DNA of 42,775 nt from Myxococcales bacterium (GTDB lineage Bacteria > Myxococcota_A > Polyangia > GCA-2747355). The notes under the pieces were generated by a model. The model searched no databases. It was not told the DNA's origin and saw only the letters and a list, made by a program, of their open reading frames with translations. Below are positions 1 to 42,775 of this stretch, piece by piece (position 1 is the first letter of the stretch; every line of letters starts with the position of its first letter). The position numbers and the translations under genes are program-made. The stretch covers positions 1 to 42,775 of the forward strand of contig JAGQIK010000166.1 in the NCBI GenBank assembly GCA_020431405.1, written 5' to 3'.

Positions 1-520
1 CGCAGAGCAGCACGGCGCGCGTGGGGGAGGCGGCCACGCGGTCGACCAGCGCGCGCACCTGCTGCATGGCGGGTGAGCTGCCGACCAGCTCGGCGAGGTT
101 GGTGGCGAGCTGTTGCTGGTAGGCGCGCGCGACGCGGCGTTGGCGGTCCGTCTCGAGCGTGCGCAGCACGGTCAACGCGAGCGCGTCGACATCGACGGGA
201 GAGTCGAGGGCACACGCGGCGCCGTGGCGCAGCGCGCGCGCCACCTCGGTGCCCTGATGATCGGGGGTGAGCAGGATCGCGGGCGCGTCGAGGCGCGAAG
301 GCAGACGGTCGAGCAGCGTGGGCCCGTCGCCTTCGGGGTGGTCGAGCCCGTCGACGATCAACAGATCGACGGACTGCTCGAGCGCCTCCTCGGCCTCCTC
401 GATGGATTCGGCGACCGCTACGACGTGGCCGTCGTCCTGCAGCCGATGGATCAGTGCCGCACACGCGTTGCGATCACTGCACAGCAGCAGCACCGAGCTG
501 GTGCGAATTCTAGCCTGCAT
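1..520 (-). CDS. Sigma-54-dependent response regulator, C-terminus cut by window edge
   Basis: The 173 visible residues begin at the ATG at 520-518 and run off the left edge. Residues 1 to about 120 follow a receiver-domain pattern: a hydrophobic first strand (SVLLLCSD), a putative phospho-acceptor Asp in LLIVDGLD, and an alpha/beta periodicity. Residues from about 145 (ELVGSSPAMQQVRALVDRV) match the start of an NtrC-type AAA+ sigma-54 interaction domain; the Walker A motif lies just beyond the edge. The receiver is degenerate. The usual acidic pair after strand 1 is reduced to one Asp, and the conserved Lys-Pro after strand 5 reads Ser-Pro. Family knowledge: such proteins drive open-complex formation by sigma-54 polymerase. 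I infer that control may not be by classical phosphorylation. The C-terminal HTH is not visible. Confidence 0.85.
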   Translation of the reverse strand, partial: MQARIRTSSVLLLCSDRNACAALIHRLQDDGHVVAVAESIEEAEEALEQSVDLLIVDGLDHPEGDGPTLLDRLPSRLDAPAILLTPDHQGTEVARALRHGAACALDSPVDVDALALTVLRTLETDRQRRVARAYQQQLATNLAELVGSSPAMQQVRALVDRVAASPTRAVLLC

Positions 521-703
521 GGTGTGCCCCCGAGAGATCCGAGGCAAGCGTCGTGCCGCGGAAAACTGCGCTCGAAACCACGCCTCGAGAGGCCTTTTCG
601 TGTCACTTCGCATCGATCACGCCGAGCGGCTCGCCGCGAGCGGATCAATTCGCCCCGGCCAGCGCTACGCGCTGCGATGTGCGGGAAGATCGAAAGGTGC
701 GCA

Positions 704-731
704 GACAGCTATCAGGATCAGGACAGCTGTC
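704..731. other. Inverted repeat downstream of the PLD-like gene
   Basis: GACAGCT at 704-710 pairs with AGCTGTC at 725-731, and 722-731 is itself the perfect palindrome GACAGCTGTC. It lies 13 bases past the stop of the minus-strand PLD-like gene and could fold in its 3' end, but no T-tract follows. It could equally be a binding site upstream of the response regulator gene. The rest of the 521-743 spacer shows nothing I can name. Confidence 0.3.
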
Positions 732-743
732 AGCTCGGTGAGG

Positions 744-2228
744 CTACAGCCACGAGCGCGGCAGCGAGGTCGCTTTGATGAACAGCGACTTGATCCGCCG
801 CGGCATGCGATCGCGCTGCAGGCGCTCGTTCTTGGGGGCGCGAAAGTCGCGCTGCAGCATGTGGTCGAAGGCGCGCTTGGTCTGCGGCGCCTGGATCAAC
901 AGCAGGCCTTCCGAGTTGCGTCGCAGGCTGTGGTAGTCGAGGTTCGACGAGCCGATACCGAACGGCGCGTGCTCGCTCTTGCCGAACGACCACAGCTTCT
1001 GGTGCAGCGAGCTGACCTTGCGCCCGTCGTCTCCGTGCCACTCGGTGATGCCGATGCCGCGCTTGTCGCCCGGCTTGCCCGACATCAAGCGCCGGTAGTC
1101 GGCACGCCCGCGCCGCGCCACCATGCGGAAACCTGACTCGACGGCGTCGCGTCCGTTGAGCAGCATCTCGAAGCGCTTGTCGCGCGCGGCCTCGCTGAGG
1201 TCTCTCTCGAAGGTTGGCGTGGGCAAAAAGAACGCGTTGGAGAGTGCGATCTCCGAGCCGCTAGGCGCCGCCTTCATCAACATGCGCAGCGCCTTTTCGA
1301 TGTACTGGCCACGCGGGCCGAGCCGGCGCTTGTTGGCGACGAAGCGCATGTTGGCGTTTTGTGCTTGGCGCGCGAAGGCGCGCTCGTCGCGGCTGATCGC
1401 GCGCGTGGCGGTGGCCAGCTGCGCGCGCCGCCCGCGCAGCGTCTGTACCAGCGCGTTGACCTCGGCGGTGTTCTTGGCGCCGCGCGCGGCGAAGCGCGCC
1501 ACGTAGCGGTCGAGGTGAAAGCGCGCGTCGCGCATCAGCTCGGCGAGGATCGCGCGGTTGACCGGGCCGTGCACCTCGACGTCTGTGTCGCGAAAGCCGT
1601 GCGCGCCGTGCAGCTTCTCGGCGCGCTTGTCGGTGCCGCCGGTGGCCCACTCGTCGCCGATGTTCATGCCGCCCATGATGGTCGACAGCGCGCGACCGGC
1701 GCGCCAGGTCATGAAGTACTTCTCGTGGTCCTTGCCCCAGATCGGGTTGACCTCGGCGAGCGTGGTCGGCGCGTTGGTCGGGATCAGCAGTCCGCCGTGA
1801 TCGAGGATCGGCTGCAGGTGCTTCGGGATCGGCGACTGCTTGCCGCGCAGCATGCGAAACAGCGCCATCGGGCTGCGCACCGAGCCCTTGACGTCGAACT
1901 GCACGATGACTTGCTTGCCGGCGCGCAGGCGCTTGACCAGCCGCGCCACCAGCGCGCGCCCAGCGGGGTCGTCGCGGAAGTTGTAGACCTTGATCAGCGT
2001 GACGTCGGCGCCGTCGACGTTGCGCGCGCGGCGCGGGAAGCTCTCGGCGCCGTTCTGCAGCAGGTCGACCGAGTTGCCGTCGTAGGCGCGCGAGCGGGTC
2101 TCGCGGTCGAGCGCCTTCTGCAGCGCGTCCGCGCGGTACCAGCTGGCGTCGTCGGCGAGGGCGGGCGCAGGCGCGATGGCCGCGAGCAGGGCCGCGAGCA
2201 GCGGCAGCGTATGGCTGAGGCGAAGCAT
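744..2228 (-). CDS. Secreted phospholipase D-like protein
   Basis: 494 residues with a Sec signal peptide (about residues 1-25, ending PAPALA). Two PLD-type half-sites are visible. The first has HEK at 168-170 followed by GGMNIGDEW at 186-194 and RDTDVEVHGP at 213-222, as in cardiolipin synthase-like PLDs. The second has HQK at 409-411, GSSNLDYHS at 426-434 and E440. In both, the Asp normally four residues after the Lys is absent (Trp and Gly stand there), while the downstream Asn of GxxN is kept. Family members cleave or transfer phosphodiesters; the substrate is not predictable. I chose the ATG at 2228 because GGGCAGGG precedes it and it gives a standard signal peptide; an ATG at 2252 would add eight residues. 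It is transcribed away from the kinase-like gene. Confidence 0.85.
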   Translation of the reverse strand: MLRLSHTLPLLAALLAAIAPAPALADDASWYRADALQKALDRETRSRAYDGNSVDLLQNGAESFPRRARNVDGADVTLIKVYNFRDDPAGRALVARLVKRLRAGKQVIVQFDVKGSVRSPMALFRMLRGKQSPIPKHLQPILDHGGLLIPTNAPTTLAEVNPIWGKDHEKYFMTWRAGRALSTIMGGMNIGDEWATGGTDKRAEKLHGAHGFRDTDVEVHGPVNRAILAELMRDARFHLDRYVARFAARGAKNTAEVNALVQTLRGRRAQLATATRAISRDERAFARQAQNANMRFVANKRRLGPRGQYIEKALRMLMKAAPSGSEIALSNAFFLPTPTFERDLSEAARDKRFEMLLNGRDAVESGFRMVARRGRADYRRLMSGKPGDKRGIGITEWHGDDGRKVSSLHQKLWSFGKSEHAPFGIGSSNLDYHSLRRNSEGLLLIQAPQTKRAFDHMLQRDFRAPKNERLQRDRMPRRIKSLFIKATSLPRSWL

Positions 2229-2338
2229 CACCCTGCCCACGATGCAGGCCATGGGCCATCGCCGACCCGCAGAAACACAGCCGAAAACGGCGGCGGGGGT
2301 GTTTGAAAGTTAGAAACCGGCGGCCAGCCCGGTCGCGA

Positions 2339-2344
2339 TAAGCT
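2339..2344 (+). promoter_or_regulatory. Candidate -10 box TAAGCT of a leaderless promoter
   Basis: TAAGCT ends six bases before the ATG at 2351 (GATAAG, two bases earlier, is an alternative reading). The spacer gccgcc has no Shine-Dalgarno sequence, so transcription would begin at or next to the start codon. No clear -35 box is seen. Confidence 0.4.
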
Positions 2345-2350
2345 GCCGCC

Positions 2351-3763
2351 ATGGCACACATTCCCGCGCAAACTAGTGGGTACTTCTCGGTCAGCCCATC
2401 CAGCGAGCTCGCCGACGCGCCGCGGGCCATCGTCTGCTTCGGCGTCGCGCCCGATGGCCTGGCGTGGCTCATCGACGCGGACCGCTCGCACCGTCTGCAG
2501 CGGCTCATGCAGACGGTGCTGAGCGTGTTCGAGCTCTCCGATCCCGACGAGCTGCCCGAGCGCGTGCGGCACGCGATCGAAAACGATCTCGCCGTCGGCC
2601 TGATGGGCGTACACGAGGCCGACGTAGATGGTCTCGGCGCGCGGCGCGTGTACGTCAGCCGCCGCAAGACGAAGCACCTGCTGGGGCCGACCTTGCTGTC
2701 ACAGATCATCGAGCAGTCGGGGCCGCCGCCGCAGCACGCGCCGCCGGTCGACACGATGGGCGGCGGCGGCGCGATCACCAACGTCGGCGCGCTCGCCGTC
2801 GGCGAGCAGGACGAGCAGATGGTCGAAGCGGTGGAGCGCTCGATCGACGAGCGGCGCGCCAAGCGCCACCTGATGATCGCGCTCGCCGGCGCCGGCGGTG
2901 ACGCGCAGACGTTCTCGGCGAGCGTGCACACGCGCGACCGCGCGCTGCGCGTACCGCGCGAGCCGTTTCGCCCGCTGGTCTTCGAGTCGCTGCTCGGGCT
3001 CGAGGGGGTCGAGGCCAAGCTCTCGGCGAGCGGCGAGAGCTGGCGCGTGCCGCTGCTCGATCGTGCCGGCTACAACGCCGCGATCCAGCGCGTGCATCAC
3101 AGCCCCTATGGCGGCGACCTCAGCTTCGCGGTGCCACGCCTCTCGCTGCTGCGCGCGCTGGTGGCCGTAGCGCGCGACGTGGCCAAGCTGCACGCGCGCG
3201 GTCTGGTGCACGGCGATCTGGCGCCCGGCAACGTGCTGCTCGCCGCCGACGGGCCGATCTCTTTCGACAGCCTCGACGTCAAGGCCGGCTCGCCCGCCAC
3301 GGCGGCGACCTTCGAGTGGGCCGCACCGGAGCAGATCGTTGGCCAGCCCGTGGAGCCGCACACCGACGTGTTCTCGCTGGGCAAGATGGCAGCGACGTTG
3401 GTGCGCGGCGTGCCCTTCGGCGAGGAGACCAACTACATCGTGCCCATCGGCGGCGGCGACTCGCGCCGCGTCAACCTGCTCAAGGGCGAGGGCGTCTTCA
3501 TCGATATCCTCGAGACGGGCTACACGCGCAAGTGGCAGCTCGCATGGCAGGAGCTGCTCGGGCGCTGTATCGCATACGACCGCACGCGCCGACCCGAGCA
3601 TGCCGGCGCCTTCGCCGACGCGCTCGAGGCGCTCGTCGCCGAGCACCCGCCCGAGGGCACGCTGTCGTGCGCCGGCCACTTTGGTTTTCCGGTGGCCGTG
3701 CACCCGCAGAGCCCGGGGCTGCCGGGGGGCGCGATGACCTTCGCGCGGCTGGTCAGCGACTAG
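2351..3763 (+). CDS. Atypical Ser/Thr kinase-like protein (C-lobe only recognisable)
   Basis: 470 residues, no signal peptide. The last 230 residues carry a kinase C-lobe. HGDLAPGN at 287-294 replaces the catalytic-loop HRDLKPEN, FDS at 305-307 stands where DFG should be, WAAPEQ at 323-328 is the APE motif, TDVFSLG at 338-344 is the helix-F Asp region, and R414 fits the subdomain XI Arg. Upstream I find neither a Gly-rich loop nor a beta-3 Lys. Residues 1-200 are unrecognised, with a Gly/Pro-rich stretch at 124-145. HRD to HGD is tolerated in some atypical kinases, and the loop Asp and Asn are present. It could therefore be an active atypical kinase with a diverged N-lobe or a pseudokinase scaffold. 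It is followed after 24 bases by the LysR gene. Confidence 0.75.
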   Translation: MAHIPAQTSGYFSVSPSSELADAPRAIVCFGVAPDGLAWLIDADRSHRLQRLMQTVLSVFELSDPDELPERVRHAIENDLAVGLMGVHEADVDGLGARRVYVSRRKTKHLLGPTLLSQIIEQSGPPPQHAPPVDTMGGGGAITNVGALAVGEQDEQMVEAVERSIDERRAKRHLMIALAGAGGDAQTFSASVHTRDRALRVPREPFRPLVFESLLGLEGVEAKLSASGESWRVPLLDRAGYNAAIQRVHHSPYGGDLSFAVPRLSLLRALVAVARDVAKLHARGLVHGDLAPGNVLLAADGPISFDSLDVKAGSPATAATFEWAAPEQIVGQPVEPHTDVFSLGKMAATLVRGVPFGEETNYIVPIGGGDSRRVNLLKGEGVFIDILETGYTRKWQLAWQELLGRCIAYDRTRRPEHAGAFADALEALVAEHPPEGTLSCAGHFGFPVAVHPQSPGLPGGAMTFARLVSD

Positions 3764-3772
3764 GCGCCGATC

Positions 3773-3778
3773 TATAAC
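3773..3778 (+). promoter_or_regulatory. Candidate -10 box TATAAC before the LysR gene
   Basis: TATAAC ends nine bases before the ATG at 3788, in the 24-base gap after the kinase-like gene. The spacer contains AGGG only three bases from the ATG, too close for a normal ribosome binding site, so a leaderless or near-leaderless transcript is likely. Confidence 0.45.
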
Positions 3779-3787
3779 CAAGGGTAA

Positions 3788-4678
3788 ATGATTCAGCTCG
3801 ACCGTTTGCTCGGCTTCTACTGGGTGGCGGAGACGGGGAGCTACTCGCGCGCCGCGCGCCGCTTTCCCTATCCGATCACGCAGCCCGGCGTGCACCAGCA
3901 GGTGCGGCGACTGGCCGACGAGCTCGGCGTGCAGCTGTTCGAGCGCGTGGGGCACGATACGATGCGCCTCACCGCGGCCGGGCAGCGGCTGCACGATCTG
4001 GTGGCGCCCTTTCTGCGCGCGCTGCCGCAGGTCGAGGCGTCGATCCGATCGCTGAGCTTCGGCGGGCGGCTGCGCCTGCACTCGTCACCGCTGCTGATCC
4101 GCGAGCTGCTGCCGCGCGGCTTGGCGCAGCTGCGGCGCGCGCGGCCGGACATCCGCGTCGAGCTTTACGAGCTCGACGGTGGCGCCGAGGAGCTGCTGCG
4201 CACGCACCAGACCGATCTGGTCGTCGAGTTTTTGCCGCAAGTGCCCGAAGACCTCGCCTCGATGGTGCTGACGACGATCTCGACCTACGTGATCGTGCCG
4301 GGCCCCGTGCGACCGAGGCGCCGCGCCTTTCGCCGCAAGCTGGTCGAGGGCCTTCCCTTCATCGCCTACCACGAAGGCACGCTCGAAGCGCAGCTGCAGC
4401 TCGAGGCGCTGCAGTTTCTCGGCATCGAGCCGCCGATCGGGATGCGCGCCGGCGCCGCCGAGTCCATCGCGGCGCTGGTGGCAGCGGGCCTCGGCTTTTC
4501 GATCGTAGGTGGCATCTCCAGCGAGACGGTGGCGCCACCCGGCGCGCAGGCCTACCGCATCGACCACACGGACGCGCAGTTTCCCGCGTCGGCGCTGTGG
4601 CGTCGCTCGTCAGCGCCCGACCCGCTGCTCGAAGCGGCGTTGCAGGCCTTGAGTGGCGGCGCGCGGGCCATACGTTAG
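3788..4678 (+). CDS. LysR-family transcriptional regulator
   Basis: 296 residues, the usual family length. Residues 3-62 form the winged HTH: LLGFYWVAETGSYSRAARR, then VHQQVRRLADELGVQLFER and the LTAAG turn. Residues about 90-290 fit the periplasmic-binding-protein-like effector domain (LRLHSSPLLIRELLP, IRVELYELDGG). The helix-turn-helix carries PYPITQPGVHQQV where many LysR proteins have LxxSQPAVSxQI. The gene precedes the malic enzyme by 60 bases on the same strand, so control of that gene is possible; LysR targets are often divergent, so this is inference. No effector can be predicted from the sequence. Confidence 0.92.
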   Translation: MIQLDRLLGFYWVAETGSYSRAARRFPYPITQPGVHQQVRRLADELGVQLFERVGHDTMRLTAAGQRLHDLVAPFLRALPQVEASIRSLSFGGRLRLHSSPLLIRELLPRGLAQLRRARPDIRVELYELDGGAEELLRTHQTDLVVEFLPQVPEDLASMVLTTISTYVIVPGPVRPRRRAFRRKLVEGLPFIAYHEGTLEAQLQLEALQFLGIEPPIGMRAGAAESIAALVAAGLGFSIVGGISSETVAPPGAQAYRIDHTDAQFPASALWRRSSAPDPLLEAALQALSGGARAIR

Positions 4679-4706
4679 CTTTCGTCACTGCACACGACAG
4701 CTGAGC

Positions 4707-4712
4707 TAGGCT
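4707..4712 (+). promoter_or_regulatory. Candidate -10 box TAGGCT before the malic enzyme
   Basis: TAGGCT lies 26 bases before the ATG at 4739. The leader contains GGAGGC as a ribosome binding site, so this gene appears to have a normal leader. The same TAGGCT hexamer sits before the S41 protease gene at 35618-35623. Confidence 0.35.
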
Positions 4713-4738
4713 GCTCGAAAACCGCGACGGAGGCGACG

Positions 4739-6457
4739 ATGAGCGACAAAGCCGGTTCGCGCGAAAACGTGCTCCAGCCACTTCGAGGCCCCCTCGAGAT
4801 CCGCACGCGCAAGCGCGGCGTATGGGTGCTCAAGAACCCGGCCGTCAACAAGGACCTCGCCTACACGCGGGCGGAGCGGCGCGCGCTCGGCATCGCCGCG
4901 ATGCTCCCGACGGCGGTGCACAGCATCGAGCAGCAGGTGCGCCTCGAGCTCGAGCACGTACACGCCAAGCGCGACAACCTCGAGCGCTACATCGGCCTGA
5001 TCAGCCTGCTCTCGCGCAACGAGGTCCTGTTCTACCGCGTGTTGGTGGACCACCTCGCCGAGCTGATGCCGATCATCTACACGCCGACAGTCGGCGACGC
5101 CTGCAGACGCTACAGTCACATCCTGCGTCAGGTGCGCGGCATCTGGCTGACGCCCGACGACATCGACGAGCTGCCCGCGCGCCTGCGCGAGTACCCCTAC
5201 GACGACGTGCGCCTGATCGTTGTCACCGACAACGAGCGCATCCTCGGCCTCGGCGATCAGGGCGCCGGGGGCATGGGTATCCCCGTCGGCAAGCTCGCGC
5301 TGTACGTTGCCGGTGCCGGCATCCACCCCTCGAAGACGCTGCCGATCAGCCTCGACGTGGGCACCGACAACACCGAGCTGCTCGCCGACCCCGAGTACGT
5401 CGGCTATCGGCGGCGCCGGCTGCGCGGCGAGGGCTACGATCGGTTCATCGCCGCGTTTGTCGGCGCCGTGCGCGAGGTCTTTCCCGCCGCGGTGCTGCAG
5501 TGGGAAGACTTCGCGGCCGAGCACGCCTATCGACTGCTCTCCGAGTACCGCGACGATCTGCCGTGCTTCAACGACGACATCCAAGGTACGGCGGCGGTGG
5601 TGGTGGCGGGCCAGCTCGCCGCAATACGCCTCACCGGCACCCCGCTGCGCGAGCAGCGCATCCTCTACATCGGCGCCGGAGAGGCCTGCGGCGGCGCGTG
5701 TCGCTTGATGCGCGCGACCATGCGCCGCGCCGGCGTCGACGCGCGGGCCATCGAACGCGCCCAGCTGTGTCTCGATCGGCGGGGGCTCTTGTGCGCGAGC
5801 CGGCGCGAGCTGCCAGACCACAAGCAGGCGCTCGCTGCCAGCGACGCGGTGTTGGCCCACCACGGGCTGACAGGCCGCGAGCAGACGGCCGAAGAGGTGA
5901 TCGAACGCTTCCGGCCGACCGCCCTGATCGGCGCTACCGGCTCGCCCGGCGCGTTTCGGCAGTCGATGATCGAAGCGATCAGCCGCCACGTCGAGCGACC
6001 GGTGATCATGGCGCTCTCCAACCCGGGCAGCCGCGCCGAGTGCTCGGCCAGCGAGGCGCTGCGCTGGAGCGAGGGCCGCGCGCTGGTCGCCACGGGAAGC
6101 CCGTCGGCCGACGTCGTGCTCGAGGGACGACGTCACGTCATCGGGCAGTCCAACAACTGCTTCGTCTTCCCCGGCATCGGCCTCGGCGCGATCGTCGCGC
6201 AGCTACCGCGCGTCGACGACGACGTGTTCGCCGTCGCGGCCGAGGCGCTCGCCGAGTGCGTCAGCGACGAGCGTCTCGAGCAGGGCGCGCTTTACCCGCC
6301 GGTGGACGAGCTGCGCAGCTGCAGCGAGCGCGTCGCAGTGGCGGTGATTCGCCACGCGCGCGCGCTCGGTCTTGTCGGCGACGCGAGCGACGAGCAGATC
6401 GAGCGCGTTGTTGCCGACTCGATGTGGGACCCCGCGTATCTGCCCGTGACGAGCTGA
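4739..6457 (+). CDS. maeA: NAD-dependent malic enzyme
   Basis: 572 residues, the length of the long MaeA/SfcA family. It oxidatively decarboxylates malate to pyruvate with NAD+ in the cytosol, linking the TCA cycle to pyruvate. YTPTVGDAC at 114-122 carries the catalytic Tyr, GIPVGK at 180-185 the catalytic Lys, WEDF at 255-258 and FNDDIQGT at 277-284 the divalent-metal ligands, GAGEACGG at 312-319 the dinucleotide-binding loop, and GQSNNCFVFPGIG at 469-481 the C-terminal malate site. The usual LSNPTSKAE appears as LSNPGSRAE. The start is set by GGAGGC six bases upstream. The LysR gene just upstream is a plausible regulator. Its stop faces the sulfur gene's stop with only ten bases between. 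Confidence 0.95.
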   Translation: MSDKAGSRENVLQPLRGPLEIRTRKRGVWVLKNPAVNKDLAYTRAERRALGIAAMLPTAVHSIEQQVRLELEHVHAKRDNLERYIGLISLLSRNEVLFYRVLVDHLAELMPIIYTPTVGDACRRYSHILRQVRGIWLTPDDIDELPARLREYPYDDVRLIVVTDNERILGLGDQGAGGMGIPVGKLALYVAGAGIHPSKTLPISLDVGTDNTELLADPEYVGYRRRRLRGEGYDRFIAAFVGAVREVFPAAVLQWEDFAAEHAYRLLSEYRDDLPCFNDDIQGTAAVVVAGQLAAIRLTGTPLREQRILYIGAGEACGGACRLMRATMRRAGVDARAIERAQLCLDRRGLLCASRRELPDHKQALAASDAVLAHHGLTGREQTAEEVIERFRPTALIGATGSPGAFRQSMIEAISRHVERPVIMALSNPGSRAECSASEALRWSEGRALVATGSPSADVVLEGRRHVIGQSNNCFVFPGIGLGAIVAQLPRVDDDVFAVAAEALAECVSDERLEQGALYPPVDELRSCSERVAVAVIRHARALGLVGDASDEQIERVVADSMWDPAYLPVTS

Positions 6458-6467
6458 GTGTCTCCGA

Positions 6468-7535
6468 TCAGCTCTCGTCCGCGCGCACGACAGGAAAGCT
6501 GAGCTCGTTCCAGCGCACCATGCCGCCCACCAAGTTGGCCGCTTCGACGCCGGCGCCGCGCAGGATGCGCGTGGCCTGCGCCGAACGCGACCCAGCGTGA
6601 CAGACGGCGACGACGGGCTTGTCGCGCGGCACCTCGTCGAGGCGCTCGCGCAGCTCGTCGAGCGGCAAGAGCTGAACGCCCTCGATCTGCCCGGTGACGT
6701 CCTGCAGCTCGTGCGCCTTGCGCACGTCGAGCAAGTGCACGGCGTCGCGGTGGTCGAGCACCCACTCGGGATCGATCTGGTGGATCGCGGCGTAGCTGAG
6801 CGTCACCGGGCCCCAGCTGGCGACGGCTTCGTCGATCTCCGCTTCGGGCTCGCCGCAGCGCATGTTTGCCGGCACGGCGACGGCGATCTTCTTGGGATGC
6901 GCGAGGCCGAGGCTGTTCATGAAGCCGACGAAGTCTTGCTCGCGCGCCGAGCCGCCGATGCGTGGATTGTGGCGCTTCTCCTCGCCCACCGACGAGACGG
7001 TGCGGCCGTCGTAGTCGTGCGCCGGATAGACGAGGCAAGCGTCGGGCAGCGTGAAGATCTGCTCTTTGATCGAGCGATAGAGCGTCGCGCCGTCGCCGCC
7101 CTGAAAGTCGGTGCGGCCCGCGCCGCGGATCAGTAGCGCGTCGCCGGTGAAGACGATCGACTCGTCGCCGCTGACGTAGGAGAGACAGCCCGCGGTGTGC
7201 CCCGGCGTCGCGCGCGCCGTGACGACGTAGTCACCGAAGCGCACGGCGTCGCCGTGGTCGATGCCCATGTCGACGTTGTCGGCGCCATAGCGCCCGGAGA
7301 GCACGATCTTGCTGCCGAGCTTGTGCTTCATCAACCAGGCGCCGCTGACGTGGTCGGCGTGCACGTGCGTGTCGAGCGTGTAGGCGAGCTTCAGGTCGAG
7401 CTCGCGCAGCAGCGCCGAGTCGCGCTCGTGGTGCTCGAACACCGGATCGACGAGCACGGCCTCGTGCGAGGTGGGGTCGGCGAGCAGGTACGTGTACGTC
7501 GACGAGACCGAGTCGAACAGCTGGCGAAAGATCAT
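6468..7535 (-). CDS. Persulfide dioxygenase-rhodanese fusion
   Basis: 355 residues in two domains. Residues 1 to about 235 are an ETHE1-like metallo-beta-lactamase fold: THVHADH at 56-62, TPGHT at 110-114, TGD at 130-132 and PAHDYDGR at 171-178 supply the mononuclear iron ligands and the glutathione-persulfide pocket. Residues about 250-350 are a rhodanese domain with the active loop VCHAGSRS at 311-318 (Cys312). Known fusions of this type oxidise glutathione persulfide to sulfite, and the rhodanese part moves sulfane sulfur between glutathione and thiosulfate, detoxifying sulfide. There is no signal peptide, so it is cytosolic. It is convergent with the malic enzyme gene and does not look like part of a sulfur operon. 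A weak GGAG precedes the ATG. Confidence 0.93.
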   Translation of the reverse strand: MIFRQLFDSVSSTYTYLLADPTSHEAVLVDPVFEHHERDSALLRELDLKLAYTLDTHVHADHVSGAWLMKHKLGSKIVLSGRYGADNVDMGIDHGDAVRFGDYVVTARATPGHTAGCLSYVSGDESIVFTGDALLIRGAGRTDFQGGDGATLYRSIKEQIFTLPDACLVYPAHDYDGRTVSSVGEEKRHNPRIGGSAREQDFVGFMNSLGLAHPKKIAVAVPANMRCGEPEAEIDEAVASWGPVTLSYAAIHQIDPEWVLDHRDAVHLLDVRKAHELQDVTGQIEGVQLLPLDELRERLDEVPRDKPVVAVCHAGSRSAQATRILRGAGVEAANLVGGMVRWNELSFPVVRADES

Positions 7536-7584
7536 GCTCGTAGCTCCATGGTTGTCGCGCGCGCGGTCACTGTGCCGCCTCCAG

Positions 7585-8331
7585 TCACTGTGCCGCGGCC
7601 GAGGTGCTCAGGCGCTGCACGATGAAGCGCAGCGCCAGGCGCGAGGTGGGGCGGCCCTTCTTTTGTTCCTTGGCCACGATCTCGGTGTCGAGCTCGACGA
7701 CGCCGTCGGGGTGTTTGCCCTTCGCTAGCTCGTCGTTGACGCGCGTCATGATGTGGCTCCAAGGACACTCCCACTCGAGGATCAGCGGGTCGACGGCGAG
7801 CGCCTTGAGCACCGAGACGCTGATGGTGAGCGCCTGGTGTGCCGGGATCTTGGTGCCGAGCGCCGCGGAGACGCCTTCCACGGCGTGGGCGATGTCGAGC
7901 ACCGGGCGCAGCTTGCGCTGGCCCGGCGTAGGCGCCGAGTGTTGGTTCTGGCGCAGCCACAGCTTGAAGCGGCGCTTGTCGGCGACGCGCAGCGTCTGCG
8001 TCCAAAGCACCGCGCCGGCGAAGACGTCGGCCGTGTCGCCGGCTTTGATGCGCGTGGGCGAGACCAGCCGCGCCATCCGTCCCCAGCCGCGCTTGAAGCG
8101 CGCCAGGTCGCCGCTGAACTGGACCATCGGCTGGCGGCTGAGGCGCGGGTAAGGATAGGCGTTGACCTTCACCGTGCGCACGATGACCCAGACACGAAAG
8201 CTGGCGTTGGGGATCTTGGCCAGGCGCAGCGTGGGGCGCGCGTTGACCACGGGGCCGCCCTTGATCTTGGGCGAGCAGCCGCAAAACAGCGCAGCGAGCG
8301 CCATCGCCGTCGGTGCGAGGGCCTTGATCAT
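7585..8331 (-). CDS. Putative lipoprotein, unknown function
   Basis: 248 residues from the chosen ATG. The N-terminus (MIKALAPTAMALAALFCGCSP) looks like a lipoprotein signal with the modified Cys in FCGC, although Cys at -2 is unusual. The mature protein is basic and beta-rich, with no family I recognise. It contains a QFSGDLARFKRGWGRMARL segment and aromatic clusters (VNAYPYPRL, ILEWECPWSHIM) that suggest a compact extracellular domain. Upstream in-frame ATGs at 8373 and 8478 give longer, less signal-like N-termini; none has a strong ribosome binding site. It is divergent from the C45-family hydrolase, so the roughly 100 bases between may hold both promoters. Confidence 0.65.
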   Translation of the reverse strand: MIKALAPTAMALAALFCGCSPKIKGGPVVNARPTLRLAKIPNASFRVWVIVRTVKVNAYPYPRLSRQPMVQFSGDLARFKRGWGRMARLVSPTRIKAGDTADVFAGAVLWTQTLRVADKRRFKLWLRQNQHSAPTPGQRKLRPVLDIAHAVEGVSAALGTKIPAHQALTISVSVLKALAVDPLILEWECPWSHIMTRVNDELAKGKHPDGVVELDTEIVAKEQKKGRPTSRLALRFIVQRLSTSAAAQ

Positions 8332-8431
8332 CGCGTCGAACGCTAAGGACTCGTGCAGGAATACCTTGCTCATTGAGGCCGCCGATCCATCCCGCCTGGC
8401 TGCGTTGCTCGTCGTCGCCGTACGCACCAGT

Positions 8432-10417
8432 ATGCCTCCTCCTCGCGCCTGGCCAGCCGGGCGCCTCGGCGCCCTCAATCGACCAACTTATTCCTGCACG
8501 AGTCCTAGCGCATCGGGCCGCGACCCTGTTGACGAATCGGCCACACCGTTCAAAACAAAGGGGTTGTTTTCGCTCCTCTCCATCCCCTACGAGACGCCCG
8601 AGCCGCTTCGCGCGCGCTACGCCCATCTCGAGTCGCTGCCCGTCGAGCCCACGGCCGATGGCGGCGCGACCTTCGGCCCGGCGCGCTTGTGGCGCCGGCG
8701 CGGCGTCAACGTGCTGAGCCTCGCCGGCGACCGCTACGAGATGGCGTTTCAGCACGGCCGGCTGCTGCGCGACGAGATCGCCAGCGGAACGCTCGAAGCC
8801 GTCGGCGCGCTGGCGCGGCGCGGCATCGTCAACAGCGTCGGCGAGGGGCGGCTGGCGCGCATGCTGCGCTGGTACTGCGAGACGGCGCTCGCCGACCCGA
8901 TGCTGCGTCACGCCCTGCGCCGCGCGCGCCAGGTTGGCGACGAGTCGCCGCTCGATGGCTATGGTCTCGCGGCGGGCGCCGGCATCCCGGCGCGCACCGT
9001 GTTTCGCGCGCCGCTCGGCCCCGAGGTCGCGCAGCTGCTTTTGGGCAAGACGGCCGGCCGCATCGGCGGCGCGGACCCCAACATGTGCACCTCGTTTGTC
9101 GCGTGGGGCGCGCGCACGGCCAACGGCGAGCTGATCATCGGTCGCAACACCGACTACCCGCTCACCGGCTACTTCGACAAGCACCCCACGGTGATCTACT
9201 TCGCGCCCAACGACGGCGCCATGCGCTACATGACGGTCACCAGCGCGGGGGTTCACAACGCGGCCACCGGCGGGCTCAACGAGGCCGGCCTGTACCTCGC
9301 GATCCATACCGTGCCCACCACCAACGTCTCGGAGCGAGGGCTGCCGGTGTTGATGGTGGGCCAGCAGATCCTGCGCATGGCGCGCACGCTGCGCGAGGCC
9401 GAGTACTGGATCAAGCAGGCCACCCCCGCCGCTGGCTGGAACTTCCACGTCGTCAGCACGCGCGAACGGCGCGCCGCCACGTTCGAGCTGTGCGCCGAAA
9501 ACGCGCACGTGGTCTACAGCGAGGGCGAGTCGCACGTTACGACCAACCACTATCGCAGCGAGCGCATGCTGCCGCACCAGCTGCACGTCAACCGCACCAT
9601 CGAGACCGACACCAACGCGCGCATGGCGCGCTGCGCGCAGCTCATCGACGAGGCCGCGGGCAAGCTCGACGCCCGGCGCGCCGCGGCGATCCTCGGCGAC
9701 AAGCACGACCCGGAGAGCGGGCGCGTGCGCTTCGGGCCCAACTGCGTTTCGGCCTCGACGACGGTCTCGAGCTCGGTTTGGCTGCCCGAGAGCGGGCGCG
9801 TCTACGTCGCCAACGGGCGCGCGCCCGTCTCGCAGAACGAGTACGTCGAGGTGCCGACGCTCGACCGCTTGTGCGTCGAGACCTTCGCCGACGCGCCTTA
9901 CGAGGTCATCGACAACGACGTCGTGCGCCGCGACCACGCCGCGATGCTTGGCGCCGAGCAGGCCTATCAGCGCGCGCGCGAGCGCTTCGAGTACGAAAAC
10001 GACGCCGCCGCGGCGTGTGCGCTGATGCGGCGCTGCTTCGCCGAGCACGCCGACGACGCACATGACCCGGCGCTGCGCCTGCATCACGCGCTCTACGCGA
10101 TCCGCTGCGATCGACGCGACGAGGCGCGCGCGGCGCTCGACGCGATCCTCGCCGATCCGTGGGATGCGCAGCGCGCGCGCGTGGCCCGCTACCTGCGCGC
10201 GCGCCTCGCCGCCGACGCGGGCCAGCGCGAGGCGGCCCTCGCCGATCTCGCGCTGCTCGAGGCGGACGCGCAGCTCGACGGCGCGCTGCGCAAGGCCGTC
10301 GACAAGTGCGCGCGGCGGCTGCGCTGGCCGCTGGTGCGGCGCGTACGCCTGCGGCCCAACGACATCGCCCCGATGTCGTGGATGGCCGATGCCTTCCGCT
10401 ACACGGCGATCATCTAG
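8432..10417 (+). CDS. C45-type Ntn-hydrolase (acyltransferase/amidase-like)
   Basis: About 661 residues. The core resembles the C45/penicillin acyltransferase family. NMCTSFVAWGARTANGE begins at residue 217, and Cys219 is the expected N-terminal nucleophile after self-cleavage. It is followed by IIGRNTDYPL, a GVHNAATGGLNEAGLYLA segment and TTNHY, the usual order in this family. Before it lies a helical region with GDRYEMAFQHGRLLRDEI, also family-typical. The last 150 residues are helical and TPR-like (DEARAALDAILADPWDAQRAR). Members hydrolyse or form amide bonds; the substrate is unknown. The start is uncertain. ATG 8432 is the first plausible one and lacks a ribosome binding site; the recognisable domain starts near 8575, and a TTG at 8564 is another option. 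No signal peptide is obvious. Confidence 0.82.
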   Translation: MPPPRAWPAGRLGALNRPTYSCTSPSASGRDPVDESATPFKTKGLFSLLSIPYETPEPLRARYAHLESLPVEPTADGGATFGPARLWRRRGVNVLSLAGDRYEMAFQHGRLLRDEIASGTLEAVGALARRGIVNSVGEGRLARMLRWYCETALADPMLRHALRRARQVGDESPLDGYGLAAGAGIPARTVFRAPLGPEVAQLLLGKTAGRIGGADPNMCTSFVAWGARTANGELIIGRNTDYPLTGYFDKHPTVIYFAPNDGAMRYMTVTSAGVHNAATGGLNEAGLYLAIHTVPTTNVSERGLPVLMVGQQILRMARTLREAEYWIKQATPAAGWNFHVVSTRERRAATFELCAENAHVVYSEGESHVTTNHYRSERMLPHQLHVNRTIETDTNARMARCAQLIDEAAGKLDARRAAAILGDKHDPESGRVRFGPNCVSASTTVSSSVWLPESGRVYVANGRAPVSQNEYVEVPTLDRLCVETFADAPYEVIDNDVVRRDHAAMLGAEQAYQRARERFEYENDAAAACALMRRCFAEHADDAHDPALRLHHALYAIRCDRRDEARAALDAILADPWDAQRARVARYLRARLAADAGQREAALADLALLEADAQLDGALRKAVDKCARRLRWPLVRRVRLRPNDIAPMSWMADAFRYTAII

Positions 10418-10455
10418 CCACTAGTTCCCCCTCGATCTCGCCGCGCGGATCGCGC

Positions 10456-10461
10456 TAGGGT
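10456..10461 (+). promoter_or_regulatory. Candidate -10 box TAGGGT before the double VOC gene
   Basis: TAGGGT lies 52 bases before the ATG at 10514, whose strong ribosome binding site (GGAGGAGGAC) argues for a normal leader. No convincing -35 box is visible, so this is tentative. Confidence 0.3.
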
Positions 10462-10513
10462 GCCGGCGCCGGGCGCGGCAAACCCAAGTGATCGGATCGA
10501 GGAGGAGGACACG

Positions 10514-11299
10514 ATGAGCGAACGTACCGAGTACGCGGTTGGTGAGTTTTGCTGGGTCGATCTCATGGCGCACGACATGAAAGAAGCTCAGGCCTGGTAC
10601 TGCAAGCTGTTCGGCTGGGACGCCTCGCAGCAGGAGACCGACGGCCCCGCCTACGCGATCTTCACCTACAAGGGCAAGGCCGTGGCCGGCCTCGGTGAGG
10701 CCAACGCCGAAATGAAGCAGAACGGCGTGCCGCCGATGTGGAACAGCTACGTCAACGTCGCCGACTGCGCGGCGACCGAAGCCAAAGCCAAAGCACTTGG
10801 CGGAAGCGTGATGTTTCCGACCATGCAGGTGATGGACGCCGGCACGATGTGTTTCATCCAGGACCCGAGCGGCGCCGCGCTGGCGCTGTGGCAGGCCGGC
10901 AACCATATCGGCGCTGGCATCTGCAGCGAGGCCAACGCCTTCGCCTGGAATGAGCTCGCCACGCGCGATCTCGCCGGCTCGAAGAAGTTCTACAGCGAGC
11001 TTTTTGGCTGGCAGCTCGAGACGGCCGACATGGGCGAGATGAAGTACACGATGATCAAGAACGCCGACCGCAGCAACGGCGGCATGATCCAGATGGACGC
11101 GCAGTGGGAAGGCGTCCCGCCGCACTGGATGACCTACTTCTGGGTCGACGACGTCGACGCCAAGGCCAAGCAGGTCGAGCAGACGGGCGGCAAGGTCTGC
11201 GTGCCGCCGACGGACATCCCGGTGGGGCGCTTCTCGGTGGTCAACGACCCGCAGGGGGCGACGTTCACGCTCTTCAAAGGCAATCAGGCCCCGGGCTAG
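10514..11299 (+). CDS. Two-domain VOC (glyoxalase/dioxygenase fold) protein
   Basis: 261 residues made of two VOC modules, about residues 9-125 and 135-258. Each starts with a beta strand and a helix bearing AQAWYCKLFGWD or SKKFYSELFGWQ, and each ends with a FxVxxDPxGAxxxLxxG strand (MCFIQDPSGAALALWQAG and FSVVNDPQGATFTLFKG). This matches the Cfp30B-like double-VOC family seen in many actinobacteria and proteobacteria, whose reaction is mostly undefined. The start is fixed by GGAGGAGGAC four bases upstream; earlier in-frame starts lack this. Its stop is six bases from the converging stop of the coiled-coil gene. It is a cytosolic single-gene unit by context. Confidence 0.88.
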   Translation: MSERTEYAVGEFCWVDLMAHDMKEAQAWYCKLFGWDASQQETDGPAYAIFTYKGKAVAGLGEANAEMKQNGVPPMWNSYVNVADCAATEAKAKALGGSVMFPTMQVMDAGTMCFIQDPSGAALALWQAGNHIGAGICSEANAFAWNELATRDLAGSKKFYSELFGWQLETADMGEMKYTMIKNADRSNGGMIQMDAQWEGVPPHWMTYFWVDDVDAKAKQVEQTGGKVCVPPTDIPVGRFSVVNDPQGATFTLFKGNQAPG

Positions 11300-11304
11300 C
11301 CGCG

Positions 11305-11901
11305 CTAGCGCGCGCGCTCGATGGCACCGGCGTCCACCGTCACGGGGACGTCGGTGTCTTCCTTCCAGCCATCATCGACTTGCTTGCTGTCGCTGGGCTC
11401 GCTCTCGTCTCGGGGGCTTGGCGGCGGCGGCGGCGGCGGCGGCGCGGGCGCGGCCAGCGACTTCGAGCCGAGCAGCAGCACGCGCACCGAGTGCGTCTCT
11501 TCCTGGTCGGCGCGCAGCGACGCGATCTCCTCGCGCCGCTGAGCCAGCTCCTGCAGCAGCGACGCGATCTCGCGCTGCAGCGTCTTGACCTGGTTTTCGA
11601 GGGAGTGCTGCTTGGTGATGCCGTCCTCGATGATCGCCGCCACGTCGACGCGCATCGACTCGAGGGTGCGCTTGATGACCTGCACCACCAGCGCGATGTT
11701 GTCCGTTTCGGGCAGGTCGCGCATCAGCGCGATGGCGTCGTCGATGCCGTAGCTCGGCTTGGGTGGCTCGGGTGGCTTCGCCGGGGCCGTGGCGCGTTGC
11801 GGCGGCTTGGGCGCCGGCTCGGGCGCCGGCTCGGGGGTGGCGGCCGCCGGCTCGGGTGAGACCTCGTCGACGGTTGCACGTTTCTTGCGGAAGAAGCCCA
11901 T
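11305..11901 (-). CDS. Coiled-coil protein with YGIDDAI domain (paralogue B)
   Basis: 198 residues in four parts: a basic start (MGFFRKKR), a Pro/Ala/Glu linker at about 10-48, a globular segment starting SYGIDDAIALMRDLP near 50, and a heptad-rich coiled coil at about 95-135, then a Pro-rich tail. The middle is plainly paralogous to the upstream gene (SYGIDDAIELMRKMP). The two share TLES, V-x-V, DG-x-x-K and LQ-x-E-I/V positions and the A/S-D-x-x-E-T end of the coiled coil. No family name comes to mind. It starts two bases after the upstream stop, and the upstream gene's final GAGGAATAG supplies its ribosome binding site, so the pair is translationally coupled. No signal peptide or membrane segment is seen, so it is probably cytosolic and possibly hetero-oligomeric with its partner. 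Confidence 0.8.
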   Translation of the reverse strand: MGFFRKKRATVDEVSPEPAAATPEPAPEPAPKPPQRATAPAKPPEPPKPSYGIDDAIALMRDLPETDNIALVVQVIKRTLESMRVDVAAIIEDGITKQHSLENQVKTLQREIASLLQELAQRREEIASLRADQEETHSVRVLLLGSKSLAAPAPPPPPPPPSPRDESEPSDSKQVDDGWKEDTDVPVTVDAGAIERAR

Positions 11902-11903
11902 GA

Positions 11904-12356
11904 CTATTCCTCGTTGATCAGGCCGTCGATCGGCGAAACACGTGTGTCTGGAATGTCGTCGTGGTCTTCGTCTTTGGCGTCGCCGGCGGCGCCTTCGTTG
12001 CTCTGCTGGGCGAGCAACAGCCGCTCTTTGACCAGCGTCGTCTCGGCGATGTCAGCCTCGAGGTCGCGGATGCGATCGCGGCATCGCTGCACCTGTCCTT
12101 CGAGATCGCCGACTTCGCCTTGGAGATCCGAGATGCGCTTGGCGATGCGGTCGAGCTTGGCCTGGCCGTCGTCGAGCACCGAGCCGACGTTGACGCCGGC
12201 CGACTCGAGCGTGGTGCGCACCACGTTGACGACCATGTCGCTGTTCGAGCCGCCGCTCACCGGCATCTTGCGCATCAGCTCGATGGCGTCGTCGATGCCA
12301 TACGAGCGGTTGCCGGCGGAAGCGGAGGCCACGGGGCCGGTCAAGGTGTTGGCCAC
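11904..12356 (-). CDS. Coiled-coil protein with YGIDDAI domain (paralogue A)
   Basis: 150 residues starting at a GTG with a strong GGAGGAGGG eight bases upstream. Residues 18-70 form the shared domain (SYGIDDAIELMRKMP, VVNVVRTTLESAGVNVGSVLDDG). Residues about 70-115 are a coiled coil (LDRIAKRISDLQGEVGDLE and onward), and the tail is acidic (DAKDEDHDD). It is the first gene of a two-gene operon with its paralogue. The paralogue carries an extra basic Pro-rich N-terminus and a Pro-rich tail, so the two products are probably not interchangeable. I do not recognise the family. A structural or signalling adaptor is one possibility suggested only by the coiled coil. Confidence 0.8.
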   Translation of the reverse strand: MANTLTGPVASASAGNRSYGIDDAIELMRKMPVSGGSNSDMVVNVVRTTLESAGVNVGSVLDDGQAKLDRIAKRISDLQGEVGDLEGQVQRCRDRIRDLEADIAETTLVKERLLLAQQSNEGAAGDAKDEDHDDIPDTRVSPIDGLINEE

Positions 12357-12436
12357 AGGCGATCCCTCCTCCGTGCACCTTCAGGTACACGGCCGAGGAT
12401 ATCGAACCGGCGGTGGTCGCGTCGACGCTTATCGGA

Positions 12437-13849
12437 TCAAGGTGCGGCCGATGCGGTGGCGTCCAGACATAGACCTACCTGCGTCGCGGACGTGACGAGC
12501 GAGCCGTCGAGCGCGCGACACTGCGCGCCGAAGATGGCACAAGTCAGCGCCGTGTTGTTGTAAGGCCATAGGATGTGTTGGCCGTTGCACTGCACGGCGT
12601 CACCCCACTGGCACACGGGCGCGTTGGCCACCGGCACACCGTTGAGGCTGAGCTGGCTCCAGTCGCGACACTCGTAGTCGCCGTATTTGTCGCCGCCGGC
12701 GACGCTGCCGAGCCCGCGACAGCTGTTGGCTTGGCTGGGGTTGCACGTGGCGAGACAGCGACCGCCGGCGTAGGTTGCCACGCAGGTCGACGCGCCCGAG
12801 CACTTGAACTCGGGCAGGAACAGACAGCCGTCGATGACGCAGTAGCCGTTGCGTGAGTGCTCTTCGCAGAGGCCGAGCGTGCAGCGGCCGCCGTCGCAGC
12901 GCCCGCTGCAGCACTGCGAGTCATCGACGCACAGCGCGCCGAAGGGCTTGCGCAGCACGGCGTTGTCGACGGGCAGCTCGCAGTGGCCGTTGGCGGGGCA
13001 GTCCTGGTCGGCCTTGCAGGGCGAGCCGACTTGCTGCGTGCCCGAGCTCAGCCGCGGCAAGCACAGCCCGCTCGTCTTGTCGCAGCGGCCTGGCTTGACG
13101 CAGCGACCTTGCTTGCCGCCGACGACGAAGGGCAGACAGCTCGAGCCGACCTGACAGCCGTTGCTTCCACCGGCGCCGACGAGGCACTGCTGGCCCGTCT
13201 GCTCGGGGCAGTCGTTGTCGCTGAGGCAGGCAGGAACGCCGCAGAAGGCCTGATCGACGCGCGAGACGCTGAAGCGGTTGGTGCGTGGATCGCACGCCGT
13301 GCCTTTGGGGCACGGGTTGGCCACGTGAAGCGCCGGCTTGCACTTGCGCATGCAGACGTTGACGGTGCCGCCTTTGCGATCGCCGTTGCGCACGGTGGCG
13401 CAGGCCAGCGACGCGACATCGGGGCAGCTGTCTTCGTTGACCAGCGGCGTCGAGAGGTTGTCGGGCGTGCAGGCGCAGCCGCACACGCCGACGTTGCTGT
13501 TGGGATCGGTGAAGACACACGTGTTGCCGAAGCAGTGGCCGTCCACTTTGCACGGCAGGCCGGCCACCGCGAGGCAGCCCTTGGTCGGCGGCGGCGGCGG
13601 TGGCAGCGTGTCGGGCGCCGGCGGCTTCAGGTCGGGGAACGGCAAGAGGTCGGGCACGCCCCAGTCGGGTCGATCGGGCGGCCACGGCAGATCGGGCACT
13701 GGGCGATCGGGGATGTCGACGTGATCGGGCGCGGGCTCGCCGTCGGGTATGTCGGGCCCGGTGTCACCAGCGTGCAGCGGATTGCGCGTGGTGCAGGCCG
13801 TGGTGAAGAGCAGGGCGACGGCGATCAGGGCGATGGGTCTGCTTGCCAT
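12437..13849 (-). CDS. Cys-rich surface lipoprotein with Pro-rich stalk
   Basis: 470 residues. The signal peptide ends in a lipobox-like LLFTTAC (Cys19). Residues about 25-90 form a Pro/Asp stalk (DIPDRPVPDLPWPPDRPD). The rest holds well over thirty Cys in short EGF/Dickkopf-like modules, such as CLSDNDCPEQTGQQC, CKADQDCPANGHC and CVDDSQCCSGRCDGGRC. These match the 'C-x-x-D-x-D-C' pattern common in myxobacterial secreted proteins. Such modules are disulfide-stabilised; their role is unknown, with binding or adhesion the usual guess. The ATG lies seven bases after a TATCTC box with no ribosome binding site, so the mRNA is probably leaderless. The spacer before the downstream coiled-coil gene (12357-12436) shows nothing else. 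Confidence 0.85.
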   Translation of the reverse strand: MASRPIALIAVALLFTTACTTRNPLHAGDTGPDIPDGEPAPDHVDIPDRPVPDLPWPPDRPDWGVPDLLPFPDLKPPAPDTLPPPPPPTKGCLAVAGLPCKVDGHCFGNTCVFTDPNSNVGVCGCACTPDNLSTPLVNEDSCPDVASLACATVRNGDRKGGTVNVCMRKCKPALHVANPCPKGTACDPRTNRFSVSRVDQAFCGVPACLSDNDCPEQTGQQCLVGAGGSNGCQVGSSCLPFVVGGKQGRCVKPGRCDKTSGLCLPRLSSGTQQVGSPCKADQDCPANGHCELPVDNAVLRKPFGALCVDDSQCCSGRCDGGRCTLGLCEEHSRNGYCVIDGCLFLPEFKCSGASTCVATYAGGRCLATCNPSQANSCRGLGSVAGGDKYGDYECRDWSQLSLNGVPVANAPVCQWGDAVQCNGQHILWPYNNTALTCAIFGAQCRALDGSLVTSATQVGLCLDATASAAP

Positions 13850-13856
13850 GGGCGTC

Positions 13857-13862
13857 GAGATA
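13857..13862 (-). promoter_or_regulatory. Candidate -10 box TATCTC, leaderless promoter
   Basis: On the minus strand, TATCTC ends seven bases before the ATG at 13849, and no Shine-Dalgarno sequence lies between. This fits a transcript starting at the start codon. Confidence 0.4.
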
Positions 13863-13963
13863 GCAAGGGCAGCGCCAGACGTAAGTCGTCGTGATCACCG
13901 GCGGGCATGTGTCATTTTGTGCCGACGTGATCGGTGTGTGTGGCACATCTCGTGCCCTCGCGG

Positions 13964-15124
13964 CTACTTGAGGGCGCCCAGGCCGGCCGTGTTGGCGGGG
14001 TCTGCCCAGTAGAGCGTTCTGCCGGTGCCGGCCTCGCAGGTGAGATCAGCGGTAGAGCGCCAGCCCGGTTTGAAATACCAGATCGCTTGGGCGAAGGCGG
14101 CCGTGAGCTGCTGCAGGTTCTGCGCTTGGGCGACGATCTCGGCTTCGCTGCGGGCGGCGGCTTCGATGATCAGCTCGCCGAAGAGGCCGCTCAGTCGCTC
14201 GTGCTGGTAGCCCTGATACCAGGGGCTGTCACCGATGGTGATCTTCGGTTTGGGCGGCGGCGTGTTCGCGATGTCGCCGCCCGTGCCCGACGTCCACTCG
14301 AGCACGTCGATGGGCGCCAGCGAGGGCAGGTCGGAGTAGAACGTGTAGGTCTTGGAGCCGTTGCTGTTGCGCACGACGCGCAGCGCCTGCGTGCGCCAGA
14401 CGTCGTAGACGACGTCTTTGGAGGTCTGAAACCCAGCGCGGGTGTCGAAGTAGTCGCCGCCGGAGGGGGCCGCGATCTCCCAGCGGTGCGTCGTGCCGGT
14501 GTTGTTGGCGACCTTGGGATACGGGTGGCCGCCGACGTACTGCGCGCTCGGTGTGAAGCCGCCGTCGCCCTGCGCCCACCAGAGCGTGACGTAGTAGCCC
14601 GTCTGCGCGCGCTGCTTGACGCGCCACATGTACGTGACGCCGGCATTGTTGGGGCCCGCGAAGGGCAGGCCGTGCGTGTGCGGATCGTCGAACTGCAGCG
14701 CGACGAAGGGGGCCGTCTTGTCGGCGCCGCTGACGTTGCTGGGGAAGTCGAGCGCGAAGCGCGTCGTCGAGCCGCTGTCGACGGAGCTGTCCGCGGCGGG
14801 CGGCGTGGTGGTGTCGACGGAGCTGTCCGCGGCGGGCGGCGTGGTGGTGTCGGCGGAGCTGTCCGCGGTGGGCGGCGTGTTGCTGTCGACCGCGGCGTCG
14901 GCGCTCGGTGGCGTGCTGTTGTCGCGCGCCGCGTCGCCGGCCTTGCTGTCGCCGGCCGCGTCGGCAGCGTTGCTGTCGCCAGCCGTGTCGAGTGGCGCGC
15001 CGGAGTCAGCACGGCTCGCGGTGGCGTCGCCTTGCCCAGACGGGCCGTGAAGCTCGCCTGGGCTGCAGGCTGCGCAGCAAAGCAGCGCGAGCGGGATGGC
15101 GATAACGCGCGAAGGGATCCGCAC
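13964..15124 (-). CDS. Lipoprotein with repeat linker and beta-rich domain
   Basis: 386 residues starting at a GTG. The lipobox region is LALLCCAACSPGE. Residues about 25-125 are a low-complexity Asp/Ala/Ser/Thr/Pro linker containing near-perfect 12-residue repeats (TTTPPAADSSVD). From about 128 there is a globular domain rich in Trp, Tyr and beta strands (WRVKQRAQTGYYVTLWWAQGD, KTYTFYSDLPSLAPIDVLEW) that reads like a jelly-roll or concanavalin-like surface domain; I cannot assign a family. The last 60 residues are more helical. A TACACT box six bases upstream and no ribosome binding site suggest a leaderless mRNA. It follows the gene at 15155-15928 by 30 bases on the same strand. Confidence 0.8.
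   Translation of the reverse strand: MRIPSRVIAIPLALLCCAACSPGELHGPSGQGDATASRADSGAPLDTAGDSNAADAAGDSKAGDAARDNSTPPSADAAVDSNTPPTADSSADTTTPPAADSSVDTTTPPAADSSVDSGSTTRFALDFPSNVSGADKTAPFVALQFDDPHTHGLPFAGPNNAGVTYMWRVKQRAQTGYYVTLWWAQGDGGFTPSAQYVGGHPYPKVANNTGTTHRWEIAAPSGGDYFDTRAGFQTSKDVVYDVWRTQALRVVRNSNGSKTYTFYSDLPSLAPIDVLEWTSGTGGDIANTPPPKPKITIGDSPWYQGYQHERLSGLFGELIIEAAARSEAEIVAQAQNLQQLTAAFAQAIWYFKPGWRSTADLTCEAGTGRTLYWADPANTAGLGALK
14777..14884. repeat. 36-bp tandem repeat, three copies, in a lipoprotein linker
   Basis: Three consecutive 36-bp units begin at 14777, 14813 and 14849. The first two are almost identical, the third has a few changes, and a more degraded fourth runs to about 14920. Each encodes 12 linker residues. 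Near-identity at silent positions points to recent slippage or unequal exchange. There are no spacers, so it is not a CRISPR array. Confidence 0.85.
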
Positions 15125-15130
15125 GCAGCC

Positions 15131-15136
15131 AGTGTA
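15131..15136 (-). promoter_or_regulatory. Candidate -10 box TACACT, leaderless promoter
   Basis: On the minus strand, TACACT ends six bases before the GTG start at 15124. The gap GGCTGC has no Shine-Dalgarno match. The box lies in the 30-base gap between two lipoprotein genes, so the downstream gene has its own promoter despite the close spacing. Confidence 0.45.
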
Positions 15137-15154
15137 ACAAAGACCCGCGTCGGG

Positions 15155-15928
15155 CTAGTCGCAGATGCCTTCGAAGCCGAAGTAGGCGTTGGCCGTCTTC
15201 TCGGCCTCGACGCTGACCGTTTTGCTGGTCTCGCCGCTGAAGCACTGGTTGGAGAGCTCGACCACCACCTGGTAGCTGCCGACGGCCACATCGCTGAAGC
15301 TGAAGCTGCCGTTTTCGCCCGAGACGGTGCTCGCCACTTGCTCGCTGCCGCTCATCAGCTTGACCTTCTGCGCGGCGATGGGCTGCTCGGTGCTGTTTTC
15401 GAAGAGCGTGCCGCTGATCGACCCGGTGGGGCCTTGCGGCGCCTTCTTGGCTTTGACCACCAGCGCGTAGGTTCCGAAGGTGTCGATGGCCGTCTCGACG
15501 CGTCCGTCGCTGTCGACGATGGTGGAGCGATCGAGCGGCGACCAGCCGGTCTCGCCGTCGCCGGAGTAGAGGCGGTAGATGCGGTAGGTCTTGTCGGTGA
15601 GATCCTGCTCGGGGTCGATGCGGATCGTCGCGCCCTTGGCCAGCTGGGTGCCGGCCGGCTCGATGATCATCACGCGCACGGCGTCGTCGAGCTGCGGCAG
15701 ATCGGCGCTGATGTCTTTGAGCGTGAGCTTGACCTCGAGATCTTCGGCGAGGCTCTGGGCCGGGATCGCGACCTCGGACTTGTTGGTGCCGGTGAGCTTG
15801 ACCGAGCCGCCGCTGGCGGCGTTGATGATCTCGGAGCTGATGGCGGTGCCCGAGCCGCAGGCGCCGAAGGCGAAGGCGGTGGCGGTGGCGAGCACGAGAG
15901 CGGCGAGGCGGCAGCGTTTGCGAAGCAT
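15155..15928 (-). CDS. Lipoprotein with carboxypeptidase-regulatory-like (Ig-fold) domain
   Basis: 257 residues. The signal peptide ends FAFGACGSG. The first half (SGGSVKLTGTNKSEVAIPAQSLAEDLEVKLT and on) resembles a ZU5-like or 'stalk' beta domain built around a conserved Ala/Pro-x-x-x-Leu turn; this is tentative. The second half, from about residue 165 (GSISGTLFENSTEQPIAAQK), is a good match to a carboxypeptidase-regulatory-like domain: GxV/L strand, GxFxFxxVxxGxYxV turn (GSFSFSDVAVGSYQV), ending YFGFEGICD. Two Cys near the end may form a disulfide. The start is fixed by GGGAGGAC about six bases upstream. It is probably a surface structural or binding lipoprotein. Confidence 0.85.
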   Translation of the reverse strand: MLRKRCRLAALVLATATAFAFGACGSGTAISSEIINAASGGSVKLTGTNKSEVAIPAQSLAEDLEVKLTLKDISADLPQLDDAVRVMIIEPAGTQLAKGATIRIDPEQDLTDKTYRIYRLYSGDGETGWSPLDRSTIVDSDGRVETAIDTFGTYALVVKAKKAPQGPTGSISGTLFENSTEQPIAAQKVKLMSGSEQVASTVSGENGSFSFSDVAVGSYQVVVELSNQCFSGETSKTVSVEAEKTANAYFGFEGICD

Positions 15929-16067
15929 GGAAGAGTCCTCCCTGGAGGTAAGCGGGTTGTTCTGGCGCGCCGCCATTTGCACGCGCGGGGCCAGCTGCCA
16001 CGGGGCAGCGATTACGGGCAGATCGCGCCGTGCGGTGCGCGCGTGTGCCGACATGTCCGCCATGCTG

Positions 16068-16081
16068 GGCCGCGCGCGGCC
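16068..16081. other. 14-bp G+C palindrome in an intergenic spacer
   Basis: GGCCGCGCGCGGCC is a perfect palindrome located 34 bases past the stop of the metalloprotease gene on the minus strand. It could form the stem of a 3'-end structure but has no T-tract, and G+C palindromes arise easily at this base composition. Nothing else is evident in the 15929-16114 spacer. Confidence 0.2.
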
Positions 16082-16114
16082 ACAGAAAACTGACGTGCGA
16101 GCGGCGCGCCGGCG

Positions 16115-17014
16115 TTAGCGGGCGAGGTCGGCGCGCAGCGCTTGCTCGAGCTGCTGCAGCGAGGTGAGCCCGTAGACCGAGCTGAGCGCGCGTGACCAGC
16201 CGCTGTCGTGCGCGGCGCGCAGCAAGCGCAGAAAGCGCGCGTGGCCGCCAAGGCGCAGCAGCAGATCGACGACAGTGAAGCTCTGCGCGTAGAAGACGCG
16301 GCGTTGCCACGCCGACGCCGGATAGATGTGGATGCGAAACAGATCGGCGAGCGCGTAGGCGCGGCCGCTGGCGAGTGCGCGGCGCACGAGCGCGCGTCGG
16401 TGCGCGTGTCGGCGCGCTGCGCGCTCGGCGCGCGTCGCCGCGCCTTCGTTGGCCCACAGCGGCACGCGGCGGCCGACGAGCTGGCCGAGCACGATGTGCG
16501 TGATCTCGTGCGGCAGCGTGGCGTCGAGCAGGTGGTGATCGTCGGCGGTGAGGTTGATGCGACAGGTGAGGATGCGTCCGCGCATCAGGCGCGAGTGTCG
16601 AACGTGCGCTTCGCCGAGCTTGGGCGAGCCGCCCGTCATCACGACGAGCTCGCGATAGCTGTTGTAGAGCGTGACCTCGCAGCTGAGGTCGCTGGCCGCC
16701 GCGGCGCGACCCTGCCAGCGCGCGTGCGTCGTCTGCCATAGCGCGGCCGCGCGGCGCACCACACGCTCGGCCAGCTCGCGATGGGCGTGATAGGCGATCT
16801 TGAAGTTGCGCGCGCGCGCCGTGTGCCATGGGCGCGGGTTGGCCTGCGCGATCGACTCGAGGGCGGCCAGCGCGTGTGGCACGCGGCGCGTGCGATCGCG
16901 GTCGTCGTCGTCGTCCGCGGCGTCACGTGCGCCGGTGGTGGCGCAGGCGCCGAGCAGCAGCACCGCGGCCGCGGCGGCGACGATTGTCCCCAGCCAGTTG
17001 CGCTTGTGTATCAC
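16115..17014 (-). CDS. HExxH zinc metalloprotease-like lipoprotein (peptidase MA-like)
   Basis: 299 residues from a GTG start. The signal is short and positively charged (MIHKRNWLGT) and ends in a good lipobox, LLLGAC (Cys24). A charged Asp/Arg patch follows at 31-44. The catalytic motif is LPHEITH at 167-173, with a Glu 17 residues later in WANEGAA (E190) as the likely third zinc ligand. This is the gluzincin arrangement of the peptidase MA-like family. Family members are mostly uncharacterised envelope proteases. The longer open frame upstream has no fitting signal peptide, and a start at 17104 would overlap the divergent promoter, so I prefer 17014. No clear ribosome binding site precedes the GTG, leaving the start uncertain. 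Confidence 0.8.
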   Translation of the reverse strand: MIHKRNWLGTIVAAAAAVLLLGACATTGARDAADDDDDRDRTRRVPHALAALESIAQANPRPWHTARARNFKIAYHAHRELAERVVRRAAALWQTTHARWQGRAAAASDLSCEVTLYNSYRELVVMTGGSPKLGEAHVRHSRLMRGRILTCRINLTADDHHLLDATLPHEITHIVLGQLVGRRVPLWANEGAATRAERAARRHAHRRALVRRALASGRAYALADLFRIHIYPASAWQRRVFYAQSFTVVDLLLRLGGHARFLRLLRAAHDSGWSRALSSVYGLTSLQQLEQALRADLAR

Positions 17015-17119
17015 CAGAAAGACGCCAAGCGTTCGTGATCTTCTATGTTTACCTACGTGCAGGCCGGTACGATCTTTGCGAAACTTTCGGTACACGACAC
17101 AGAGCATAGAGGGGAAGTC

Positions 17120-19573
17120 ATGCGAGCTCACGCTTGCTCCGCGACGCTGCTCGGTATCGCGCTCTCGCTCGCGCTGGCGGGCAGCGGCTGCGACTCGGGC
17201 AAAGTGTTCGGCACCAACGAGGGCGGGCCTGGCGGTGACGGTGGCGGAGACGGCGTTCAGTTCTCCGACTCGTCGGGGCCAGCCTGCAGCAACAACAACG
17301 ACTGCAACGGTGGCGTGTGCGTCGCCGGCCGCTGCTGCGCCAGCGCGGCGCAAGCATGCGGCGACAGCTGCTGCGGCGCGAGCGAGACGTGCTTCGCCAA
17401 CGCGTGCGTCAAGCCGGGCAGGGTCTGCTTCTCCAAGGCCGACTGCGATGCCGATCAGTACTGCGAGCCGTCGCTCGGTCCGGGCGGCAGCAACGGCGGC
17501 GACGCTGGACCGGCAGCTGACGCGGCGGCGGGCGACGCGGCCGCGGGCGATGGTGGAAGCGGCAGCGTGTGCCTCGCGCCGGCGCCCAACGCCGGACGCT
17601 GTCTCGATCTGCCCAAGCGCTGCCCCGAGTCGGGGCCGCAGCCGCCCAACTGCCTGCCCGCCTGCGAGTTCAAGCCGCAGGTCGGAAACCTCACGCCGGT
17701 GGTCGAGTGGCACTGGGGACCGAGCACCGTCCGCGAGTACAAGGCGTTTGTCGACGTGTGGTCGACGCCGGTGGTCGGCCGCGTCACCGACACCAACTGC
17801 GACGGCAAGGTCGACGAGCTCGATCCGCCCAACGTCTTCGTCGTCAGCGGCGACAGCAAAGCGACGTGCTGCCACTGCACCGGCGCGACGACGAGCGCGT
17901 GTCGCAACGGCGTGCTGCGCGCGCTCGACGGCGCCAGCGGCAAGGAGATCTGGTCGCTGCGCCGTGCCTCGGCCGGCTCGATCGGCTTCGCGGCGGTCTC
18001 GCTGGCGCTCGGTGACGTCGACGGCGACGGCAAGACCGACGTCGTGGCGGTCACCGGCGAGGGCTTGATCGTCGCCATCGACGGCAGCGGCAAGGTCACG
18101 GCCACCAGCACGCAGCCGGTGCCTGGCGTCACCGACTCGTTGGGTTGGGGCGGCGGCCTCTCGGTGGCCGACATGGACGGCGACGGCAAGGTCGAGATCG
18201 CCTTCGGCGCCACGCTGTTTCGCCACGACGGCCAGACCATCACGCGCGTGTTCGCCAACACGGGCGGCGGCGGCGGCGGATCCAACGTCGCCTTGAGCAC
18301 CTTCGCGGACGTGGACGGCGACGGAAAGCTCGAGCTCGTCACCGGCAACGCTGCCTACGAAGCCGACGGCTCGACGCTCTGGAAGAGCACCGTCGGCGAC
18401 GGCTTCCCGGCCATCGGCGACTTCGACGGCGACGGCAAGCCCGAGGTGGTCAGCGTCAAGGGCGGCAACATCACGATCCTCGCCGGCGACACCGGCGCCA
18501 CGCTGGCCGGGCCGTTCAAGCTGCCCGGCACCGGCTCCGGCGGTCCGCCGACCATCGCCGACTTCGACGGCGACGGACAGATCGAGATCGGCGTCGCGAT
18601 GGCCAACTACTACTCGGTGACCAAGGTCGACCTGGCGAAGAAGGAGATGAAGGTGCTCTGGCAGCAGGTCAATCATGACTTCAGCTCGTCGGTCACCGGC
18701 TCGACCGTCTTCGACTTTCAGGGCGACGGCAGCGCCGAGGTCATCTACAACGACGAGTGCTTCCTCTGGGTCTACGACGGCAAGACCGGCGCGGTGCGCT
18801 TCGCCACGCCGACCAACTCGTTTACGGGCACCGAGTCGTCGCTGGTCGCCGACATCGACGGCGACGGCAAGGCCGAGATCCTGATGATCTCCAACGGCGC
18901 CTCGCCGCAGTCGTGGCGCTGCACCGAGGCGCCGTGGACGCAGCCCGATCCGGTGCTCAATCGCCCGGCCTGGACGCCGCCGCCAGGCGAGACCGCGCAC
19001 CGCGGCTTGACCGTGTGGGGCGACAAAGCCAACGGCTGGGTCGGCACACGCGCGCTGTGGAACCAGCACACCTACCACGTCTCGAACATCTGCGACGTAC
19101 GCGACTCGGCCTGCGCAGCGGGCAACACCACGGGCACGATCCCCAAGCAGGAGCAGTCCAACTGGAAGGTGCCCTGGCTCAACAACTTCCGTCAGAACGT
19201 GCAGGACAAGGGCATCTTCGACGCCCCCGACGCGACGGTGTCGCTGCGCGTGGAGTGCAAGAGCCCGCTGGTGCTGCGCGCCACGGTGCGAAACCTCGGC
19301 CTCGCGCTGCTGCCCAAAGGTGTCGAGGTAGGCTTCCTCGTCGATCGCGGCACGGGGCAGTTCTCGCAGATCGCGAGCGCCAAGACGACGACGGCGCTCT
19401 TCCCAGGGCAGGGCGCCGAGCTGGTCTACACGACCACGCCGGCGGACAACGTCAAAGACACCAACACGTTCAAGGCGCGCATCCTCGTCGACCCGCAGAA
19501 CCCGACGTTCAACGAGTGCCGCGACGACAACAACGAATCGTCGCCGCGCAAGTCGCCCTGCGCCATCAAGTAG
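17120..19573 (+). CDS. FG-GAP repeat lipoprotein with Cys-rich N-terminus
   Basis: 817 residues. The signal peptide ends LALAGSGC. Residues about 55-120 are a Cys-rich module (CSNNNDCNGGVC, CCGASETC), followed by an Ala/Asp/Gly linker. From about residue 290 there are at least five FG-GAP/VCBS-type blades, each with a Ca2+-binding DxDGDGK loop, such as LGDVDGDGKTDVVAV, VADMDGDGKVEIAFG, FADVDGDGKLELVTG, IGDFDGDGKPEVVSV and VADIDGDGKAEILMI. They probably close into a beta-propeller like integrin alpha chains. The last 120 residues resemble a CARDB-type Ig fold (VLRATVRNLGLALLPKGVEV). The start is set by GAGGGGAAG upstream. A surface adhesion or carbohydrate/protein-binding role is inferred. Confidence 0.92.
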   Translation: MRAHACSATLLGIALSLALAGSGCDSGKVFGTNEGGPGGDGGGDGVQFSDSSGPACSNNNDCNGGVCVAGRCCASAAQACGDSCCGASETCFANACVKPGRVCFSKADCDADQYCEPSLGPGGSNGGDAGPAADAAAGDAAAGDGGSGSVCLAPAPNAGRCLDLPKRCPESGPQPPNCLPACEFKPQVGNLTPVVEWHWGPSTVREYKAFVDVWSTPVVGRVTDTNCDGKVDELDPPNVFVVSGDSKATCCHCTGATTSACRNGVLRALDGASGKEIWSLRRASAGSIGFAAVSLALGDVDGDGKTDVVAVTGEGLIVAIDGSGKVTATSTQPVPGVTDSLGWGGGLSVADMDGDGKVEIAFGATLFRHDGQTITRVFANTGGGGGGSNVALSTFADVDGDGKLELVTGNAAYEADGSTLWKSTVGDGFPAIGDFDGDGKPEVVSVKGGNITILAGDTGATLAGPFKLPGTGSGGPPTIADFDGDGQIEIGVAMANYYSVTKVDLAKKEMKVLWQQVNHDFSSSVTGSTVFDFQGDGSAEVIYNDECFLWVYDGKTGAVRFATPTNSFTGTESSLVADIDGDGKAEILMISNGASPQSWRCTEAPWTQPDPVLNRPAWTPPPGETAHRGLTVWGDKANGWVGTRALWNQHTYHVSNICDVRDSACAAGNTTGTIPKQEQSNWKVPWLNNFRQNVQDKGIFDAPDATVSLRVECKSPLVLRATVRNLGLALLPKGVEVGFLVDRGTGQFSQIASAKTTTALFPGQGAELVYTTTPADNVKDTNTFKARILVDPQNPTFNECRDDNNESSPRKSPCAIK

Positions 19574-19579
19574 GCTCTG

Positions 19580-20464
19580 TTACCAGCCCCAGCTGCGCGG
19601 GCGCGTGGCGCGCGGGCGGCGGCCCACCTTGCGGATCGTGGCGCGCACGGATTCTTTGTGCTGCGGCCGCGCGAGCTTCGTCAGGTAGTTGCTGTGCGAG
19701 CCGAAGAGCGCCTTGGCGATGGGGGCGACGGCGCCGCTGCTCAGCTCGCGGCCGGCGAGCTTGCGTTTGGCGGTGGGCACGGCCTTGTCGCGCCGCAGCC
19801 GATCGGAGAGCACGAACTCGACGTAGTCGATGAAGTGGTCGCCGTCGATGCCGTTGTACCAGAGCGCGGCGCCGATGGTGGAGCGCAGCGGGCTGTCGGC
19901 GCAGTGCAAGATCGAGCGCGGCAGCGAGGCGACGCGATGCTCGGCCGAGCCTTTGGCGCGCGCCGGAAAGCGCCGCCGCGTCGACGGCGAGAACTGCCCC
20001 ACGCCGAGCTTGCCCGTCAGGTGCTTGGCGTAGCGCGCGTGCGACCAGCCGCGGTAGTCCTTGACGATGTCGAGGCGCACTTTGATCGGCACGCCGTAGT
20101 CGGCCTGGATCTTCGCTAGCGCGTAGGCGCGATGATGGCCGTCGAGGATGCGTGGGATGCCATCGGGATCGATCACCGCGCGAAAGGCCTTGCGCGTCGC
20201 TGTGGCCGCGATGTGCTGGCGCACGAAGCGCGTGCGGCCCGATGCTGTCTCGGGCGCCTCGCGCATCCAGTAGTGCACCGTCTCCATGGCGATAGCGCGA
20301 CCGAGCTGCTCTTGTGTCGGGCCGACCTTGTCGACCGCGATGACGAGCGACTTCTTGCCGCTGCCGGCGTGCGCGGCCGACAGACCGGAGGCGAGCAACC
20401 ACAGAACGAGGAGGGCTGCGACGCGACCGCGGGACGCGGCGCGCATGAGGGGCCGTGGATTCAT
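19580..20464 (-). CDS. Secreted ParB-like nuclease-fold protein
   Basis: 294 residues with a signal peptide ending SGLSAAHA (about residue 33). The mature N-terminal half has the secreted ParB-like (ParBc_2 type) pattern: GPTQEQLGRAIAMETVHYW at 49-66, then RILDGHHRAYALAK at 105-118, where DGHHR is the signature DGHHRL-like motif of ParB/sulfiredoxin folds. The second half is basic and ends in an Arg/Pro-rich tail. In this superfamily the DGHHR loop binds nucleotide. ParB proteins hydrolyse CTP, and some relatives are nucleases or kinases. An exported member is not a chromosome-segregation protein; the function is unknown. The ATG at 20464 was chosen over 20506 because it directly precedes the signal peptide. 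The 20465-20677 spacer holds an A+T-rich patch at about 20584-20625 that may contain a promoter for the LysE gene. Confidence 0.85.
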   Translation of the reverse strand: MNPRPLMRAASRGRVAALLVLWLLASGLSAAHAGSGKKSLVIAVDKVGPTQEQLGRAIAMETVHYWMREAPETASGRTRFVRQHIAATATRKAFRAVIDPDGIPRILDGHHRAYALAKIQADYGVPIKVRLDIVKDYRGWSHARYAKHLTGKLGVGQFSPSTRRRFPARAKGSAEHRVASLPRSILHCADSPLRSTIGAALWYNGIDGDHFIDYVEFVLSDRLRRDKAVPTAKRKLAGRELSSGAVAPIAKALFGSHSNYLTKLARPQHKESVRATIRKVGRRPRATRPRSWGW

Positions 20465-20677
20465 GTGCCCGCCAGGCAGAGCACGCCACGTGCCAGGCGA
20501 AAACACGTGCGATCTCGCGACAGCGAGGACTGTGTGCTGACCAGGTCACGGTCGATCGGAAGGGCGACTAGCCAGTGCGTCGATTGTGTAGTGAATCTAA
20601 ATTCTGGAGGTAGCTAAATACATCCGCACAGCACAGTGCCCTTCGTTCACAATGCCTGCGAGGTTCGAGGAGCGATC

Positions 20678-21295
20678 GTGCAACTGCTTGACTGGATAAC
20701 TCTCGCGCTCGTGTGTTTGGCGGGCGCGGTCTCGCCAGGGCCGAGCCTGGCGGTGATCATTCGCAGCACCATGAACGGCGGGCTCGGCCGCGGGCTGGTC
20801 ACCAGCTGGGCGCACGCCGCGGGCGTCGGGCTCTACGCGCTGCTTAGCGCTGTCGGCCTGGCGCTGCTGATCACGCAGTCGCCGGTGGCCTTTCGCGCGC
20901 TGACCTACGCCGGGGCGGCCTTCCTGCTCTACTTGTCGCTCTCGGCCTGGCGCGCCAGCCGCCGCCGCGCCGGCGACGCGTCGCGCTCGCTGACCGAAGG
21001 CGCGTCGCTCGGCGCCGGCCCGCTGCACGGCCTGCTGCTGGCGCTGCTCAACCCGAAGATCGCGATCTGGTTTCTGGCGCTGTTCGGCCAGTTCGTGCGC
21101 GCCGACGCCACGCTCGCCGAGCGTCTGGCGATGGCGCTGGTCGCTTTCAGCATCGACGGCCTGTGGTACAGCGTGGTCGTCTACTGCGTCTCGCGCGGCC
21201 CCGTGCTGCGCTGGCTGCGCCGCAACGAGCGTCACGTGCAGCGCGTGTTCGCCGTGCTGCTGCTCATCGTCGCGCTGCGCGTCGCGCTCTCCTAG
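20678..21295 (+). CDS. LysE/RhtB-family amino-acid exporter
   Basis: 205 residues from the GTG at 20678, the standard length of this family. About six transmembrane helices are visible. The signature SPGPSLAVIIRSTMNGG lies after the first helix, and LALLNPKIAIWFLALFGQF gives the conserved NPK segment. Family members export amino acids or derivatives (lysine, threonine, homoserine lactone) by proton exchange; the substrate here is not predictable. The start is supported by GAGGAG six bases before the GTG. An upstream ATG at 20651 lies before this ribosome binding site and would add nine non-conserved residues. No regulator is adjacent. Confidence 0.92.
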   Translation: MQLLDWITLALVCLAGAVSPGPSLAVIIRSTMNGGLGRGLVTSWAHAAGVGLYALLSAVGLALLITQSPVAFRALTYAGAAFLLYLSLSAWRASRRRAGDASRSLTEGASLGAGPLHGLLLALLNPKIAIWFLALFGQFVRADATLAERLAMALVAFSIDGLWYSVVVYCVSRGPVLRWLRRNERHVQRVFAVLLLIVALRVALS

Positions 21296-21299
21296 CTGC

Positions 21300-21305
21300 T
21301 ACGAT
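21300..21305 (+). promoter_or_regulatory. Candidate -10 box TACGAT, leaderless promoter
   Basis: TACGAT lies right after the LysE stop and ends six bases before the GTG at 21312. With only cgcgcg between, there is no ribosome binding site, which suggests a leaderless GTG-initiated mRNA. Confidence 0.4.
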
Positions 21306-21311
21306 CGCGCG

Positions 21312-22295
21312 GTGAGACGCGCCCGCATCGGCTCGATCATCGTGCTGCTCGCCTGCGCGGCGTGCGCCTGCTCTGGCGCTGACGACGGGCCGGACTACCC
21401 GCGCGATGGTGTGCTGCGGGTCGACCAGCTGCAGGTCAAGGGCACGCACAACAGCTACCACCAACGCGCCGACAAGCCGCTGCCCGAGTGGGACTACGCA
21501 CACGCGCCGATCGACGAGCAGCTGCGCGACTTCGGCGTGCGCCAGATCGAGCTCGACGTGCACTACGCCAAGGACGGCACGTTTCCCGTCTTTCACGTGC
21601 CTGGGCTCGATGATCGATCGAGCTGCGCCACGCTGCGCGCGTGCCTCGAGATCGTGCGCGATTGGTCGCGCGCCAACGTCGGACACCACCTGCTGTTCGT
21701 GCTCGTCGAGCCCAAAGACGACGTGGACGCGGTCAAGATCGTTGGCCGCTACGACGCGCTCGACCAGCGGATCCTCGAGGTGCTGTCGCGCGAGCGCGTG
21801 CTGACGCCCGATGACGTGCGCGGCTCGCACGCGTCGCTGCGCGCGGCGCTCGAGGCCGACGGCTGGCCGACGCTGGGAAGCACGCGCGGCAAGGTGATGT
21901 TCGTGATGCTCGACAGCGGCGTGCATCGCGACAACTACCTCGCCGAGCATCCGACGCTCGAAGGGCGCGTGATGTTCGCGCGCGGCGGCACGAGCGAGCC
22001 GTGGGCGTCGGTGATCGAGATCGGCGATGCGCGAGGACGCGGCGACGAGATCCGCGCGGCGGTCGATGCAGGTTATCTGGTGCGCACCAGCGCCGACTCG
22101 CCACAGGACAGCGACGCCGACAACCGCGCCAGCGCGACGGCGGCGATGGCCTCGGGCGCGCAGATCATCAGCAGTGACTTTCCGGCGCGCGTGCCGGAGC
22201 GCGACTACTGGTTGGAGCTGCGCTCGCGCTGCAACCCGCGCACGGCGGCGGCGCCGAGCGACTGCAGCGACAGCGACGTCGAAGCGCTGCGCTAG
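21312..22295 (+). CDS. Ca2+-dependent PI-PLC-like lipoprotein
   Basis: 327 residues from a GTG start, with a lipoprotein-type N-terminus (IVLLACAACACSG; the acylated Cys could be 15 or 18). The body matches the PI-PLC-C1 family of the PLC-like TIM barrels: VKGTHNSYHQ at 42-51 carries the first catalytic His (H46), IELDVH at 79-84 the metal-binding Glu and Asp, FPVFHVPGLD at 91-100 the second His, and LVEPKDD at 131-137 another acidic ligand. LISSDFPA-like QIISSDFPARVPERDYW closes the barrel. Family members are extracellular phosphodiesterases of phosphoinositides or related phospholipids; the true substrate is unknown. Its TAG overlaps the opposite gene's stop within one CTAG. Confidence 0.88.
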   Translation: MRRARIGSIIVLLACAACACSGADDGPDYPRDGVLRVDQLQVKGTHNSYHQRADKPLPEWDYAHAPIDEQLRDFGVRQIELDVHYAKDGTFPVFHVPGLDDRSSCATLRACLEIVRDWSRANVGHHLLFVLVEPKDDVDAVKIVGRYDALDQRILEVLSRERVLTPDDVRGSHASLRAALEADGWPTLGSTRGKVMFVMLDSGVHRDNYLAEHPTLEGRVMFARGGTSEPWASVIEIGDARGRGDEIRAAVDAGYLVRTSADSPQDSDADNRASATAAMASGAQIISSDFPARVPERDYWLELRSRCNPRTAAAPSDCSDSDVEALR

Positions 22296-23131
22296 CGGCG
22301 TCGCAGCGGCTCGCGGCGATCGTCGGTGCTGCGGCGATCATCCCTGGCGCGCCGCCCGAGGCGATCGATGGGCATCAGCACGAACGACTCGGCGCGCATG
22401 TCGAGCCTGGTGATGGCGCCGCGGATCGCGTGAGAGCCGAAGATCGCCGTGGCGTGCGCGACGCTGATGGCGCGAGCGTCGAAGAGACGTCCGTGCTCGT
22501 TGACGAAGAGCTGCCCCTTGCTGTCGATCGACAGCATTCGGCCGCTCGCGTCGCTCAGCAGATGGGCTGGTCCGGTGTCTTTGAGCAGCGATTGGATGGC
22601 GATCACGTTGGGCTTGCTGCCGAGCTGCTGCAGCGTACGGCTCAAGTAGTGGTACCTCACGCTGGTTTCGAATCCCTTTCCGAGCTGCGCGAGCCTGCTC
22701 GTTCGTTTGTCCAGTCGGCTGTGATCGATGATGGCGTCGAACAGCGCGCCGTCATGCATCGAGCCGATGGCTTTCAGCACCGAGATGCGTTTGATCGTGG
22801 TGATGCGTTGTCGCGCATCGAGCTTGCCGGTGTGCAAGTTGCCGTTGCGATCGACGAGCAGCGCGTCGAGCCCACAGGTGCGACCGAGGCCAAGGAAGAC
22901 CTTGCCGCCCTGTGTCACGACGTCGCCGGCACCGGCGTACATGCCGAGCACGCGCGGCCTGTGCGGGGTGTAGCCGTTGGCGGCGAGGCGGCGCAGCGAG
23001 GTGCGCGCGATCTTGACCAGCTGCGTGCGCGAGCGGCGAACGCTGTTGCTGGAGCTGTCACCTGCAGCCGCGGCGTGCACGGGCGCGAGCAGCGCGAGCA
23101 AGGTGAACAAATGCGTGAGCGTTCGAAGCAT
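22292..23131 (-). CDS. Secreted protein of unknown family, tandem paralogue 2
   Basis: 279 residues. The signal peptide (MLRTLTHLFTLLALLAPVHAAAA) is followed by a basic mature protein. It is homologous along nearly its whole length to the product just upstream, sharing TSLRRLA, YAG-x-G, DALLVD-x-x-GNLH, LDAR, KR-x-S-x-L and LG-x-KPN. The DALLVDRNGNLH and GRMLSIDSKGQLF segments look like repeated beta hairpins. I do not recognise the family and see no catalytic signature. The C-terminus is rich in Arg/Asp/Ser (RRARDDRRSTDDRREP) and extends past the end of the homology. GGAGGT lies six bases before the ATG. It is 27 bases downstream of its paralogue, so an operon is likely. Confidence 0.8.
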   Translation of the reverse strand: MLRTLTHLFTLLALLAPVHAAAAGDSSSNSVRRSRTQLVKIARTSLRRLAANGYTPHRPRVLGMYAGAGDVVTQGGKVFLGLGRTCGLDALLVDRNGNLHTGKLDARQRITTIKRISVLKAIGSMHDGALFDAIIDHSRLDKRTSRLAQLGKGFETSVRYHYLSRTLQQLGSKPNVIAIQSLLKDTGPAHLLSDASGRMLSIDSKGQLFVNEHGRLFDARAISVAHATAIFGSHAIRGAITRLDMRAESFVLMPIDRLGRRARDDRRSTDDRREPLRRR

Positions 23132-23158
23132 CTCGGACCTCCGGCGGCGCGTGCGCGC

Positions 23159-23953
23159 TCAGTGGGCGCGGCGCTCGGTCGTAGCGCGCTGGGGGATGGG
23201 GCTCAGGCCGTGCTTCTCGGCACGCGTGTTGAGCTGCGTCACTGCGTTGGCGATGGCTGCTTCGCCGAAGACAGCCTTGGCGTAAGCGGTGCTGACGGGG
23301 TAGGGCGCCCACGGGCGCTCGGGGTCGGCCATGCGCAGCTGGCCGTACCTGTCGAGATGCAGCGACTGGCGGCGCGCGTTGCTGAGCAACCGCGTGGTGC
23401 CGTAGTTGTTGATCAACAGCTGGATGGCGACGATGTTGGGCTTGCCGCCGAGGTGCTGCAGCGTGTGGCTCAGGCCGAGCTGCCTGACGTTGGTTTCGAG
23501 CGCCTTGCCGATCGACGCGAGCCGGCTCGATCGCGAGCCGCCGATGCGCGTGATGGCGTTGAAGAGGCCGCCGTCGCCTGCCGAAGATATCGCCGCGAGT
23601 ATCGAGACGCGTTTGACGGAGAAGATGTTCGCTCGCGCGTCGAGGCGCGCGCGATGCAGGTTGCCCTTTTCGTCGACGAGCAGCGCGTCGCTGCCGCGCG
23701 TCTGCCCGAGGCTAAGGAAAGCCTTCTCGCCGAAGGTCACGAGGAAGCCGGGGCCAGCATATTTGCCGCGCTTTGGCGCGTGCGTGCGCACCCAGAAGCC
23801 TTCGCTGGCCAGGCGGCGTAGGGACGTTCGCGTGACCTTGACCAGCTGCCGTCGTGTCTTGGCAAAGCTACCGCCCGCCGCGTGGCTGGATGCTGGCTGC
23901 AGTAGCGTGGCTGTGACCAGGAGCGCGAGCGCGGGCATGACGCGACCAACCAT
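23159..23953 (-). CDS. Secreted protein of unknown family, tandem paralogue 1
   Basis: 264 residues, signal peptide MVGRVMPALALLVTATLL to about ASSHAAG. The paralogous core runs from RRQLVKVTRTSLRRLASEG to TRAEKHGLSPIP. The best-kept blocks against its neighbour are TSLRRLA, KYAGPGFLVT, SDALLVDEKGNLH, LDARANIFSVKR, HTLQHLGGKPN and VAIQLL. The arrangement of hydrophobic strands and Asp-Gly/Asn turns suggests a beta-rich repeat fold. No catalytic motif is seen. The ATG at 23953 has GGAGGT five bases upstream; the in-frame ATG at 23980 lacks one. Both paralogues use very similar upstream sequences (GGAGGTC plus a short spacer), consistent with duplication of gene and translation signal together. 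Confidence 0.8.
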   Translation of the reverse strand: MVGRVMPALALLVTATLLQPASSHAAGGSFAKTRRQLVKVTRTSLRRLASEGFWVRTHAPKRGKYAGPGFLVTFGEKAFLSLGQTRGSDALLVDEKGNLHRARLDARANIFSVKRVSILAAISSAGDGGLFNAITRIGGSRSSRLASIGKALETNVRQLGLSHTLQHLGGKPNIVAIQLLINNYGTTRLLSNARRQSLHLDRYGQLRMADPERPWAPYPVSTAYAKAVFGEAAIANAVTQLNTRAEKHGLSPIPQRATTERRAH

Positions 23954-24108
23954 GTCGACCTCCGACCACGGCCGTTGCAAACGTGGTGCCGCGGCGCGGG
24001 TGACACGATCGCGCGATGTTGCGCGCGGCCTCGAGCGCGTGTCGTCTGGCCAGCTGGCCGTGGCGAAGGCGAAGTAACCGTGGCCCGGCAGCTACGATCG
24101 CAGACGGC

Positions 24109-25041
24109 TCACGGCTCGCGGTAGCTACGCGGCGACTCGCCCATCACGCGCCGAAACGCGCGCGCGAAGGCCTGCTCGTTCTTGTAGCCCACGCGCTGCG
24201 CGACGGTGGCGAGCGGCAGGTCCGTGCGGGCGAGGATGTCGGCGGCGGCGCGCATGCGCCAGCGCGCCAGATAGCGCGCCGGGGTCTGGCCGACGAGCTC
24301 GCCGAAGCGCGCGAAGAACGCGGCGCGCGACATGCCCACGCTGCGCGCGAGGCCTTCGGCGTCGATCTCGCGCCCCGGCTCGGCGTGGATCTGCGCTAGC
24401 GCGCGGCCGATCTGCGGGTCGCGCAGGCCGGCGACCCAGCCCGTGCGGTCCGCCGGCAGCGCGAGCAGATACGCGCGCAGCAAGTGCAGCACGAGCACCT
24501 CGGCGAGGCGCGAGACGACGGCTTCGCGTCCGGGCATCGCGCCGTCGAGCTCGCTGGCGAGCATCTCGAGCGTGGCCGAGAGCCAGCGCGAGCGATCGCG
24601 GCTGCCCGGGATGTGGGCGAGGCGCGGCAGGATCTCGAGCAGGATGTCGGCCGAGGCGTGATCGAAGGCGAAGCTGCCGCAGACGATGTCGACGCGCTCG
24701 CCGCCGCCGCCGTGCTCGACGTGCGGCACGCCGCTGGGGCGCTGCTCGTGGCTCAGCGATGCCACGGGCTGCGGCACCAGGCGCAACGCGCTGCACGTGA
24801 CGTGCGCCTCGCCGCGCGAGACGAGCGCCACGTCGCCGGGGCCGAGCTCGACGCGCTCGCCGCCGCGGCTGTTGCTGCCGAGGCAGACCCAGCAGCTGCC
24901 GCGCACGACGGCGTGGAAGATGGCGCTGCCCGGCTCGGGCGCGCCGCTGGTCGACACCGACCAGGGCGCGGTGAACCGCGCGTGCGAGATCAGGCTGCTG
25001 CGGATGCGCAGCGCCGCGAGGATGTCGCCGAGCGCTTCCAT
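24109..25041 (-). CDS. AraC-family regulator with N-terminal cupin (cupin_6 type)
   Basis: 310 residues. The N-terminal half has the cupin pattern LISHARFTAPWSV, FHAVVRGSCWV, LGPGDVALVSRGEAH. Residues about 210-305 carry two AraC HTHs (IDAEGLARSVGMSRAAFFARF and LATVAQRVGYKNEQAFARAF), ending MGESPRSYR. Proteins of this type commonly control adjacent small oxidoreductase or VOC genes. The gene is last in a minus-strand unit after the VOC gene and the two-domain lipoprotein. An in-frame ATG at 25062 overlaps the lipoprotein stop (ATGGTAG), and the chosen ATG at 25041 matches the usual family start, so translational coupling is likely either way. Confidence 0.92.
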   Translation of the reverse strand: MEALGDILAALRIRSSLISHARFTAPWSVSTSGAPEPGSAIFHAVVRGSCWVCLGSNSRGGERVELGPGDVALVSRGEAHVTCSALRLVPQPVASLSHEQRPSGVPHVEHGGGGERVDIVCGSFAFDHASADILLEILPRLAHIPGSRDRSRWLSATLEMLASELDGAMPGREAVVSRLAEVLVLHLLRAYLLALPADRTGWVAGLRDPQIGRALAQIHAEPGREIDAEGLARSVGMSRAAFFARFGELVGQTPARYLARWRMRAAADILARTDLPLATVAQRVGYKNEQAFARAFRRVMGESPRSYREP

Positions 25042-25055
25042 GCGGTGTTCTGATC

Positions 25056-25844
25056 CTACCATTGGTGCCAGTCGGTGGAGCGGTAGACGGAGACGCTGGG
25101 CTGGCCCTCGAACAGCGCGCCGAAAGCCTGTTGAAAGGTCGGGTCGCTGTAGAAGGCCTCGAGCTTGTCGACGCTGGTCCAGATGTCGACCGCGAAAAAC
25201 TCGCGCGGATCTTTGAGGCCGAGAAACACGACGTGCGCTACGTCGCCGAGGGCCTTGGCTTGCGGCTCGCCGGCGGCTGCGATGCCGTCGTGGGCTGCCT
25301 GGGATTTGGCCGCGTCGCTCTCGGCGAGCCGCCCGCGCACGACGACGAAGTAGTGATCGCCGCCGTCGCCGGCCGCGAGGTTGCCCCAGTTGTGCCAGCT
25401 GGCCGCGTGCTGGAAGACCTCTGGCTGCGGCGGCGACTTGAACAGCGCGCCGAAGGCCTGCTGGAAGGTCGGGTCGCTGTAGAAGCCCTCGATGTTGGCG
25501 GCGTCGTTCCACTGGTCGATGCCGAGGAACGCGTTCTCCGTGGTGCCGAGCAGCGTGGTGCCGAGCAGCGCGTCGTGGCCGATGTCGCCGGCGGCCTTGG
25601 CGGGCGTCTCGCCGGCGGCGGCGACCGCGTCGTGGTCGGCCTTGGCCTGCGCGACGTCGCTCTTGGCCAGCTCGCCGCGCACCAGCACGGCCCATAGGCC
25701 AGGGGCCGCGCTGCTGTCACCGCCAGCGTCGGCCGCGCTGCTGTCTGCGGACGTGGCGTCGGGTGTGTTGTTCGAGCTGTCGTCGCTGCACGCGGCGGCG
25801 ACGAGCGTGAACGTGATCGCGAGCAGCAGGATGCGGCGTTTCAT
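25056..25844 (-). CDS. Lipoprotein with duplicated barrel-like domain
   Basis: 262 residues. The lipobox is TLVAAAC (Cys19), then an Asp/Ser/Ala linker to about residue 48. The rest is two copies of an about 105-residue unit. Both read V-x-V-R-G-x-L-A-x-S-D near the start, then KA-x-GD, FLG-x-x, FYSDPTFQQAFGALF and a closing SWHNW or DWHQW. The strand-helix pattern and internal pairing resemble dimeric alpha/beta barrel (ABM-like) proteins, here fused into one chain and lipid-anchored. No enzyme is assigned. It overlaps the VOC gene by four bases (ATGA) and abuts the AraC gene, so all three should be co-expressed. Confidence 0.82.
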   Translation of the reverse strand: MKRRILLLAITFTLVAAACSDDSSNNTPDATSADSSAADAGGDSSAAPGLWAVLVRGELAKSDVAQAKADHDAVAAAGETPAKAAGDIGHDALLGTTLLGTTENAFLGIDQWNDAANIEGFYSDPTFQQAFGALFKSPPQPEVFQHAASWHNWGNLAAGDGGDHYFVVVRGRLAESDAAKSQAAHDGIAAAGEPQAKALGDVAHVVFLGLKDPREFFAVDIWTSVDKLEAFYSDPTFQQAFGALFEGQPSVSVYRSTDWHQW

Positions 25845-26200
25845 CGGCGGGCCTCCGTGGCGGCGAGCCGCACGACCTGACCGCCGGGCAGCTGGATGTA
25901 GTCGTGCTCTTTGTCGAAGTACTCGAAGGGCTCGATGCCGCGGCGGGCCAGCGCGGCGCGCGCGGCGGCGACGTCGTCGACGACGAGCTCGATCCAGGCG
26001 CCGAGCTTGGCGCTCTCGGCGGCGAGCGCTGCATCGACGCAGTAGGCGCCGAGGTGCGAGCCGTCGCCGAGGGTATAGACGTCGAAGTCGTCGCGCGGCG
26101 AGGCGTGCGTGGCGCCGAAGACCTCGGTCATGGCGGCGCGCAGCGGCTCGCGCGCGTCACGCGCGATGGTGAGCTTGATGTTGGGTCCGAGAGCGGTCAT
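25841..26200 (-). CDS. Small VOC-family protein
   Basis: 119 residues, a single glyoxalase-fold module. After a first beta strand, LRAAMTEVFGA is the helix, DFDVYTLGDGSHLGAYCVD the middle strands, WIELVVDDVAAARAALARRGIEPF the second strand-helix, and IQLPGGQVVRLA the closing strand. Typical VOC metal ligands are not obvious, so a binding protein is as likely as an enzyme. The ATG at 26200 has GGAGG five bases upstream; an ATG at 26224 would add eight residues without a ribosome binding site. It starts the VOC-lipoprotein-AraC unit, 92 bases after the SRPBCC gene. Confidence 0.85.
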   Translation of the reverse strand: MTALGPNIKLTIARDAREPLRAAMTEVFGATHASPRDDFDVYTLGDGSHLGAYCVDAALAAESAKLGAWIELVVDDVAAARAALARRGIEPFEYFDKEHDYIQLPGGQVVRLAATEARR

Positions 26201-26292
26201 GGCGGCCTCCTTGGTTGAATCCATGGTGGCGGCCGCGACGCGACGCTTCGTCGGACAGGGTGGACCGATCGTCTAAACCAGCCGGGGAGGGG

Positions 26293-26742
26293 TCAGGCGG
26301 CGGCGAGGTGCTGCTCGAGGCTGTCGAGGCAGCCGAGCCAGCCCTTCTCGTGATCGTCGCGGATCGCCGCGCTGGCGATGCGTTCGTGGACGATGATGAC
26401 GTCGGTGGTTCCGGGCTGCGTTTCGTCGAAGCGCACGGTGACGCGCGAGTCGGCGGCGCCCTCGGCGGGATGGCCGCCGAGGTGCCAGGTGTAGACGAGC
26501 TCGTCGGGCGGCGAGACGCGCTCGAAGGTGCCGGAGATGACGGCCACGCTGCCGTCGGGCAGCGCGTTGTCGATGCGGTAGTGGCCGCCGACGCGCAGGT
26601 CGAGCTCGGCTGCGCTGCAGCGCACCCACGCTGGGCCCCACCACTTGACGAGCTGCTCGGGGTCGGTCCAGGCGGAAAAGAGCCGCCGCTTGCTGGCGCG
26701 GATCGTCCGCTTGAGCACCAGCGTGATGTCGCCTTCGCTCAT
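26293..26742 (-). CDS. SRPBCC (AHSA1-type) protein
   Basis: 149 residues. The START-like AHSA1 pattern is clear: ITLVLKRTIRASKRRLFSAWTDPEQLVKWWGP, then a beta sheet with GGHYRI and GTFERVSPPDELVYTW, and a C-terminal helix HEKGWLGCLDSLEQHL. Such proteins bind hydrophobic ligands in a helix-grip pocket. AHSA1 genes are very often paired with an ArsR repressor, as here. The ATG overlaps the ArsR stop by four bases (ATGA), giving translational coupling and shared control by the palindrome at 27107-27124. Confidence 0.92.
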   Translation of the reverse strand: MSEGDITLVLKRTIRASKRRLFSAWTDPEQLVKWWGPAWVRCSAAELDLRVGGHYRIDNALPDGSVAVISGTFERVSPPDELVYTWHLGGHPAEGAADSRVTVRFDETQPGTTDVIIVHERIASAAIRDDHEKGWLGCLDSLEQHLAAA

Positions 26743-27095
26743 GGTGCGTCGTCCTGCTCGACGAAGCGCGCGAGGGCGTCGAGCGTATCGCTCCAGAAGG
26801 GTCGATAGAAGGACAGCCACGCCTCGACGCTGGCCAGCGGGCGTGGCGCCAACGAGCAGGTGTGCACGCGGCCGTCGATGTCGCGGCTGACCAGCCCGGC
26901 GCGCTCGAGCACCTTGAGGTGCTTGGAGACGGCCGGCAGCGACATCTCGAAGGGCGCCGCTAGCTCGGTGACCATCGCCGAGCCTTCGCAGGCGAGGCGA
27001 TGGAGCAGCGCGCGTCGCGTGCGATCGGCCAGCGCGCGAAAGACCCGATCGAGGTCGTCGTCGTCGTCGAGGTGTCTGGCGGCGCTTGACAGCAT
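26739..27095 (-). CDS. ArsR-family repressor
   Basis: 118 residues with a winged HTH: FRALADRTRRALLHRLACEG, VTELAAPFEMSLPAVSKHLKVLERAGLV, then SRDIDGRVHTCSL as the wing. No Cys-based metal site of the ArsR/SmtB type is present, so it is probably a non-metal sensor, as is usual for ArsR-SRPBCC pairs. Upstream, the 54-base divergent region holds a perfect palindrome that it should bind, giving autoregulation and control of the divergent SRPBCC gene. An A+T-rich TTTATC box lies just four bases before its ATG, so the mRNA is probably leaderless. Confidence 0.92.
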   Translation of the reverse strand: MLSSAARHLDDDDDLDRVFRALADRTRRALLHRLACEGSAMVTELAAPFEMSLPAVSKHLKVLERAGLVSRDIDGRVHTCSLAPRPLASVEAWLSFYRPFWSDTLDALARFVEQDDAP

Positions 27096-27106
27096 CGCTG
27101 ATAAAG

Positions 27107-27124
27107 TTAAACCATATGGTTTAA
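27107..27124. promoter_or_regulatory. Perfect 18-bp palindromic operator for the ArsR protein
   Basis: TTAAACCATATGGTTTAA reads the same on both strands and lies between the divergent ArsR and SRPBCC genes, 11 bases before the ArsR ATG and 25 bases before the SRPBCC ATG. It is strikingly A+T-rich for this DNA. Size, symmetry and position fit an ArsR dimer site overlapping both promoters; the TAATAT at 27122-27127 could be the -10 box of the plus-strand gene. Confidence 0.8.
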
Positions 27125-27149
27125 TATTGCAACCGAGGAGAAAACACCA

Positions 27150-27530
27150 ATGAGCATTCATCAAGAGGTCGAGCTCGCCGCCACGCCGCACGCCGTCTAC
27201 GAGGCGCTGATGGACCAGTCGCAGCACGCGGCGCTCACCGGTGGCGCCGCGACGATCAGCCGCGAGGTGGGCGGCGCGTTCAGCTGCCACGATGGACAGA
27301 TCGTCGGCCGCCACATCGAGCTGGTGCCAGACCAGCGCATCGTGCAGGCCTGGCGCGTCTCGGCTTGGCCGGAGGGCGTGTACTCGATCGTTCGCTTCGA
27401 GCTCGAGGCCGCGGGCGCGGGCACCAAGCTCGTGCTCGACCATGACGGCTTCCCCGAGGGCGCCGGCGAGATGCTCGCGCAGGGTTGGCAGATGCGTTAT
27501 TGGGACGCGCTCGGCAAGAAGCTCGGTTAG
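27150..27530 (+). CDS. SRPBCC-family protein
   Basis: 126 residues: IHQEVELAATPHAVYEALMD, then GGAFSCHDGQIVGRHIELVPDQRIVQAWR and FELEAAGAGTKLVLDHDGFP, with a final helix WQMRYWDALGKKL. This is a compact AHSA1-type helix-grip domain. GAGGAG precedes the ATG by ten bases. Divergent from the ArsR gene and sharing its palindrome, it is probably repressed by ArsR. It is only distantly similar to the SRPBCC product at 26293-26742, so the two are not a recent duplication. Confidence 0.92.
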   Translation: MSIHQEVELAATPHAVYEALMDQSQHAALTGGAATISREVGGAFSCHDGQIVGRHIELVPDQRIVQAWRVSAWPEGVYSIVRFELEAAGAGTKLVLDHDGFPEGAGEMLAQGWQMRYWDALGKKLG

Positions 27531-27544
27531 CAGCCCGGCTGCTA
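27528..27544. other. Inverted repeat between the SRPBCC and AraC genes
   Basis: TAGCAGCC and GGCTGCTA flank a single C at 27536. The first arm contains the SRPBCC stop codon. It could fold into a short 3' hairpin or be a binding site for the AraC protein that starts 24 bases later. No T-tract follows. Confidence 0.3.
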
Positions 27545-27552
27545 GCTGGCGA

Positions 27553-27558
27553 TATACT
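27553..27558 (+). promoter_or_regulatory. Candidate -10 box TATACT before the AraC gene
   Basis: TATACT is close to the consensus and ends nine bases before the ATG at 27568. The spacer gcgagggcg contains only a weak GAGGG, so initiation at or near the start codon is likely. Confidence 0.45.
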
Positions 27559-27567
27559 GCGAGGGCG

Positions 27568-28326
27568 ATGATCGTTCGCCCGCCCGCCGCTCGCCTCGCG
27601 CCGTTTGTAGAGCACCTCTGGTACTACGAGCGCGCCTTCGTGCACACGCACGAGGTGGTGATGCCCACCGGCCGAATGATGTTGATGGTCGACGTGCGCG
27701 AGGCGAGCGCACGGCCGGCGCCACCCTTCATGACGGGTGTGGCGACGGAGGCCAAGACGATCACCACCGACTCGATGCAGCGCGCTGTGGGCGTCTCGTT
27801 CTGGCCGGGCGGCGCGCACCCCTTCACCGCCGCGCCGTGCCACGCGCTGCCCGACGTGGTGACGCTGGCGGATCTGTGGGGCGAGCAGGCGGCGCGCGAG
27901 ATGCGCGAGCGGTTGCTGGCGCTGGGCGAGCCGCAGGCGATGCTCGCCGAGCTCGAGCGCTTGCTGCTGGCGCGCGCGCGTTCGCTCGAGCCGTCGAGCC
28001 AGGTCAGCGCGGCGTTGCGCTGGCTGGCGCGCGGCGTCTCCGTGCGCGAGGCCATCGAGCGCTCGGGCGCCAGCCGCGCGCGCTTCGTGCGCACCTTCCG
28101 CGCTGGCGTCGGTGTCGCGCCCAAGCGCTACGCCAGCCTCGCGCGCTTTCAGCGTGCGGTGCGCGGCTTGGCGCGTGGCGCGGTGGACCTCGCCGAGCTG
28201 GCGCTCGACTGCGGCTACTACGACCAGGCGCACTTCACGCACGAGTTCAGCCGCTTCGCCGGGCGCTCGCCGTCGCGCTATCAGCCGCGCGATCCCGCAG
28301 AGCCCAACCACGTGATCGTCGACTAG
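27568..28326 (+). CDS. AraC-family regulator with DUF6597-like N-terminus
   Basis: 252 residues. The start IVRPPAARLAPFVEHLWYYE, PTGRMMLMVDV and VGVSFWPGGAHPF match the N-terminal domain typical of this AraC subgroup (DUF6597-like). HTHs follow at about residues 165-250: VREAIERSGASRARFVRTFRA, VAPKRYASLARFQRAV, and LAELALDCGYYDQAHFTHEF ending GRSPSRYQ. The ligand is unknown. It lies 37 bases after the SRPBCC gene and 63 before a VOC gene on the same strand. These are the same three families as in the minus-strand cluster next door. Confidence 0.92.
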   Translation: MIVRPPAARLAPFVEHLWYYERAFVHTHEVVMPTGRMMLMVDVREASARPAPPFMTGVATEAKTITTDSMQRAVGVSFWPGGAHPFTAAPCHALPDVVTLADLWGEQAAREMRERLLALGEPQAMLAELERLLLARARSLEPSSQVSAALRWLARGVSVREAIERSGASRARFVRTFRAGVGVAPKRYASLARFQRAVRGLARGAVDLAELALDCGYYDQAHFTHEFSRFAGRSPSRYQPRDPAEPNHVIVD

Positions 28327-28389
28327 CTGTCTGCTGCGACCGATCGTTTCTTACAAGACCCACGTGCGTGCCGTTGCCAAGGTTGCCGC

Positions 28390-28824
28390 ATGGGACAACA
28401 AAACAGCCTTACGCCGCGTCTCGTCGTCGCCAGAGCCGACGAGGCCATCGCGTTCTACCAGACCGTCTTCGGCGCGAAGCTCGTCGAGCGCTTCGCCGAC
28501 GACAGCGGGCACGTCGTGCACGCCGCGCTCGAGGTTGGCGGCAATGCCTTCTCGCTGACGGGCGAGAAGAAGGATTGGCACAACGTCTCGCCCGCGTCGC
28601 TCGGCGGATCGCCGGTGATCTTGCAGCTGGTGGTCAATGACGTCGACGCGTTGGCCGAGCGCCTCGCCGCGGCTGGCGCGGAGGAGATCTTTCCGGTGGC
28701 CGATCAGTTCTACGGCCACCGTGAAGGGCGCTTTCGCGATCCCTTTGGCCACTACTGGATCGTGACGACCATCGTCGAGCAGCTCTCGCCCGAGGAGATC
28801 ACGCGCCGCATGTCGGGCAGCTAG
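28390..28824 (+). CDS. PhnB-like VOC-family protein
   Basis: 144 residues, single VOC module: TPRLVVARADEAIAFYQTVFGAK, HVVHAALEVGGNAFSL, VILQLVVNDVDALAERLAAAGAEE, and GHREGRFRDPFGHYWIV. The DPFGHxW ending and AIAFYxxxFGA helix are standard for PhnB/YdhR-like glyoxalase-fold proteins, usually uncharacterised ligand-binding or isomerase proteins. No ribosome binding site is evident before the ATG. Its TAG faces the next gene's stop within the palindrome TAGCGCGCTA. Confidence 0.9.
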   Translation: MGQQNSLTPRLVVARADEAIAFYQTVFGAKLVERFADDSGHVVHAALEVGGNAFSLTGEKKDWHNVSPASLGGSPVILQLVVNDVDALAERLAAAGAEEIFPVADQFYGHREGRFRDPFGHYWIVTTIVEQLSPEEITRRMSGS

Positions 28825-28828
28825 CGCG

Positions 28829-29776
28829 CTAGGGCTTGCGCGTGGCGCTCTCGGCGGGGCCGGCGCCGCTCGGGTTGAAGGCCTTGTCGATAGTCAGCAC
28901 GAAGCGGTCGAGCTCGAAGCCGTCTTCGCGCATGGAAAACGCGATCACGTGCAGGCCCTTGCTGGTGACATCGAGATAGATCTTGTCGGCCTCGCCGCAG
29001 TGGTTGGCCGCGGTGCGCTGTGCGCCCGACCAGGTCCATTGGTTCTTGCCCGAGCACCACTGGATGCGCTCGCCCGAGGCGGGCCACGTGCCGTCGATGC
29101 CGACGTGGATGCCGTTGTCTTCGGCGCCGGTCGAGTAGGCGCGCGCGCGCACGTAGTAGCGGCCGGTCTGGTTGAACCACACGCGGTAGCGAACGATGGG
29201 CCCCTGGCCGCCGTTGCCGAAGAAGTTCACGCCGCTGGTCAGCGTGTCGCTGGCGGTGACGCGCGTGTCGGGCAAGCCCTCGATGTACGAGCCGCCGCTG
29301 GCGCCGGCGGTGTGCTCGGGATCGGGATCGGGTTTGACGCCCGCGGCGCCGGGCTTCCAGACGTACCACTGGCGTGGCTTGCCGTTGGCGTCGTTTTCGA
29401 AGAAGTGCTCGGCCTCGACGACGACGCGCCCGTTCTGCTCCTCGAAGGCGAGATTGCTGGCGCTGGGCGGGGTGCTGTCGGCGCCGCTGTCGGCACCCGC
29501 GGGCGAGCTGTCCGGCGCGGGCGGAGCGCCGTCGGTCGCGGGTGCCGCGTCTTCGCCGCCGCCGGCATCGGCCGCCGATAGCGTGCCGTCGAGTGGTGCA
29601 GGTGCGCCGCCGTCGGACTGTTGCGTGCCGGCTACGTCGCCGGGCGCGACGAGGTCGCCGCCTCCTGCAGCGGCGTCGCTGTCGTGCATGCCGCCGCCGA
29701 GCTCGCCGGAGCCGCAGCCGGCTGTCAGCGCGAAGATGAGGATCGGCGCGATGATCGCGTGTCGTTGAAGGCCCAT
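28829..29776 (-). CDS. Lipoprotein with carbohydrate-binding-like (CBM/GH115 C-terminal type) domain
   Basis: 315 residues. The lipobox is FALTAGC (Cys21). Residues about 22-105 are an Ala/Gly/Asp/Ser linker. The domain from about 108 begins NGRVVVEAEHFFEND and continues with GGSYIEGLPDTRV, VRYRVWFNQTGRYYVRARAYS, GIHVGIDGTWP and LHVIAFSMREDGFELDRFVLT. This is the pattern of a CBM6/35-like jelly roll, close to the C-terminal domain of GH115 glucuronidases. It carries no catalytic domain and probably binds glycan at the cell surface. The GTG just before the ATG could also serve as start. It is divergent from the NAD(P)-binding protein gene. Confidence 0.87.
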   Translation of the reverse strand: MGLQRHAIIAPILIFALTAGCGSGELGGGMHDSDAAAGGGDLVAPGDVAGTQQSDGGAPAPLDGTLSAADAGGGEDAAPATDGAPPAPDSSPAGADSGADSTPPSASNLAFEEQNGRVVVEAEHFFENDANGKPRQWYVWKPGAAGVKPDPDPEHTAGASGGSYIEGLPDTRVTASDTLTSGVNFFGNGGQGPIVRYRVWFNQTGRYYVRARAYSTGAEDNGIHVGIDGTWPASGERIQWCSGKNQWTWSGAQRTAANHCGEADKIYLDVTSKGLHVIAFSMREDGFELDRFVLTIDKAFNPSGAGPAESATRKP

Positions 29777-29860
29777 CACAGGTAGGAGCCACGGCGTGCG
29801 CCCGCTGGCTCAGCTTTTCTCGGCGCTGGCGCCTTCCGGCAGGCGTGATAGAGACGGGCT

Positions 29861-31282
29861 GTGAGCTCAGCGCAGCGCCAGAGCGTGGTGGTGGCCGGGG
29901 CGGCGGGCTTCGTCGGCGCGCCGCTGATCGAGCAGCTGCGCCGTCGCTTCGCGGTGATCGCGCTGTCGCGCAGCGCGCGCGACGACACGCGCGAGCATGT
30001 CAGCTGGCGGCGCGTCGATCTGATGTCGCTGCGCGAGGCGCGCGCGGCCGTGCGCGGCGCCGACTACGCCGTCTACCTCGTACACTCGATGATGCCCGCC
30101 GACCGCCTCGTGCAGGGCGGCTTCGACGAGATCGATCTGCTCGTCGCCGACAACTTCGCGCGCGCCTGTGCCGAGGCCGGCGTGCGCCAGATCGTCTACC
30201 TCGGCGGCCTGCTGCCCGAGCACACGACCGGCGGTGAGGCGCTCTCGGCGCACCTGCGCAGCCGCGCAGAGGTCGAGCGCGCGCTGGCGGCGTACGGTAC
30301 GCCGGTGACCGTGCTGCGCGCCGGGCTCGTCATCGGGCGCAATGGGTCGTCCACAGAGATGCTGGTGCGACTGGTGCAGCGCCTGCCTGTGATGGTCTGT
30401 CCGCGCTGGACCGACGTCGACACGCAGCCGGTGGCGCTCTCGGACGTGGCGCAGCTTCTCGACTGGTGCGTCGGGCGCGACGAGACGCGCGACCAGGTCT
30501 TCGACATCGGCGGCCCCGACGTGCTGACCTATCGCGAGCTGATGGTGCTCTGCGGCGAGCTTCTCGGCCGCCCGCCGCGTACCTATGGCGTGCCCGTGCT
30601 CACGCCGACGCTCTCGCGCCTGTGGGTCTCGCTGATCACGGGCGCCCCCAAGGCGCTGGTGGCGCCGCTCATCGGCAGCCTCGCGCATCGCATGGTCGCC
30701 CGTGATCGGCGCCTGCAAGAGGCGGCCGCCGTCGCTGGCCGCACCGTGCGCGACGCTCTGCAGGAGGCGCTGTCTCAGCGCGGGGAGCAGACGCCGCGCG
30801 CGTTTCGTGCGCTGCGTCGCGGCGAACGTTCGCCCTACGTGCGTGCGATCTATCGCATGGGCGGCGGCCACGCGCCGCGCGCGCTGGCCGAGCGCTACGT
30901 GCGCTGGCTCGACGAGCGCCTCGCGCCGCTGGTGCGCTGTCACATCAGCGCGGGCGGCGAGCGCATCGGGTTCGACCTGCTCGGCATCGAGCGGCTGCGG
31001 CTGATCGAGATGCGGCGCGACGACGCGGGCAGCGACCCCGAGCGGGCTGCCTACGACATCACGCGCGGGCTGCTCGTCGGCGGCAGCCGCGGGCGCTTCG
31101 AGCTGCGCGCCGTCGGCGGCGGTGAAGAGGCGCTGTGCGTGATCTCGGACTTCGAGCCGGCGCTGTGGTGGCCGCTGTACGTCGCCACTCAGGCGCAGGC
31201 GCACCACGTGGTGATGCGCGCCTTCGCCGCCTCGCTCGCGCGTTCGCGCCTCGAGGCGAGCCCCGAGCGGTTGGGGGCCTAG
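29861..31282 (+). CDS. NAD(P)-binding (atypical SDR/NmrA-like) protein with C-terminal domain
   Basis: 473 residues from a GTG start. The Rossmann loop is VVVAGAAGFVGAPLIEQL (GxxGxxG at 13-19). YLVHSMMPAD, RQIVYLGGLLPE, LSAHLRSRAEVE and VTVLRAGLVIGRNGSS follow the order seen in the atypical SDR/NmrA group that often carries a DUF2867 tail. The Tyr-x-x-x-Lys of classical SDRs is absent. Residues about 320-470 form a separate alpha/beta domain (VRWLDERLAPLVRCHIS, FELRAVGGGEEALCVISDFEP) of START-like appearance that I cannot name. The substrate is unknown. A TAGAGA box six bases before the GTG, with no ribosome binding site, hints at a leaderless mRNA. Confidence 0.85.
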   Translation: MSSAQRQSVVVAGAAGFVGAPLIEQLRRRFAVIALSRSARDDTREHVSWRRVDLMSLREARAAVRGADYAVYLVHSMMPADRLVQGGFDEIDLLVADNFARACAEAGVRQIVYLGGLLPEHTTGGEALSAHLRSRAEVERALAAYGTPVTVLRAGLVIGRNGSSTEMLVRLVQRLPVMVCPRWTDVDTQPVALSDVAQLLDWCVGRDETRDQVFDIGGPDVLTYRELMVLCGELLGRPPRTYGVPVLTPTLSRLWVSLITGAPKALVAPLIGSLAHRMVARDRRLQEAAAVAGRTVRDALQEALSQRGEQTPRAFRALRRGERSPYVRAIYRMGGGHAPRALAERYVRWLDERLAPLVRCHISAGGERIGFDLLGIERLRLIEMRRDDAGSDPERAAYDITRGLLVGGSRGRFELRAVGGGEEALCVISDFEPALWWPLYVATQAQAHHVVMRAFAASLARSRLEASPERLGA

Positions 31283-31404
31283 TTTCCCAACCGTCGACTC
31301 CACTCCCACCCGAAGCCGAAGGATATTCGGCTTTGCCGGTTGGCAGCGCGCCGGCCCGCGGCTTGCTCTGGAGCTGATCGCAGCCTTTGGGAGCAGGAGC
31401 GCAG

Positions 31405-33423
31405 ATGAATCGGTTGATGTTGTCCGTGGTGGCCATCTTCGCCGCGGGCGCCGCGTTCGCAGGCTGCGAGCCCAATCTCAGTCGAAGCGGCGGCGGCGGC
31501 GGCGACCAAGGTGGCGTGCGCATCTCCACCGGCGCCGGCCAAGAGTGCACGACCTGCATCTGCGAGCACGTCGGCTGCAGCTACGACAACGACTGCAGCG
31601 CGGGGCAGCGCTGCCTGCAGGTGATCGGGCAGGCGAACCCGCAGTGCGTGCAGCTCGGCACGACGGCCTGCGATCCGCAGCAGCCGCAGGCCGCGTGCGG
31701 ACAGGGCGTCTGCGCCGTCGATGGGCAGGGAGGATTTTTCTGCGGCGCCGTCAGTCCAGGGCGTCACGAGGCGCGCTGCATCGAGATCGTCAAGGCCTGG
31801 CAGCAGGACCCCAGCTGTCGCAACGCGGTACGCCAGGAGACCGGCCAGCCGTGGAATCCGCAGGGCTGCGCGCACCTGCTCGTGCGCCGCGTGCAGCATG
31901 GCTCCGAAAGCGACATCTTCCAGGACGTCGGCCCCAAGGTCGTCGCTTGCGTTCAGCAAGGGCAGTGCTCGTCGCTCGCCTTCTCCACCGCGAGCTGCGA
32001 CTTCCTGCGCGACAAGTGCACCAGCGACGCGGTGGTCGAGCGCTGTCGCCAGGAGATCGAGCTCTCCGGGCTCGACTTCACGCTGGTGCTCACCGGCTCG
32101 CAGACGCTGTCTGCCGACGGCCTGACGACCTCGAAGACCTACGTCTGTCAGCCCGGAAAGCCGACGCAGACCTACTACGAGCCGTGCGACACGAACAAGT
32201 TCTGCGGGCGCGTCAACGACACGGTCACCTGCCGGCGCGGCGATGGCAGCACGGCGCAGGCGACGTGCTGTCCCACGCAGCAGGGCTCGCACTGGCTGAT
32301 CGGCCAGACCACCTGCCCGCGGCAAAGCTGCGCGGCGCTGGAGAACGCGCCTTGCGACTACGGCAACGTCAGCTGCGATGGCGGCAAGGGCGCGCTGATC
32401 TGCTGCGACCCCGTCACGCGCGCACCGATCAGCGGCAACCGCGCCGGCGTGTGGTGCCCACCAACGGGCATCGGCGACGGCTGCGATCCCAACACGCCGT
32501 TCAGCTGCATCTCGCACACGTCCAAGTGCGTGCAGGGGAAGTGTCAGCAGTGCGCGACGGGCACAGCCAACTGCGACGGTGTCGCCGGCTGCGAATGCGC
32601 CGGACGCTGCGAGTACGGCCAGTGCGTGCCGGCGACGCAGGGCGGCGGCAGCAGCAGTTGCGCTGGCTGCACGGGTCAGAAGACCGGCACCTGCTATCTC
32701 AACACCACCGACAGCCTGTGCGGCCGCAACGGCAGCGTGTGTCTCGACTGCAAATCGGCGGGCCAGGTCTGCATAGGCGGCAAGTGCGTGCTGCCGGGGA
32801 CGGGCTCGACCTGCAGCGGCTGCGTCTCGACCTACGACGGCAAGTGCTACGCCGGCACCAGCGACGACATGTGCGGCGCCAACGGCGCGCAGTGCTTGTA
32901 TTGCCCGGCGCTCGGTCAGGTCTGCCAGAACAAGCGCTGCGTGGTGCCCGGCGCCGGCAGCTGCGTGGGCTGCACGATCAACGGCGTGTGCACCAACCAG
33001 GTCAGCGATACGCGCTGCGGCAGCGGCGGCAATAAGTGCCTCGACTGCACCTCGGTCGGCAAGATCTGCGTGCAGGGCAGCTGCCAGGCGCCCTACAACC
33101 CACCGCCGTGCGCGGGCTGCGTCGGCAAGGCGAGCGGCAACTGCTATCCGCTCGCGGTGCAGCACGACGCGCTGTGCGGCTCCAACGGCAGCGTGTGTCT
33201 CGACTGCAGCTCGGCCAATCAGGTCTGCAACAACGGCCGTTGCGTGGTGCCCAGCAGCGGCGGCGGCGGCTCGTCGTGCGGCGGCTGTACGGGGCTATCG
33301 AGCGGCAAGTGCTATCCGCTGTCGGCGCAGCACGACGCGCTGTGCGGAAGCTTCGGCGAGACGTGCCGCAACTGCACCACGGCCAACAAGGTGTGTGTGA
33401 ACGGCGACTGCGTGACGCTCTAG
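31405..33423 (+). CDS. Cys-rich lipoprotein with five C-terminal repeats
   Basis: 672 residues. The signal peptide ends AAFAGC (lipobox FAGC). The protein has many dozens of Cys. Residues about 40-415 are mixed Cys-rich modules (CSYDNDCSAGQRC). From DNA about 32658 to the end, five related units of 45-55 residues follow. Each reads C-x2-C, a G-x-C-Y or similar, a D-x-x-C-G, then C-L-D/Y-C, and Q/K-V/I-C-x3-x-C, as in CAGCTGQKTGTCY and VCLDCSSANQVCNNGRC. Gly/Ser/Pro hinges separate them. Each unit has eight Cys, enough for four disulfides. A surface-exposed, disulfide-locked fibre or adhesin is the likely product. GGAGCAGGAG sets the start. Confidence 0.87.
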   Translation: MNRLMLSVVAIFAAGAAFAGCEPNLSRSGGGGGDQGGVRISTGAGQECTTCICEHVGCSYDNDCSAGQRCLQVIGQANPQCVQLGTTACDPQQPQAACGQGVCAVDGQGGFFCGAVSPGRHEARCIEIVKAWQQDPSCRNAVRQETGQPWNPQGCAHLLVRRVQHGSESDIFQDVGPKVVACVQQGQCSSLAFSTASCDFLRDKCTSDAVVERCRQEIELSGLDFTLVLTGSQTLSADGLTTSKTYVCQPGKPTQTYYEPCDTNKFCGRVNDTVTCRRGDGSTAQATCCPTQQGSHWLIGQTTCPRQSCAALENAPCDYGNVSCDGGKGALICCDPVTRAPISGNRAGVWCPPTGIGDGCDPNTPFSCISHTSKCVQGKCQQCATGTANCDGVAGCECAGRCEYGQCVPATQGGGSSSCAGCTGQKTGTCYLNTTDSLCGRNGSVCLDCKSAGQVCIGGKCVLPGTGSTCSGCVSTYDGKCYAGTSDDMCGANGAQCLYCPALGQVCQNKRCVVPGAGSCVGCTINGVCTNQVSDTRCGSGGNKCLDCTSVGKICVQGSCQAPYNPPPCAGCVGKASGNCYPLAVQHDALCGSNGSVCLDCSSANQVCNNGRCVVPSSGGGGSSCGGCTGLSSGKCYPLSAQHDALCGSFGETCRNCTTANKVCVNGDCVTL

Positions 33424-33454
33424 CGGTCTCGCACGCGCGGCGCTGCGGCGCGGC

Positions 33455-34105
33455 CTACTCGAGGCCGTGCTCGCGCAGATCTTCGGGGCTGAGCACGCGC
33501 GCGAGATCGTCGAGCGCCGCCTGGCGCGCGATGCCGGCGTACACGTCGTCGAAGCTGAGCGGGTCGGCAGGCAGCGTCTCCTGCTCGCCTTCAGCGAACC
33601 AGGCCGCCTCGAGGCGCGAGACTGGCGATGCTGGCGAGGCGGGAGCTTTCGTGGTCGCGGCGGCAGAGGAGGGAGCCGCCGGCGGCGCCGTGGTTGGGAG
33701 CCGTTTCGGCGCCGCCGGAGCGGCTATAGTGTTCGGGACCGCGCGCAGTGTTGGTGGGATGGGGGGCGGTGTTGCACCGCTCACTGGGCGCTGCGGTCCC
33801 GTTGTTGGTCTCTCGCGAGCAAGCTGCACCTTGGTGGCCTGCACCTTGGCCTGCACCTTGGTGGCCTGCACTTTGGTGGCCTGCCGCGGAAAGTCGTCGA
33901 CCATGTACCAGTCGAGCGACGGCTTGCCCGCATCGTCGGGCAGCAGGCGCAGGCGCTTTCGCGTCAGCTCCTGCATGTCGTAGGCGGCGTAGTAGAAGCC
34001 CGCGCCAGGACCCTCGGTCACCTCGAGCAGCACGTAGCGGCGATCGAGAACCTCGCCGACAGCGTCGGCGGGATGAGGGCTGACGAGAGCGTGAGACTGC
34101 GACAT
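33455..34105 (-). CDS. Kinase N-lobe-only protein with TKVQA repeat
   Basis: 216 residues, no signal. Residues 17-57 align by eye to the first three strands of a bacterial Ser/Thr kinase: GEVLDRRYVLLEV, then EGPGAGFYYAAYD as the Gly-rich loop, then RKRLRLLPDD where VALK-x-L normally stands, so the ATP-binding Lys is Arg. The chain does not continue into a C-lobe. Instead there is VQATK repetition (about residues 77-95), then a Pro/Ala/Thr linker and a C-terminal helical acidic segment (SFDDVYAGIARQAALDDLARVL). It may be an eroded kinase or a regulator that mimics an N-lobe. TCTAAC lies seven bases upstream with no ribosome binding site. Confidence 0.65.
   Translation of the reverse strand: MSQSHALVSPHPADAVGEVLDRRYVLLEVTEGPGAGFYYAAYDMQELTRKRLRLLPDDAGKPSLDWYMVDDFPRQATKVQATKVQAKVQATKVQLARERPTTGPQRPVSGATPPPIPPTLRAVPNTIAAPAAPKRLPTTAPPAAPSSAAATTKAPASPASPVSRLEAAWFAEGEQETLPADPLSFDDVYAGIARQAALDDLARVLSPEDLREHGLE
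33824..33884. repeat. 15-bp tandem repeat encoding VQATK
   Basis: Units of 15, 12, 15 and 15 bases based on ctgcaccttggtggc, plus a partial fifth, lie in the kinase N-lobe-only gene. The 12-bp unit has lost one codon and one site has a silent C-to-T change. This is slippage-type expansion within the frame. Confidence 0.85.
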
Positions 34106-34361
34106 GCCCGCTGTTAGAGCAACGCGCGCGCCAGCCTCTGCGCACGGTCAAGTGGTCGGGATCGCGGCGCAGCGTTTCGGAGCACGCCAATCGTTGCGCG
34201 GCGCCGTGCGCAAGGTTTTGCGTGATCGCGCGAGTTGCTGCCGTGGGAGGTGTGGTGGCCAGTGGGAGGCTGCAGTAGCCGCGTGACGGCCGATCATCCC
34301 CACGAAAATATACGGGTTTTCCGTGCTGCAGGCGGCACGTCCGTTGCAGTCATGCAGGCAC

Positions 34362-35570
34362 GTGAAGCCCGTTCGCCGTCTCGTCACCACGCTCGCCCTC
34401 GCGCTCGCCGTGCTCGTGTGCGCGGCGCCTGCCGTGGTCCTGGGCGCCTCCAAGTCGTCGCGGCCGACGCTGGTCGTCGACTTCGATGACACGCTGGTGC
34501 GTACGCAGCCGCTCTACGACCGCGCCAAAAAGAAGCTGCAGGCGCTGGCCAAGTCGGCCGGCCTCGACCCGCAGAAGACGCTCGCCACGTTCAACGCGCT
34601 GCAGAAGGAGCGCATGAAGACGCTCGGCTTCTCGCGCGAGCGCTTCCCCTCGTCGATGCGCGACGCGGTCAAGAAGCTCGGCGGCAGCGCGAAGCTGCAG
34701 CAGCAAGCCTACGAGATCGGCAACGCGGTCTTCGAGACGCGCGCGCACAACTATCCGCATGCCGAAGCGCTGCTCTCGACGCTCAAGCACCAGGGCTGGA
34801 ACGTGATCGTGCTGACCAAGGGTGATCCCGACGTGCAGCGCGCGCGCGTGTTCGGCTCGAGCCTCGTCGACTACGTCGACGCCGTCGAGATCGTCAAAGA
34901 CAAGAGCGCGCGCACGTTCCGCTCGCTGTTTCGCAAGTACAACGTCGATTCGGGCAAGGTCTGGGTGGCGGGCAACAGCCTGCGCTCCGACGTGCTGCCC
35001 GCGATCGACGCCGGCGTGGCGCCCGAGCGCGCGATCTGGCTCAGCGCGCGCGGCAGCTGGGCCCACGAGCTCGCCGGCAACGCGAAGCTGCCCGCCAGCG
35101 GGCGGACCGCCAAGAGCCTCGCCGAGGCGGGCAAGCTGCTCGGCTTGCCGCGGCTGAAAAAGTACGCGCGGCCGCGGCGCGACCTGCCGCGCGATCCGCT
35201 GCTGCGCGACATCGCGCGCGTGCTCACCGCCGATCTGCTCAAGCCGCGCTACGCGGCGATGCCGATGGCGGGCGCGCACTACACCACCGGACACTGCTAT
35301 CTCGCCGTCGAGTCGCTCTATCACTTGAAGGGCGGCGCCAAGTCGGGGCTCAAGCCGCAGACGATCCAGCACGAAGGCGGACCACACTGGTTCGCGCGCG
35401 ATCTCTCGGACAAGGTCCACGACCCGACGGCGGCGCAGTTCGCGACGCCCGTCAACTACGCCAACGGCCGCGGCTGCGGCTTTTTGACCGGCGACAAGCC
35501 CAGCGCGCGCACGCGCGAGGTGATGCTGCGCGTCCAGGCGCTGCGCAAGTACGGCCGCCGGCGGCGCTGA
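34362..35570 (+). CDS. Secreted HAD-superfamily hydrolase fused to a YunG-like domain
   Basis: 402 residues from a GTG. The signal peptide is MKPVRRLVTTLALALAVLVC to about AVVLGA. The HAD domain (35-235) has motif I VVDFDDTLV (D40, D42), motif II VIVLTKGD (T152), a Lys near KDKSART (179-185) and motif IV AGNSLRSDVLPA (N205, D210). It is thus a potentially active phosphatase-type HAD. Residues about 305-395 match the YunG-like family: TTGHCYLAVESLYHL, HEGGPHWF, DPTAAQF, GRGCGFLTGDKPSAR. YunG-like proteins are short and of unknown function. This fusion and its export are unusual. An in-frame GTG at 34323 gives a longer N-terminus. The 34106-34361 spacer contains an imperfect hairpin near 34302-34326 and little else. 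Confidence 0.85.
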   Translation: MKPVRRLVTTLALALAVLVCAAPAVVLGASKSSRPTLVVDFDDTLVRTQPLYDRAKKKLQALAKSAGLDPQKTLATFNALQKERMKTLGFSRERFPSSMRDAVKKLGGSAKLQQQAYEIGNAVFETRAHNYPHAEALLSTLKHQGWNVIVLTKGDPDVQRARVFGSSLVDYVDAVEIVKDKSARTFRSLFRKYNVDSGKVWVAGNSLRSDVLPAIDAGVAPERAIWLSARGSWAHELAGNAKLPASGRTAKSLAEAGKLLGLPRLKKYARPRRDLPRDPLLRDIARVLTADLLKPRYAAMPMAGAHYTTGHCYLAVESLYHLKGGAKSGLKPQTIQHEGGPHWFARDLSDKVHDPTAAQFATPVNYANGRGCGFLTGDKPSARTREVMLRVQALRKYGRRRR

Positions 35571-35617
35571 TCGCGCTGCAGCTTCCACCGTGCCTGATCC
35601 CCTGCGGGGAGATAAGG

Positions 35618-35623
35618 TAGGCT
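35618..35623 (+). promoter_or_regulatory. Candidate -10 box TAGGCT before the S41 protease
   Basis: TAGGCT lies 24 bases before the ATG at 35648; the leader includes AGGAAG as a possible ribosome binding site. The identical hexamer precedes the malic enzyme gene. Confidence 0.35.
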
Positions 35624-35647
35624 CACACGGTAGGAAGCGACACGCCC

Positions 35648-37975
35648 ATGAAGCTATCTCACTCGATCACGCGGCTCGCCGTGGGTCTCGTCCTCGTCGG
35701 CGCCGCGTGCGTCGGCTGCAAATCGACGCGCGCGCCTTCGGGCTCGGGCAGCGCCAGCACGCCGCCGCCCACGCCGCGCGGCAAGACGCTGGTGCTGCCG
35801 AAGATCGAGCCCGATCCGCGCGAGGCGCTCATCGCGCCGCTGATCGTCGGCATCGTCCAGCAGCAGCACCTGCTGGCCAAGCCGCTCGACAACAACATGT
35901 CGAGCAAGGCCTTCGATCGCTACCTCAAGTCGCTCGATCCACTGAAGCTGTTCTTCCTCGCCGATCACGTACGTTTTCTCGAGGGCTATCGCCTCAAGAT
36001 GGACGACGAGATCAAGGCCGGCGACCTCACGCTGGCGCACAAGGCCACCGCGCTGATGCGGCAGCGCATCGCCGTGCTCGGCAAGTACGTCGCCGAGCGG
36101 CTGAAGAAGCCGTTCGACTTCACGCGCGACGAGAGCCTCGAGACGGAGCCGAAGAAGCGCGCCTGGGCCAAGGACGAGGCCGCGCTGCGCGAGCGCTGGC
36201 GCAAGACGCTCAAGCTGTCTGTGCTGCAGCGCGTGCTGCGCATGGAGAAGTCGCTCGCGTCGCTGGAGAAGGCGAAGAAGAAGGCGAAGGCCAAGTCGGG
36301 GTCGGGCAAGGGCACGGGCACGGGCTCGGGCTCGGGCAGCGGCTCGGGAGATGACGCGCTGCAGGCGCTGGAGAAGGCGGCCAAGAAGATCCCCAAGACC
36401 GAAAAGGCGCGCAGCGAGAAGGCGCGCAAGGACATCGCCAAGCGCTGGTCGGGCCGCTTCGCGCGCCTCGCCGCGCCAGACCCGCTCGACGGGCCGTCGA
36501 CCTTCATCAACGCGCTGCTGCACGAGTACGACCCGCACACGGGCTACCTGCCGCCGGCGACCAAAGAGAACTTCGACATCCGCATGAGCGGATCGCTCGA
36601 AGGCATCGGCGCCGTGCTGCAGGAGGACGACCACTACATCCGTGTGGTGCGCATCGTGCCGGGCGGTGCCAGCTGGCGCCAGGGCGAGCTCGAGGCGGGC
36701 GATCTGATCCTCGCCGTGGCTCAGGAAGGCAAAGACCCGGTGGATGTCGTCGACGCGCGCATCGACAAGGTGGTGCGCATGATCCGCGGGCCCAAGGGCA
36801 CGGTGGTGACGCTCACCGTCAAGAAGCCCGACGAGCGCGTAAAGCTGATCAGCATCGTGCGCGACGTGATCAAGATCGAGCAGGCCTACGCGCGCGGCGC
36901 GGTGATCCAGGCCAAGGGCGGCGGCGAGAAGATCGGCTACATCGATCTGCCGAGCTTCTACGGCAACACGCGCTCGCGGCGTGGGCTGACGCCCAAGCGG
37001 CGCTGCAGCACCGACGTGCGCAAGCTGCTGACGCGCTTTGCCAAGCGCAAGGTGGCCGGCGTGATCATCGACCTGCGCGGAAACGGCGGCGGCTTGCTCG
37101 ACGACGCGCGCGCCATCACGGGGCTGTTTATCGAGAGCGGCCCGGTGGTGCAGACGCACGGGCGGACGGGCGGCGTCGACGTGCTGCGCGACGACGACGG
37201 TCAGGTGGTGTACGACGGGCAAGTGATCGTGCTCGTCGATCGCAGCTCCGCGTCGGCGTCCGAGATCGTCGCCGGCGCGCTGCAGGATTACGGTCGCGCG
37301 GTGATCGTTGGCACCGGCGCGACGCACGGCAAGGGCACGGTGCAGGTGCTGGCGAGCCTCGATCGGCTGGCGCGCCGCATGCGGCCGCCATCGCTCGGCG
37401 TGCTCAAGCTGACGCGCTATCAGTTCTTCCGCATCAACGGCGACTCGACGCAGCTTCGCGGCGTGGTGCCCGACGTGCGGCTCGTCGATCCCGTCGCATA
37501 CATCAAGGGCGGCGAGCGACGGCTCGAAAACGCGCTCGCCTTCGGCCGCGTCAAGGCGGTGCCGTTCAAGCGCTGGTCGAAGAAGACGAGCTGGTCGGTG
37601 CAGGCGCTGCAGACGCAGAGCGCGGCGCGCCAGGCCAAGACCGACGTGTTCAAGAAGCTCGAGGCGCGCAACAAGCTGCTCACGGCGCGGCGCGAGCAGA
37701 GCGTCGTGCCGCTGTCGGCCAAGAAGTGGCGTGCGTGGATCGATCAACGCCAGAAGGAGCTCGACGCGGTCTCGCCCGACGTGAGCAAGGGGCCCGCGCG
37801 ACTGAGCGTCACGCCGGTGATCTACGCCAAGACCACCGTCGTGCGGCCGCGTCCCGGCAGCAAGAAGAAGTCGGCGCCGCGATCGGAGCGCTGGTCGAAG
37901 AACCTCGAGCGAGATCCGTGGGTTGCCGAGGCGGCTGCCGTGCTCGGCGACATGCGCACGAGCGGCAAAAAGTAG
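35648..37975 (+). CDS. prc: Prc/CtpA-type S41 tail-specific protease, lipoprotein
   Basis: 775 residues, slightly longer than E. coli Prc. The N-terminus has a lipobox-like LVGAAC / CVGC instead of a plain signal peptide. The N-terminal helical domain includes DPLKLFFLADHVRFLEG. A Lys-rich helix then runs into a Gly/Ser/Thr spacer (KGTGTGSGSGSGSG at about 220-235) not typical of the family. A PDZ domain follows (IGAVLQEDDHYIRVVRIVPGG), then S41 motifs: VAGVIIDLRGNGGGLLDDA, the Ser loop VDRSSASASEIVAGALQDY near residue 535, and GATHGKGTVQ with the catalytic Lys near 561. It cleaves periplasmic proteins from C-terminal tails. Residues after about 640 are Lys/Arg-rich. Confidence 0.92.
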   Translation: MKLSHSITRLAVGLVLVGAACVGCKSTRAPSGSGSASTPPPTPRGKTLVLPKIEPDPREALIAPLIVGIVQQQHLLAKPLDNNMSSKAFDRYLKSLDPLKLFFLADHVRFLEGYRLKMDDEIKAGDLTLAHKATALMRQRIAVLGKYVAERLKKPFDFTRDESLETEPKKRAWAKDEAALRERWRKTLKLSVLQRVLRMEKSLASLEKAKKKAKAKSGSGKGTGTGSGSGSGSGDDALQALEKAAKKIPKTEKARSEKARKDIAKRWSGRFARLAAPDPLDGPSTFINALLHEYDPHTGYLPPATKENFDIRMSGSLEGIGAVLQEDDHYIRVVRIVPGGASWRQGELEAGDLILAVAQEGKDPVDVVDARIDKVVRMIRGPKGTVVTLTVKKPDERVKLISIVRDVIKIEQAYARGAVIQAKGGGEKIGYIDLPSFYGNTRSRRGLTPKRRCSTDVRKLLTRFAKRKVAGVIIDLRGNGGGLLDDARAITGLFIESGPVVQTHGRTGGVDVLRDDDGQVVYDGQVIVLVDRSSASASEIVAGALQDYGRAVIVGTGATHGKGTVQVLASLDRLARRMRPPSLGVLKLTRYQFFRINGDSTQLRGVVPDVRLVDPVAYIKGGERRLENALAFGRVKAVPFKRWSKKTSWSVQALQTQSAARQAKTDVFKKLEARNKLLTARREQSVVPLSAKKWRAWIDQRQKELDAVSPDVSKGPARLSVTPVIYAKTTVVRPRPGSKKKSAPRSERWSKNLERDPWVAEAAAVLGDMRTSGKK

Positions 37976-38005
37976 CTGCCATTACGCCCTCGGCGTCGCA
38001 TCCGC

Positions 38006-38011
38006 TAGACT
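38006..38011 (+). promoter_or_regulatory. Candidate leaderless promoter, -10 box TAGACT
   Basis: TAGACT ends seven bases before the ATG at 38019, with a TTACGC 18 bases upstream as a possible -35 box. No Shine-Dalgarno sequence lies between, making this one of the better leaderless-promoter candidates here. Confidence 0.5.
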
Positions 38012-38018
38012 GTTCTGC

Positions 38019-38450
38019 ATGCGAGCGATCGCAGCGCTGGGGGTCGCTGTCTCGGTGGCGGCGTGCACCTTCTCGACGGATGGCGTCTACGTCGCGCCCT
38101 CCAGCGACAAGACGGGGGGCGTGCCCGAGGCGGGCATCGATCGCGGCACGGGCGTGCCGGTGCCGCCGAGCGAGGCTGGCGTCGATCAGACGCCGCCTGG
38201 GCCCGATGCGCCGCCGCCGTCACCCGACTTGCCGGTGATCCTCACCGACAGCAGCGTCGACTCTACGGCCGACAGCAGCAGTCTGCTCGCCAACGGCGTG
38301 GTCTGCTTTGTCGATCAGCAGTGCTCGAGTGGTCACTGCGTCAAGTCGGCCTTCGCCAACTTCCTCAAGATCTGCTGCGTCAGCGACTGCAAACCCAAGG
38401 GCTGGACCGAAGGCTGCCAGCCCGGCGGCGGACACTGCGAGAGCGACTAG
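38019..38450 (+). CDS. Small Cys-rich lipoprotein
   Basis: 143 residues. The lipobox is VSVAAC (Cys16). Residues about 20-90 are a Pro/Asp/Ser linker (PPGPDAPPPSPDLP). The C-terminal 55 residues hold eight Cys in the order CFVDQQCSSGHC, CC, C, C, C, the same Dickkopf-like module style as the larger lipoproteins at 12437 and 31405. It therefore looks like a single-module version of those proteins. No function can be assigned. It ends in TAG eleven bases from the opposite gene's stop. Confidence 0.82.
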   Translation: MRAIAALGVAVSVAACTFSTDGVYVAPSSDKTGGVPEAGIDRGTGVPVPPSEAGVDQTPPGPDAPPPSPDLPVILTDSSVDSTADSSSLLANGVVCFVDQQCSSGHCVKSAFANFLKICCVSDCKPKGWTEGCQPGGGHCESD

Positions 38451-38461
38451 CGGCGACGGCG

Positions 38462-39208
38462 TTAGATCTGGGCGCGCAGCGCAGAGATGGCTGCCAGCAG
38501 CAGCTTGGCGTCGGCCGCGCCGAGCTTGCCGGCGCGGCAGCTGAGCAGCTTGACGTGCAGCGTCATCACGTCGAGTAGCACCGTCGCCAGCTTGTGCTTG
38601 CCGCAGCGCGCGTTGCTGACGGCGAGCGCGCACAGCCGTCGCAGCCAGCGCGCGTCGACGCTGCGCAGCTTGCCTTCGCGTTCGAGGCGGTCGATCAGCT
38701 CGTGCAGTGCGCGGGCGAGCGCGTCGAGCGAAGGTGGCGCGCCATCGGCGGTGCTGTCGGGCGCGAGGGTGTCGGTGGTCGTGTCGGGCGCGAGGGTGTC
38801 GGTGGTCGCGTCGGGCGCGAGGGTGTCGGTGGTTGTGTCGGGCGCGAGCGTGTCGGCGCCCGCATCGGGCGTCGTGGCGTCCGGCTGCGTGACGATGCAG
38901 CAACGGTAGGTCGCGCCAACGTACAGGCCCACGGCGCAGCGCGAGTCGAGCTCGAAGTTGACCAGCTCTTTGCCGCGCGCGGTGCACTCCGCGGTCGCCG
39001 CGGCGGTGAGATCGCTCTGGCTCAGGCATACGCCCGAGATCGTCAGCTGATCGCAGTCGACGAGCGCCGCGTGGACGGTGTGGCCGAAGGGCCTCGCGGC
39101 GGGGTCATCGCCGCACGCAGCGGCGAGCAGCACGGTCAGCAGCATCAGCAGGGTGACGGAGACGCGGGCTGTTGTTGGAAGCGCTTCGGTGCTGCAGGCG
39201 ATGGTCAT
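38462..39208 (-). CDS. Lipoprotein with DTLAPDTTT repeats and helical C-terminal domain
   Basis: 248 residues. The lipobox is VLLAAAC (Cys32). Residues 33-110 are a small domain with six Cys (CDQLTISGVC, TAECTARG, YRCCIV). Residues about 117-153 consist of a nine-residue repeat, about four copies, based on TDTLAPDTT. The last 90 residues are a helical bundle (LDALARALHELIDRLE, RWLRRLCALAVSNARC). AAGGAG eight bases before the ATG supports the start. Family unknown. The repeat is visible as 27-bp units in the DNA. Confidence 0.82.
   Translation of the reverse strand: MTIACSTEALPTTARVSVTLLMLLTVLLAAACGDDPAARPFGHTVHAALVDCDQLTISGVCLSQSDLTAAATAECTARGKELVNFELDSRCAVGLYVGATYRCCIVTQPDATTPDAGADTLAPDTTTDTLAPDATTDTLAPDTTTDTLAPDSTADGAPPSLDALARALHELIDRLEREGKLRSVDARWLRRLCALAVSNARCGKHKLATVLLDVMTLHVKLLSCRAGKLGAADAKLLLAAISALRAQI
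38756..38863. repeat. 27-bp tandem repeat, about four copies, in a lipoprotein linker
   Basis: Units begin at 38756, 38783, 38810 and 38837. The first three differ by only a few bases; the fourth is more diverged. Each encodes nine linker residues on the minus strand. It is a length-variable repeat candidate. Confidence 0.85.
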
Positions 39209-39307
39209 CGTGGCTCCTTCGTGGCGATTCAGCGCTCGCTACGGCAATGACCGTGCCGCGGGGCCGCTCGAGCGTGTCCACGAGATCTCGAGCCGTTGCA
39301 GTCCGGT

Positions 39308-39358
39308 GGGGTGTATCAACGCGTTGGTGCGAGCGCGTCGCGCGTGTTGATACACGCC
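39308..39358. other. Inverted repeat with GTGTATCAAC arms
   Basis: GTGTATCAAC (39311-39320) pairs exactly with GTTGATACAC (39346-39355), and the flanks extend each arm to 13 bases with one mismatch. The 25-base loop is G+C-rich. It sits 30 bases past the stop of the Big_5-type lipoprotein gene and 100 bases before the next gene on the same strand. It could be a 3'-end hairpin without a T-tract or a dimeric regulator site. The rest of the 39209-39387 spacer is unremarkable. Confidence 0.5.
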
Positions 39359-39387
39359 GAAGGAGACAGTGTTCGCGAGGTGCTGGC

Positions 39388-40536
39388 CTAGCGGCGACAG
39401 TCTTGATGCGGCGTGTCGCTGCACGCGCGACAGAGGCCGGTGGTGCTGTCGCAATAGTGCGCCGCGGCGCAGTCGAAGCGCACGCGACAGTCGGGCACGC
39501 AGGTCGGGCCGCGATCACCGACGGCGCAGATGTGACCTGCTTGGCAGGTCACGCGATCGCAGCTGTGAGCGGGTAGACAGCGTCCCTGCTGCGGGCCGCT
39601 GGTCGCGCAGGTGTAGAGCGTGACGCCTGGTGGGTTGCACTGGCTGTCGTCGGTGCAGCCGTTGCCGCCCTGGCAGGGGCGATCGGTGTTGGAGCCGGTG
39701 ACCTCGAAGCTCGCCTCGAACGGATCGTTGCCCGGCGAGAGCGCGTCTTGGTCGAGGGCGTTGCCCGAGGTGTCGACCACGCCGGTGCCGACCACCAGCC
39801 GATACGCGCCGCCGGCGAGCTTGCAGCCGTCGCCGAGGCGCGCGCTGACGACGGTGCGCTCCTCGCGCAGGCCGAGCTCGACGACGGTGGTGTCTTCGAT
39901 GGTCAGCGCGAGCGGCACGGCGATCTCGGCGCCGGTGCGCGCGCTGTAGCGCAGCTCGAGGTTGGTCTCGACGCTGGCCGGTCGCACCCACTTGGATAGC
40001 TCGACGTAGATCAGGCCGAGCGCCGCGGGCACGTTGCTCTGGCCGCTTTGCGGCAGGCTGACCACCACGCGTGGCGGCAGGTAGCGCGGCCGCAGGTCGA
40101 GCGGCAGCGTGACGTCACGGCCGTCGCCCGGCTCGAAGCGCGTCGGTGTGCTGCCGCCGACGGCTGCGATCTCGTTGCCGGCGAGGCCGACGACGCCGAG
40201 CTGAAACTCGCCGTCGCCGATCGACGCGCCGCCGACGAGGCGCAGCTTGGGCAGCGTCGAGCCGAGCACTGGGTGGGTGTAGACGAGCTCGTCTTCGCCG
40301 TCGTCGTCGACGTCGGCGAGCGTGAAGGCTGCGCCGGCCGCCGCGAAGCCGCCCGGGCGATCGAGCGTGACGCGCAGCGAGTCGATGGTCTCGGCGACGA
40401 GCGCTTCGCTGTTGATGCGCGGGTCCGGACTGAGCTGCAGGCGAATCTGCGGTCCCTCGTCGCTGCAGCCGATGGCGACTAGCGCGAGCGCAGCCAGCGC
40501 GGGCAGCAGAGACAGCCGTGACGACCACGTACGCAT
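39388..40536 (-). CDS. Lipoprotein with Ig-like (Big_5 type) domain and Cys-rich tail
   Basis: 382 residues. The lipobox is LVAIGC (Cys24). Residues 25-150 form a beta-rich domain including an FG-GAP-like loop (TLADVDDDGEDELVY). Residues about 150-280 resemble a bacterial Ig-like domain of the Big_5/SbsA type (YLPPRVVVSLPQSGQSNVP, GGAYRLVVGTGVVDTSGNAL), where an 'opposite of a local maximum' fold surrounds a TSGNxLD loop. The last 85 residues are Cys-rich (CTDDSQCNPPG, CDRVTCQAGHIC, RVRFDCAAAHYC). It is probably a surface protein. TATCTT six bases before the ATG, with no ribosome binding site, suggests a leaderless mRNA. Confidence 0.85.
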   Translation of the reverse strand: MRTWSSRLSLLPALAALALVAIGCSDEGPQIRLQLSPDPRINSEALVAETIDSLRVTLDRPGGFAAAGAAFTLADVDDDGEDELVYTHPVLGSTLPKLRLVGGASIGDGEFQLGVVGLAGNEIAAVGGSTPTRFEPGDGRDVTLPLDLRPRYLPPRVVVSLPQSGQSNVPAALGLIYVELSKWVRPASVETNLELRYSARTGAEIAVPLALTIEDTTVVELGLREERTVVSARLGDGCKLAGGAYRLVVGTGVVDTSGNALDQDALSPGNDPFEASFEVTGSNTDRPCQGGNGCTDDSQCNPPGVTLYTCATSGPQQGRCLPAHSCDRVTCQAGHICAVGDRGPTCVPDCRVRFDCAAAHYCDSTTGLCRACSDTPHQDCRR

Positions 40537-40542
40537 TCACCA

Positions 40543-40548
40543 AAGATA
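40543..40548 (-). promoter_or_regulatory. Candidate -10 box TATCTT, leaderless promoter
   Basis: On the minus strand, TATCTT ends six bases before the ATG at 40536. The spacer TGGTGA has no Shine-Dalgarno sequence. Confidence 0.45.
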
Positions 40549-40664
40549 CAGCACGGCACGTGCCAGCGCGCGCGCGAGGCTAGATGCGCGATATCGCGTG
40601 GCGGGTGTCGCGCGGTCGTGACACGCTCGTCGCGCGCTCGCGACGCGGCGAAGGGGTCAGCTCT

Positions 40665-42011
<1,347 letters not shown>

Positions 42012-42022
42012 CGACAGCGGAG

Positions 42023-42028
42023 ATTATA
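42023..42028 (-). promoter_or_regulatory. TATAAT -10 box, near-leaderless promoter
   Basis: A consensus TATAAT on the minus strand ends 11 bases before the ATG at 42011 and 12 bases past the stop of the upstream gene. The predicted 5' leader is only about 4 bases. This argues that the FHA regulator is transcribed on its own despite the short 36-base gap. Confidence 0.5.
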
Positions 42029-42047
42029 GACCAGGCGGGCAGCGAGC

Positions 42048-42775
42048 CTAGCGACCGCGAAGGCTGCTCAGCGCGCGCGAGATGCGCGTGCTCGCGGCAG
42101 CGTATTGGCCGGCGAGCACCAGGCGCAGCGCGTTCTGCGAGGCGGCGCGATGGGCGCGCTGCTTGTCGGGCGCGGCGCGCTCGAGGGCGCGCTGCAGACG
42201 GCCGAGCTTGCGCTCGACGAAGGCGCGGTCGGGGTGAAACGCGTCGGCGCGCGCGGCGACGTCCTTGCTCGTCTTGTCGGCCGCGACGGCGTCAGCGGCG
42301 CGCAGCGCGCGGCGTGCGGCGGCGACGGCGCGATCGAAGCTGGCGAGGTCTCCGGCGTAAAGGCCGCGTTGGCGCGCGCGGGTGACGGCCTTGGCGAGGC
42401 GCGCGCGCGCCGCGGCGATGTCGGGAACGCGCGGTTTGGCGGCGGCCGGCACCTCGACGCGCACGACGCGCGTCTTGGCGATTGCGGGGGGTGGGGCCTT
42501 GCTGGCGACGGCGCGGCGTCGGCGGTGGGCGCGGCGACGGCTGCGGCGGCTGGGTCGCCGCGCGATGGGGTGGTGCTTGGTCGACGCTGGCTGGAGAGGC
42601 GCGACGGCGGCGGCATCGAGCTCGCGCGACGCGAAGTTGGCGGTGCCCGCGTCGGCGGTGCTAGCCGGTGCGCGTGTGCTGGCGTCGGCGCGCGCTGGCG
42701 TGACCACGGCGGCGCCTGCATCGCGAGCGTGCGCCGTCGACGCGCCCGCGCCGGGTCGCGTCGTGAGCCACCACC
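42048..42775 (-). CDS. Ala/Arg-rich protein, N-terminus cut by window edge
   Basis: The reading frame is open to the right edge, giving about 242 residues. GTG at 42707 is the first internal start, but the frame continues upstream (WWLTTRPGAGAS), so the true start is probably outside. The N-terminal visible part is a low-complexity Ala/Thr/Pro/Arg stretch with an RRSRRRAHRRRR patch. From about residue 115 it becomes a helical, charged domain (ARLAKAVTRARQRGLYAGDL, RKLGRLQRALERAAPDKQRA). It could be the C-terminal extension of a larger envelope or kinase protein; I do not recognise it. The Trp-Trp-Leu at the edge might end a membrane segment. It precedes the FHA regulator on the same strand. 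Confidence 0.6.
   Translation of the reverse strand, partial: WWLTTRPGAGASTAHARDAGAAVVTPARADASTRAPASTADAGTANFASRELDAAAVAPLQPASTKHHPIARRPSRRSRRRAHRRRRAVASKAPPPAIAKTRVVRVEVPAAAKPRVPDIAAARARLAKAVTRARQRGLYAGDLASFDRAVAAARRALRAADAVAADKTSKDVAARADAFHPDRAFVERKLGRLQRALERAAPDKQRAHRAASQNALRLVLAGQYAAASTRISRALSSLRGR

Follow-up and report, generated by a model that had tools for sequence, protein, structure and literature searches.

Translationally linked genes for two paralogous coiled-coil proteins in Myxococcota: possible adaptors from an unnamed family with GHKL ATPase neighbors

Results

The window analyzed in this study, the whole stretch of DNA considered here, is contig C643 (42,775 bases) of an 11.2-Mb Myxococcota assembly. 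Two adjacent genes on its minus strand, ORF B and, downstream of it, ORF A, contain the motifs that an initial annotation of this DNA had quoted from them (Table 1). The junction of the two genes reads GAGGAATAGTCATG, which is composed of GAGGAA, TAG, TC, and ATG in that order and leaves a gap of 2 nt between the stop codon of B and the start codon of A; both this spacing and the location of the ribosome-binding site of A inside B had been described correctly in the annotation. A and B are translationally linked genes, and their GC3 values, 0.91 and 0.86 for the two ORFs, are in line with those of real genes. In the product of ORF A, the MGFFRKK N-terminus is followed by a Pro-rich linker, a helical module, a coiled coil, and a Pro-rich acidic tail (net −6), while ORF B has a short N-terminus that lacks the MGxF start typical of the family described below.

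Table 1. Positions in the window of the gene pair, its translation signals, and the parts of its products
Feature	Coordinates	Strand	Description
ORF B	11904..12356	-	150 aa, GTG start; module, coiled coil, acidic tail (net −9)
ORF B helical module	12168..12302	-	residues 19-63; YGIDDAIELMRKMP...TLES...VLDD
ORF B coiled coil	12003..12167	-	residues 64-118; AF2 helix and heptad register
ORF A	11305..11901	-	198 aa, ATG start; canonical MGFFRKK N-terminus
ORF A helical module	11623..11751	-	residues 51-93; AF2 of module and coil start
ORF A coiled coil	11464..11622	-	residues 94-146; profile match and heptad register
Shine-Dalgarno-like GAGGAA for ORF A	11907..11912	-	equals the last two codons of ORF B
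Shine-Dalgarno-like GGAGGAGG	12365..12372	-	strong own site of ORF B, upstream of its GTG

Upstream of the pair, three genes on the same strand (12437-16063) encode predicted secreted proteins or lipoproteins, the third of which is the only one with a Pfam match, to a carboxypeptidase-regulatory-like domain, and a glyoxalase-family gene lies downstream in convergent orientation. None of these neighbors accounts for the pair, and no GHKL, PspA, AAA, or ABC gene stands beside it. Elsewhere in the window (40665-42011, minus strand), one gene joins an FHA domain to a sigma-54 activator that has a Fis-type helix-turn-helix.

A and B share 38% identity over 109 aa (BLASTP, E=4e-20), which bears out the proposal that they are paralogs with a common module and coiled coil. 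In comparisons with shuffled sequences, the score of the module by itself is 115 versus a mean of 22 (z about 22), and z is about 5.6 for the coil by itself. A is 58% identical to the canonical protein of another genome (G012) versus 38% to B, a difference that rules against a recent duplication. Because trees leave the placement of A versus B unsettled as well, with a sister relation not rejected by the AU test (p=0.31), the pair is likely to be either old or fast evolving. The best explanation of the sequences is that A and B belong to one protein family and diverged from each other long ago. In the first tree, B was sister to a PP2C-fused paralog (support 97/86), but this grouping was discarded, as it was flagged as a meeting of two long branches and drew no support from the pairwise scores.

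The initial annotation knew no named family for the pair, and the databases searched agree with it: neither A nor B matched a Pfam or NCBIfam model at its cut-off, and the PDB sequence search gave coiled-coil-type matches only, including those to MakA and a related enterotoxin component (E about 2e-4), which were taken to reflect coiled-coil composition. Searching with B gave matches in 14 of 59 genomes, its own included, and none in the two family-level relatives, both of which are incomplete. A profile of 17 rows (A2), whose seed alignment includes both A and B, had matches at E≤1e-4 in 48 genomes out of 318 from the class, about 32 of them at E<1e-15, with a few further matches elsewhere in the phylum, and in total, profile searches detect family members in about 35 genomes of Myxococcota at E<1e-15. 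The matches of A and B themselves to A2 (E=1.2e-36 and 3.1e-37) are those of seed members, and support for the family that is independent of this seed comes from BLASTP of B against other genomes. A tight-alignment search found 11 relatives where a contig scan with B alone gave none. Named relatives are Kofleriaceae, Nannocystineae, and Myxococcales MAGs, and the outliers that have names comprise Pseudobacteriovorax and four genomes of gammaproteobacterial or proteobacterial origin. Neither the phage search with B nor the plasmid search with a canonical member gave a match.

The signature of the family, Y-G-I-x-x-A-I-x-L-M-R-x-L-P ... TLES ... I-I-x-D-A followed by a coiled coil, fits both A and B. 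Canonical members begin with MG[LIF]F-x-K/R, after which come a linker of low complexity (Pro/Ala or acidic), the module, the coil, and a variable tail; an MGxF-type start occurs in 32 of the 42 testable close-family members, and as A has it and B does not, their sequences mark A as a canonical and B as a non-canonical member. A short form of 103-119 aa without the MGxF tail was observed at five loci (L036, L039, L040, L135, and L119), directly followed in each case by a gene for a probable lipoprotein of about 196 aa, and at the three of these that were examined (L036, L039, and L040) it adjoins yajC-secD-secF and recJ. At the other extreme, a member of 435 aa (L121:4028-5335, plus strand) has a long C-terminal extension without a Pfam match.

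Family members are nearly always encoded by one gene per genome, and of the roughly 42 loci of the close family that were examined, only that in the window has the tandem pair. Genomes with multiple copies (three in G004 and two each in G044, G592, and G596) have them on separate contigs. Paralogs standing apart and uncoupled in most relatives had been named in the initial annotation as evidence against its proposal, and this is largely what the relatives show, with members that are singles or on separate contigs.

About a third of the members adjoin a gene for an RsbW/RsbT-like ATPase. At 14 loci from six family-level groups, a HATPase_c_2 gene lies 4-232 nt downstream of the canonical gene on the same strand, and its product matches PF13581 with E-values down to 2.6e-6. 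By eye, the linked ATPases have intact boxes (DELMMNA, DGGGS, and GGAGLGL), a diverged receiver-like segment at the N-terminus, and a transmembrane stretch at the C-terminus; a PEGA match is weak in at least one of them and strong in longer paralogs. A tail motif, [FY]DSPVExVxL, occurs in all 12 linked members that could be tested (two of the 14 are cut by contig ends and were left out of the count) versus 0 of 30 unlinked ones, about 30 members having no HATPase neighbor (Fisher 9e-11). Since the motif had already been seen when the regular expression used for it, [FY]D..[VI]E.[VI].L, was drawn up, and since the tree shows motif and linkage to have been gained or lost independently only once or twice, we regard the motif as a strong subfamily marker rather than as independent functional proof and dropped the association as independent evidence. 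The window pair has neither the tail motif nor a linked GHKL gene and is therefore connected with these ATPases through its family only. Its own genome encodes several homologs of the ATPase in trans, the nearest of which are 32-37% identical (37% for that on contig C15 of G000). The GHKL homolog on C15 (L139:915-2578) has coordinates that overlap those of a small protein, STAS-like by eye and without a Pfam match.

A Pfam search found no PP2C phosphatase domain in A or B. In one genome, G044, a paralog (L029:4200-5408, plus strand, contig C222) consists of an N-terminal PP2C phosphatase and a C-terminal module; the fusion was seen once, on one contig. The same genome also has a canonical member and a GHKL gene, on another contig than the fusion.

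Weak matches with E-values from 1e-5 to 1e-8 form a second, distant group (A5). The A5 profile aligns with the module by hhalign (probability 96%, E=4.6e-9, 59 columns, 14% identity); with the module alone, E is still 1.1e-7, and E exceeds 0.1 in the reversed and the column-shuffled controls. In ten loci, the A5 gene precedes a PspA_IM30 gene by at most 90 nt, and the operon also encodes an OmpA/NMT1 protein, a permease, an ABC ATPase, and an AAA ATPase; this PspA/AAA/ABC operon type has been described for PspA/Snf7 (PMC11237479). The distant relatives encoded immediately before PspA (L104-L118) share a conserved KKGxGxxLLGLFVV start. No A5-type protein was found in the window genome, though PspA genes are present there, and A and B have no PF04012 (PspA_IM30) match.

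The AF2 model of ORF B, made with 13 rows, is composed of two short helices (residues 21-30 and 39-52) and one of 68 residues (57-124); its mean pLDDT is 81, with values of about 91-98 for most residues of module and coil (mostly 94-98 in the long helix). The model of the module and coil start of A has the same helix order (pLDDT 89). A structure search of the PDB yielded no convincing structural relative. The KaiA C-terminus and the RsbU N-terminus have a common fold (PMC11372060), and RsbT acts on RsbU through the coiled-coil linker of the latter (PMC12143880), and KaiA and RsbU were examined for these reasons. With the full ORF B model, Foldseek returned four KaiA chains among its matches (residues 19-79, E 3-9.5, Z about 3), but the similarity was not reproduced with the model of the module alone, which recovered neither KaiA nor RsbU. 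With query sequences confirmed against PDB chains, hhalign did not match the family to RsbU or KaiA, although RsbU versus KaiA likewise fails by the same test. RsbU_N (PF08673) was not among the Pfam matches of A and B up to E=10, and its profile, which matches a B. subtilis control, had no match in 141 genomes (G000 and 140 others).

The initial annotation had assigned A a basic N-terminus and tail and B an acidic tail. The acidic tail of B stands (Table 1), whereas the tail of A is acidic as well and its N-terminus carries merely +2, so the two proteins do not have opposite charges; both coils have −1. A simple count of charges at the e/g positions of the coiled coils gives −4 for A:A, 0 for B:B, and +2 for A:B, by which nothing favors A:B over A:A.

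Discussion

How the family works can be approached through the neighbors of its other members. The best-supported possibility, which we hold tentatively and rate somewhat below an even chance, is that A and B are cytoplasmic dimeric coiled-coil adaptors in a partner-switching-like circuit of the RsbU/RsbT kind. Each protein has a helical module of roughly 45 residues and a coiled coil of about 50, flanked by disordered tails; the N-terminal tail is of the MGxF-K/R type in canonical members including A, a start that B has lost or never had. The module and coil might dimerize and dock signaling enzymes, while the tails might bring in partners. The adjacent RsbW/RsbT-like GHKL ATPase probably has the canonical member as its partner or target, and the analog for such a layout would be RsbU/RsbT partner switching, in which the coiled coil transmits the binding of the GHKL protein; a phosphorylation switch might be part of the circuit. 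Because the pair is co-translated and lacks a GHKL neighbor, A and B would work together, as homo- or heterodimers, with a kinase encoded elsewhere.

Such an adaptor would resemble RsbU/RsbT in layout without necessarily belonging to that system. Both systems appear to combine a helical dimerizer and a coiled coil with an adjacent GHKL gene; on a Lysinibacillus plasmid, too, an rsbU-like gene adjoins a gene annotated as an anti-sigma regulatory factor, and one paralog of the present family is fused to PP2C. In contrast to RsbU (PF08673 RsbU_N plus PP2C) and the GHKL ATPase RsbT, however, the family has no detectable RsbU_N and usually no phosphatase domain; its one fusion carries PP2C at the N-terminus, the reverse of RsbU; its GHKL proteins have the diverged receiver-like N-terminus and the C-terminal membrane stretch; and the window pair has no linked GHKL gene. 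That the family belongs outright to the helical-domain superfamily of KaiA and RsbU_N, as dimerizers regulated in an RsbT-like manner, seems very unlikely. The GHKL neighbors and the PP2C fusion would be consistent with such a membership, and so would the KaiA matches in view of the fold shared by KaiA and RsbU, but these matches are all weak and disappear with the module alone, sequence comparisons provide no support, and the predicted topology runs directly on into the coil.

The chief rival to the adaptor is a membrane-associated helper of PspA/ESCRT-III-like remodeling, which would assist PspA or its AAA ATPase and is proposed to bind the inner membrane via the basic, amphipathic-looking N-terminus (MGLFDKK / KKGFGKTVLGWFVV). 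The coiled-coil proteins encoded before PspA carry a homologous module in the same order of basic N-terminus, Pro-rich linker, module, and coiled coil, and the frequency of the MGxF-type start in the close family accords with such a role. We nonetheless consider it unlikely, because the relationship is distant, no PspA-family gene is found among the conserved neighbors of close-family loci, the window genome combines PspA genes with the lack of an A5-type protein, and the A2 profile has no significant match to PspA (hhalign E=0.02). The obligate A:B heterodimer with complementary ends put forward in the initial annotation concerns the pair itself, and we judge it rather unlikely. An A:B heterodimer is possible since the homologous coils share a register, and the overlapping translation signals make near-equal synthesis likely, to which the sister relation tolerated by the AU test may be added; the computed charges, however, remove the basis of the proposal, the e/g count does not favor A:B, single members suffice elsewhere where paralogs stand apart, and the A/B pair is known from one assembly only.

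A broader, decidedly improbable idea is that the module is a new dimerization and docking domain common to GHKL/PP2C partner-switching and PspA/AAA membrane-remodeling circuits, with the pair as a co-translated heterodimer one subunit of which has lost the partner-recruiting tail; in that case, the two would be envelope and stress circuits of Myxococcota. Independently of these readings, the present study defines an unnamed Myxococcota family with outliers in Gammaproteobacteria and Pseudobacteriovorax, and it offers candidate partners in the GHKL gene of 14 loci, in the short tail motif that accompanies this gene, in the PP2C fusion, and in the relative from the PspA operon. If A, B, and their relatives do act as partner-switching adaptors, they would represent a new input or scaffold for partner-switching stress signaling outside Bacillota.
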